Source: Anaerolineales bacterium
Lineage (GTDB): Bacteria; Chloroflexota; Anaerolineae; Anaerolineales; UBA11579
Length of the DNA: 42,956 nt
Assembly: GCA_016935415.1 (NCBI GenBank)
Contig: JAFGRA010000214.1
Coordinates: 1 to 42,956 of the forward strand
Reading direction: 5' to 3'
Below the pieces are notes generated by a model. That model worked only from the letters and a program-made list of their open reading frames with translations, had not been told where the DNA came from and did not search any database. A program made the translations under genes and the position numbers. Shown here piece after piece: positions 1-42,956 of the stretch (the first letter of the stretch is position 1; each line of letters begins with the position of its first letter).

Positions 1-1113
1 GAACTCTCCTGGGTGGCATGGTATCAGGTCGAGATCACCCAGGATGGTGAAGCACCGCAATCGCGCTGGGTCAATGCCGGCGCCTGCAGCGCCGGGGAGT
101 GCACCTGGATGGTGAATTTCACCATGACGGATGACACCTACACCTGGCGGGTACGCGGCTACACGGCCGCGGTGGCGACCGGCTACTGGTCGAGCAGTGC
201 GGCGCTGACCGTGCAAGCTGCGCCACAATTGACCAGCCCGGGGAACGGCGCTGCGCTGGCCGATCCCAAACCCGACCTAGCCTGGGATGCGCTTTCCTGG
301 GCGCAGTATTATCTGCTGGAAGTGTATGACAGCGGGATGGGCCTGACCTCACGCTGGCTGGATGCGGCTGCCGTGTGCAGTGCGGGGGCGTGCAGCTATG
401 AAACCGCCTTCAGCTTGCAGCCGGACAGCTACACCTGGCGGGTCTTGGGCTACACAGCCGGGATGCCGACCAGCCCGTGGTCGGCGACCTGGAGCTTGGA
501 AATCGGCCTGCCGACGTTGACCTCGCCGACCAATGGGGCGACGGTGGACATGGGCCGCCCGACCTTCATTTGGGAGGAACTGAGTTGGGCGGACTGGTAT
601 GAGTTGGTGATCGAGCCGCAGGGTGGGGGCACGCCGATCCTGTCGGCCTGGCTGGAGGGCAGCACGGTGTGCAGCAGTGGGACGTGCAGTTGGCCAGTCT
701 ACATCACCCTGAGTGATGGCGCATACCAATGGAAGGTGCGCGGTTACACCGCAGCGTATGCAGTGGGGCCGTATGCCCCACCGAACGCCATGACCGTGCA
801 GCGCTCGCCGCAGTTGCTTACTCCTGTGGATGGTGCCACGGTGACCGAAAACCACCATCCGCCGTTTAGTTGGGAAGCGCTGTCGTGGGTGACGCATTAC
901 AATATCTTGGTGACACCGCAGGGCGGCGGGGCGCCCATCGAACGCTGGGTGGATGCAGCTGTAGTATGCACGGGTGGGGTGTGTGACGCAGAGGTGACTG
1001 TTCCCCTGGCAAATGGGGATTACACCTGGCAGGTGCGGGGCTACAATGCCAGTATCAACCCGACCACCAGCCCATGGTCGCAGGTATGGGACCTGACGGT
1101 GGATGTGCCATAG
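1..1113 (+). CDS. Repeat-module surface/secreted protein, C-terminal part (5' truncated by window)
   Basis: The reading frame is open at base 1, so only the last ~370 residues are visible; the GTG at 13 is not a real start. The visible part is one partial and three full modules of about 92 residues. Each has a 'P..GA.v......F.W..LSWa..Y' opening, a C-x-x-G-x-C cysteine pair (for example CSAGAC, CSSGTC, CTGGVC) and a 'Y.W.VRGY.A' closing strand. This resembles fibronectin-III-like beta-sandwich modules of extracellular Chloroflexota proteins; the cysteine pair suggests a small disulfide loop, hence an extracytoplasmic location. No anchor or sorting signal follows the last module (ends TVDVP). 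A paralogous C-terminus lies at 42647-42956 on the other strand. Function is unknown; adhesion or glycan/protein binding is only a guess. Confidence 0.75.
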   Translation, partial: ELSWVAWYQVEITQDGEAPQSRWVNAGACSAGECTWMVNFTMTDDTYTWRVRGYTAAVATGYWSSSAALTVQAAPQLTSPGNGAALADPKPDLAWDALSWAQYYLLEVYDSGMGLTSRWLDAAAVCSAGACSYETAFSLQPDSYTWRVLGYTAGMPTSPWSATWSLEIGLPTLTSPTNGATVDMGRPTFIWEELSWADWYELVIEPQGGGTPILSAWLEGSTVCSSGTCSWPVYITLSDGAYQWKVRGYTAAYAVGPYAPPNAMTVQRSPQLLTPVDGATVTENHHPPFSWEALSWVTHYNILVTPQGGGAPIERWVDAAVVCTGGVCDAEVTVPLANGDYTWQVRGYNASINPTTSPWSQVWDLTVDVP

Positions 1114-1136
1114 ACTATAGTTTTATCAGCAACATT

Positions 1137-1171
1137 GTGACCGCCATTCTCATGAATGGCGGTCACTTTTT
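1137..1171 (+). terminator. Rho-independent terminator of the repeat protein
   Basis: A perfect 13-bp stem (1137-1149 with 1154-1166) closes a TCAT loop and is followed by TTTTT. It lies 23 bp after the stop codon. Its stem sequence is close to that of the terminator at 42593-42618, which serves the paralogous gene. Confidence 0.9.
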
Positions 1172-1293
1172 AATTCAGGCTGCTTTGACCGCATTTCGTC
1201 CTCATGTTGTCCGGCTTAAGCCCCTTTGCGACTCTTGAAAATGTTAAGATGGAATTGCCGTGAGAAGATGCCAAATCCAAAATCCAAAACTAA

Positions 1294-4515
<3,222 letters not shown>

Positions 4516-4521
4516 AAAAAC

Positions 4522-4555
4522 AAAAACCGGAGTTGCTTGTAAGCTCCGGTTTTTT
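4522..4555. terminator. Bidirectional terminator between lacZ and the minus-strand operon
   Basis: A-tract, GC stem CCGGAG (4527-4532) with CTCCGG (4544-4549), then a T-tract. Because the arms are flanked by A5 and T5, it can stop transcription from both the lacZ side and the convergent GT117 gene side. Confidence 0.85.
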
Positions 4556-4561
4556 GATGGC

Positions 4562-6139
4562 TTAGCGAATTAGTCGGAAAAGACGTTTGGCACCCACGGT
4601 GGTGGGCACACTGCTGACTCCAATGTGGTTCAAATCCTGGAAACGGGTTTCGGTGTAAATTGGGTGTGTGTCCAGATTTTGGTCGATGAGGGCAACCAGC
4701 GAATCGGCCATGCCGGGCTTATGTGAGTAGGGGGTGGCTTCGATGAAGTACAAATCATCGCGACCCAATTCGACGTAGGCTACGTAATAATAGGCGTAAA
4801 CGTCATTCCAACCAATCAATGCGATGGCATCTGGCTCCATGGCAGCGACGGTGGTGGCAATGACCTGGTGCCAGCTCTCAGCCTCGTCGTTGGGCATGAT
4901 GTTTGCAAACTCGAAATGTGTTTCGCCTGCTCGCAGATAATCCATATGTGGCAGAAATGGCCCGACCAAGCCGGACAGCGCGATGACTAGCACAGCAACA
5001 GTGGCAGCCTTCTGCCCGGTGTTTGGCAAAGGCAGCTTGCCTGTTAGATCGATGGCCCTGTTAATTCCGGCGGCGACCAATGTGGATAGATAGGCGTAGA
5101 GCGGCACGTAGAAAACGTAAATGTCCCCGATGCGATAATTGAGCGTGTAGAGCAGGTAGACCAGCAGCCCGATCCCAAACAGCCAACCCAGCCCGCGTTT
5201 GAATTTGCCGATGTTGAACAGACCAAGCAGCATAGCGGCAATCAGTACAAGTTGATAATCCGCCCACAGTCTTTCGATAAACGTGCCAATAAGCTTTGGA
5301 AATTCTCCAAAGTTGAACATATTGCCGCGCCACTGGGTTGCAGAAAGCAAGAATGCGAAACGTTCCAAGGGGGCATCGATGTCTGCTGGGGTTAAGTCCC
5401 AGGCGGTAATCGAGGGTAGGTAGGAGGTTTCGACGATGCTGTAAGGGCCAGAACTGTTGTCGACGATGAAGAATGCCAGCAAGAGGACAGCCAAACCAAT
5501 CAGTAAGCCGAGAAAGATGGGCTTAAACAGTTTGCGCCAACTAGGGCGTTGGATGAAGATGAAAATCAGGATGCCGGGCGCAAACAGGCTGATCGAACCG
5601 TGGATGCCCAGGCTCAAACCGCCGAGCATAGCAACCAGGAACAGGTATATGCTCTTTTGCGTGTAGCCATATAGAAGCGTAAAGAACAACACCAGTGCAA
5701 CTATGACGCTGGCGGCAGTGTAAACTTCGGCGATGATGGCTTGCGACCAGACCGTAGGCGCAAATGCGAATGCGAGTGCGCCAATACCGGCTGCCAGCCG
5801 GTTCCTGGTGACCAGCTTGGCGCATAAATAAACAATACCTACACTTAACGCACCCATCAGAGCGGAGAATAAATTCACGCGATAGGCGATGCTGCCGATG
5901 GGTAGTAAAGTGGTGGCTTTTGCCAACAGCAGGTAGACCCAGTATCCGGTCGTGTGGGCGTGACCCACTAAGTAGGCCAGCACCTGGAATTCGCCGCTGT
6001 CGCCGGGCAGGAGACCGGGTGCCAGCGTACGCACGTAGAGTGCCAGACTCAGGATACCCAGGACCGCGGCGATGCTAGCATCGCCGCGGTCGAGGTGGTC
6101 GCTGTACTTGGTGGGTTGGTGGGTGATGTTAGCTTGCAC
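4562..6139 (-). CDS. DUF2723 multi-pass membrane protein (GT117-type glycosyltransferase)
   Basis: A 525-residue integral membrane protein with roughly ten hydrophobic helices. The N-terminal third carries the DUF2723 signature: a first helix, then GDSGEF with a conserved acidic pair in the first outer loop, then H.T.GYW..LL and RVNLFSALMGA. DUF2723 proteins belong to the GT-C fold superfamily (CAZy GT117) and are thought to move sugars from lipid carriers to extracytoplasmic acceptors. The GTG start at 6139 overlaps the end of the upstream URO-D-like gene by 11 bp, so it is translationally coupled as the last gene of the operon. The ribosome site is weak. Whether it shares a substrate with the ABC transporter is unknown. 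Confidence 0.8.
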   Translation of the reverse strand: MQANITHQPTKYSDHLDRGDASIAAVLGILSLALYVRTLAPGLLPGDSGEFQVLAYLVGHAHTTGYWVYLLLAKATTLLPIGSIAYRVNLFSALMGALSVGIVYLCAKLVTRNRLAAGIGALAFAFAPTVWSQAIIAEVYTAASVIVALVLFFTLLYGYTQKSIYLFLVAMLGGLSLGIHGSISLFAPGILIFIFIQRPSWRKLFKPIFLGLLIGLAVLLLAFFIVDNSSGPYSIVETSYLPSITAWDLTPADIDAPLERFAFLLSATQWRGNMFNFGEFPKLIGTFIERLWADYQLVLIAAMLLGLFNIGKFKRGLGWLFGIGLLVYLLYTLNYRIGDIYVFYVPLYAYLSTLVAAGINRAIDLTGKLPLPNTGQKAATVAVLVIALSGLVGPFLPHMDYLRAGETHFEFANIMPNDEAESWHQVIATTVAAMEPDAIALIGWNDVYAYYYVAYVELGRDDLYFIEATPYSHKPGMADSLVALIDQNLDTHPIYTETRFQDLNHIGVSSVPTTVGAKRLFRLIR

Positions 6140-7172
6140 GCGTTTCTTTCAATGCTTCCAGGACGGTGGGGAGCGACTCTTTCCAGTTGGCGGGATATTG
6201 TTCGGAGACCTCGAAGGCCAACCGTTTGCCATCTGGGGCGGCTTCTTCGACGCGCTCCAACACGATCTTTTTCAATTTCTCAGGCGGCAGGTAGTACAAC
6301 TCGACGTTGATGTTCGACCAGAAGAGTTTATCGGGCCAGGCGGCGCGTGCCTCTTTCAAGGTCATGTCACCTTCGGGTGGCGGCGTGAGTGATTCGATCA
6401 GGTCGATAGGGGCATTGGCGATGTGCTCCTTGCAGGCCGAAAGCTGTCCGTCGTAGTGCGTGCCCACGATCTTTCCGGCATTGTGCAGGATCGGGAAGCA
6501 CTCGTCATAGACCGGGACGAGCAGTTCCTTGAAGCGCTTCGGCCCCATTGTGTCGGCGGTGAAATTTTCCAACACGCTGACGTATGGTCCGGGGCATTCA
6601 GCCGCGATCTGCACCCGCTGCCGGAAGTTGTCCAGCAGGGCGTTGTAAAGCTCCTGCATCTCAGCTTTGAGGTCGAACAGGTGGAAAGCGTAGTTCTCCA
6701 AGCCGACCAGGTCTACCAGGATGATCTGGTTGGGGGTGCGACCGATAAAATTGATGTTGATGCCGTACTTGCCGATTTCGTTGCCCTTGGCGATGAAAGT
6801 ATCGATGGCCGGAATCACTTCCGTATTGCGTACTACATGCGTCATCACGGCATAATCTTCGGCTGTTTCCAGGTAGAACTTCTGCCGCCATTCGTCCAGA
6901 AAGGTCTCGTAGATTTCGCCCACGGGGGTCTTGATGATGCGTTTAAGGAAGGGTAGACCGTCCACCGTCGATGTTTCTTCTATGTATTCAATGCCGTTAT
7001 GATTTTCTTTAAAGGGGCGCGCATACCAAGTTACGCCCAGGCCCATTTCATATAGCGCCTGCCAGGCCGGGTCGCTGGCGGTGTGGCGCCACTCGTTTTG
7101 GTAAATGGTGTAAGGAATTTCATCCGGGCGTTCACCGGCCCAGAATGCTTCTAATCTTTCGCGAATATCCAT
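6129..7172 (-). CDS. URO-D/MtaA-superfamily protein, HxDG variant (first of three in operon)
   Basis: A 347-residue member of the uroporphyrinogen decarboxylase-like superfamily, which includes methylcobamide methyltransferases MtaA/MtbA and veratrol O-demethylase MtvA-type proteins. It is unlikely to be true HemE: the arginine-rich N-terminal HemE signature is absent. In zinc methyltransferases of this fold a HxCG motif supplies a Zn ligand; here the position reads H239-Y-D241-G, followed by LIESLTPPP and EGDMTLKEA. ATG 7172 has TAGGAGA six nt upstream. It starts 8 bp after the second URO-D-like gene and overlaps the next gene. Likely role, by context, is transfer of a methyl group to or from the operon's corrinoid protein, with the substrate undetermined. 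Confidence 0.8.
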   Translation of the reverse strand: MDIRERLEAFWAGERPDEIPYTIYQNEWRHTASDPAWQALYEMGLGVTWYARPFKENHNGIEYIEETSTVDGLPFLKRIIKTPVGEIYETFLDEWRQKFYLETAEDYAVMTHVVRNTEVIPAIDTFIAKGNEIGKYGININFIGRTPNQIILVDLVGLENYAFHLFDLKAEMQELYNALLDNFRQRVQIAAECPGPYVSVLENFTADTMGPKRFKELLVPVYDECFPILHNAGKIVGTHYDGQLSACKEHIANAPIDLIESLTPPPEGDMTLKEARAAWPDKLFWSNINVELYYLPPEKLKKIVLERVEEAAPDGKRLAFEVSEQYPANWKESLPTVLEALKETRAS

Positions 7173-7180
7173 AATGTCTC

Positions 7181-8272
7181 CTAGTTTTCGATACCGTACT
7201 TGCCCAACTTGACGCGGATTTCCTGCTCCTGGTCGATAGTGGAGAGCATAGCCTGATATTGGATGCCGTTGGAGGTGCCAACTTGTTCGATCACAGCGTC
7301 GATAGCTGCGAAACCGCCGTTGATGATCTGGATGCGCTTACCTGCCGCGTTGATCTTCTGGTAGAGTTCGGGCCAATTGGCACAGTCGGGTTTGCCGTCC
7401 CCAGGAATCCACTGCACGCCGTTCAGCGTTTCGATTTCCAACAACGAGTCCAGGTGGGCGATCTGCCCGATGCCATCCAGGTGGTAGAAGCTGCGTTCCA
7501 GCTTACCGGAGGTGGCTGCCAGTTCGGGCTTGATGAATTCTTCGAACATCTTGGGGCTGATCATGTAAGAGAAATCGCATTGCTGGATGTAGCATGGCCG
7601 GTCGCTGTAGATCAATGACCAGTCTGAATAACCTGGATTGACAGGTTGCAGGATGGCGTTCAGGGCGCTGTAGGCCTGGTGCCAGGCTTCGTGGGCTTCC
7701 CAGGTCAGGCACTTGACCTCTTCAGGATGGTCGTACAGATCCATGAGCAGTTTCTCGGAAGGCCGGAAAGTCGAGAGCACGTCCAGGTTACCACCCAGGT
7801 CGGTCATGCCCATCAGTACCAGCCCCTGCCAGCGTTCCATGGCAGCGGCGTAGATGTCGCTGATGCGTTTGAACCATTGGTTTTCCGAGTCGAATTCGAA
7901 GTGAATGTCGGTGATGGGGACATCCTTTGGCCCGAAGAACCACACCCGCCCGGAGGAATTATCCAACCGGGCGCCCATCATGGCGGCCAGCACGCCCGGA
8001 CCGAAGCAGTCCATGTTGAAGATCGGGTAGGCATCCCCGAGGTACTTGAGCGTGGAAAGTTCATAATCGATGCGGTCGATGATGTCTTCCGGGGATAGCG
8101 ATAGGTCGGTGCAGGTTTGCTGTGAGAGCAGCGGGGTAGCGGGCATTTCCCTACCGGGGTCTTTACCTCTCAGCCAAACAGGGATGATTGGCCGTTCCAA
8201 TTCTCCGGCCCACCATTTAGCGTAGACGGTGCGGATGTTTTCCCAGCGTTCCGGTGAAAAGTCGATTGGCAT
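7181..8272 (-). CDS. URO-D-like protein, HLDG variant (second in operon)
   Basis: A 363-residue URO-D-superfamily protein, distant from its two neighbours. The C-terminal barrel carries H264-L-D266-G, an HxDG motif where zinc methyltransferases have HxCG, followed by 'VQWIPGDGKP', a pattern of this subgroup. The N-terminus has 'WW.GE...RP..PV', which is common in URO-D-like genes linked to sugar transporters. I chose ATG 8272: AAGGAG lies 11 nt upstream, whereas the GTG at 8284 directly abuts that site and cannot use it. It follows the permease gene after a 117-bp gap with a strong hairpin and precedes the next URO-D-like gene by 8 bp. Confidence 0.8.
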   Translation of the reverse strand: MPIDFSPERWENIRTVYAKWWAGELERPIIPVWLRGKDPGREMPATPLLSQQTCTDLSLSPEDIIDRIDYELSTLKYLGDAYPIFNMDCFGPGVLAAMMGARLDNSSGRVWFFGPKDVPITDIHFEFDSENQWFKRISDIYAAAMERWQGLVLMGMTDLGGNLDVLSTFRPSEKLLMDLYDHPEEVKCLTWEAHEAWHQAYSALNAILQPVNPGYSDWSLIYSDRPCYIQQCDFSYMISPKMFEEFIKPELAATSGKLERSFYHLDGIGQIAHLDSLLEIETLNGVQWIPGDGKPDCANWPELYQKINAAGKRIQIINGGFAAIDAVIEQVGTSNGIQYQAMLSTIDQEQEIRVKLGKYGIEN

Positions 8273-8331
8273 TGCTTTGTTCACTCCTTATGCAAAATCA
8301 ATCTGAATTGTCCGATTACTTCAATAAGCTG

Positions 8332-8358
8332 AATGGGCGCACATTATGTGCGCCCATT
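8332..8358 (-). repeat. Intercistronic hairpin between permease and URO-D-like gene
   Basis: A perfect 12-bp inverted repeat (8332-8343 with 8347-8358) with a 3-nt loop and no T-tract on either strand. It is therefore more likely an RNA-stabilising or attenuating intercistronic element than a true terminator. It separates the transport genes from the two downstream URO-D-like genes. Confidence 0.7.
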
Positions 8359-8389
8359 GGGAAACATTTTCTTTGGTGGCCTGGCCGGT

Positions 8390-9313
8390 TCAGCCTTTCA
8401 AGCCGGTCAGCGAAATACCTTCGATGAAGGTGCGCTGGGCGAAGAAGAAGGCCAGAATGATGGGCATGGCGACAATCGTGCTGACTGCCATGAGGTGCGG
8501 GTAGGCGTTGGCCGAGGTGCCCATGCTGGTTGCGATCACCCGCAAGCGTTGGATACCCAATGCCAGTGGGAATAGGCTTTCTTCGTTCAGATAGATCAAC
8601 GGCCCAAGGTAATCATTCCAGGCACCCACGAAGCGGAACAGGGCAACCACCGATAGGGCGGGGATCGAGAGCGGCAGGATGATGCGGAAAAGTATGCCGA
8701 ACTCGGTGGCCCCGTCGATACGGGCGGCGTCCGAAAGTTCTTCGGGCAAGCCCATGAAGAATTGGCGCAGCATGAAGATAAAGTAGGGCGCGCCGAATAA
8801 AGAGGGCACGACCAGTGGACGGTAAGAGTTGATCCAATCCAGGTTGCGGAAGGTGATGAAGAGCGGCACCATGGTTACTTGCCAGGGCACCATCATGGTG
8901 GCGATACACAGGTAAAAGAGAATATCGCGGCCCGGCCATTTAAGTTTTGAGAAACCATAGGCAGTCAGCATCGATGAGGCCACGGTTGCCAGTGTAACTG
9001 GAACGGTATAGCGAAAAATCGAGTTGATCGTGAAGGTGGTGAACGGCAGGCGTGTCCAACCTTCAAAGAAGTTGTTCCAGTGAGCCGGAATAGGGATGAT
9101 CACCGGGGGGATCGTATAAATTTGGGGATCATTTTTTAGCGCAGAACTGATCATCCAGAACAATGGGAAGGCGAAACTAGTGGTGATGATGATGAGCAAT
9201 GTGTATTTTACGATTTCACCAATTGCCGTTTTAGTTGTGAGCTTTTTCTTGGCTTCACTTTTTTTGAGGATCGCTTGATCGTGCTGCTCTAAATTTTTAC
9301 TGATGGATGTCAT
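8390..9313 (-). CDS. Carbohydrate ABC transporter permease, MalG type
   Basis: A 307-residue inner membrane permease (CUT1 family, binding-protein-dependent transport superfamily) with six predicted helices after a ~40-residue charged N-terminal tail. The EAA loop that docks the ATPase is visible as EELSDAARIDGA...G...RIILPLS. The C-terminus (F.QRTFIEGISLTGLKG) is typical of MalG-type sugar permeases. ATG 9313 overlaps the stop of the MalF-type gene by 4 bp and has GAGGTGA upstream, so the pair is translationally coupled. No ATPase gene is present in the window, as in many CUT1 operons that use a shared MsmX/UgpC-type ATPase. Confidence 0.93.
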   Translation of the reverse strand: MTSISKNLEQHDQAILKKSEAKKKLTTKTAIGEIVKYTLLIIITTSFAFPLFWMISSALKNDPQIYTIPPVIIPIPAHWNNFFEGWTRLPFTTFTINSIFRYTVPVTLATVASSMLTAYGFSKLKWPGRDILFYLCIATMMVPWQVTMVPLFITFRNLDWINSYRPLVVPSLFGAPYFIFMLRQFFMGLPEELSDAARIDGATEFGILFRIILPLSIPALSVVALFRFVGAWNDYLGPLIYLNEESLFPLALGIQRLRVIATSMGTSANAYPHLMAVSTIVAMPIILAFFFAQRTFIEGISLTGLKG

Positions 9314-10227
9314 TCGTCACCTCCGTAGTAAACCCAGCGGGCGGATGTTTTAAATAGGATGATCGAGAAGAAAATGATGATCAAAAACAGCACCCATGCC
9401 ATTGCCGAAGCTTTACCCATCCGTAAATAAACAAAGGCGTTGCGGTAAAGATGAATGGCATAGAATTCGGTTGAATTCATTGGGCCACCTTGGGTCAACA
9501 ACCAGGGGATGGTGAATTCCTGGAAGGCGCCGATGAAACCCATGATCAAATTGAACAGGATCACAGGCGTGGTTATTGGAATGGTCACGTTCCAGAATTT
9601 TTGCCAGCTATTGGCACCATCGACAGTGGCCGCCTCGTAGAGGGAACGTGGCACATCTTGCAGCGAGGCCAGGAAGATCACTACAGCAGCACCCTGTGCC
9701 CAGACTGCCACGGCGATCATGGAGGGTTTTGCCAGGGCTGGGTTCGCCAGGAAAGGAATTGCCCGGAGTCCAAATGTCTGCAAGATCGAGTTGATCGCGC
9801 CGTATTGGATATTGAGCAGGAAGGTCCACACCATCGCCGAGCAGACCGCCGGTACGATGGATGGGACATAGATAATCGCCCGAAAGAACGACCGACCGAC
9901 GATTTCCTGATTGAGCAGGTTGGCAACCAAGTAGGCGAAGATCAACCCAAATGGTACACTCAAGCCAACGTAATATACCGTGTTGTACATCACATTCCAA
10001 AAATGAGGATCGTCGGTAAACAGCTTGATGTAATTCGTAGCGCCGATAAATACCGGGTCGCCGATCAAGTCGTAGCGCGTCAGGCTGACGTACGCAGAAT
10101 ATATCAGTGGGTAGACGGTGAACAGCAGGAAGCCAAAGATCCAGGGGGAGACAAAGATCAACCCCATAATCAGGTTGCGCCGTTCAATTCTTGTTAGTTT
10201 TCTTCTAGATCGTGGGATAACAGCCAT
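9310..10227 (-). CDS. Carbohydrate ABC transporter permease, MalF type
   Basis: A 305-residue CUT1-type permease with six predicted helices. The helix-1 motif is 'FVSPWIFGFLLF..YPL..S.Y.S', and the EAA loop is 'PRSLYEAATVDGA....F..VTIPITTP'. The C-terminal half includes the usual 'LTQGGP...T' segment. I chose ATG 10227, 8 nt after GAGAGG; an ATG two codons earlier (10233) is too close to that site. The partner of the MalG-type permease; together they form the membrane channel for the substrate captured by the lipoprotein encoded at 10487-11860. Confidence 0.93.
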   Translation of the reverse strand: MAVIPRSRRKLTRIERRNLIMGLIFVSPWIFGFLLFTVYPLIYSAYVSLTRYDLIGDPVFIGATNYIKLFTDDPHFWNVMYNTVYYVGLSVPFGLIFAYLVANLLNQEIVGRSFFRAIIYVPSIVPAVCSAMVWTFLLNIQYGAINSILQTFGLRAIPFLANPALAKPSMIAVAVWAQGAAVVIFLASLQDVPRSLYEAATVDGANSWQKFWNVTIPITTPVILFNLIMGFIGAFQEFTIPWLLTQGGPMNSTEFYAIHLYRNAFVYLRMGKASAMAWVLFLIIIFFSIILFKTSARWVYYGGDE

Positions 10228-10430
10228 GTGCATTACCTCTCGATTCTTCTAAGTCATTCTTTTTGTGCTAGATGGAAAAGTAAGCATATCTAATTATAGG
10301 TAAAAATTTTATTCTTGGTGGCTTTTTTACGTCACGAGTGGTCGGGATTTACCTGTGTGCAATAGAATTTTTTACTTATAACTAGATATGGGCTTAATAG
10401 AGCACATTGCCGGTGGCATCAATCCCAGGA

Positions 10431-10463
10431 ACGTACCCGTTGACAATCTGACAACGGGTACGT
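10431..10463 (-). repeat. Intercistronic hairpin after the binding-protein gene
   Basis: A perfect 12-bp inverted repeat (10431-10442 with 10452-10463), 9-nt loop, without a T-tract. It lies 24 bp after the binding-protein stop codon in a 259-bp gap. Such hairpins behind binding-protein genes are known, as in malE-malF, to stabilise the upstream message and lower permease expression. The rest of the gap is AT-rich with nothing else recognisable. Confidence 0.75.
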
Positions 10464-10486
10464 TATATCCGGGACTTTAGACCGGT

Positions 10487-11860
10487 TTATTCAAGTCCTT
10501 GCGCATCCCATTCATCCAGGGCACGCTTCTGCAATTCAGCAGCAGCGTCTTGCGGGGACATCAGGTCGCGGAAGACTTGCTCGCGCAGTTCAACGTATTG
10601 GTCAGCAACGTACCAGTGGATCGGGCAGCGGCGGCCGATGATCCAGTCGGTAACCTGATCGGGGGCTTGCAGGTAGAAGTCCAGGCCGGGATATGTGTTG
10701 GGGTCGACGGTCTCGAGGTAGGACAGCTTGCCGAACAGCCAGCCAACTTCTTCGAAGATGATGTCGAGTGCGGTTGGGCTCAGCAGGAATTCGGAGACTT
10801 TGAACATGGCGGCGGTGTTGGCGGCTTCTTTGAAGAGTTGGACGAAGTGTGCACCGGTGGCCATGATCTTGGAGCCAGCGCGCGAAGCGGGCACAGGTGC
10901 CCAGGTGGCTCGGTTGTGTTGGGCGATGTCGGGTTGTTGGATCTGGGTTTCACCGGGGTGCCAGTAACCTTCAACAATCATGTTCTGGACGCCGGCGTTG
11001 TAAGCTGCGCCCCAAGTGCCCTGGCCTTCGACCTGGCGCATGCCCTGGAACTTGTCGGGGCCAACCAGGCGGATGAAATTGCCGGAAACGTCCAGCGCTT
11101 CGGCCATCAATTCATTGCCCAAGTCGAACGTGCGGGCTTCCTCGTCCCACCAGGTGAAACCAAAGGAAGTGGCTGCAAAGTCAGGTTCACCGGCAATGGC
11201 ATCGTATGGGTCAAAACCGAACTGCAACAGGTTACCGGCATCATCGAATTTGGTCAAAGCCTCGTGCCAGGTGTAGCAATCTTCCCAGGTCAGCGGGGGG
11301 CTGTCCGGGTCCAGACCAGCATCTTCGGCGGCTTTGGCATTGTAGTTCATTCCGTACCATAAGAAGGATTCAATCCCAGGGGTGCCGATCATGTCACTGC
11401 CGTAGAAGCAGCTGTCCCAGAGGGCGGGGATGATGTCATCTTTTTGGACCATGCTGCTGGTTTCAACCATGTCATTGACCGGAAGAACCGCACCACGAGA
11501 CCACAAGGCGGGGTAGTCGAAGTTGGAACCACCATCAGGCGGCGTACCGGCAGCAACTGCGGCCAGCAGCGCTTCGGTTTCTACCGATCCCTTGTGTTCC
11601 AGGGTGTTGTCGCCCATCCATTCTTTGAATTCGTCGGTTTCGACCATGCGGTCGATGGCGGGCGGGAGGTTGCCCCAGGCATACCACCAGGACGTGGTGA
11701 CGCCTTCGGCAGAAGGGGCCTCTTCTGCCATACCTTCGGATTCTTCAGCCGCACTTTCGGCTTCCGGTTCGGTTCCACCGCATGCTGCCAATGTGGCCGC
11801 AGCGGAGGTGAGTGCACTCAAGCGCAAAAATTCTCGTCGGCTTAATTTTCTCTTGCTCAT
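10487..11860 (-). CDS. Extracellular sugar-binding lipoprotein of the ABC transporter
   Basis: A 457-residue family-1 extracellular solute-binding protein. The N-terminus combines a twin-arginine pattern (S7-R8-R9-E-F-L-R) with a lipobox L24-A-A-C27, so it is probably Tat-exported and then lipid-anchored. Residues 28-55 are an acidic Glu/Ser-rich tether. The mature protein has the tryptophan-rich core expected of carbohydrate binders (for example [19 protein letters not shown]). ATG 11860 has AAGGAG 11 nt upstream. It is flanked by the corrinoid-protein gene (144 bp upstream) and the permeases. The ligand cannot be read from sequence; sugar or glycoside is the family norm. Confidence 0.92.
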
Positions 11861-11947
11861 CTTTTCCGTTTCTCCTTAGCACTATTTTGCCTTTTTAGTT
11901 AGTTCTTATCGCGTATTGCTTCTTCAATAATTCGAATGCTTTTTCTT

Positions 11948-11957
11948 CCACCTCCTT
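11948..11957 (-). promoter_or_regulatory. Near-perfect Shine-Dalgarno sequence without a gene
   Basis: AAGGAGGTGG on the minus strand, 88 nt upstream of the binding-protein start, in the gap after the corrinoid-protein gene. No ATG, GTG or TTG with suitable spacing follows; the binding-protein gene has its own AAGGAG. It might be a ribosome standby or mRNA-protecting site, or mark a very short leader ORF with a non-standard start. Confidence 0.3.
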
Positions 11958-12004
11958 TCTACTCTACGAGTGGGATCAAGGGAACTCTCGATGAATAAAA
12001 GTAA

Positions 12005-12640
12005 TTAATTCATCAGGCTTTTTGCCAGGGATGCGGCCTGGCTGGCATCAGCAGCGTACCCATCCGCGCCGATCTCGGTGGCATATTCTGTGGTTACGGG
12101 CGCGCCGCCAATCAGCACTTTGACCTGCTCTCGCAGACCGGCTTCCTGTAGCTGGGTGATCACGGCTTGCATGTTCGGCATGGTGGTGGTGAGCAGCGCT
12201 GAGAGGGCGAGGATGTGGACCTGGTTGTCTTTTACAGCCTGGATGAAATTGTCGGCAGGGACATCAACGCCTAGATCGTAGATTTCGAACCCGGCACCTT
12301 CCATCATCATGGCGACCAGGTTCTTCCCGATGTCGTGCAGGTCGCCCTGTACCGTGCCAATCGCGACTTTGCCGAGCGGTTCTACCCCGCTTTCGACCAG
12401 CATGGGCTTAATGATCTCCAGACCCGCTTGCATGGCGCGGGCTGCGATCAGCATTTCGGGGACGAAATATTCGCCTTCTTCGAACAGACGACCGACCTCA
12501 CCCATAGCGGGGATTAGGCCTTGTTTGAGGATCGCTTCAGACTCAACGCCAGAATCGACGGCGGCTTGCACGGTTTCTTTTACCGCGCCCATGTCTCCTG
12601 CTAATACGTTGTCAAAAACTTTTTGTAAAGCGGCATCCAT
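12005..12640 (-). CDS. Corrinoid (B12-binding) methyltransferase carrier protein, MtaC/MtbC family
   Basis: A 211-residue methyl-carrier protein. Residues 1-85 form the helical cap domain ('F..GEYFVPEML.AA.AM' is typical). Residues 90-211 form the Rossmann-like cobalamin-binding domain with D100-x-H102-x-x-G105, the histidine being the lower cobalt ligand, then SALLTTTM and GGAPVT plus GADGYAADA, which line the nucleotide tail. In known systems the cobalt is methylated by a substrate-specific methyltransferase and demethylated by a URO-D-type one. ATG 12640 starts 3 bp after the URO-D-like gene, with GAGGTGT overlapping that gene's stop. No reductive activase (RamA/RACE) and no MttB-family gene is in the window, so those would have to be supplied elsewhere. 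Confidence 0.93.
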   Translation of the reverse strand: MDAALQKVFDNVLAGDMGAVKETVQAAVDSGVESEAILKQGLIPAMGEVGRLFEEGEYFVPEMLIAARAMQAGLEIIKPMLVESGVEPLGKVAIGTVQGDLHDIGKNLVAMMMEGAGFEIYDLGVDVPADNFIQAVKDNQVHILALSALLTTTMPNMQAVITQLQEAGLREQVKVLIGGAPVTTEYATEIGADGYAADASQAASLAKSLMN

Positions 12641-12643
12641 TTT

Positions 12644-13936
12644 TTACACCTCGAATGAGTCTAATTTAAGTGGGTATTGGCGATAGTCTTGTACAGCTTT
12701 GTAAAGTGCCTTTAAATTTTCACAAGGCACGCGGGCCTGGACGTTATGGCTGGGGTTGAAGATAAAACCACCACCTGCTCCAAATGTCAACATGCGTTCG
12801 TGGACTTCTTCCCGGACTTCAGCGGGCGTGCCGAAGGGCAGTGTCTTTTGCGTGTCCACGCCACCGCCCCAGAACACGACTTGCTCACCGAATTGCGCTT
12901 TTAGTGTGGCCGGATCCATCTCGGCGGCGGATGTCTGCACCGGGTTGAGGATGTCAAAACCAGCAGCGAGGATATCGGGAAGTAATTTGAAAATCGAACC
13001 GCAGGAGTGGATGAATGTTTTCCAGGTAGTGTTTTCGTGTACCCAATCATTTAGTTGTTTGTGATAGGGTTTGAATAACTCGCGATAAGCTTTTGGCGAA
13101 ATAAATGGGCCGTTCTGGGCGCCGAAATCCGTGCCGGTCAGGAAGACAACTGTAATGCGCTCGCCGACGACTGCATGGATGCGGGCCAGATTTTCCAGGG
13201 CGATTTCACACTGGCGGTCGAAGATGGCATGTACATAATCTTTACGCAGCACGGTGCTCATGTACCATTCTTCTACATCGCGGATGCCGCGCGGGTCCTT
13301 GAGCCAGGTGGCCGGGACCAAGGCTATATCGCCAAATGCGGTCCCACCAAAATTGGCTAGAATAGCTTTGTCGGTATTTTCATAAAGCCGTTTGGCTTCC
13401 ACTTCGAAATGTTTCAGGTCTGCTGCAGAGATCGGCTCAAATTCTTCCAGGTTGTCGGCGGGATCGAGTTTGTCTTCTTCAATCGGCGGCTGCCGGATGA
13501 TGGCATCGAAATAAAAACCCCCAGCAGGCATACGGCCACTAGGGGGTACAGTGCGGTCTCCTTCGGGGTACATCAGCAGATCGCCATTAGCTTCAATTTC
13601 GGTGTTGAAATCCCCTGGTACCAGCACAGGCGTGCCATCAAAAGTTTGCCATGGTTTCCAGTTTTCATTCCGATAGCCAAACATGGTTGTGGGGCTGGCA
13701 ATTGAAACCACATCAACTCCAAGCACTTCGATCAGATCATCCTTGATCTCACCCAACATCTGATAGGGTTCGATCACTTTCACCGGTGTACCTGGTGTGT
13801 CCAAACCCAGCGCCTGGCGTAACAGGTAGACAGAGCTAACATGCATTCCAGTGGTGTAGCTGCCCCCTAAATCCAATGGAACGCGATCTGATTCCTTGTG
13901 GCTTAAGGATAATTGAACTCGCTCTCTCGAATTCAC
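12644..13936 (-). CDS. URO-D/MtaA-superfamily methyltransferase, HxCG type (first operon gene)
   Basis: A 430-residue protein and the most methyltransferase-like of the three. It carries H310-x-C312-G, the zinc-ligand pattern of MtaA/MtbA, followed by DILNPVQTSA, 'FWGGGVDTQ..LPFGTP' and 'NPSHNVQ..VP'. C405 could be the third Zn ligand seen in family members. Expected reaction: methyl transfer between the neighbouring corrinoid protein and a thiol or folate acceptor, or from a methylated substrate. GTG 13936 is the only plausible start; its ribosome site is weak. It is the promoter-proximal gene of the minus-strand operon and is divergent from the response regulator gene at 14146. Confidence 0.87.
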   Translation of the reverse strand: MNSRERVQLSLSHKESDRVPLDLGGSYTTGMHVSSVYLLRQALGLDTPGTPVKVIEPYQMLGEIKDDLIEVLGVDVVSIASPTTMFGYRNENWKPWQTFDGTPVLVPGDFNTEIEANGDLLMYPEGDRTVPPSGRMPAGGFYFDAIIRQPPIEEDKLDPADNLEEFEPISAADLKHFEVEAKRLYENTDKAILANFGGTAFGDIALVPATWLKDPRGIRDVEEWYMSTVLRKDYVHAIFDRQCEIALENLARIHAVVGERITVVFLTGTDFGAQNGPFISPKAYRELFKPYHKQLNDWVHENTTWKTFIHSCGSIFKLLPDILAAGFDILNPVQTSAAEMDPATLKAQFGEQVVFWGGGVDTQKTLPFGTPAEVREEVHERMLTFGAGGGFIFNPSHNVQARVPCENLKALYKAVQDYRQYPLKLDSFEV

Positions 13937-13956
13937 GCGTCTTTTTCTCGCTTATT

Positions 13957-13970
13957 TACGGGTTCCCGTA
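13957..13970. promoter_or_regulatory. Palindrome upstream of the corrinoid/ABC operon (possible operator)
   Basis: TACGGG-TT-CCCGTA, a perfect 6-2-6 palindrome 21 bp before the GTG start of the operon. A candidate -10 (TATTAT, minus strand, 14019-14014) lies upstream, so the palindrome would fall in the leader, where a LacI/GntR-like repressor could block transcription. No regulator gene of that type is adjacent. Confidence 0.4.
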
Positions 13971-14105
13971 TAGAAATGGGGAGATGTTACATTTTTGTGC
14001 TTCTCTATATAATATAATAATAGCAATAGAATTTAAATGTATAAGGCTAAACAAGGACATTAATAGGACGTAAAGCGGACAGATTTTTTGTTAGAATAAA
14101 ATACA

Positions 14106-14111
14106 TATAAT
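14106..14111 (+). promoter_or_regulatory. Candidate -10 box for the response regulator gene
   Basis: TATAAT lies 34 nt before the TTG start at 14146. No good -35 is visible (only a T-run at 14084-14089). GAGG at 14137-14140 is the ribosome site. Confidence 0.45.
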
Positions 14112-14145
14112 AGTATACAATTAGTGCGCACCGAGCGAGGTTAAT

Positions 14146-15384
14146 TTGGATTCATTTACGCGTGAAGACTTTCTAGAAAATTTACGGAGCGCTTTGAAGC
14201 ATTTATATAATGCTGAATCTTTACGGAATAATCCATTAGCAGAATATTTTGAGATTGGGGATCAATTTGATACTGCTAACCGGTTGCGCAAAATTCTCAC
14301 GGATGGCATTGAAAAGCTAAAACCGCAAGATGATGAACCGGATAGTTCACGTGCCTGGCGGGTCCACGATTCGCTGTTTTGCTGTTATGTACAGCAGTTG
14401 AACCAACAGATCGTCGCTGACCAATTATGTATCAGCCCGCGGCAGTTGCGCCGGGAACAGCGCCTGGCGTTGGAAGCGTTGACGGACTTATTGGTACGGC
14501 AGGTGCAACAAAATCCTCAGAAAGCTTCTCATGTAGAAATAACCAGTTGGGATAAGGAATTGGATTGGGTGCAGGAACAACTCCCCGATGAGCCGACATT
14601 GCTCGACCAGGAATTGCAAACGGTCAAAGAGTTGACCGCTCCATTGGCGAAAAAGGAAAACGTTTCTCTGGAAATCGAAATGTCGAACCTCTTACGCCCC
14701 CTGGCAATCCACCCGGTGGTCTTGAATCAGATCCTGGTCAATCTGGTCAACGCCGCTATCAAGCAGTCATTGGGGGGACAGATCCGGCTAACGACTATGG
14801 CAACGGAATGTGGGGCTTTGGTTGCGGTTGGCACAACTGGTCTCCAGGAATCAAAAAGATATTCAGCCGTAGAGGAGATACCTGATATTCAAGTGGCGCG
14901 AGAGTTGGCCAAACTCAGCCGGGTGGAAATCACCTTTGACGAGATGGCCAACCAGCACTTCGCCGTAAAATTACTGATCCCCTGGCGGGAGCAATTCCCA
15001 GTATTGGTTGTTGACGATAACATGGATACCTTGCAGTTGTTCGAACGGTATGTTTCGGGCAGCCGCTACCGCTTGATCGTTACTCGGGATGCTGAGGAAG
15101 TCCTCGATCTGGTGGGAAAAGATCCGCCCTTGTTGATCGTGTTGGATATTATGATGCCCAAGACCAACGGCTGGAAGGTATTGGGTATGCTCAAGCAGCA
15201 CCCGCTTACGCAGGAAATCCCAGTAATGATTTGCACGATCTTGCCGCAGGAAGAACTGGCGTTTTCGCTTGGAGCGGAGGCGTTCGTGAATAAACCGATC
15301 AGCCGCCAGGTTTTTCTGGGGAAGCTGGACGAACTGGCTCAGTTGATGGGGAAAGGACTGAACCTAGAGTCTGGATGCAATTGA
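14146..15384 (+). CDS. Response regulator with degenerate kinase-like ATPase module
   Basis: A 412-residue protein. Residues ~60-125 look like a helical, HTH-like region (ADQLCISPRQLRREQR). Residues ~165-280 resemble a histidine-kinase ATPase domain: an N-box-like NQILVNLVNAA is present but the DxGxG box is lost and no phospho-accepting histidine motif is visible. Residues 285-405 are a complete receiver domain with VVDD, LDIMMP (phospho-acceptor Asp), a conserved Thr in VMICT and Lys in NKP. TTG 14146 is supported by GAGG 5 nt upstream. It is divergent from the corrinoid operon and convergent with the hybrid kinase, overlapping it by 86 bp. Probably the kinase's partner, with the output unknown. 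Confidence 0.75.
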   Translation: MDSFTREDFLENLRSALKHLYNAESLRNNPLAEYFEIGDQFDTANRLRKILTDGIEKLKPQDDEPDSSRAWRVHDSLFCCYVQQLNQQIVADQLCISPRQLRREQRLALEALTDLLVRQVQQNPQKASHVEITSWDKELDWVQEQLPDEPTLLDQELQTVKELTAPLAKKENVSLEIEMSNLLRPLAIHPVVLNQILVNLVNAAIKQSLGGQIRLTTMATECGALVAVGTTGLQESKRYSAVEEIPDIQVARELAKLSRVEITFDEMANQHFAVKLLIPWREQFPVLVVDDNMDTLQLFERYVSGSRYRLIVTRDAEEVLDLVGKDPPLLIVLDIMMPKTNGWKVLGMLKQHPLTQEIPVMICTILPQEELAFSLGAEAFVNKPISRQVFLGKLDELAQLMGKGLNLESGCN

Positions 15385-17560
15385 TCAGGTCGTTGAGGGA
15401 AAGTCCATCCCGGCGCGTGACCCGGATTTCATCACTGACAATGGCATCACCAATCGGGTTGATCGAAGAGATTACCATAACGGGGATATCCCGAATCGTA
15501 TCATCCAAACTTTTTTCGCGTAATAGTTGAAACCCGTCCAGGTCGGGCATAATTAGGTCGAGCAAGACCACATCAGGTTGGCGCTTGCGCATCAGGTTCA
15601 AGGCGCGCTTCCCGTTGGATGCTTGCAGGATGCGGTAATTGTCGTCGGTCGATGAAAGCATGCGGGTGAATAACTGCAAAATTTCGGTCGAATCGTCCAC
15701 CAACAAGATGCGCTTGACATCGATATCCAGTCTCTTGATCGCATTCAGAATTTCTTGCTGTCCGACAGGTTTTAATAGATATTCGACCACCCCCAGTTCC
15801 TGGGCAACCTTTTCCCGCCCTGGGATCCAACACGAAATCACCGGGGTATCCATTGGGATCGTAGAGAGTTCTTCTTCAATCTTCTCTTGCTCGCGTTTGG
15901 TTGTGGGGTTAAGAATCAGCGCTTGTGCAGGAGAACGATATAACTCTTGCACGGCTTCGGAAAAATCATTTTTAGCGACCACTTCGGCCCGATCCAGATA
16001 TCTGCGAAGCAAACGTTCCAAGATAACGTCGTCTTCGTAGAGCACGAAGCGGTTTAGGATCTCTTCTTCCGGCAGATTTGCGGTTCGCAGGCGGGGTTCA
16101 TATTGCTCATAAGGGTTGAAGTACCGGCGGGCGTTATCTTGGGGGCCTTCAGCGAATTGCAGATTGAGTTGCACGGGCAAGCTGAAGAAAAAAGTTGTGC
16201 CTGTCCCGAGTTCACTTTCCAGCCACATCCTGCCATCGTGCATCTCGACGAACTGTTTGCTGATCGTCAACCCCAGGCCGCTGCCACCACGGTGATTGCG
16301 GTAGATGCTTTCGATCTGGTGGAATGGTTGGAAGATATTCTTCTGGTCATCCAGTGAAATACCTGGGCCGGTATCGGTGACGCTGATTATGGTTTCTTCG
16401 CCATCTAACCACACTTTTATCAGCACACCGCCCTGGTCGGTAAAGCGCCCGGCGTTCCCCAGCAGGTTGATGATGACCTGGCGGATGCGTGTGCTGTCAC
16501 AGAAAATGGGAGGGATATCGGCGGTGATCTCCGTTTTCAGGTATAGTTCTTTAGAGTCAAAAAGGGCGCGTACAGCTTCCGTGGCTTCGTAGATGATTTC
16601 GGTGATCGAGGTCCATTCTTTGGTGATTGCCATGCGCCGGGCTTCGATCTGGCTCAAATCTAGGACGTCGTCGACCAACTTGGCGAGGTGCTGGCTGTTG
16701 CGGTAAATGGCGGCGATGTCGGCCAGTAGGGTGTCGGGGATGTCGCGGCCGTAGACGTGGGGGGAATTCATGATCGTGTCACTGAATCCAATGATCATGT
16801 TCAAGGGAGTGCGCAGTTCGTGGCTGACGTTGGCGACGAATTCTTCTTTTATGCGGCGGGCTTCTTCAGCAACCTGCTGCATGGCAGCCAACCTTTCGGT
16901 CAGGCGGGCCAGTTCCTTGTTTGCCAGCACGAGGTCTGCTTGGGTGTTGAGAAATTCCAGGCGCTGGGCGCGCAGGGTTTGCAATTCCTGGTCGGCACGC
17001 TGGTAATTGGTCACCGACCATTCATTCAAGGTTAGCAGGGAATCCGACAGCGACCAGATGATAACCAGCATGGCCGAAGACGAAATCGTGAACATCATCG
17101 TTACCGGGTTTTTCAGGTTAGGGATCATCCACTGATCTGGTGCGAGCCACACAGTCAACAGAATGATAGCCTGGAGGGCGATGGCACCGCTCCAACCGAT
17201 CGTGACGACGGCGAAGATTGGCAGTAGAAAATATAGATAGGCGATTTCAGGAAGCTGCAGCAGGTAGATCGCCAACGTAATACCGCAGAAAATACCGAAC
17301 AGCCAGGTGAAGTAGGCGGTTTGCAAATGATTGGCGATCAGGCGATTGGCCAGCAGGGAAGATGCTGCAACCACCATGACGACCAGTGTGATCTGGGGGA
17401 CGACAATCCATAGGTCGGTAACGTTTGCGGTTAGATACCAGAGCAAACAGATGATCAGGGTGGTGTAGATTAGGGCACGCGATTTAGTTTCGATGATCTG
17501 CTGACTGACGTCTGCATATACAGGATTGATATTTTCTGAGGTTTCGACGACATTCCACAT
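15299..17560 (-). CDS. Membrane hybrid histidine kinase with pseudo-receiver and receiver
   Basis: A 753-residue sensor kinase. Residues ~25-185 hold six or so membrane helices with little extracytoplasmic sequence, so it may sense a membrane signal. A coiled coil follows. The HisKA domain has its histidine in ANVSHELRTPL, and the HATPase domain has its N-box (NLLGNA), DTGPG and GGSGLGL. Then comes a degenerate receiver (DD changed to ED, acceptor Asp replaced in LILNPT, Lys kept in LLKP) and a second receiver with LLVDD and LLDLIMP, but no clear conserved Lys near its end. ATG 17560 is preferred: AGGAG lies upstream, and the longer frame (to 17725) would start upstream of the promoter at 17618-17645. 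Confidence 0.85.
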   Translation of the reverse strand: MWNVVETSENINPVYADVSQQIIETKSRALIYTTLIICLLWYLTANVTDLWIVVPQITLVVMVVAASSLLANRLIANHLQTAYFTWLFGIFCGITLAIYLLQLPEIAYLYFLLPIFAVVTIGWSGAIALQAIILLTVWLAPDQWMIPNLKNPVTMMFTISSSAMLVIIWSLSDSLLTLNEWSVTNYQRADQELQTLRAQRLEFLNTQADLVLANKELARLTERLAAMQQVAEEARRIKEEFVANVSHELRTPLNMIIGFSDTIMNSPHVYGRDIPDTLLADIAAIYRNSQHLAKLVDDVLDLSQIEARRMAITKEWTSITEIIYEATEAVRALFDSKELYLKTEITADIPPIFCDSTRIRQVIINLLGNAGRFTDQGGVLIKVWLDGEETIISVTDTGPGISLDDQKNIFQPFHQIESIYRNHRGGSGLGLTISKQFVEMHDGRMWLESELGTGTTFFFSLPVQLNLQFAEGPQDNARRYFNPYEQYEPRLRTANLPEEEILNRFVLYEDDVILERLLRRYLDRAEVVAKNDFSEAVQELYRSPAQALILNPTTKREQEKIEEELSTIPMDTPVISCWIPGREKVAQELGVVEYLLKPVGQQEILNAIKRLDIDVKRILLVDDSTEILQLFTRMLSSTDDNYRILQASNGKRALNLMRKRQPDVVLLDLIMPDLDGFQLLREKSLDDTIRDIPVMVISSINPIGDAIVSDEIRVTRRDGLSLNDLINCIQTLGSVLSPSTEPVRPASPEKPGG

Positions 17561-17617
17561 AGCAGTTATTGCTCCTGGAGGGTAATCATAAAGCTTATTT
17601 CGTGTGTTGCCTTCTAT

Positions 17618-17645
17618 TTTATACCTACAGCGCGTAGGGTGACAA
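17618..17645 (-). promoter_or_regulatory. Sigma-70-type promoter of the hybrid kinase
   Basis: On the minus strand, TTGTCA (17645-17640), a 16-nt spacer and TATAAA (17623-17618) lie about 58 nt before the ATG at 17560, giving a leader of ~50 nt. Confidence 0.6.
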
Positions 17646-17878
17646 TGTAAATCCGGCGCGCCAATCCTGCTTCGGATTGGAAGCAAGCATATCATGTTTT
17701 GATTAATGAAATGAGGCCACCTCAAGTGTTAGGGATGTTCTTAATCTATGGTCTATGAATTTAATGGAGACGGAAGAGAGAACCTTCAAGGCATTGTCCA
17801 AGCTTCTAGAGGAATAGGATATGTTTTGCGCAACTTCGCAGCATCACTTACATCTAGTACTGCCGTGAAAAAATAGTA

Positions 17879-17884
17879 TATAAT
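17879..17884 (+). promoter_or_regulatory. -10 box predicting a leaderless GroEL-like transcript
   Basis: A perfect TATAAT ends 6 nt before the ATG at 17891, and no ribosome site separates them. The expected transcription start therefore coincides with the start codon. No good -35 is visible. Confidence 0.55.
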
Positions 17885-17890
17885 GACGCC

Positions 17891-19543
17891 ATGCCTAAAT
17901 CAAAGACGAAATCCGTTGTTTTTCAACCATCGACCTACCGGGGTATGCAGCGGGGAATCAATAAAATCATTGCAGGTATTCGACCAACCTTAGGCCCGAC
18001 CGGGGGTGTTGTTGCCGTTGAGCAAGTGCTCAAAGATAAATTGCCAGAGATGCTGGATAATGGTGCGACGATTGCCCGCCGCGTAGTCGAGCTTCCGCAT
18101 CGTGATGAAGATGTGGGTGCGATGTATGTGCGCGAATTCCTATGGAACGTGCAGGAGCAGGTCGGGGATGGTACCGCCACGGCGGCAGTGCTTTTCCAGA
18201 AGATTTACAACGAAGGGCTGCGCTACCAAGCCGCGGGCGGCAACACCATGCGCCTGCGCAAATTTTTGGAAGAGGGCATGCGTGTCATCCTGGACGAGCT
18301 GGACGGGATGACCTTACAGGTCGAAGGCAAAGAACAACTGGCGCAAGTTGCCGAAACCGTCTGCCATGATGCGGAACTAGCCGCAATGTTGGGCGAGGTT
18401 TACGACATCATCGGCGCGTACGGCCGCCTGGAATTGCGTAAGGGACGCACGCATAGTATCCGGCGCGAATATCTGGAAGGCATCTATTGGGAAAAAGGTT
18501 TGCTCTCGCGCCGCATGATCCTGGATGGGGACGACGCCATGGTTAAGTTGGAGAACCCGGCCATCCTGATCACTGATCTGGCGGTTGAAGACCCGCGTGA
18601 ATTACTTCCGGCGATCACCGCGGCGGCCAAGGGTGGGGCCAAGTCGCTGGTGCTGGTGGTTGAAAAGCTATCAGAAGTGGCGATTGGCATGTTGTTGTCC
18701 AACAAAGATCCTAATAAATTCCGCGTGGTGGCTGTGCAGACCCCTGGAACGGGCAAGCAAGCTCAGATTGCCGCGCTGCAAGATATGGCGATCCTGACGG
18801 GGGGACGAGCGATTACGAAGGATGCCGGCGGTAAGATTAGCGCGGTCAAATTCGAGGATTTTGGCCATGCCCGGCGCATTACAGCTAACATGCGCGTCTT
18901 CCGCATCATGGGCGGTAAAGGCGATGCGCGCAAATTGCGTTCGCATGTTGCGGCGTTGCGCGAGGGCTACCAGAATGTTGCTGATCTGGAAGCACGCGAA
19001 CAACTGCGGGTGCGCATTTCTAAGCTATTGGGCGGCACAGCAACGATCTGGGTTGGCGGTCCGAGTGAATATTTCATTGAGCAGCGCAAGGAACTGGCCG
19101 AACATACCGCTGCGGCCGTACGCGGCGCTTTGATGGAAGGTGTGCTGCCGGGGGGCGGGGTGGCGCTTTACAATTGCAAAGCGGCCCTGGAAAACATTGC
19201 GCGCACAGAAGCGGACGTCGACCGGCGGGCGGCTTATCGCATGCTGAGCCAGGCGCTGGAAGAACCGATTCGCACGATCATTCGCAACGCGGGATTTGAT
19301 GACAGCGAAAAGCTGGCGGAAGTGCAGCTACACGAGCCGGGATATGGTTTCGATGTGTTCGCAGAGCAGGCCACGGATATGGCCACAGCCGGAATCGTCG
19401 ATGTGACTTCAGCGATAAGGGCAGCCGCCTTTTACGCCATTTCCAGCGCCGCGCTGGCGCTCACCGTCGATGTGCTGGTACATCGCGGCCGTCGTCAGGA
19501 GCAACCCGTCATCAAGACTTCCGGGATGCGTAAAAAGATATAA
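17891..19543 (+). CDS. Divergent GroEL/Hsp60-like chaperonin paralogue
   Basis: A 550-residue type I chaperonin relative (E. coli GroEL 548). The equatorial ATP-site motifs are present: TLGPTGG (33-39; GroEL has TLGPKGR), VGDGTATAA with the metal-binding D93 (GroEL D87), GVLPGGGVAL (417-426) and D504 (GroEL D495). Two catalytic residues differ: the position of D52 (KDG) reads N57 (DNG) and that of D398 reads H405, so ATP hydrolysis may be slow or altered. The C-terminus ends RKKI, not the GGM tail. No groES is adjacent. Probably not the housekeeping chaperonin; a specialised or regulatory ring is likely. The start is fixed by the TATAAT 6 nt upstream. Confidence 0.87.
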   Translation: MPKSKTKSVVFQPSTYRGMQRGINKIIAGIRPTLGPTGGVVAVEQVLKDKLPEMLDNGATIARRVVELPHRDEDVGAMYVREFLWNVQEQVGDGTATAAVLFQKIYNEGLRYQAAGGNTMRLRKFLEEGMRVILDELDGMTLQVEGKEQLAQVAETVCHDAELAAMLGEVYDIIGAYGRLELRKGRTHSIRREYLEGIYWEKGLLSRRMILDGDDAMVKLENPAILITDLAVEDPRELLPAITAAAKGGAKSLVLVVEKLSEVAIGMLLSNKDPNKFRVVAVQTPGTGKQAQIAALQDMAILTGGRAITKDAGGKISAVKFEDFGHARRITANMRVFRIMGGKGDARKLRSHVAALREGYQNVADLEAREQLRVRISKLLGGTATIWVGGPSEYFIEQRKELAEHTAAAVRGALMEGVLPGGGVALYNCKAALENIARTEADVDRRAAYRMLSQALEEPIRTIIRNAGFDDSEKLAEVQLHEPGYGFDVFAEQATDMATAGIVDVTSAIRAAAFYAISSAALALTVDVLVHRGRRQEQPVIKTSGMRKKI

Positions 19544-19562
19544 TTCATTTTCGCTAGCAGAT

Positions 19563-19594
19563 AAAAGCAGTCCAGCTAAACTGGGCTGCTTTTT
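19563..19594 (+). terminator. Terminator of the GroEL-like gene
   Basis: Arms 19563-19575 and 19581-19593 pair (13 bp with one G-T wobble), 5-nt loop, ending in a short T-run, 20 bp after the stop codon. Confidence 0.85.
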
Positions 19595-19683
19595 ACGTTT
19601 AAGCTTCGATAACAGATGTTTCTTATCCTGATTTTTGCAACCGAGCTGCATTTTCTACGTACTGTATAGTGAAAAGGATATTG

Positions 19684-19736
19684 GGTAAATGCCCGAAGGA
19701 TTTTGTAAAAGAAAAATACTTGCCAAGGCATTTACC
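19684..19736 (+). repeat. Long-range inverted repeat in the leader of the PspC gene
   Basis: GGTAAATGCC (19684-19693) is exactly complementary to GGCATTTACC (19727-19736), with 33 nt between the arms, and lies 80-130 nt before the PspC-protein start. It may be a pair of operator half-sites or a leader RNA fold. The rest of this 271-bp gap is AT-rich with no gene. Confidence 0.5.
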
Positions 19737-19814
19737 AAAGGAACTGACCGTTCATAGCCTTCAAAATAAGTCTAAATACATTCAGTCAGTTGCCTGAAAA
19801 GGAGTATATTAAAA

Positions 19815-20213
19815 ATGGATAAACTTTATCGGAGCCGTAATGACGTTTGGATCGCTGGTGTATGTGGTGGTCTGGGCAGATACCTGGGGATTGATCCCAC
19901 GATCGTCCGCCTGTTCTTTGTTTTGCTTTTCTTTGCCGGTGGCAGTGGGCTGCTGATCTATTTGCTGATGATGTTGCTCATGCCGCGTGCCCCGGAAGGC
20001 GAAGAACTCCCGCACGCCGTGGTGCCATTGGGTGAAAACCCGCAGGCCGCCCTGATCGTTGGGGTTGTGCTGATCGTCTTTGGAGGATTTTTCTTCCTTG
20101 GCAACCTCGATATCCAGTGGCTGCATTGGATGCGGATGGGCAATTTGTGGCCGCTACTGCTGGTCATTGCCGGTGGCGTTTTGCTCTGGCAGAGTACGCA
20201 TAAGGAGGCCTAA
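19815..20213 (+). CDS. PspC-domain membrane protein
   Basis: 132 residues. The N-terminal ~60 residues are a PspC domain (KLYRSR.D..IAGVCGGLG.YLGID.T..RL followed by a hydrophobic helix), which in stress systems couples envelope damage to regulation. Two further hydrophobic helices follow (res ~78-96 and ~110-125), like the small LiaI-type transmembrane unit. AAGGAG precedes ATG 19815. The next gene starts 1 bp after its stop, so the two form an operon. Likely role is envelope-stress sensing or response in the cytoplasmic membrane. Confidence 0.87.
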   Translation: MDKLYRSRNDVWIAGVCGGLGRYLGIDPTIVRLFFVLLFFAGGSGLLIYLLMMLLMPRAPEGEELPHAVVPLGENPQAALIVGVVLIVFGGFFFLGNLDIQWLHWMRMGNLWPLLLVIAGGVLLWQSTHKEA

Positions 20214-20214
20214 G

Positions 20215-21138
20215 ATGGAATATCAACGCAAGGGAAGTATCGTATTCCCGGTATTGTTGGTTGGATTGGGCATCGTTTTTCTGCTCAATAACCTGGGGCA
20301 GCTGAGTTGGGATGTCTGGCTGGTCATCGGCCGTATGTGGCCGATCCTGCTGATCGCGATTGGTGTGGACGTGCTGCTTGGCAGGCGCTCTTCGCTGGGC
20401 GCGGTGCTATCTTTGGTCATCATTCTGGCGTTGTTTGCCGGTGGGGTATGGTTCTTCTATAACACTACACCGCGCATCAGCGATAGTGATTACCACACAG
20501 AAACCATCAGCCAGCCTTTGGAGGATGTCGAAGAGGCTGAAGTCGTGATCGACTTCAGCGTGGGGACCTTCAATGTGGACGCGGCGAGTGACACGCGTGA
20601 TTTGGTGAGTGGCTCGGTCGATCTCTACCCGGGCGAAGATCTTACCGAAAATTACCGCATGGTGGGCGACAAGGCCTATTACCGTCTCGGCAGTAATTAC
20701 GACGGCAACCCGTCTTTCTGGTTCTACCCACCAATTGGCCCGAATACGCGCACCTGGGATTTGCTCTTGAATAGCGATATACTCACCATGTTGGTGATCG
20801 ACTCTGGGGTGGGTGAGGGTAATCTGGACTTGCGCGGCATGCTGTTGGAAGGTGTTGAAATCGATGGTGGTGTGGGTGAGATCACGCTGTATTTACCAGC
20901 CGAAGGTGACTTCGATGTCGATATTTCCGGCGGAGTTGGGGAAGTGACCGTTTTCGTAGCCGCAGACACGCCCGTGCGCGTCATGGTTGACGGCGGCCTG
21001 GGGAACACCAGCATCGATGGCGATTTTTCCCGACGTGGGGATGCCTATGTATCCGAATCCTACGAAGTTGGCGAAGATGTGATCGACCTGAGCATCGACG
21101 GCGGTGTTGGCAGTGTATCGGTGCAGACGATTGAGTAG
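20215..21138 (+). CDS. LiaF-like membrane protein with toast-rack-type beta domain
   Basis: 307 residues. The first ~85 contain three or four hydrophobic helices (LiaI/LiaF-like transmembrane region). The rest is an extracytoplasmic beta-rich domain with repeated GVGE/GGVG turns (for example DSGVGEGNLDL, GGVGEITLYLP, GGVGEVTV, GGLGNTSI, GGVGSVSV), as in LiaF C-terminal and toast-rack domains. ATG 20215 is preceded by AAGGAGG; the frame is open further upstream but that part is inside the PspC gene. Probably partners the PspC protein in sensing membrane or antibiotic stress. No LiaRS-type kinase pair is adjacent. Confidence 0.82.
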   Translation: MEYQRKGSIVFPVLLVGLGIVFLLNNLGQLSWDVWLVIGRMWPILLIAIGVDVLLGRRSSLGAVLSLVIILALFAGGVWFFYNTTPRISDSDYHTETISQPLEDVEEAEVVIDFSVGTFNVDAASDTRDLVSGSVDLYPGEDLTENYRMVGDKAYYRLGSNYDGNPSFWFYPPIGPNTRTWDLLLNSDILTMLVIDSGVGEGNLDLRGMLLEGVEIDGGVGEITLYLPAEGDFDVDISGGVGEVTVFVAADTPVRVMVDGGLGNTSIDGDFSRRGDAYVSESYEVGEDVIDLSIDGGVGSVSVQTIE

Positions 21139-21175
21139 AAAATTAATATAATGCTTAATCTATAGTGATATAAAT

Positions 21176-21209
21176 AAAGTGTCCGGCGAACGAATCCGCC
21201 GGACACTTT
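21176..21209 (+). terminator. Hairpin after the LiaF-like gene
   Basis: Perfect 13-bp stem (21176-21188 with 21197-21209), 8-nt loop. Only a three-T run ends the stem, so termination may be partial and read into the GT4 gene 29 bp later. Confidence 0.7.
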
Positions 21210-21237
21210 AAGCTAATTAGTAAAAAAAGAGGCGTAT

Positions 21238-22437
21238 ATGCGGATAGGAATGTTGGCTGATACATATAAGCCGCATATCAGCGGGGTGACCAATCACATT
21301 TCATTGAATAAAAATTTTATGCAGGCTGCTGGACATGATGTTTTTGTCTTTACTTTTGGAGACCTGGAATATATCGAGGACGAAGATAATGTGATCCGAT
21401 CAGTGGGATTGCCGCTGGTCGATACCGGTTACTACGTGAATCTGGCATACAGTAAGCAGGCGCGCGATATCTTAAAAACCATGGACGTGTTGCACGTCCA
21501 CCATCCCTTCGTGAGTGGGCCGCTGGCGCAGCGTTATGGACGCTTGTATGGCATCCCGGTGATCTTCACCAACCATACGCGTTACGATCTGTATTACAAG
21601 GCCTACTTGCCGCATTTCCCGGAAGAATTGGGCGAGAATATCTTGCATTCGTATATGCCGCACTTTTGTGAGCGGTGCGAGATGGTGATCGCGCCGTCGC
21701 CAGGGATGCGGGCTGTGCTCAGGAAATTTGGCGTCGAAACCCCGGTTGAAGTCGTCCCCAATGGGGTTGACATTCGGCCTTTCCAGGATTGCACCCGTAA
21801 GATCGAGCGGACGCAATTTGGTTTTGATGATACCGATATTGTGTTGGTGTATGTCGGCCGGATGGCGCCGGAAAAGAATCTGAAGTTTCTGCTGCAAGCT
21901 TTTGCCGGTGTACACGCGGCCTACCAAAAGGCGCGCCTGCTCCTGGTTGGGGGTGGGCCGAACCTGGAACGTCTGCGAGATGGGGTGAGGGAATCGGGAT
22001 TGGAGGCGGCTGTGCAGTTTGCCGGAATCGTCCCATATGCTGACATCCCAGCTTACATGCACATGGCGGATGCGTTCGTGACTGCATCAGTTACAGAGGT
22101 GCACCCGCTCACGGTGATTGAAGCGATGGCAGCCGGATTGCCGGTGTTGGGGATCACTTCGCCGGGGGTGGGGGATATTGTGGAAGATAGTGTGAATGGT
22201 TTTCTGTCGCCCAATGACCTGGCCGCGTTCACGGCCAAGCTGGCGCGCCTGGTTTCTGAGCACGAATTGCGGGAAAAGCTCTCACAAGGCGCTTCTGAAA
22301 CTGCCCAGGCTTATGCCATTGAACGCACCAGCCAGATCCTGTTGGAAAAATATCAATCCGTATGCGCGAAAAATGAGAAAGAGCGCAGTAAACTACGCGC
22401 TGGTTTCGATCAAATCTTAGATATAATCACCAAATGA
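21238..22437 (+). CDS. GT4-family glycosyltransferase (diacylglycerol glucosyltransferase-like)
   Basis: A 399-residue GT-B fold enzyme. The N-terminal domain starts MRIGMLADTYKPHISGV and has the 'VLHVHHPF' and 'FTNHTRYD.Y' patterns of lipid-sugar transferases such as 1,2-diacylglycerol 3-glucosyltransferase and PimB-like mannosyltransferases. The donor domain has YVGRMAPEKN, GGGP and the EX7E motif (E in TEVHPLTVIEAMAAGLPV). No membrane helix is present; it likely binds the inner face of the membrane. AGAGG precedes ATG 21238. It overlaps yraN by 4 bp (ATGA). The specific donor and acceptor are not readable; glycolipid synthesis is most likely. Confidence 0.83.
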   Translation: MRIGMLADTYKPHISGVTNHISLNKNFMQAAGHDVFVFTFGDLEYIEDEDNVIRSVGLPLVDTGYYVNLAYSKQARDILKTMDVLHVHHPFVSGPLAQRYGRLYGIPVIFTNHTRYDLYYKAYLPHFPEELGENILHSYMPHFCERCEMVIAPSPGMRAVLRKFGVETPVEVVPNGVDIRPFQDCTRKIERTQFGFDDTDIVLVYVGRMAPEKNLKFLLQAFAGVHAAYQKARLLLVGGGPNLERLRDGVRESGLEAAVQFAGIVPYADIPAYMHMADAFVTASVTEVHPLTVIEAMAAGLPVLGITSPGVGDIVEDSVNGFLSPNDLAAFTAKLARLVSEHELREKLSQGASETAQAYAIERTSQILLEKYQSVCAKNEKERSKLRAGFDQILDIITK

Positions 22438-22796
22438 GTAGACGGCAAAACCTGGGGCGCTGGGGCGAAGACCTGGCGGCGGAATATTTGCAGGCTAAGG
22501 GCTACGCGATCTTAGCCCGTAACCTGCGCAATCCATATGGTGAGATCGATTTGTTGGCTCAACAGGGGGTGGTGTTGGTATTCGTGGAAGTCAAGACGCG
22601 CAGTTCTCGCCAATTCGGCTACCCCGAAGAGGCGGTGGACGCGGCCAAACTCGAACACATCATTGCCGCCGCCGAAGACTATTTGCAGCAACATTCCGAT
22701 GCTGCCTTGGATTGGCGGGTTGACGTAATCGCTATCCGCAAATTAAAATCAGGGCAAGCTCCAGAAATCGTCCATTTTGAGAATGTCATTGCCTAG
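22434..22796 (+). CDS. yraN: YraN/UPF0102 family endonuclease-like protein
   Basis: 120 residues, the usual size. The restriction-endonuclease-like core is visible: NLG.WGEDLAA..L...GY, then GEIDLLA and VFVEVKTR, giving the D-ExK catalytic pattern of the Holliday-junction-resolvase-like fold, and the YPEEAVDAAK helix. The family's role in DNA repair or processing is not firmly known. It overlaps the GT4 gene by 4 bp and miaA by 14 bp, so all three are probably one transcript. Confidence 0.92.
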   Translation: MSRRQNLGRWGEDLAAEYLQAKGYAILARNLRNPYGEIDLLAQQGVVLVFVEVKTRSSRQFGYPEEAVDAAKLEHIIAAAEDYLQQHSDAALDWRVDVIAIRKLKSGQAPEIVHFENVIA

Positions 22797-23718
22797 CCAA
22801 CGCCCTCCATTGCTTGTCATCCTTGGCCCGACTGCGGTTGGGAAAACTACCCTTGCAATTGAACTTGCCGAAAAAATAGGTGGGGAGATTGTTTCGGTCG
22901 ATTCGCGCTATTTCTATCGCGGCATGGATATCGGCACAGCCAAGCCGACCTTCGAAGAGCGGGAGCGCGTGCCCCATCACCTGATCGATGTGGCCGACCC
23001 GGATGAAACCTGGAGTCTGGCTATCTTCCAGGAAGCCGCACAGCAGGCAATTGCGGACATCGCTGCCCGCGGCCGTTTGCCCATGCTGGTTGGAGGCACC
23101 GGGCAATATATCCGGGCGATCACCGAAGGCTGGCGAATCCCCAAGCAGGAACCCGACCACCGCTTGCGCGATGCGTTGGAACGTTGGGCGCAGGAAATTG
23201 GACACGATGGGCTGCACCAACGTCTGCAAGTCATAGACCCTCAGGCTGCTCAACAGATCGATAGCCGCAATCTGCGGCGCACGGTGCGGGCTTTGGAAGT
23301 GACCTTGAATACCGGGAAACGCTTTTCCGAGCAGCGCCAGCGTGGCGCTTCGCCGTACAACTTGCTCCAGGTTGGGTTGACGCGCCCGCGCCCTATACTC
23401 TACGAACGCATTGATGCCCGCATCGATGCTATGCTGCAAGCCGGTTTTATGGATGAGGTGCGCGATTTGTTGGAAGCGGGCTACCCACCGGATTTACCGG
23501 CTTTTTCGGCGATTGGTTACAGCCAGATGATTCAGGTGCTGCAAGCGGAGATTTCATTGGATGAAGCGGTGATGCTGATGAAACGGCTGACGCGCCAGTT
23601 CGTGCGGCGGCAGGCAAACTGGTTCAAACCCGACGACCCGGATATACACTGGTTTTCCGTTGAGCTAGGAAGTGTAGATGAAATTGAAAAGCTGGTGCGG
23701 GAATATTTTGATTGGTGA
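22783..23718 (+). CDS. miaA: tRNA dimethylallyltransferase MiaA
   Basis: 311 residues, normal for MiaA. Transfers the dimethylallyl group to A37 of tRNAs that read UNN codons. Motifs: P-loop GPTAVGKT near the N-terminus, SVDSRYFYRGMDIGTAKP, VPHHLIDV, LVGGTGQY and FVRRQANWF. ATG 22783 is preferred over the TTG two codons earlier. The start lies inside yraN; no separate ribosome site is clear, so translation is probably coupled. Confidence 0.95.
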   Translation: MSLPSQRPPLLVILGPTAVGKTTLAIELAEKIGGEIVSVDSRYFYRGMDIGTAKPTFEERERVPHHLIDVADPDETWSLAIFQEAAQQAIADIAARGRLPMLVGGTGQYIRAITEGWRIPKQEPDHRLRDALERWAQEIGHDGLHQRLQVIDPQAAQQIDSRNLRRTVRALEVTLNTGKRFSEQRQRGASPYNLLQVGLTRPRPILYERIDARIDAMLQAGFMDEVRDLLEAGYPPDLPAFSAIGYSQMIQVLQAEISLDEAVMLMKRLTRQFVRRQANWFKPDDPDIHWFSVELGSVDEIEKLVREYFDW

Positions 23719-24028
23719 AGAAAAATAATTCAGCAAACACCTTTTTGTTTGAAGTAGCAGCTATGGGGGTTTTCTAGAATGTTTGTAAGCAGAGGATTTG
23801 AGGCATTTTTGATGTGTGAGGGTGATTGAATCTGTCATTCCGAACGAAGTGAGGAATGCCTATATAGAAGCATATTTTGGAGTTAGGATAATAGTAGTCA
23901 AAAAAAGAGAACTTGATTAATTAACAAGAGAACGTATCGTCCTCAATGCGACCGCTGGTTGCTTTGAGTATAGGGTAAGCATAGCTTGTTTAGTTCCGCT
24001 CCAACGAAAGCTTTCTATTCAAGCCCAA
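23719..24028. other. Intergenic region between miaA and the phosphate transporter
   Basis: A 310-bp gap between convergent genes. It contains the REP-like element at 23833-23859 and only weak hairpins after miaA; no RNA gene or ORF with a ribosome site was found. Confidence 0.6.
23833..23859. repeat. REP-like 'gtcattcc...ggaatg' element
   Basis: CATTCC (23836-23841) pairs with GGAATG (23853-23858) around a GAACGAAGTGA core. From memory this wording (tgtcattccgaacgaagtga) recurs between genes in many bacterial genomes; only one copy is in the window. Confidence 0.4.
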
Positions 24029-25015
24029 TCAGGCAATCATGCCGGAAACGAAATGGATCGCCAGGTAACTCAGGGCGGAGATCAGAGCAGCGGTTGGGAT
24101 CGTCAATCCCCAGGCGATCAGCATATCCTTGCCGACTTGCCAGCGCACTTTCTTGATGCTCTCTGCTGCGCCAGTCCCCATAATGGCCGTACTCATTACC
24201 TGAGTTGTGCTGACCGGGCCACCCAATAAAGCTGCTCCAAGGATGACGCTGGCTCCCGCGATTTGGGAGGCAAAGCCGTGTACCGGACGAACCTTGATGA
24301 TGCGCCCACCGAGGGTTTTAATCAGTTTCCAACCGCCAAATGAGGTTCCCAGGGCAATTGTGGTTGCGGCTGCAAAGACCACCCATAATGGCACCTCGAA
24401 TGAGGATATCTTTCCCGAAGAAAGTAGTCCCAGCGTGATCACACCCATGGTCTTCTGGGCATCGTTGGCACCGTGACTCAATGCCAGGCCCAGCGCGGTC
24501 AGGATCTGGCTCTTACGAAAAACGGAGTTGATGCGCGGCCCGGCATTACGGGTCAGGAGATAGATCGCTTTAGTGACTAGATACCCGGCCAGCAGCCCGG
24601 CTGGTGGGGAGATGAACAGTGCCAGTAGAATCTTGGTCAGGCCGGGGAGCTGTACGACCGTTGGCCCGTCGGCGATGATGGCTGCGCCCAATAACCCGCC
24701 GACCAGTGCATGGGATGAGGAAGAGGGGATACCGAAGAACCAGGTGATTAGGTTCCAGAAGATAGCACCTAACAATGCGGAAACCATGACCTCGAGTGTG
24801 ATCACATTCGGAACGAGCAGGTCTTCACCGACGGTCTTGGCAACGGCCACACCAAACAAGAAGGGGCCAACGAATTCGCCAACCGCGGTCAAGATTAGGG
24901 CGACGCGCGGTTGTAGCGCGCGCGAAGAGATCACGGTGGCGACGATGTTTGAGCTGTCATGCAGCCCATTCAGAAAATCAAAGACAAGCGATAAGGTAAT
25001 TAGAAATATGAGCAT
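24029..25015 (-). CDS. pit: Inorganic phosphate transporter, PiT family
   Basis: A 328-residue permease with about ten membrane helices. Cation:phosphate symport across the cytoplasmic membrane is the family function. Both halves of the internal repeat carry the signature: FDFLNGLHDSSN near the N-terminus and LSHGANDAQKTMG in the middle; PSSSSHAL and GGPVSTTQV are further family motifs. In many bacteria a PhoU-like DUF47 gene precedes pit; none is present here. It is divergent from the acyl-CoA ligase gene, with a 159-bp gap. Confidence 0.93.
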   Translation of the reverse strand: MLIFLITLSLVFDFLNGLHDSSNIVATVISSRALQPRVALILTAVGEFVGPFLFGVAVAKTVGEDLLVPNVITLEVMVSALLGAIFWNLITWFFGIPSSSSHALVGGLLGAAIIADGPTVVQLPGLTKILLALFISPPAGLLAGYLVTKAIYLLTRNAGPRINSVFRKSQILTALGLALSHGANDAQKTMGVITLGLLSSGKISSFEVPLWVVFAAATTIALGTSFGGWKLIKTLGGRIIKVRPVHGFASQIAGASVILGAALLGGPVSTTQVMSTAIMGTGAAESIKKVRWQVGKDMLIAWGLTIPTAALISALSYLAIHFVSGMIA

Positions 25016-25094
25016 AGTTTTTGTTTTTGTATTGTTTGTGGTCAGTTAGCATACCATTAAATCGTAAATTTTTACATAAAGTAAGTAAAAAATA

Positions 25095-25123
25095 TTGACA
25101 TCTTTTCAACTTATCTCTATACT
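25095..25123 (+). promoter_or_regulatory. Consensus sigma-70-type promoter of the acyl-CoA ligase
   Basis: TTGACA (25095-25100), 17-nt spacer, TATACT (25118-25123). The predicted start near 25130 gives a leader of about 45 nt. This is the strongest promoter readable in the window. Confidence 0.85.
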
Positions 25124-25174
25124 GATAAAGGAGCCTTCTATTATCTAAAAACCCCAAAAAGGATGGAGAGACCT

Positions 25175-26857
25175 ATGAGCGAGAAACCTTGGCTTGCCCA
25201 TTATGATGACGGCGTCCCTGCCCACATCGATTACCCAGAGATCACGCTGGTTGAGATGTTCGAGCAGACCGCGCGTAAGTATCCCGACAGCCCCTGTACC
25301 ATCTTTAAAGGGGCTGTGATCGCATATAAGGAAATGGATGAGATCACAGACCGCCTGGCGGCCGGATTTGCCAGTATTGGCTTACAGAAGGGAGATCGGG
25401 TGGGGCTGTTGGTTCCGAATACACCCCAGTTCGTGATGGCGTACTTCGCGGTGATGAAGGCCGGCGGCATCGTTGTAGCGACCAATCCGCTGTACACGGG
25501 ACGGGAGATCATCCACCAGGCCAACGACGCCGGGATGAAAGCCATGGTCGTGATGACCAATTTCTACGAGAAAGTTCGTGCTATAAAAGATCAGACCAAG
25601 CTCGAAACCCTGGTTGTCACCAATCTCAAAGAAACCCTGCCACCCTTGCTCAGGGTTCTTTTTACCCTGGCGAAGGAAAAGAAAGGCGGCTTCCGCGTCG
25701 ATGCATTAGGCCCTGGTGATGTTTGGATGCAGGACTTGATTTCCCAGCATACTCCCGCGGAACGGCCAAAGATCGACCTTTCCCCGGATGACACGGCGGT
25801 CTTCCAATATACTGGTGGTACAACGGGGGTGTCAAAAGGGGCAGTGGCTATGCATCGCGGCATCGTCGCTAACTCATACCAGATCGATGGTTGGTTGACA
25901 GAATGTGAAGATGGCAAGGAAGTCGTGCTGATGGCGATCCCGCTGTATCATGCTTATGGCATGATCGTCGGGATGACTTTTGGTGTGAAGACGGGGGCTT
26001 CCCTGGTGATGGTGCCCGACCCGCGCGACACCAAGGATGTGTTGGAAAACCTGCAAAAATACCGGGCCACGATCTACCCCGGTGTCCCGGCGATGTACAA
26101 TGCCATCAACAACCACCCGGATGTGTTATCGGGTAAATATGACGTGACTTCGATCAAAGCCTGTATTTCCGGCTCGGCCCCGCTGCTGAGGGAAACTAAA
26201 GAAACCTTCGAGCGCCTGACCAAAGGTAAGTTGTTCGAGGGCTATGGCCTGTCTGAGACGACCGTAGCAACACACTGCAACCCCTTGCTGGGCGTGAACA
26301 AAACCGGTTCGATTGGCTTGCCGTTCCCGGACGTGGAATGCAAGGTGGTCGATCTGGATGACGGCACGACCGAACTTGAGGCGGAAGAGGTTGGTGAGAT
26401 CATTATCAAAGGCCCGCAGGTGATGAAGGGCTACCATAATATGCCCACCGAGACCGCCAATTCATTGCGCGATGGCTGGTTGTATACCGGCGATATTGGC
26501 TACATGGATGAGGAAGGCTATTTCTACATCGTCGACCGCAAGAAGGAACTCATCAAGCCGGGTGGCTTCCAGGTCTGGCCGCGCGAGGTAGAAGAAGTGC
26601 TGGCAACGCATCCCGCCATTCTGGAAGCAGGGGTGGCCGGAATCCCGGATGCGCACAGTGGCGAAGCCGTGAAAGCCTGGGTGGTACTCAAACCAGGTGA
26701 ATCGATCACGGTGGATGAACTGCGGGACTTTTGTAAGGAGAATTTAGCGGCTTATAAGGTGCCCAAAGAGGTTGTATTCATGGATCAACTGCCGCGCACA
26801 AACGTGGGCAAGATCCTGCGCCGGGAATTGGTGCGCATGCATCAAGAAACGAATTGA
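25175..26857 (+). CDS. fadD: Long-chain fatty-acid-CoA ligase (FadD-like)
   Basis: 560 residues of the ANL adenylating superfamily; activates a fatty acid with ATP and CoA. Motifs: the phosphate-binding loop YTGGTTGVSKGAV, GYGLSET, YTGDIGYMDEEGYFYIVDRKKE and the C-terminal catalytic lysine in RTNVGKILRREL. The N-terminal NTPQFVMAYFA..KAGGI.V..NPLYT pattern is that of long-chain acyl-CoA synthetases. I chose ATG 25175, which has GGAGAG four nt upstream; the ATG at 25163 abuts its AAGG. It stands alone, between its own promoter and a strong terminator. Chain length cannot be read from sequence. Confidence 0.9.
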   Translation: MSEKPWLAHYDDGVPAHIDYPEITLVEMFEQTARKYPDSPCTIFKGAVIAYKEMDEITDRLAAGFASIGLQKGDRVGLLVPNTPQFVMAYFAVMKAGGIVVATNPLYTGREIIHQANDAGMKAMVVMTNFYEKVRAIKDQTKLETLVVTNLKETLPPLLRVLFTLAKEKKGGFRVDALGPGDVWMQDLISQHTPAERPKIDLSPDDTAVFQYTGGTTGVSKGAVAMHRGIVANSYQIDGWLTECEDGKEVVLMAIPLYHAYGMIVGMTFGVKTGASLVMVPDPRDTKDVLENLQKYRATIYPGVPAMYNAINNHPDVLSGKYDVTSIKACISGSAPLLRETKETFERLTKGKLFEGYGLSETTVATHCNPLLGVNKTGSIGLPFPDVECKVVDLDDGTTELEAEEVGEIIIKGPQVMKGYHNMPTETANSLRDGWLYTGDIGYMDEEGYFYIVDRKKELIKPGGFQVWPREVEEVLATHPAILEAGVAGIPDAHSGEAVKAWVVLKPGESITVDELRDFCKENLAAYKVPKEVVFMDQLPRTNVGKILRRELVRMHQETN

Positions 26858-26881
26858 CGGCAAAAAACAATTGAGAATCAA

Positions 26882-26910
26882 AAAAGGACGGGCTTGGTGC
26901 CCGTCCTTTT
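26882..26910. terminator. Bidirectional terminator between fadD and ftsH
   Basis: Perfect 12-bp stem (26882-26893 with 26899-26910), 5-nt loop, flanked by A5 and T4, so it can serve both convergent genes. Confidence 0.9.
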
Positions 26911-26928
26911 CGCTTGTAAATTGGTTGG

Positions 26929-28830
26929 TTATTCGGCCTCGGGTTCTGCTTCCGTCTCGGCCTTGGGCTTTTTGCCGTTCATCATAACCGGTGTGCCGCT
27001 GCGTTTCTGGACCGGTGGTGGGAAGATCTTTTCGAAATCACTCCGGCTGATCGTTTCGACTTCGATCAATTTTTCGGCGACGGCGTCCAGTTCATTGCGG
27101 TATTTTAGCAAGATGCTTTTAGCTTCTTTATACGCTTCGGTAACCAGAGTGCGGACTTCATCGTCAATCTTTTCGGCCACAGCTTCGGAATAATCACGTT
27201 GTTCGGAAATCTCACGGCCGAGGAAGATCATTTCGTCCTTCTTACCGTAGACCATTGGCCCCATCTCATCGCTCATGCCGTAGCGGGTGACCATGGCACG
27301 CGCAATGGCGGTGACGCGTTCGATGTCATTGGATGCGCCCGAGGTGTAGTCGTCGAAGACGAGTTGCTCGGCAGCGCGGCCACCCATCAGGCCGATCATT
27401 TCGGCGATCATCTTATTGCGGGACATCAAGGTGATGTCGTCTTCCGGCAGGGCCAGGGTGTAGCCACCGGCCAGGCCGCGCGGGACGATGGTGACCTTGT
27501 GGATCGGATTGGCTTCGGGGATGGTGTTCATCACTACGGCGTGTCCGGCCTCGTGGTAAGCAACCACCCATTTTTCTTCTTCGCTGATCAGGCGGCTCTT
27601 GCGTTCCGGCCCGGCGATCACGCGTTCGATCGCTTCCTGGAACTCGTCCTGCCCGATGGATTTCTTGTTGCGGCGGGCAGCCAGAATGGCGGCCTCGTTG
27701 ACCAAGTTTTCAATGTCGGCACCGACGAAACCGGGGGTACCGCGTGCCAGCACGGTCAGGTCTACGTCTGGCTCGACAGGTTTACCCTTCGAATGTACCT
27801 TGAGGATCGCTTCGCGGCCACGTACATCCGGTTTGTCCAGGATCACACGGCGGTCGAAACGGCCGGGGCGCATCAGCGCCGGATCGAGGATGTCGGGGCG
27901 GTTGGTGGCAGCGATCATGATGATGTTGGTATCGGTGTCAAAGCCGTCCATTTCAACTAACATCTGGTTGAGGGTTTGCTCGCGTTCGTCGTGGCTGCCG
28001 CCCAAACCAGCACCACGCTGGCGGCCGACGGCGTCGATCTCATCGACGAAGACGATGCAGGGCGAGTGGCGCTTGGCCTGATCGAACAGGTCGCGCACGC
28101 GGCTGGCACCTACACCGACGAACATTTCAACGAACTCCGAACCGGAGATCGAGAAGAAAGGCACACCAGCTTCGCCGGATACGGCCTTTGCCATCAGGGT
28201 CTTGCCGGTGCCGGGCGCGCCGACCAGCAGCACCCCCTTGGGGATGCGGGCACCAAGGGCGATGAATTTTTCCGGCTCGCGCAGGAATTCGACGACCTCT
28301 TTCAAGTCTTCTTTGGCTTCTTCTACGCCGGCTACGTCGGCGAAAGTAACCGTGGGGTGGTCACCGCTGAACATGCGGGCGCGTGATTTCCCAAACGACA
28401 TAGCCGCGTTGTTGCTGCCCTGGGCCTGGCGGAAGACGAACCAGAACACACCACCCAACAAAATGAAGGGTAGGATGTATCCTAAGGCAGTCAGGATGCC
28501 CAGCCAGGCGCTGGGGGCTTTGATCTCGACCTGGATGCTTTCTGCAGAAAGGTCTTCGGCAGTCACACCCAGCGCGTTCAGTTGCTCCACCAGGGTTGAA
28601 GTAGGCTCTTTTTGGGAATAACGCTCGCCGTTATCATAGATAACGGTCAGGCGATCATTATCTTCAATGATCCGATTTACCTTGTCGCTCTTGATGTCAG
28701 CGGCAAGTTGGTTAATTGTAAGGACATCTTGTTGGCCTGTTGACTGTTGGAAGTTCCAAACCAGGAAGCCGATTATTACGACAAACAGTAACAGATAAAC
28801 GATTGATGCCCTGCTGCGGGAAGTGTTCAC
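26929..28830 (-). CDS. ftsH: ATP-dependent zinc metalloprotease FtsH
   Basis: 633 residues. A membrane-anchored AAA+ protease that degrades membrane and regulatory proteins. Two helices (res ~8-26 and ~108-134) flank an extracytoplasmic domain. AAA domain: Walker A GAPGTGKT (~204-211), Walker B IVFVDEID, second region of homology with ATNRPD and RPGRFDR. Zn site HEAGH with the third ligand in the downstream NDIE segment. The C-terminus has an extra Glu/Ala-rich tail. I chose GTG 28830, 5 nt after GGAGG; the TTG at 28842 lies upstream of that site. Monocistronic as far as can be seen. Confidence 0.96.
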
Positions 28831-29116
28831 TCCAGCCTCCAAAATCTTTCAGGGAATGGGCAAACCACCAAAACAATATCCTAACTTTACAAAGTACGAT
28901 CTGAACGATGGTTTGCTAAAGTGATTGACCGATCCCTGCAGGGGGAATATTTAAAGAATAGCCAATCACGGATAACCGATAAACTTATATTATTATACCA
29001 ATCTATTGGTAAGGGAGGTAGTTGTTGTACATATAAGACCGAGAATCTAATGTTTTTCTTACTTTTGGGGGAATGGGATGAGGATAAGGGAGAATTGAGG
29101 GTTTTTTGACGTGTTT

Positions 29117-29300
29117 CGTGAATCAAGGTTCGAGAATTGTGGGGCTTGACCAGTGATCAGGCACTTAGTAATCAGGTGGAGAATGAAAATCGTGAACCAA
29201 TTACGATTCTCGAATCACATTGCACGTCACCCTCGAATTATTGATTACTCATTACTCGGTGCCTAATCGCGAAGTGCCTGGTTACTGAGCGCCTAATTTG
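29117..29300. repeat. Degenerate word-type intergenic repeat, copy 1 (inverted arrangement)
   Basis: Short words recur with small changes: cgagaattgtgggg, cagtgatcaggcacttag followed by taatcagg, then complementary versions (attctcgaatcac; attactcggtgcctaat). The block as a whole is an imperfect inverted repeat. The 26-nt word at 29151-29176 matches 38880-38905 with about five differences. Confidence 0.6.
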
Positions 29301-29301
29301 A

Positions 29302-29330
29302 TTGACGGAACGCGGCGCTTAATCTATACT
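29302..29330 (+). promoter_or_regulatory. Promoter of the ParA-like gene, predicting a leaderless mRNA
   Basis: TTGACG (29302-29307), 17-nt spacer, TATACT (29325-29330). The ATG at 29337 begins 7 nt after the -10 box, exactly where transcription should start, and no ribosome site is present. Confidence 0.8.
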
Positions 29331-29336
29331 GGCGAC

Positions 29337-30098
29337 ATGAGGCGCGTGATCGCAGTAGCGAACCAAAAAGGTGGGGTAGGTAAGACCACCACAGTGATCA
29401 ACCTGGGAGCAGCCCTGGCTACTTTGGGGTACCGGGTGGCTCTGGTAGATATGGATTCGCAAGGGGCGCTGACTGCCAGTTTTGGGTATGATCCCTATAA
29501 GGTCGACCCCTCGACTTCCACACTCTTGCTCGACCGTACGATTTCGCTCACGCAGGTCTTGCGGCACGGCCGCCAGCGCCTGATGGTCGCCCCGGCGAAT
29601 TCGGAATTGTTATCGGTTGAATACAAGCTGTTGCAGGAATCTGACCGCACAATGCGTTTGCAGCAGGCTGTCGAGCGCAGCAAGAATGAATTCGATTTTG
29701 TGATCATTGATACGCCGCCGAACCTGGGACTGCTCACGGTGAATGCCCTGGTGGCTGCCGACCATTTGCTGATCCCGGTGAAGACTGAATATCTGGCAAT
29801 GCGCGGCGTACGCCCCTTATTGGAATCGGTGTGGCTGATCCGGGACCGCATCAACCCGGACTTGAAGCTGTTGGGCGTATTGCCGACTATGTATTTCCCA
29901 AATTCCCCGCATTCCGCCAAGATCGTGCAAGAATTAAAACGTGTATTTAAAGGTAAATTGATGCATACCGTAATCCCCCTGGATGAAGTCGCCGCGGTTG
30001 CTCCGGCGACCCGCCAGGCTGTTGTGGATTACAAGCCTAATAGTGCTGCCGCCGTCGCATACCGGCGTCTGGCAGAGGAGGTGAGTGATGACGTATGA
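29337..30098 (+). CDS. ParA/MinD-superfamily ATPase (orphan ParA)
   Basis: 253 residues. Deviant Walker A K11-G-G-V-G-K-T-T, Walker A' VDMDSQG with D38/D40, and Walker B-like VIIDTPPNLG, all typical of ParA/Soj proteins that move DNA or protein cargo by ATP-driven dimer cycling on nucleoid or membrane. The short N-terminus lacks a DNA-binding HTH domain. No parB or parS-like site is nearby; instead the next gene, overlapping by 11 bp, encodes a membrane protein, so the cargo may be a membrane or envelope component. I chose ATG 29337 because of the promoter geometry; an in-frame TTG at 29298 lies upstream of the -35 box. Confidence 0.88.
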   Translation: MRRVIAVANQKGGVGKTTTVINLGAALATLGYRVALVDMDSQGALTASFGYDPYKVDPSTSTLLLDRTISLTQVLRHGRQRLMVAPANSELLSVEYKLLQESDRTMRLQQAVERSKNEFDFVIIDTPPNLGLLTVNALVAADHLLIPVKTEYLAMRGVRPLLESVWLIRDRINPDLKLLGVLPTMYFPNSPHSAKIVQELKRVFKGKLMHTVIPLDEVAAVAPATRQAVVDYKPNSAAAVAYRRLAEEVSDDV

Positions 30099-31317
30099 TG
30101 ATATTTATGAGGATGGAGAAGGGACCGAAAGCCCGGTGGAGGGTAAAGGTGAAGAAATGCTCCCCGAACGCGGCATTCCCTTTGATGATGATGACCCCAG
30201 TGCCGGGATGATCTCGGATTTCGATGAAGATGACGTTGGTGTGGGGTCCGAACCGCGCGACCTGACCCCCGAAGAACTGGTGGACTTGTTGGACGAAACG
30301 CTGCCCAATGATATGGGCGCGGTCCCAGAGGCTGCTGCGGAACCGGACAGCGGTCTGGGGGCTGGACAGCCAATCCTTACCGCCGCGGACTTTGCAGCCG
30401 AACCAGCGCTGGCTGGAATTGAAGTGCCTTTGCCCGGCGAGGCTTCGACCACGGGCGCGCCATTGTATGCCGAAATGGCGCTCGAAGACATTGGGCCAAC
30501 GGTTGGCGTTCCCGAAGTGGAGGCACCGGATACTACCCGCCATCTCGATTCGGTCGACGATATGCTCGATTTCTTCATTACCAAAGAGGCGCTTCGGGCG
30601 TTGTGGAATCGGGTCGAAGCAGCCCAGGTTGGGATTCGTAACAAAGTGCCTAATTTGGATATTGCCCGCAGCCTGATGGATCAGTTGGAGCGGGCGCGTA
30701 ATGAATTGATGGGCGGGCGCGAAAATTTTGAAGAAGCTGAACGCTCGGTCAGCGAGGTTGAATTGCAAATTACGGTGATCGAACGTGCTCAGGTCGAAAA
30801 TAAGAATGCCATCTACCTGTTCGTTTACCAACTGTATTGGCTGGCATTCGTGGTTTGCGCCTGGATCTGGCTGGTGCCGATGCTGCGCAACGTGGTGATC
30901 AATTCACTCGACTCCGACACGATTGCCCTGTTCCCAACGCTGGGTTCGGATTTGGTTTTTGGACCGCAAACCGCTTTAATTGGGGTGGTGGGCGGGATCG
31001 CCGGAGCGTTCTTCGCCCTGGTGCGGCATGTTTCCGCCAAACTCGATTTCAGTAAGTCCTACTCAATGTGGTACATCACGAATCCGCTGATGGGCATGAT
31101 CTGGGGCGGCTTCGTGTTCATGGTAATGCGCGCCGGGATGCTTTCGCTAACGGCCGGATCGGGCGATGCGGCCGAGATCACCTCGGCTTGGGCGTTGTAC
31201 CTATTGGCATTCATTGTCGGTTTCCAGCAGAACGTTGCCAACGACATCATCCGCCGTATTTTGAAGATTTTCCAATTAGGGGATTCAGGTTCGAGTTCTT
31301 CCGGGGATGGAAATTAG
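30088..31317 (+). CDS. Unknown acidic, coiled-coil, four-helix membrane protein paired with ParA
   Basis: 409 residues; no family recognised. Residues 1-150 are strongly acidic and proline-rich, probably disordered. Residues ~160-245 are helical and likely coiled coil (DQLERARNELMG...EEAERSVSEVELQ). Four hydrophobic helices follow at roughly 248-275, 293-315, 330-350 and 365-383, then the conserved-looking end QQNVANDIIRRILKIF. The tail is Ser/Gly-rich. ATG 30088 lies 6 nt after GAGGAGG and overlaps the ParA gene, so the two are translationally coupled. It could be the membrane anchor or cargo adaptor of the ParA ATPase; this is inference from context only. Confidence 0.7.
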   Translation: MTYDDIYEDGEGTESPVEGKGEEMLPERGIPFDDDDPSAGMISDFDEDDVGVGSEPRDLTPEELVDLLDETLPNDMGAVPEAAAEPDSGLGAGQPILTAADFAAEPALAGIEVPLPGEASTTGAPLYAEMALEDIGPTVGVPEVEAPDTTRHLDSVDDMLDFFITKEALRALWNRVEAAQVGIRNKVPNLDIARSLMDQLERARNELMGGRENFEEAERSVSEVELQITVIERAQVENKNAIYLFVYQLYWLAFVVCAWIWLVPMLRNVVINSLDSDTIALFPTLGSDLVFGPQTALIGVVGGIAGAFFALVRHVSAKLDFSKSYSMWYITNPLMGMIWGGFVFMVMRAGMLSLTAGSGDAAEITSAWALYLLAFIVGFQQNVANDIIRRILKIFQLGDSGSSSSGDGN

Positions 31318-31343
31318 TCTCAAGTATTCGTGTTAACGCCGCT

Positions 31344-31374
31344 CGCCCAATGGAATCTCCATTGGGCGGGTTTT
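31344..31374 (+). terminator. Terminator of the ParA-membrane protein operon
   Basis: Perfect 11-bp stem (31344-31354 with 31358-31368), 3-nt loop, followed by GGTTTT. Confidence 0.85.
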
Positions 31375-31453
31375 GATTTATGGGATAGGTTTCAATCCAG
31401 CACGGTGATGGTTTCGATCTCAACCAGGAAATCCTTGTTTGTCAAACGCAGCA

Positions 31454-32569
31454 TTACTTGTCGTCTTCCGTATCCCAGATGATGCCTTCGAAGCGGCGGC
31501 GGATACGCTGTAAGAACGACCAGATCCTGGAAAGCAGGCGGTAAAGGGAGAAACGCACTTTGCGCTCGTATGGGAACGGCCCACTCCATTCGGCCACAGC
31601 GGCTCCCCAGGTTAACCCGGCTCCAAAACCTACCAGCACGATGTTATCGCCTGGTTGCAAACGGCCATCGGCGATGGCTTCGCAGGTGGCAATCGGGATC
31701 GATGCGGTAGAGGTATTGCCATAATCTTCTACGGTGGTCACGATACGTTCCGGCGGCAGCTTAAGCTGCTTGGCGGCTGAATCGATAATGCGTTGGTTGG
31801 CCTGATGGGGGATGATGAGTTGGATGTCGTCGATCAAAAGGTTGGCCTTTTCAACGGCTTCACGCGTAGCGCTGGCCATCACGCGTGTGGCAAAGCGGAA
31901 GACCTCACGGCCGTTCATCTGGATGTAATGCTGCTTGTCTGCGATGGCCTGTTCGTCGATAGGGTGGGCGCTGCCCCCGGCAGGGACCGATAGCAGCCCG
32001 CTGCCGGAGCCGTCGGAGCGCAGTACGGCAGAAAGTACGCCACCGGGCTGGTCGCTGGCTTGCAGCACAAAAGCCCCCGCGCCATCGCCAAATAGCACGC
32101 AGGTATTGCGGTCTTCCCAGTTCACGATGCGCGATAATGTTTCGGCCCCGATCACAACCGCGTTTTGGATCGAGCCGCTGCGAATAGCCTGCGCGCCCAT
32201 GTTGACAGCATAGATGAAGCCCGTGCAGGCTGCTAACAGATCGAAGGCCCCGGCGTTGACCGCACCAATGCGTTCTTGCACCAGGCAGGCGGTGGCCGGG
32301 AAGATATGCTCTGGAGTAGAGGTAGACACAATGATCATGTCCACATCTGGCGGGGAGAGATTGGCAACCCGCAGGGCGTTGATCGCTGCTTCTGTCGCCA
32401 ACGAAGCGGTGGTCTGCCCGTTCTCGGCGATGTGGCGAGTGCCAATGCCTGTGCGCGAGCGAATCCATTCATCGCTCGTGTCGACCATCTGGGTCAATTC
32501 GGCGTTGGTCAGAATCCGTTCAGGAACGGCCATGCCCCAGCCGGTAATATGTGCGTAAGTTTCAGCCAT
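31454..32569 (-). CDS. fabH: 3-oxoacyl-ACP synthase III (FabH)
   Basis: 371 residues. Starts fatty-acid synthesis by condensing acyl-CoA with malonyl-ACP. The catalytic triad is C115 (LLAACTGF), H255 (IIPHQAN) and N285 (EDYGNTS). The enzyme core ends near residue 330. A further ~40 residues (331-371) form a basic, aromatic tail (PFPYERKVRF...RIRRRFEG) that standard ~317-residue FabH lacks; it could be an amphipathic membrane contact. Its ATG shares one base with the fabF stop (TAATG), so the two are translationally coupled. Confidence 0.95.
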   Translation of the reverse strand: MAETYAHITGWGMAVPERILTNAELTQMVDTSDEWIRSRTGIGTRHIAENGQTTASLATEAAINALRVANLSPPDVDMIIVSTSTPEHIFPATACLVQERIGAVNAGAFDLLAACTGFIYAVNMGAQAIRSGSIQNAVVIGAETLSRIVNWEDRNTCVLFGDGAGAFVLQASDQPGGVLSAVLRSDGSGSGLLSVPAGGSAHPIDEQAIADKQHYIQMNGREVFRFATRVMASATREAVEKANLLIDDIQLIIPHQANQRIIDSAAKQLKLPPERIVTTVEDYGNTSTASIPIATCEAIADGRLQPGDNIVLVGFGAGLTWGAAVAEWSGPFPYERKVRFSLYRLLSRIWSFLQRIRRRFEGIIWDTEDDK

Positions 32570-33822
32570 TAGTTTGCCAGTGCTTGGTAACGGCTCAGGA
32601 TGATGGAGGCGTTGTGTCCGCCAAAGCCGAAAGAGTTAGAAAGCGTGATATTGACCTCATGTTCACGGGCCTGATTGGGGACGTAATCCAGGTCGCATTC
32701 CGGATCGGGGGTGGTGTAGTTGATGGTTGGCGGAATGATATTGTCCTGGATAGCACTTACGCAAAACAAGGCTTCCAACGCGCCGGAAGCGCCCATCAGG
32801 TGCCCGGTCATTGATTTAGTTGAGGATATTGGAACGTTATAGGCCTGCTCGCCAAAGATCGATTTGACCGCCAGGGTTTCGTTGAGGTCGTTCAACTGTG
32901 TGCTGGTGCCGTGGGCGTTGATGTAGTCAATGTCTTTGGCTTCCAACTGGGCATCTTCGAGCGCCATCTTCATGCAGCGCATGGCCCCATAGCCATTTTC
33001 AGAAGGGGCAGAGAGGTGATAGGCGTCGTTGTTCGAGCCATACCCAATCACTTCGGCCAGGATGTTGGCGTCGCGGGCCTGGGCGTGTTCGAGTGATTCG
33101 ATGACCAGCACGGCAGCACCTTCGGCGATCAGGAAACCATCGCGGTCTTTATCGAAGGGGCGAGAGGCGTGTTCGGGATCATCATTGCGCGTGGTCAATG
33201 CAGTCATAGAGCACAGCCCGGCTACGGCGATGGGGATGATGGCAGCTTCGGAGCCACCGGCCAGCATCACGTCGGCCTGGCCGCGGCGGATGACTTCGGC
33301 GGCTTCACCAATTGTGTTGGTGCCGGTGGCGCAGGCGGTGGAAATCGCAAAGTTTGGCCCACGCATGCCCAGCCGGATGGCGACCATTGCCCCGGCACTG
33401 TCGGGGATCATCATGGGCACCAGGAAAGGACTGACCCGGCTGGCACCGCGCTCGATATAGACATCCAGTTGTTCCTGGAGAGTATTGATGCCACCAATCC
33501 CACTGCCGATCAACGCGCCAATGCGGTCGCGGTTGTCTTCGGTGATCTCAAGGTTGGCATTTTTCAAGGCTTCCATGGTCGCGACGACGGCAAATTGGGT
33601 AAAACGATCCATGCGGCGCGATTCTTTGCGCCCAAATACAGCAACCGGGTCGAAATCTTTGACTTCTCCGGCGATCTTCGAGGTGAAATCTTGATTGGGT
33701 TCGAATAAGGTAATTGGACCTGCTCCGGATTTTCCGGCCAGGATATTCTTCCAGGTGGTTTCAACATCATTTCCGACTGGGCTGATACAACCCATCCCGG
33801 TAATCACAACGCGTTTGCGCAT
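32569..33822 (-). CDS. fabF: 3-oxoacyl-ACP synthase II (FabF)
   Basis: 417 residues; elongating condensing enzyme of type II fatty-acid synthesis. The Cys-His-His triad is C164 (STACATG), H304 (NAHGTST) and H341 (GHLMGASG). K336 of STKSMTGH is conserved too. I chose ATG 33822, five nt after GGAGG; the in-frame GTG at 33834 lies before the ribosome site. First gene of a two-gene fabF-fabH operon; acpP, fabD and fabG are not adjacent. Confidence 0.96.
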   Translation of the reverse strand: MRKRVVITGMGCISPVGNDVETTWKNILAGKSGAGPITLFEPNQDFTSKIAGEVKDFDPVAVFGRKESRRMDRFTQFAVVATMEALKNANLEITEDNRDRIGALIGSGIGGINTLQEQLDVYIERGASRVSPFLVPMMIPDSAGAMVAIRLGMRGPNFAISTACATGTNTIGEAAEVIRRGQADVMLAGGSEAAIIPIAVAGLCSMTALTTRNDDPEHASRPFDKDRDGFLIAEGAAVLVIESLEHAQARDANILAEVIGYGSNNDAYHLSAPSENGYGAMRCMKMALEDAQLEAKDIDYINAHGTSTQLNDLNETLAVKSIFGEQAYNVPISSTKSMTGHLMGASGALEALFCVSAIQDNIIPPTINYTTPDPECDLDYVPNQAREHEVNITLSNSFGFGGHNASIILSRYQALAN

Positions 33823-33935
33823 AGGTACCTCCACAATAGGCTTTCAATGTTTGATACAACACTATTTGGCGAAAAACGACGCGGTTTGTGTGGATTCGAG
33901 GGGAAGCTGGGGCAAAGGGCAGGGGCACAGCAGAG

Positions 33936-34010
33936 CAAATTACAGATTAGAGATTGCAGATGGTAGGATACAAGATGCAAGCTGCAAATTAGAAATTACA
34001 GATTGCAAGA
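33936..34010. repeat. Degenerate 'aaattacagattgca' word repeat
   Basis: In the 297-bp gap upstream of fabF the words aaattacagatt, agagattgcaga, caaattagaaattacagatt and gcaaga recur with small changes, followed at 34035-34050 by a 6-bp GC hairpin with a TTCA loop and, at 34066-34090, by the words gtgtctacttg and cctgtctac. No gene is seen in this gap. Confidence 0.5.
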
Positions 34011-34119
34011 GATGGGCTATGGGAGGAGAGAGGCGGCGGCTTCAGCCGCCTGCAACAGTTTTCCACGTGTCTACTTGTTTACCTGTCTACTGCTTTTCCC
34101 CAGATACTGCGTTTATTCG

Positions 34120-35328
34120 TTATGCCATTGCCCCCAAAACTTTATGCGCCTGGCGGATGTGCAGGCGGTCGTGACGGGCAGTGAAGGTTGCCAAATCCTG
34201 GATGGATATACGGCTGAAAATGGTGTGGCGGGCGGCGCGCTGCCAGTCTGCTTCCTCCAGGGTGTTGAGGAAATCCAGGGTCTGGATGCGGGCCTGGATG
34301 TAATCGTGCAGCGCCTGGGGGCCATTTTGCTTAGCATAGCCGCGTTCTTTTGCCCAATGCTCGATATTCTGGCCTTCGATCAAGGCGTTATCTGCTTCAG
34401 TCACTTTGCGCAGGCGCGGCAGGTTGACCTCAATCTCCACATCGCGCAGGTGGCAGAAAACCTCGGTCAGACTCCAGTGCTGGGGAATCGGTTGGGCGTT
34501 ATATTGTTCGGGAGTCAGGCTGGCGGCGAGCGTATCCAGGGCAGCTGGCGTGGATTTCAGCAAAGCGGTCAAGGCGGCGGGCGTTTCGAACTGTGGGGCC
34601 AATTCTTCTTCGGCATGGGCGTCTAGCCAGGCGAGGACATCTTCCAGTTCTCCGCAGCCCGAGGGCGGATTTTCGGCGGTACAGTTTTCTACGGTTGCGC
34701 CGTTGGCAATCCAGAAGGTTGCCAGCCCCAGTGAGCGGGCGGCGGCAATATCGTCGTTAGCATCATTGCCAATCATTACCACAGGATCTTCCGGCCAACC
34801 GATCTGCGCCAGAATCTCGGCGAAATAGGCTGGATTCGGTTTGGCGTAGTGGAAATGTTCGTAGGTGGACACCAGCGCAAAATCATATTCCTCAACGGGC
34901 AGCCCGGCCCAGGCCAAACGATGATGAACGGCTTTCTGGGGAAACAAGGGATTGGTGGCAATTACCAGACGGTAGCCGCGTTCGTGGGCAGCTTGCACCA
35001 GTTCTACCGCTTTTGAGCGGAAGCCAGTATATTCCGCCAAAATTGGGAACACTTCATCGTAGAACTGCATCAAGGGGGCCTGTGAGGTTGTGTAGTCCAG
35101 GCCCACGGCTGCATAGAAAGCGGCGTCGAAAGTGCCTTTCAAGCTTTGGTCGGGGCGGTCGTTGGCAGACATCGCCCCGGTGGCGGCCAGCAACTTGCTT
35201 GCAAACAAATCCGGCGGGGCGTAAGCTGCCATATGCGCGGTCAGCGCTTGCAGGTATTTAGGGACGAAAATATCCATGCTGTTGGACAGCAGGGTGTCAT
35301 CCAGGTCAAGAAGAAGTGTCAGTGTCAC
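34120..35328 (-). CDS. HAD-family hydrolase fused to a DinB-like domain
   Basis: 402 residues in two domains. Residues 1-~235 are a haloacid dehalogenase-type phosphatase with D8-x-D10-D-T, T125 (VIATNP), K163 (AKPNP) and the acidic GND189AND motif, so probably a phosphate-monoester hydrolase. Residues ~250-400 resemble a DinB/YfiT four-helix metal-binding domain, with H293, H386 and H390 as a plausible metal-ligand triad and the 'HWSLTEV.CHLRDVE' opening. DinB-fold proteins include thiol-dependent transferases. No gap or frame break separates the domains. It overlaps the upstream cysteine-rich gene by 23 bp. The substrate is unknown. Confidence 0.8.
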   Translation of the reverse strand: MTLTLLLDLDDTLLSNSMDIFVPKYLQALTAHMAAYAPPDLFASKLLAATGAMSANDRPDQSLKGTFDAAFYAAVGLDYTTSQAPLMQFYDEVFPILAEYTGFRSKAVELVQAAHERGYRLVIATNPLFPQKAVHHRLAWAGLPVEEYDFALVSTYEHFHYAKPNPAYFAEILAQIGWPEDPVVMIGNDANDDIAAARSLGLATFWIANGATVENCTAENPPSGCGELEDVLAWLDAHAEEELAPQFETPAALTALLKSTPAALDTLAASLTPEQYNAQPIPQHWSLTEVFCHLRDVEIEVNLPRLRKVTEADNALIEGQNIEHWAKERGYAKQNGPQALHDYIQARIQTLDFLNTLEEADWQRAARHTIFSRISIQDLATFTARHDRLHIRQAHKVLGAMA

Positions 35329-35653
35329 CAGGCTCTACAATGAAAATTTCGGGTAGTGGGTGGCATTGGCCGCAGCCGATGCGCGGCTCCTTAACATCAC
35401 AATTGCATTTCTCACAATAGGTATCCACCCTGACTTCTTGGGAAAGGATCAGGAATCTGCGCTCCAGGCGCGGCTTGAAGACCATGTGTTCGCAGGCGTT
35501 GGCGCGCTGGATGTCGGGGACGGGGCAGCTTTCGCACAGGGCGGGACGCCACTCCAGACCGGCTGGTCGCAACAGGCGGCATTCTTCATGATGGCGGCCG
35601 CGGCGGTAATCGCCATAAAAGTAACTGCATTCTTTTCCTGCCGGAGTTCTCAT
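35306..35653 (-). CDS. Unknown cysteine-rich protein (probable metal or Fe-S binder)
   Basis: 115 residues; no family recognised. Ten cysteines in two groups: C9, C25, C40-x-x-C43 and C54 in the N-terminal half (CESCPVPDIQRANAC), and C80-x-x-C83, C85, C94-x-x-C97 in the C-terminal half. The second group looks like a zinc ribbon; the first could hold an Fe-S cluster or zinc. No export signal. ATG 35653 is 7 nt after an extended -10 box, suggesting a leaderless message. It is the first gene of a two-gene operon with the HAD-DinB protein, so it may work with it. Confidence 0.65.
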   Translation of the reverse strand: MRTPAGKECSYFYGDYRRGRHHEECRLLRPAGLEWRPALCESCPVPDIQRANACEHMVFKPRLERRFLILSQEVRVDTYCEKCNCDVKEPRIGCGQCHPLPEIFIVEPGDTDTSS

Positions 35654-35660
35654 AGCGCAA

Positions 35661-35669
35661 ATTATAGCA
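35661..35669 (-). promoter_or_regulatory. Extended -10 promoter of the cysteine-rich gene (leaderless)
   Basis: TGCTATAAT on the minus strand; the -10 box ends 7 nt before the ATG at 35653. The same nine bases occur in front of efp at 36325-36333. Confidence 0.65.
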
Positions 35670-35674
35670 TGACG

Positions 35675-35702
35675 AAAGCCTCTCTAGGTTTAGAGAGGCT
35701 TT
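35675..35702 (-). terminator. Terminator of efp
   Basis: Perfect 12-bp stem (35675-35686 with 35691-35702) with a 4-nt loop, 25 bp after the efp stop, ending in a short T-run on the minus strand. It lies directly upstream of the promoter of the next gene. Confidence 0.8.
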
Positions 35703-35726
35703 AGAATGCGTAAAAGTCTGTAAAGA

Positions 35727-36284
35727 TTAGACGCGGGTGATGTAATCGCCAGAGCGCGTGTCGACTTTGATGACATCATCAACTTCGACAAAAGCCGGTA
35801 CCGAGACTTCCAGTCCGGTTTCGGTAGTTACATTCTTGTTCACGCCGGTGGCAGTGTCGCCGCGCACGGATGGGTCGGCCTGGATTACCTTGAGTTCGAC
35901 TGAAGTGGGCAGGTCGATGTCCAGCGGTTCGCCTTCGTAGAAGGTTAGCTTGACCTGCATATTGGGGGTGAGGTAATTGACGGCGTCGTCGAGTATGGAA
36001 GCATTAATGGCCGGTTGCTCGTAGGTTTCCAAGTCCATGAAATGGTAGAGTTCACCATCGCTGTACAGGTATTCGACTTCGTGATAGTCCAGGCGCACGT
36101 CTTGCACGCGTTCACTGGAACTGAAAGTTTTTTCGATGTTGGCACCGGTGCGTAGATTGAGCGCTTTGATGCGGATGGTCGCCAGACCGCGACCGGGTTT
36201 ATGGTGGTGGTAGTCCAGAACTTTGTACAGGTCACCATCCAATTCAAAAGTCACGCCTTTGCGGAGTTCGTTAGCAGCAATCAT
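35727..36284 (-). CDS. efp: Elongation factor P
   Basis: 185 residues, standard three-domain EF-P. Relieves ribosome stalling at polyproline. Domain I carries the loop H-K-P-G-R32-G-L with arginine at the tip, where E. coli has a beta-lysylated lysine; arginine at this place is rhamnosylated in EarP-containing bacteria, but no earP is adjacent. The C-terminal domains end with DTRSGDYITRV, as usual. A ribosome site AAGAGG lies 9 nt before ATG 36284. Monocistronic. Confidence 0.96.
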   Translation of the reverse strand: MIAANELRKGVTFELDGDLYKVLDYHHHKPGRGLATIRIKALNLRTGANIEKTFSSSERVQDVRLDYHEVEYLYSDGELYHFMDLETYEQPAINASILDDAVNYLTPNMQVKLTFYEGEPLDIDLPTSVELKVIQADPSVRGDTATGVNKNVTTETGLEVSVPAFVEVDDVIKVDTRSGDYITRV

Positions 36285-36324
36285 ACAGTTTAGCCTCTTA
36301 TATTCATTGATGAAATTTGCAGAA

Positions 36325-36333
36325 ATTATAGCA
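36325..36333 (-). promoter_or_regulatory. Extended -10 promoter of efp
   Basis: TGCTATAAT on the minus strand, identical to the element before the cysteine-rich gene. It predicts a leader of about 34 nt. Confidence 0.6.
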
Positions 36334-36580
36334 TAAGCTGGACGGTTGGAAGCGTTCAGCTATCCACGGCCCACTCGAAATACGCGTAACGCGCATGTCG
36401 CTACGAATGCGAATGATCGTAGCTATTTATTGCATTCACTGAATTTGTGTAATAAGCTGGGCGATTGCAAAAGGAAAATGATTGCTTTTGTGTCCGAAAA
36501 AGGGAAAATGGATAGGAATTAGGTCATAATTTGGGTTTCTAAGGCTTATCTAAGCTGTCGATATGGGGCATTTATGGTAA

Positions 36581-36610
36581 ACTTTTAGGTACCGGATTGG
36601 ACTTTTAGGT
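36581..36610 (+). repeat. Direct repeat upstream of the CheY-like gene
   Basis: ACTTTTAGGT occurs twice with a 20-bp period, about 70-95 bp before the start codon; it could be a tandem activator site. Confidence 0.4.
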
Positions 36611-36676
36611 TGGCTAACGTTCAGTCAGATATACACATCAATAGGCAAGCAGTAGTTCGTTCGGGAGGACTCCGAC

Positions 36677-37084
36677 ATGGAGGAAGAGAAACTTAAGCGC
36701 GTGGTATGCGTAGAGGATGAGCCTGAAATGATCGACCTCATCCGGCTGATATTGGGCCGGAGGGGTTTTGAAGTCATCGGTGCAGATGGCGGCAAGAAAG
36801 GTCTGGAGGCGATCCGTGAGCAGCGGCCCGATCTGGTTCTGTTGGACCTGATGATGCCTGATATGGATGGCTGGGAAGTTTACCAACAACTCAAGGCCAA
36901 TAAGAATACGCGTGATATTCCGGTGATCGTGGTAACGGCCAAGGCCCAGAGTATTGACAAAGTCTTGGGATTGCACATTGCCAAGGTGGACGATTACATC
37001 TCCAAGCCGTTCAGTCCACAGGAACTGCTGGATAGTGTCGATCAGGTGCTGACGAAACATGCAGCCCAAGGTTCAGTAAACTAA
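36677..37084 (+). CDS. Single-domain CheY-like response regulator
   Basis: 135 residues, one complete receiver domain and nothing else: VCVEDEP (acidic pocket), LVLLDLMMPDMDGW (phospho-acceptor Asp), VIVVTAK (Thr) and YISKPFSP (Lys). No output domain, so it would act by protein contact or phosphorelay. GGGAGGA precedes ATG 36677. No kinase gene is adjacent; the hybrid kinase at 15299-17560 is one possible but distant partner. Confidence 0.92.
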   Translation: MEEEKLKRVVCVEDEPEMIDLIRLILGRRGFEVIGADGGKKGLEAIREQRPDLVLLDLMMPDMDGWEVYQQLKANKNTRDIPVIVVTAKAQSIDKVLGLHIAKVDDYISKPFSPQELLDSVDQVLTKHAAQGSVN

Positions 37085-37091
37085 CACTTCG

Positions 37092-37114
37092 GGGCGGCAG
37101 CAGCCGCCCTTTTT
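37092..37114 (+). terminator. Terminator of the CheY-like gene
   Basis: Perfect 7-bp GC stem (37092-37098 with 37103-37109), AGCA loop, then TTTTT. It lies 10 bp before the DUF192 start, so DUF192 expression depends on read-through or its own promoter. Confidence 0.85.
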
Positions 37115-37124
37115 GATTGCAAGT

Positions 37125-37502
37125 ATGCGCGAAATTTTGATCGACAACGAAACCAAGCCATTAGCAAAACCTTTGCAGGCGGGGTATTGTAATACCTTTT
37201 TCTGCCGGTTGCGCGGCTTGAGTTTTCGGCGCAGTCTGCCTTATAATTGGGGCTTGCTGTTGGTTCAAGATAGAGACAGCCGCATGGACGCTTCTATTCA
37301 TATGCTGGGCATGGGATTTGACCTGGCGATTGTATGGATTAATGCTGACCTTGAAGTCGTGGATGTGCACTATGCCCGGCGTTGGCTGTCCTTCATCGTG
37401 CCGCAGCGTGCGGCGCAATATACGTTGGAAATCCATCCAGACCGGATCGAGGATTTTCATATAGGAGATCGTGTTCGTTTTGAAGAAATTCCTGGCTCTT
37501 AG
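37125..37502 (+). CDS. DUF192 family protein
   Basis: 125 residues with the DUF192 (COG1430) layout: 'A.....R..GL..R..LP...GLLLV', then HMLGMGFDLAIVWIN, 'V.DV' and a C-terminal 'I.....GD.V.F'. The function of the family is unknown; many members are exported, but this one has no signal peptide. I chose ATG 37125; an in-frame TTG four codons earlier lies inside the terminator T-run. The end overlaps the peptidase gene by 32 bp. Confidence 0.85.
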   Translation: MREILIDNETKPLAKPLQAGYCNTFFCRLRGLSFRRSLPYNWGLLLVQDRDSRMDASIHMLGMGFDLAIVWINADLEVVDVHYARRWLSFIVPQRAAQYTLEIHPDRIEDFHIGDRVRFEEIPGS

Positions 37503-38868
37503 CAGTTTGTTGCTCTTGGTTCTGTTTGGCCCGATGGGAATGGCATTTGCCCAGGAAGGGCAGCCCGAATGGCCGCAGTACATCATTCAAGCAGGTGATA
37601 CTTTGTCGAGTATCAGCCTGCGGTTCAATATTTCCCTGGATGAATTGATTACATTTAACAATATCGAAGACCCGAACCAGCTATTGGCGGGTACGCCGAT
37701 TTCCTTACCGGGTGTGGATTGGATCCAGGGTACGATCAATCCAGAGTTTATGCCGTTTGGGGATTCCTTGCGCAGTCTCAGTCGCCGCTATTTGATCTCC
37801 CCGGAAGATTTGGCATTATTGAACCGGCTATCCAGCCCGGCACAGCTCTACGTGGGCTATCCGGTTTTGTTCCCGACCGGGCGCGGTGAAGATCTTTCGC
37901 TGGGGCGAGCGGTCGTGGGGCCACAGACTTCACTGCTGGAAATGGCGGTGTTCGCCGGGGCGAATCCGTGGACGATGGCGGCCACTAATCAACTTGCCGG
38001 CACCTGGGAAGCTGTGCGCGGGGACGTGTTGCTGCAACCGGGTGTGGCTCAAAGTGGCCCAGGCGCGCTGCCTTCACCGATCTCACAGGTGGACGTCAAC
38101 CCACTGCCGATTGTGCAGGGTGACACGGTTGTCGTCCGGGTGAGTGCCGAAAGCGATTTTACGCTGGGCGGCGAACTGATTGATCATACGCTTAATTTCT
38201 TCAAGGAAGAGGGCGCGTCTTACGTGGCTTTGCAAGGGGTCGATGCGTTGTTGGACCCCGGCTTTTACCTGCTGGATATGGAAGGTGACTTTGCCGATGG
38301 TCGCCATTTCTCGCATACGCAAACCATTCAAGTGCGGGCCGGGGGATATGGTTTTGAAACGATCACGGTTGAACCGGAACTACTCGATCCGGAATTGAGC
38401 CGTACAGAATTAGAATTCCTGATGAGTTACACAACGGTCATCACACCGGAAAAATATTGGCAGGGCATTTTCCAATCTCCCTCTCCAAATGAGGATGGCA
38501 TCAATTCCTATTTTGGCACGCGCCGTTCTTATAATGATGGCCCTTACAACGTGTATCATACCGGGATCGATTTTGGCGGTGGGCAGGGCTTGCCGATCTA
38601 CGCACCTGCTAGCGGCAAGGTGGTCTTTGCCGGGTTCAAAGATATCCGTGGTAACATGACCGTGATCGATCATGGCTGGGGGGTATTTTCGGTGTATTAT
38701 CACCAGTCGGAGATCCTGGTTGTGGCCGGGGAGATGGTCGAGCCGGGACATGTGATCGGCATGGTGGGGAACACCGGCCGTTCGGAAGGTGCCCACCTGC
38801 ATTTCGAGATGTGGGCGGGTGGCGTGATCGTTGAGCCGCTGGACTGGTTGACGTATACGTATCCGTAA
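37471..38868 (+). CDS. Secreted LysM/M23 peptidoglycan endopeptidase
   Basis: 465 residues. Signal peptide (basic start, hydrophobic core, cleavage after AFA near residue 27). One clear LysM at ~37-81 (IQAGDTLSSISLRFNISLDEL...N) and two degenerate LysM-like segments at ~88-135 and ~147-190. A beta-rich linker follows. The M23 domain (~345-460) has HTGIDFGG (Zn ligands His and Asp), a third His in YYH and HLHFEMW, so it should be catalytically active on peptide crosslinks. GTG 37471 follows AGGAG closely; TTG 37480 is an alternative. It overlaps DUF192, hence coupled. Confidence 0.9.
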   Translation: MFVLKKFLALSSLLLLVLFGPMGMAFAQEGQPEWPQYIIQAGDTLSSISLRFNISLDELITFNNIEDPNQLLAGTPISLPGVDWIQGTINPEFMPFGDSLRSLSRRYLISPEDLALLNRLSSPAQLYVGYPVLFPTGRGEDLSLGRAVVGPQTSLLEMAVFAGANPWTMAATNQLAGTWEAVRGDVLLQPGVAQSGPGALPSPISQVDVNPLPIVQGDTVVVRVSAESDFTLGGELIDHTLNFFKEEGASYVALQGVDALLDPGFYLLDMEGDFADGRHFSHTQTIQVRAGGYGFETITVEPELLDPELSRTELEFLMSYTTVITPEKYWQGIFQSPSPNEDGINSYFGTRRSYNDGPYNVYHTGIDFGGGQGLPIYAPASGKVVFAGFKDIRGNMTVIDHGWGVFSVYYHQSEILVVAGEMVEPGHVIGMVGNTGRSEGAHLHFEMWAGGVIVEPLDWLTYTYP

Positions 38869-38869
38869 A

Positions 38870-39030
38870 TAGTGATGAGTGATTAGGCAACTAGTAATTA
38901 GGGGAGCGTTATCCGTAAATCGAGAATCGTGGGGGCGTAATGAGTGTACAGTCAACCAGTAAGCAGGCAACGAGTGATCGAGGAACGATATTCGTGATTC
39001 GAGAAACGAGATTCGTTTGTTGGCATAGGC
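38870..39030. repeat. Degenerate word-type intergenic repeat, copy 2
   Basis: Words gagtgattaggcaactag followed by taattagg, cgagaatcgtggggg, cagtcaaccagtaagcaggcaacg and cgtgattcgagaaacgag. The first two match words at 29151-29176 and 29130-29143 with few changes, but their order is swapped. No gene is visible here. Confidence 0.6.
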
Positions 39031-39072
39031 AGCCTGTCTAACTGCAATTTGTGATTTGCACTTCCCCCAGCT

Positions 39073-39333
39073 TTATTCCTCTTCCCCTGGATCATCTTCC
39101 TCATAGGCGCCGCTGAAATATCCCTCTACAACCGTATCGGCTTTATCGTAATCGCTAGCCCGAACCAGTACGTCGACGCTGCTCATCGGAACCAGAGGCA
39201 AGCCGATGGCAGAGCCGCCCTCATTGGTGAGGCGGCTGTCGATCTCGAAGCTTTTGAGCAAGGCGCTGATGATCTCGGCTTCGCCGAGGTCTAGATCACT
39301 TACGATGACTTTCCATTCAACCGGCGTTCCCAT
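39073..39333 (-). CDS. DUF2007 small signal-transduction-like protein
   Basis: 86 residues resembling DUF2007 (putative prokaryotic signal transducing protein): W..I.....L.EAEII.ALL.S..I.S....G, then 'V.V...D...A..V...Y'. The C-terminus is acidic (EEDDPGEEE). AAGGAG lies directly upstream of ATG 39333. It is transcribed alone, toward the M23 gene. Role unknown; the fold resembles PII/ACT-like small domains. Confidence 0.7.
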   Translation of the reverse strand: MGTPVEWKVIVSDLDLGEAEIISALLKSFEIDSRLTNEGGSAIGLPLVPMSSVDVLVRASDYDKADTVVEGYFSGAYEEDDPGEEE

Positions 39334-39487
39334 CTGTTACTCCTTGTCTGGGTAGGGCTTGATAGCCTGCTAAAGGCTAGAGTATAATATAGTAGCAATT
39401 AACTGAAAATTCAAGAGTTCTAAATCTTACCTGGATGACAAAAAATGTTAGTCAGGGGTTTTGCTCTGTAAACCTGATGAGGATAGT

Positions 39488-41071
39488 ATGTTAGCACCTT
39501 TTTCACTGCGTGAAGATTATTGGGAGACCTTTACGCTGGAAGATTCCGATGTCGAGTTCATTTATAATCACTTACTTGAAATCGAAACTCCCTTATCCCC
39601 CGAAGCAATTATTAAGGTATTGGTTGAAGACCGCCTGCGCCGGGAAAAGCAAGCTGTAGAGCGCCAACGCAGCGCGGGTGGTGAAGTTTATCTGCCGAAA
39701 GATCATCACGATGTCGGCGAAAAATTGGTCTTCCCGGCCAGGAGCTGGCAGACTGGTGAGGTTACTGCCGTGCGCCCGGCGCGCACGTATGCTGAAGACA
39801 AATTCTCCGTGATCGAAGTTGAGTTCGAGGGCGGCACCAAACAGGAATTTGCCAGTGATTTGCAAGACCATGCCCTGAATATCCCCCCTGAGGTGGATGA
39901 GAACGATCCACTGCAAAGCTCGCAGGCCGTTCTGGAAAACTACAGTGAAATGCTCGAAGAGCGCCTGATCGAAGGCTTGCAAGACAACGATGATTTTGTA
40001 TACATCGCCGGGCGCTGGTTCCCCAAGGCGCTGTTGGTTGACGTGAACGTTGGTAATTTGAACCTGGCCGAAGCTGTGTTAGATATAGAGGGTGGTGGGC
40101 CGCTGCCGACGGCGGAATTGATGGAGCAAGTGGAAATGCCGGAAGGTGTCAATCCGAAGCTGGCCGAGTTCTCGCTGGACCGCGCTTTGCAGGAAGATCC
40201 GCGCTTCGATGAAGTCGGTTCGGCCGGAGAGGTTTCCTGGTTCTTGCAGCGGCTGGAGCCGGAAGAAGTGCGCAGCACGCCGATCTTCTTGCGCTATCAT
40301 GAAATTGATTATGACCGCGACCTGCTCACCGAGGAGATGCTCGCCCTTGAACGTTCCCTTGATGATGAGCTTTCTCCCATCCAGGGTGAAGTAAAACCCA
40401 AGGATGAAATTCAGGTCTCGCTGATTTACCCGCACTGGCGAGCTGGAACACTGCCGCTCACGCCAAGTATGAGCGAACTGTTCCCCACGGCCTATGAATC
40501 GCCCCGCATCCGCTGTATTCTTATCGATGCCGATACCGGTGAGAAATTCCCTGGCTGGGTTGTGCGGCTGGAGAAATACGTTTACGGCTTGCGCGAGTGG
40601 TATCTGGAGCGCGGCGTAATGCCCGGTAGTTACATCAAGGTGCGGCGCGGTGAAAACCCCGGCGAAATGATCGTCAAAGTTGAATCGCATCGCTCGGCCA
40701 AAGAGTGGGTGCGCACGGCGTTGATCGGGGCGGATGGCGGCGTGGTGTATGCCATGCTCAAGCAGCCGGTTTCGACTTCGTTCGATGACCGCATGATGAT
40801 CGCCATGCCGGCCGAAGTCGAACCACTGGATATGACCTGGGAGAAGCGCCAGAAGAGCCGCCCGCCGTTCGAGCAGATCGTGGTGGATACACTGCGCGAG
40901 TTGGCAAAGCTCAACCCGCAGAGCCACGTACATATCACAGAATTATATTCAGCCACAAATGTGGTTTTGCGCTGCCCGCCAGGGCCGATTCTGACCCTGT
41001 TGGCCTCGCGGCCGTGGTTCGTCCACGTTGGCGACTTCCACTTCCGCTTCGACGATTCAGCCAAAGAATGA
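39488..41071 (+). CDS. Unknown conserved-looking 527-residue protein
   Basis: No family recognised. Highly acidic and soluble, with no signal peptide or membrane helix. Residues ~1-60 are helical. Residues ~70-130 form a small beta segment (VGEKLVFPA...GEVTAVRPAR...VIEVEFEGG), reminiscent of a chromo/Tudor-like barrel. The C-terminal ~75 residues (FEQIVVDTLRELAKLN...VHITELYSATN...ILTLLASRPWFVHVGDFHFRF) look like a winged helix of the HARE-HTH kind. I chose ATG 39488, which has GAGG upstream. The next gene follows 22 bp later and also ends in a helix-turn-helix-like segment, so the two may form a regulatory complex. Confidence 0.6.
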   Translation: MLAPFSLREDYWETFTLEDSDVEFIYNHLLEIETPLSPEAIIKVLVEDRLRREKQAVERQRSAGGEVYLPKDHHDVGEKLVFPARSWQTGEVTAVRPARTYAEDKFSVIEVEFEGGTKQEFASDLQDHALNIPPEVDENDPLQSSQAVLENYSEMLEERLIEGLQDNDDFVYIAGRWFPKALLVDVNVGNLNLAEAVLDIEGGGPLPTAELMEQVEMPEGVNPKLAEFSLDRALQEDPRFDEVGSAGEVSWFLQRLEPEEVRSTPIFLRYHEIDYDRDLLTEEMLALERSLDDELSPIQGEVKPKDEIQVSLIYPHWRAGTLPLTPSMSELFPTAYESPRIRCILIDADTGEKFPGWVVRLEKYVYGLREWYLERGVMPGSYIKVRRGENPGEMIVKVESHRSAKEWVRTALIGADGGVVYAMLKQPVSTSFDDRMMIAMPAEVEPLDMTWEKRQKSRPPFEQIVVDTLRELAKLNPQSHVHITELYSATNVVLRCPPGPILTLLASRPWFVHVGDFHFRFDDSAKE

Positions 41072-41093
41072 ATTCTTAGAGAGGAGCATTCCC

Positions 41094-41531
41094 TTGTTAG
41101 AAGGCAAACGCAGCAGTTTGGTAAAACCAACCCTACAGACCCCCTTCCACATCGATTTTTCCTGGTGGAGTACCAATGAGCGCGAGTACCGCGTGCATTT
41201 GCGCAGCCTGTTGACGGAAGAGGACCTGGAAGCGTTTGCGGACATCGAAGGGGATGATCTTGTCGATTGGGTCGATCCGGAGACGGCTGAAGTGCAGCAG
41301 GTTGATGGTTTACAGCATTTCCTGATCTCCACGGTGGCCCAGCGCGAAGATTTCCTGCAAGCACGTACTGCCCTGGTCGAGGCTATTTTCCGGCTGCTGC
41401 TGAAAAATGGCAACAGTCCCATGTCCGCTACAGAGATCGGGGAAGAACTTGGCCGACCGCCGCAGAGTATCTTGCGCTTGTTATCCGGCCCACGTGTCTA
41501 TCGCGGCATTCGCCCGATCATCGAGGGCTGA
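41094..41531 (+). CDS. Unknown protein with C-terminal winged-helix-like segment
   Basis: 145 residues from TTG 41094, which has GAGGAG seven nt upstream; a longer frame (from 41028) overlaps the previous gene without a ribosome site. The N-terminal ~75 residues are acidic (FHIDFSWWSTNEREYRVHL...DWVDPETAEVQ). Residues ~85-140 read as a winged helix (LVEAIFRLLLKNGNSPMSATEIGEELGRPPQSILRLLSG.....GIRPI). It is the second gene of a pair with the 527-residue protein and may be a DNA-binding partner. No family recognised. Confidence 0.6.
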   Translation: MLEGKRSSLVKPTLQTPFHIDFSWWSTNEREYRVHLRSLLTEEDLEAFADIEGDDLVDWVDPETAEVQQVDGLQHFLISTVAQREDFLQARTALVEAIFRLLLKNGNSPMSATEIGEELGRPPQSILRLLSGPRVYRGIRPIIEG

Positions 41532-41551
41532 GATCATCGCGAGCAGTTGGG

Positions 41552-41578
41552 GGTTCAATAGACCTTAGGTCCTGAACC
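41552..41578 (+). repeat. Hairpin in the leader of the Crp/Fnr gene
   Basis: GGTTCA (41552-41557) pairs with TGAACC (41573-41578), and inside it GACCT (41561-41565) pairs with AGGTC (41567-41571). No T-run follows. It ends 3 nt before the ribosome site, so it could limit translation or be an operator. Confidence 0.5.
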
Positions 41579-41594
41579 TCCGGAGGCAGATTAG

Positions 41595-42293
41595 TTGTCT
41601 CTTGGTTTTAGAATTCCTATGCTGACCCCAGAACAATACAAGCGCTTATTGGCTGCCCTGCCGCTCATAGATCGATCCGACCCACAGTTTTCACGGGCTA
41701 TTCAACAGGTTGCCTTTTTTGCCTCCGTCCCGGCCGGCAGGGATGTTTTTATTGAGGGCAGCTATCCCGACTCGATTGCGCTGGTAATCTCGGGGGTTGT
41801 GCGGGTGTATAAGATTGGGCAGACGGGTAGAGAGATCACCTTATACCGCTTTGGGTTGGGGGAGTCCTGTATCCTGACAGCGAATGCGATTCTCAACCAG
41901 AAGACTTTCCCGGCGATTGCCACAGTGGAAAAGGATATCGAAGCGGTGATGATCCCCAGCGATTATTTTCGGGCGTGGGTGAACGACTATGCCGTGTGGC
42001 GTGAATTTGTGTTCGATTTGCTCTCCGACCGGCTTTCTACGCTGATGGCGATTGTCGATGAAATCTTGTTCCAGCGTATGGATGAGCGCGTGGCGGGCTG
42101 GTTAGTCAACCGCACGATAAATCAGAGTGCCGTGCAGGTCACACATCAGGAAATTGCCGCCGACCTGGGTAGTTCGCGCGAGGTGATCAGCCGCATCCTG
42201 GAAGATTTCAGGCAAGCGGGTTTGATCGAGTCGGGACGCGGGGTGATCGAAGTCTTAGATAAAAATGGGTTGGAATCCCGGGCTGTTATGTGA
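41595..42293 (+). CDS. Crp/Fnr-family transcriptional regulator
   Basis: 232 residues. N-terminal cyclic-nucleotide-binding-type beta roll (~25-135; ASVPAGRDVFIEGSYPDSIALVISG), long dimer helix, and C-terminal winged helix with VTHQEIAADLGSSREVISRIL. No N-terminal cysteine cluster, so it is not an Fe-S Fnr; the effector is unknown. TTG 41595 lies 8 nt after GGAGG; ATG 41619 is an alternative. A 15-bp palindrome TGTGACTTAGTCACA overlaps the gene's end and sits at -41 of the next gene's predicted promoter, so that gene is its likely target. Confidence 0.92.
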   Translation: MSLGFRIPMLTPEQYKRLLAALPLIDRSDPQFSRAIQQVAFFASVPAGRDVFIEGSYPDSIALVISGVVRVYKIGQTGREITLYRFGLGESCILTANAILNQKTFPAIATVEKDIEAVMIPSDYFRAWVNDYAVWREFVFDLLSDRLSTLMAIVDEILFQRMDERVAGWLVNRTINQSAVQVTHQEIAADLGSSREVISRILEDFRQAGLIESGRGVIEVLDKNGLESRAVM

Positions 42294-42330
42294 CTTAGTC
42301 ACAGACAAAAGGCGGCAAATCTTCTAAAAT
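42289..42330 (+). promoter_or_regulatory. Crp/Fnr-type site with class II promoter for the DUF2892 gene
   Basis: TGTGACT-T-AGTCACA (42289-42303) is a perfect 7-1-7 palindrome close to the Crp consensus but with a spacer one base shorter. TAAAAT (42325-42330) is a -10 candidate; the predicted start near 42337 places the palindrome centre (42296) at about -41, the class II activation distance. No -35 box is present, as expected for an activator-dependent promoter. Confidence 0.65.
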
Positions 42331-42362
42331 GGGGACAATAAAACGATAAAAGGAGAATAATT

Positions 42363-42563
42363 ATGAAACGCAATATGTCCAATCTTGATCGTATCATCCG
42401 GGTAATCGTCGCCGCGGTGTTTGCATATCTATACTTTGCCGGGATCGTGACCGGCGCATTCGGGATCGTGCTCCTGGTGCTTGGAGGCGTATTCCTGCTT
42501 ACTTCGGTAGTCGCTTTCTGCCCGCTCTACCTGCATTTCAAGTTCAGCACCTTCAAGAAATAA
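42363..42563 (+). CDS. DUF2892 (YgaP transmembrane-like) small membrane protein
   Basis: 66 residues with two hydrophobic helices. N-terminus MKRNMSNLDRIIRVIVA and the CPLY motif near the end match DUF2892, the membrane part of the rhodanese YgaP, here without a rhodanese domain. AAAGGAG precedes ATG 42363. It is probably controlled by the Crp/Fnr regulator through the site at 42289-42303. The family often accompanies sulfur or redox genes; none is visible here. Confidence 0.85.
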   Translation: MKRNMSNLDRIIRVIVAAVFAYLYFAGIVTGAFGIVLLVLGGVFLLTSVVAFCPLYLHFKFSTFKK

Positions 42564-42584
42564 ACGACCGGATCGGTCCATACT

Positions 42585-42618
42585 AAAAAAGGAACCGCCA
42601 CTCATTCGAGTGGCGGTT
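42585..42618. terminator. Terminator between DUF2892 gene and the repeat protein
   Basis: Perfect 11-bp stem (42593-42603 with 42608-42618), ATTC loop. On the minus strand it ends in a CCTTTTTT run, so it mainly serves the repeat protein; the stem resembles that at 1137-1166. Confidence 0.85.
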
Positions 42619-42646
42619 GTCTTTGTTTAAGGGGGTGATCCAGACG

Positions 42647-42956
42647 TTAGGGGACGTCTACGGTCAGGTCCCAGGCCGCAGACCACGGACTGGTGGTTGG
42701 GTTGGCGCTGGCGTTGTAGCCACGGACTTGCCAGATGTAGGCGTCGTCCGCCAGGTTCACGTCCACCTGCCAGGTGCATACACCTTCACTACAGATCGCA
42801 GTTGCATCCACCCAGCGGTCGACATTCGTGCCGCTGCCCTGCGGGATGATCTGCACTTCGTAGTGCGTTGCCCACGACATGGCGTTCCAACTGAAGGTTG
42901 GCCGGTTAACGGTCACAGTTGCCTCATCTGCCGGGGCCAGCAATTGCGGTGATTGC
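42647..42956 (-). CDS. Repeat-module surface/secreted protein, C-terminal end (5' part beyond window)
   Basis: The frame runs off the window end, and only the last ~103 residues are visible: one module with QLLAPADEATV, FSWNAMSWATHY, the cysteine pair CSEGVC, YIWQVRGYNAS and the ending AWDLTVDVP. It is closely similar to the last module of the gene at 1-1113 (SPQLL.P.D.ATVT, NPTTSPWS..WDLTVDVP). Part of a larger, probably extracytoplasmic protein; the cell-surface role is inferred, not seen. Confidence 0.75.
   Translation of the reverse strand, partial: QSPQLLAPADEATVTVNRPTFSWNAMSWATHYEVQIIPQGSGTNVDRWVDATAICSEGVCTWQVDVNLADDAYIWQVRGYNASANPTTSPWSAAWDLTVDVP

Follow-up and report, generated by a model that had tools for sequence, protein, structure and literature searches.

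Textbook descriptions of GroEL treat the aspartate D398, ATP turnover and GroES as inseparable. When D398 is replaced together with D52 (D52A/D398A), E. coli GroEL hydrolyzes ATP very slowly. The D398A substitution alone leaves ATP binding normal and ATPase activity at 3% of the wild-type level, and the mutant still encapsulates and folds proteins (PMC3326522); the football structure 3WVL was obtained with the double mutant, which PMC5941174 lists with a probable misprint, D358A. Diverged natural GroELs are found in chlamydiae, whose additional GroEL2 and GroEL3 have altered ATP- and GroES-binding regions (PMC1892554). Among group II chaperonins, CCT has seven-bladed propellers as clients (PMC8544692), one of which, mLST8, was seen in a near-native state, with CCT subunit termini holding it between the two rings (PMC6599039).

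Here we describe a chaperonin gene from a 42,956-nucleotide contig of an Anaerolineales bacterium (JAFGRA010000214.1, assembly GCA_016935415.1; "the window"). It represents a little-noticed branch of GroEL whose members mostly adjoin a β-propeller gene, a pair that is new to the literature we found: searches of open-access papers for chaperonins with Anaerolineae or propellers, and for GroEL with BNR repeats, returned nothing relevant. A conserved natural clade that lacks D398 and groES and has a propeller instead would offer evolved, rather than engineered, cases that bear on the purpose of ATP hydrolysis by chaperonins.

Results

A divergent group I chaperonin with both catalytic aspartates replaced

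By both fold and sequence, the window protein is a full-length member of the group I chaperonins (GroEL superfamily). Pfam Cpn60_TCP1 (PF00118) covers residues 30 to 531 (E = 7.3e-39; 134 bits against a cut-off of 34.3), GroELs are the top PDB matches at about 31% identity, and Foldseek matched the predicted structure to GroEL with E = 4e-45. Fold, domain order, the ATP-binding loops, D87 and D495 are all shared with E. coli GroEL (groL), at about 31% identity over the full length. On the GroEL equivalog model TIGR02348, however, the protein scores 341.9 bits, below the curated cut-off of 582.1, while a canonical GroEL of its own genome (L001) reaches 793. That genome encodes two canonical GroELs, to which the window protein is 31% identical, and two groES genes, one adjoining each canonical GroEL. 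Among NCBIfam models, neither the chaperonin nor its propeller partner (below) reaches a specific cut-off, and only the broad GroEL subfamily is reached.

An earlier note had placed N57 at GroEL D52 by a motif match and H405 at D398 by a local alignment. We confirmed both assignments by aligning the whole protein against groL of E. coli and both canonical GroELs that its genome encodes; the register was verified at K34, K51, D52, D87, D398 and D495; because the window alignment has no gap near residues 48 to 58 or 394 to 404, this register is unambiguous. The window protein thus lacks both catalytic aspartates of TIGR02348. The same alignment bore out the claims that D93 (D87), the glycine loops and D504 (D495) are retained, so that all ATP/Mg-binding loops (G32, D87-G88, G414-416 and D495) are present, and that the lysine K34 of TLGPKGR has become a threonine (T37). 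As the H405 codon is one base from the arginine codon CGT, and arginine is the residue of 42 of the 48 core relatives, this histidine probably arose from arginine and not directly from aspartate. Two other claims held only in part. The GGM tail is absent, but it is also missing from L002 (contig C233), a canonical GroEL of this genome, so its loss is not diagnostic and no sign of specialization; and the statement that there is no groES is true of the locus but not of the genome.

No CIRCE element was found in the window with up to three mismatches allowed, and we therefore rejected HrcA heat-shock control of this gene. A perfect CIRCE (L196:3790-3816) precedes the canonical groESL on contig C233 of the same genome; the second canonical groESL (contig C101) has none on its short contig. 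Elsewhere, the window contains a LacZ-type GH2 β-galactosidase with a small-chain domain (1360-4515, +), a B12-binding corrinoid protein and a URO-D family (methyltransferase-like) protein that probably form a corrinoid methyl-transfer pair (12005-13936, -), and, at 14146-17725, a response-regulator gene (+) and a hybrid histidine-kinase gene (-) that converge with overlapping 3' ends (15299-15384). Two carbohydrate ABC permeases lie at 8390-10233 (-), and in many relatives (L126, L132, L133, L140 and L143) such permeases immediately precede the chaperonin gene. We note these sugar permeases without proposing a general link to carbohydrate uptake, as the contexts vary.

Table 1. Coordinates of the chaperonin gene, its flanks and its ATP-site codons in the window
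Feature	Position	Strand	Observation
Divergent group I chaperonin gene	17891..19543	+	550 aa, ATG start, intact ORF
Divergent intergenic region, histidine-kinase gene (-) / chaperonin (+)	17726..17890	.	No CIRCE/HrcA site
Slot of propeller gene in most relatives	19544..19814	.	Empty in window; PspC next, at 19815
T37 at GroEL K34	17999..18001	+	From alignment; in TLGPTGG; Lys lost; most relatives Leu or Arg
D56 at GroEL K51	18056..18058	+	Codon GAT; Asp in 47/47 core
N57 at GroEL D52	18059..18061	+	Codon AAT; core column D22 N16 S7 T1 K1
D93 at GroEL D87 (Mg ligand)	18167..18169	+	Kept in 48/48 core
H405 at GroEL D398	19103..19105	+	Codon CAT; Asp in 0/48 core, R in 42
D504 at GroEL D495	19400..19402	+	Kept in 47/47 core

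A chaperonin clade across Chloroflexota

The window gene is a member of a chaperonin clade that extends across Chloroflexota, a phylum assigned from gene content and kinship labels, and is found beside, not instead of, canonical GroELs. In a search of the order, 15 of 400 genomes carried relatives that clearly exceeded what canonical GroELs reach, and many more were recovered when samples of the class and phylum were searched with profiles. We refer to sequences that score much better with the relatives' profile than with the canonical profile as the core (n = 48, including the window protein, which scores 793 bits on the core profile and has the non-Asp residue at 398 and the Asp at 51 that mark the clade). 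A maximum-likelihood tree, built by a quick method with the trait columns left out and a limited outgroup, gave full support to the split between core and intermediate sequences on one side and the canonical outgroup on the other. One sequence (L065:11512-13516, from G057) was left out of the tree, as it is split into two frames with Ns inside, probably by an assembly gap.

The nearest relative of the window gene (L068) is 56% identical to it, and dozens of relatives at 31-56% identity carry the same kind of changes in independent assemblies. Purifying selection acts on the clade: across several close pairs, dN was well below dS in both the chaperonin and its propeller partner, and the pairs tested had dN/dS ratios of about 0.03-0.2. 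Phage or plasmid origin was rejected: the best matches listed from phages and plasmids (tblastn) and an IMG/VR scan were all GroELs whose identity of 26-34% is typical of ordinary GroELs, and none of them belonged to the clade. A scan of a genome-contig collection gave a single match, an unrelated Prevotella GroEL. PADLOC matched neither the chaperonin nor the propeller, and a role in anti-phage defense was rejected.

Loss of D398 is shared, while loss of D52 is variable

Aspartate is found at position 398 in all 30 canonical GroELs and in none of the 48 core sequences, which have Arg (42) or, once each, His, Asn, Ala, Tyr, Lys and Val. Position 52 is mixed, with Asp in 22 core sequences and other residues in 25 (Asn 16, Ser 7, Thr 1, Lys 1). 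The core keeps D87 (48/48), G32, G88, G414-416 and D495, and has changes in the pocket at K34, T90 (Ala in 45) and S151. Parsimony on the tree assigned two changes to the loss of D398 and about 11 to position 52; together with the column counts, this indicates that D398 loss is old and shared, that D52 loss has occurred repeatedly, and that the aspartate just upstream is fixed in the core. Conservation of N57 and H405 among orthologues, which had been proposed as a check, was thus found in part: N57 recurs in the nearest relatives and D398 is lost throughout the core, but the loss of D52 varies.

Since D398 is lost in every core relative under purifying selection, a naturally slow or non-hydrolyzing chaperonin is a serious idea. 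The suggestion that D56 might compensate for a lost aspartate agrees with its conservation, as it is invariant while its neighbor at position 52 is variable. The clade has residues replaced at the same positions as in the E. coli D398A and D52A/D398A mutants, from which ATP binding with slow hydrolysis would be expected. It differs from those mutants in being natural and conserved, in its residue at 398 (Arg or His, against Ala in the mutants), in an extra Asp at 51, and in lacking a GroES partner gene.

The core loci lack groES, and GroES contact residues are replaced

A groES gene adjoins 26 of 30 canonical loci, but none of the 48 core loci, and none was found in 57 wide neighborhoods. Among intermediate loci, groES is present only at L107-L111, where D398 is kept and no propeller adjoins the chaperonin; as neighbors, groES and the propeller are mutually exclusive. 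The apical residues that contact GroES and substrate are also replaced in the window protein and most relatives: Y199 by Leu or others, Y203 by Glu, Arg or others, F204 by Met, and V264 by Ala, Ser or others, while the L237 position stays hydrophobic. Thus, neither the adjoining gene nor the contact residues of a GroEL/GroES system are present at this locus. R197 and E255, which form inter-subunit salt bridges in GroEL, are mostly lost in the clade, and the inter-ring positions E434 and V464 are changed as well.

The structure predicted for the window protein (pLDDT 85.1, built on 17 sequences) resembled GroES-bound subunits (TM 0.81-0.87, mostly 3.3-4.0 Å) far more than subunits in the open state (TM about 0.6, about 11-12 Å), in a comparison made without a canonical GroEL control.

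A β-propeller is co-inherited with the chaperonin

An all-against-all comparison of genes at the loci of 57 relatives clustered a single same-strand gene at the +1 position in 45. In profile searches, 40 of the 48 core chaperonins had this gene as a neighbor, against 0 of the 30 canonical GroELs; in linked core pairs it is the next gene on the same strand, mostly overlapping or within about 20 bp. It encodes a protein of about 310 aa of the BNR/Asp-box type (Sortilin-Vps10 and Ycf48-like; PF15902, PF14870), apparently without a signal peptide as judged by eye, in which the motifs WNFGLLD and NGGRAWRE are nearly invariant. AlphaFold2 modeled it with a pLDDT of 94.5 and seven repeated strand groups, as a putative seven-bladed β-propeller, and Foldseek matched the model to Ycf48, GH74 and WD40 propellers. 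In some relatives, tandem double propellers of about 625-640 aa are encoded in one protein (L062:10242-12113, L162:9921-11804 and L159:6312-8225). The family shares its repeat type and fold with Ycf48/HCF136 and other BNR/Asp-box propellers, but scores 49 bits against the NCBIfam Ycf48 cut-off of 326, has its own WNFGLLD motif, and, unlike Ycf48/HCF136, has no evidence tying it to photosystem II.

In a whole-genome search, the genome of the window was found to contain exactly one propeller of this family, unlinked to the chaperonin gene (G000:C60:5616-6515, -; 399.9 bits). G600, G754 and G302 likewise carry both genes, either unlinked or far apart. Among 396 genomes sampled from the class, the propeller (E <= 1e-60) was present in 46 of the 49 that carry a core chaperonin and in 24 of the 347 others (Fisher p = 1.4e-38, a guide only, since score thresholds were self-chosen and the genomes are related). 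Most of these 24 genomes carry an intermediate chaperonin. Of the three core genomes without the propeller at this threshold, G696 has an adjoining weaker copy, and G618 and G585 have no clear family propeller; in the order sample, no family propeller was detected in G032 and G057, both of which have the chaperonin. Pairwise identities of chaperonins and propellers were correlated (r = 0.88, with 0 of 2,000 Mantel permutations as high), which partly reflects shared ancestry. This co-inherited propeller, absent from the earlier note, is the main clue to the function of the chaperonin, and the pairing of the genes suggests a dedicated two-protein machine.

The propeller also adjoins intermediate relatives that keep D398 or have Glu there (L100, L102, L105, L112-L117, L119 and L121). 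Loss of D398 is thus not needed for the pairing, as L100, L102 and L105 keep this residue.

Discussion

Relative to GroEL, the clade has lost D398, has lost or variable D52, carries an Asp at position 51 and altered K34, T90 and S151, has changed GroES/substrate residues and no adjoining groES, and is paired with a propeller. The reading that we favor, if tentatively, is a GroES-independent, slow or non-hydrolyzing ATP-binding chaperonin dedicated to a cytosolic seven-bladed BNR/Asp-box β-propeller; it is favored because of the gene pairing and co-occurrence, the changes in the active site and GroES contacts, and the precedents of D398A and CCT. We infer that the subunit forms a ring and makes physical contact with a single dedicated propeller, encoded elsewhere in the genome of the window. 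Such a ring would bind ATP, as the loops and D87 are retained, and would hydrolyze it slowly or not at all, as D398 is gone, so that ATP would serve more to lock a conformation, or to time a very slow process, than to fuel fast cycling. Its most likely task would be folding, holding or assembling the propeller as a client, by analogy with CCT/TRiC, which acts on the seven-bladed propellers Gβ and mLST8. CCT differs in being a group II chaperonin with eight-membered hetero-oligomeric rings, an active ATPase and WD40 rather than BNR/Asp-box propellers. If this reading is true, the pair would be, to our knowledge, a first counterpart in bacteria to CCT and the propellers that are its clients, and the partner gene makes its function directly testable with two purified proteins. 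Standing against it, the invariant D56 and near-universal Arg at 398 could permit hydrolysis by another geometry, and a few lineages (G618, G585, G032 and G057) have the chaperonin with no detectable propeller.

A propeller that is only a client leaves the dispensability of groES unexplained, and the main rival is that the propeller is a cofactor in place of GroES, a seven-bladed plug or lid seated on the apical domains of all seven subunits in a ring locked by ATP, which would result in a stable two-protein compartment or scaffold. This is possible, although we think it rather unlikely. The exchange of neighbors between canonical and core loci (groES beside 26/30, propeller beside 40/48), the replaced apical contacts, the seven modeled blades, the GroES-bound-like subunit model and the tandem double propellers all speak for it. 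Conversely, more propellers have seven blades than any other number, and the match in symmetry may therefore be fortuitous; the model of the closed state was built on 17 sequences and lacks a canonical GroEL control; and the dome of GroES is larger than a single propeller. We are more doubtful still of the version in which one propeller serves as a symmetry-matched lid or permanent core and ATP is a structural lock that is not cycled.

The clade might instead consist of diverged GroELs with an ordinary, normally cycling ATPase, in which D56 and, in the relatives, the Arg at 398 stand in for D52 and D398. An aspartate at the D56 position in 47/47 core sequences whatever the residue at 52, the retention of D87, D495 and the loops, and the strong purifying selection would fit this, but we consider it unlikely: D398 is invariant in canonical GroELs (30/30) and its removal alone lowers ATPase activity to 3% (PMC3326522), the pocket residues T90, S151 and K34 have also changed, and the window protein has His, not Arg, at 398.

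Mixing of a non-hydrolyzing subunit into canonical GroEL rings, slowing or redirecting them, seems improbable. The two canonical GroELs of the genome and the common fold would allow it, but identity to them is only 31%, the inter-ring (E434, V464) and inter-domain (R197, E255) contacts are changed, and the tight pairing with a propeller would be left unexplained. A decaying duplicate or assembly artefact, which a single copy in one draft assembly with both catalytic positions changed could suggest, is extremely improbable given the intact ORF, the dozens of similarly changed relatives in independent assemblies and the dN/dS of about 0.03-0.2, and for the clade as a whole the intact relatives and a dN much lower than dS rule out pseudogenes and assembly errors.

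The clade resembles chlamydial GroEL2 and GroEL3 in being a diverged paralogue beside a canonical GroEL, but the NCBIfam models for these give the window protein 87 and 101 bits against a cut-off of 600. We know of no propeller partner for the chlamydial proteins.

Finally, a separate propeller-adjoining chaperonin lineage from other Chloroflexota (L112-L118; for example, L113:1471-3144) has GNG in place of GDG, replacing the Mg ligand (D87N), and has Glu at D398 while D52 is kept. This lineage represents a second, independent remodeling of the ATP site.
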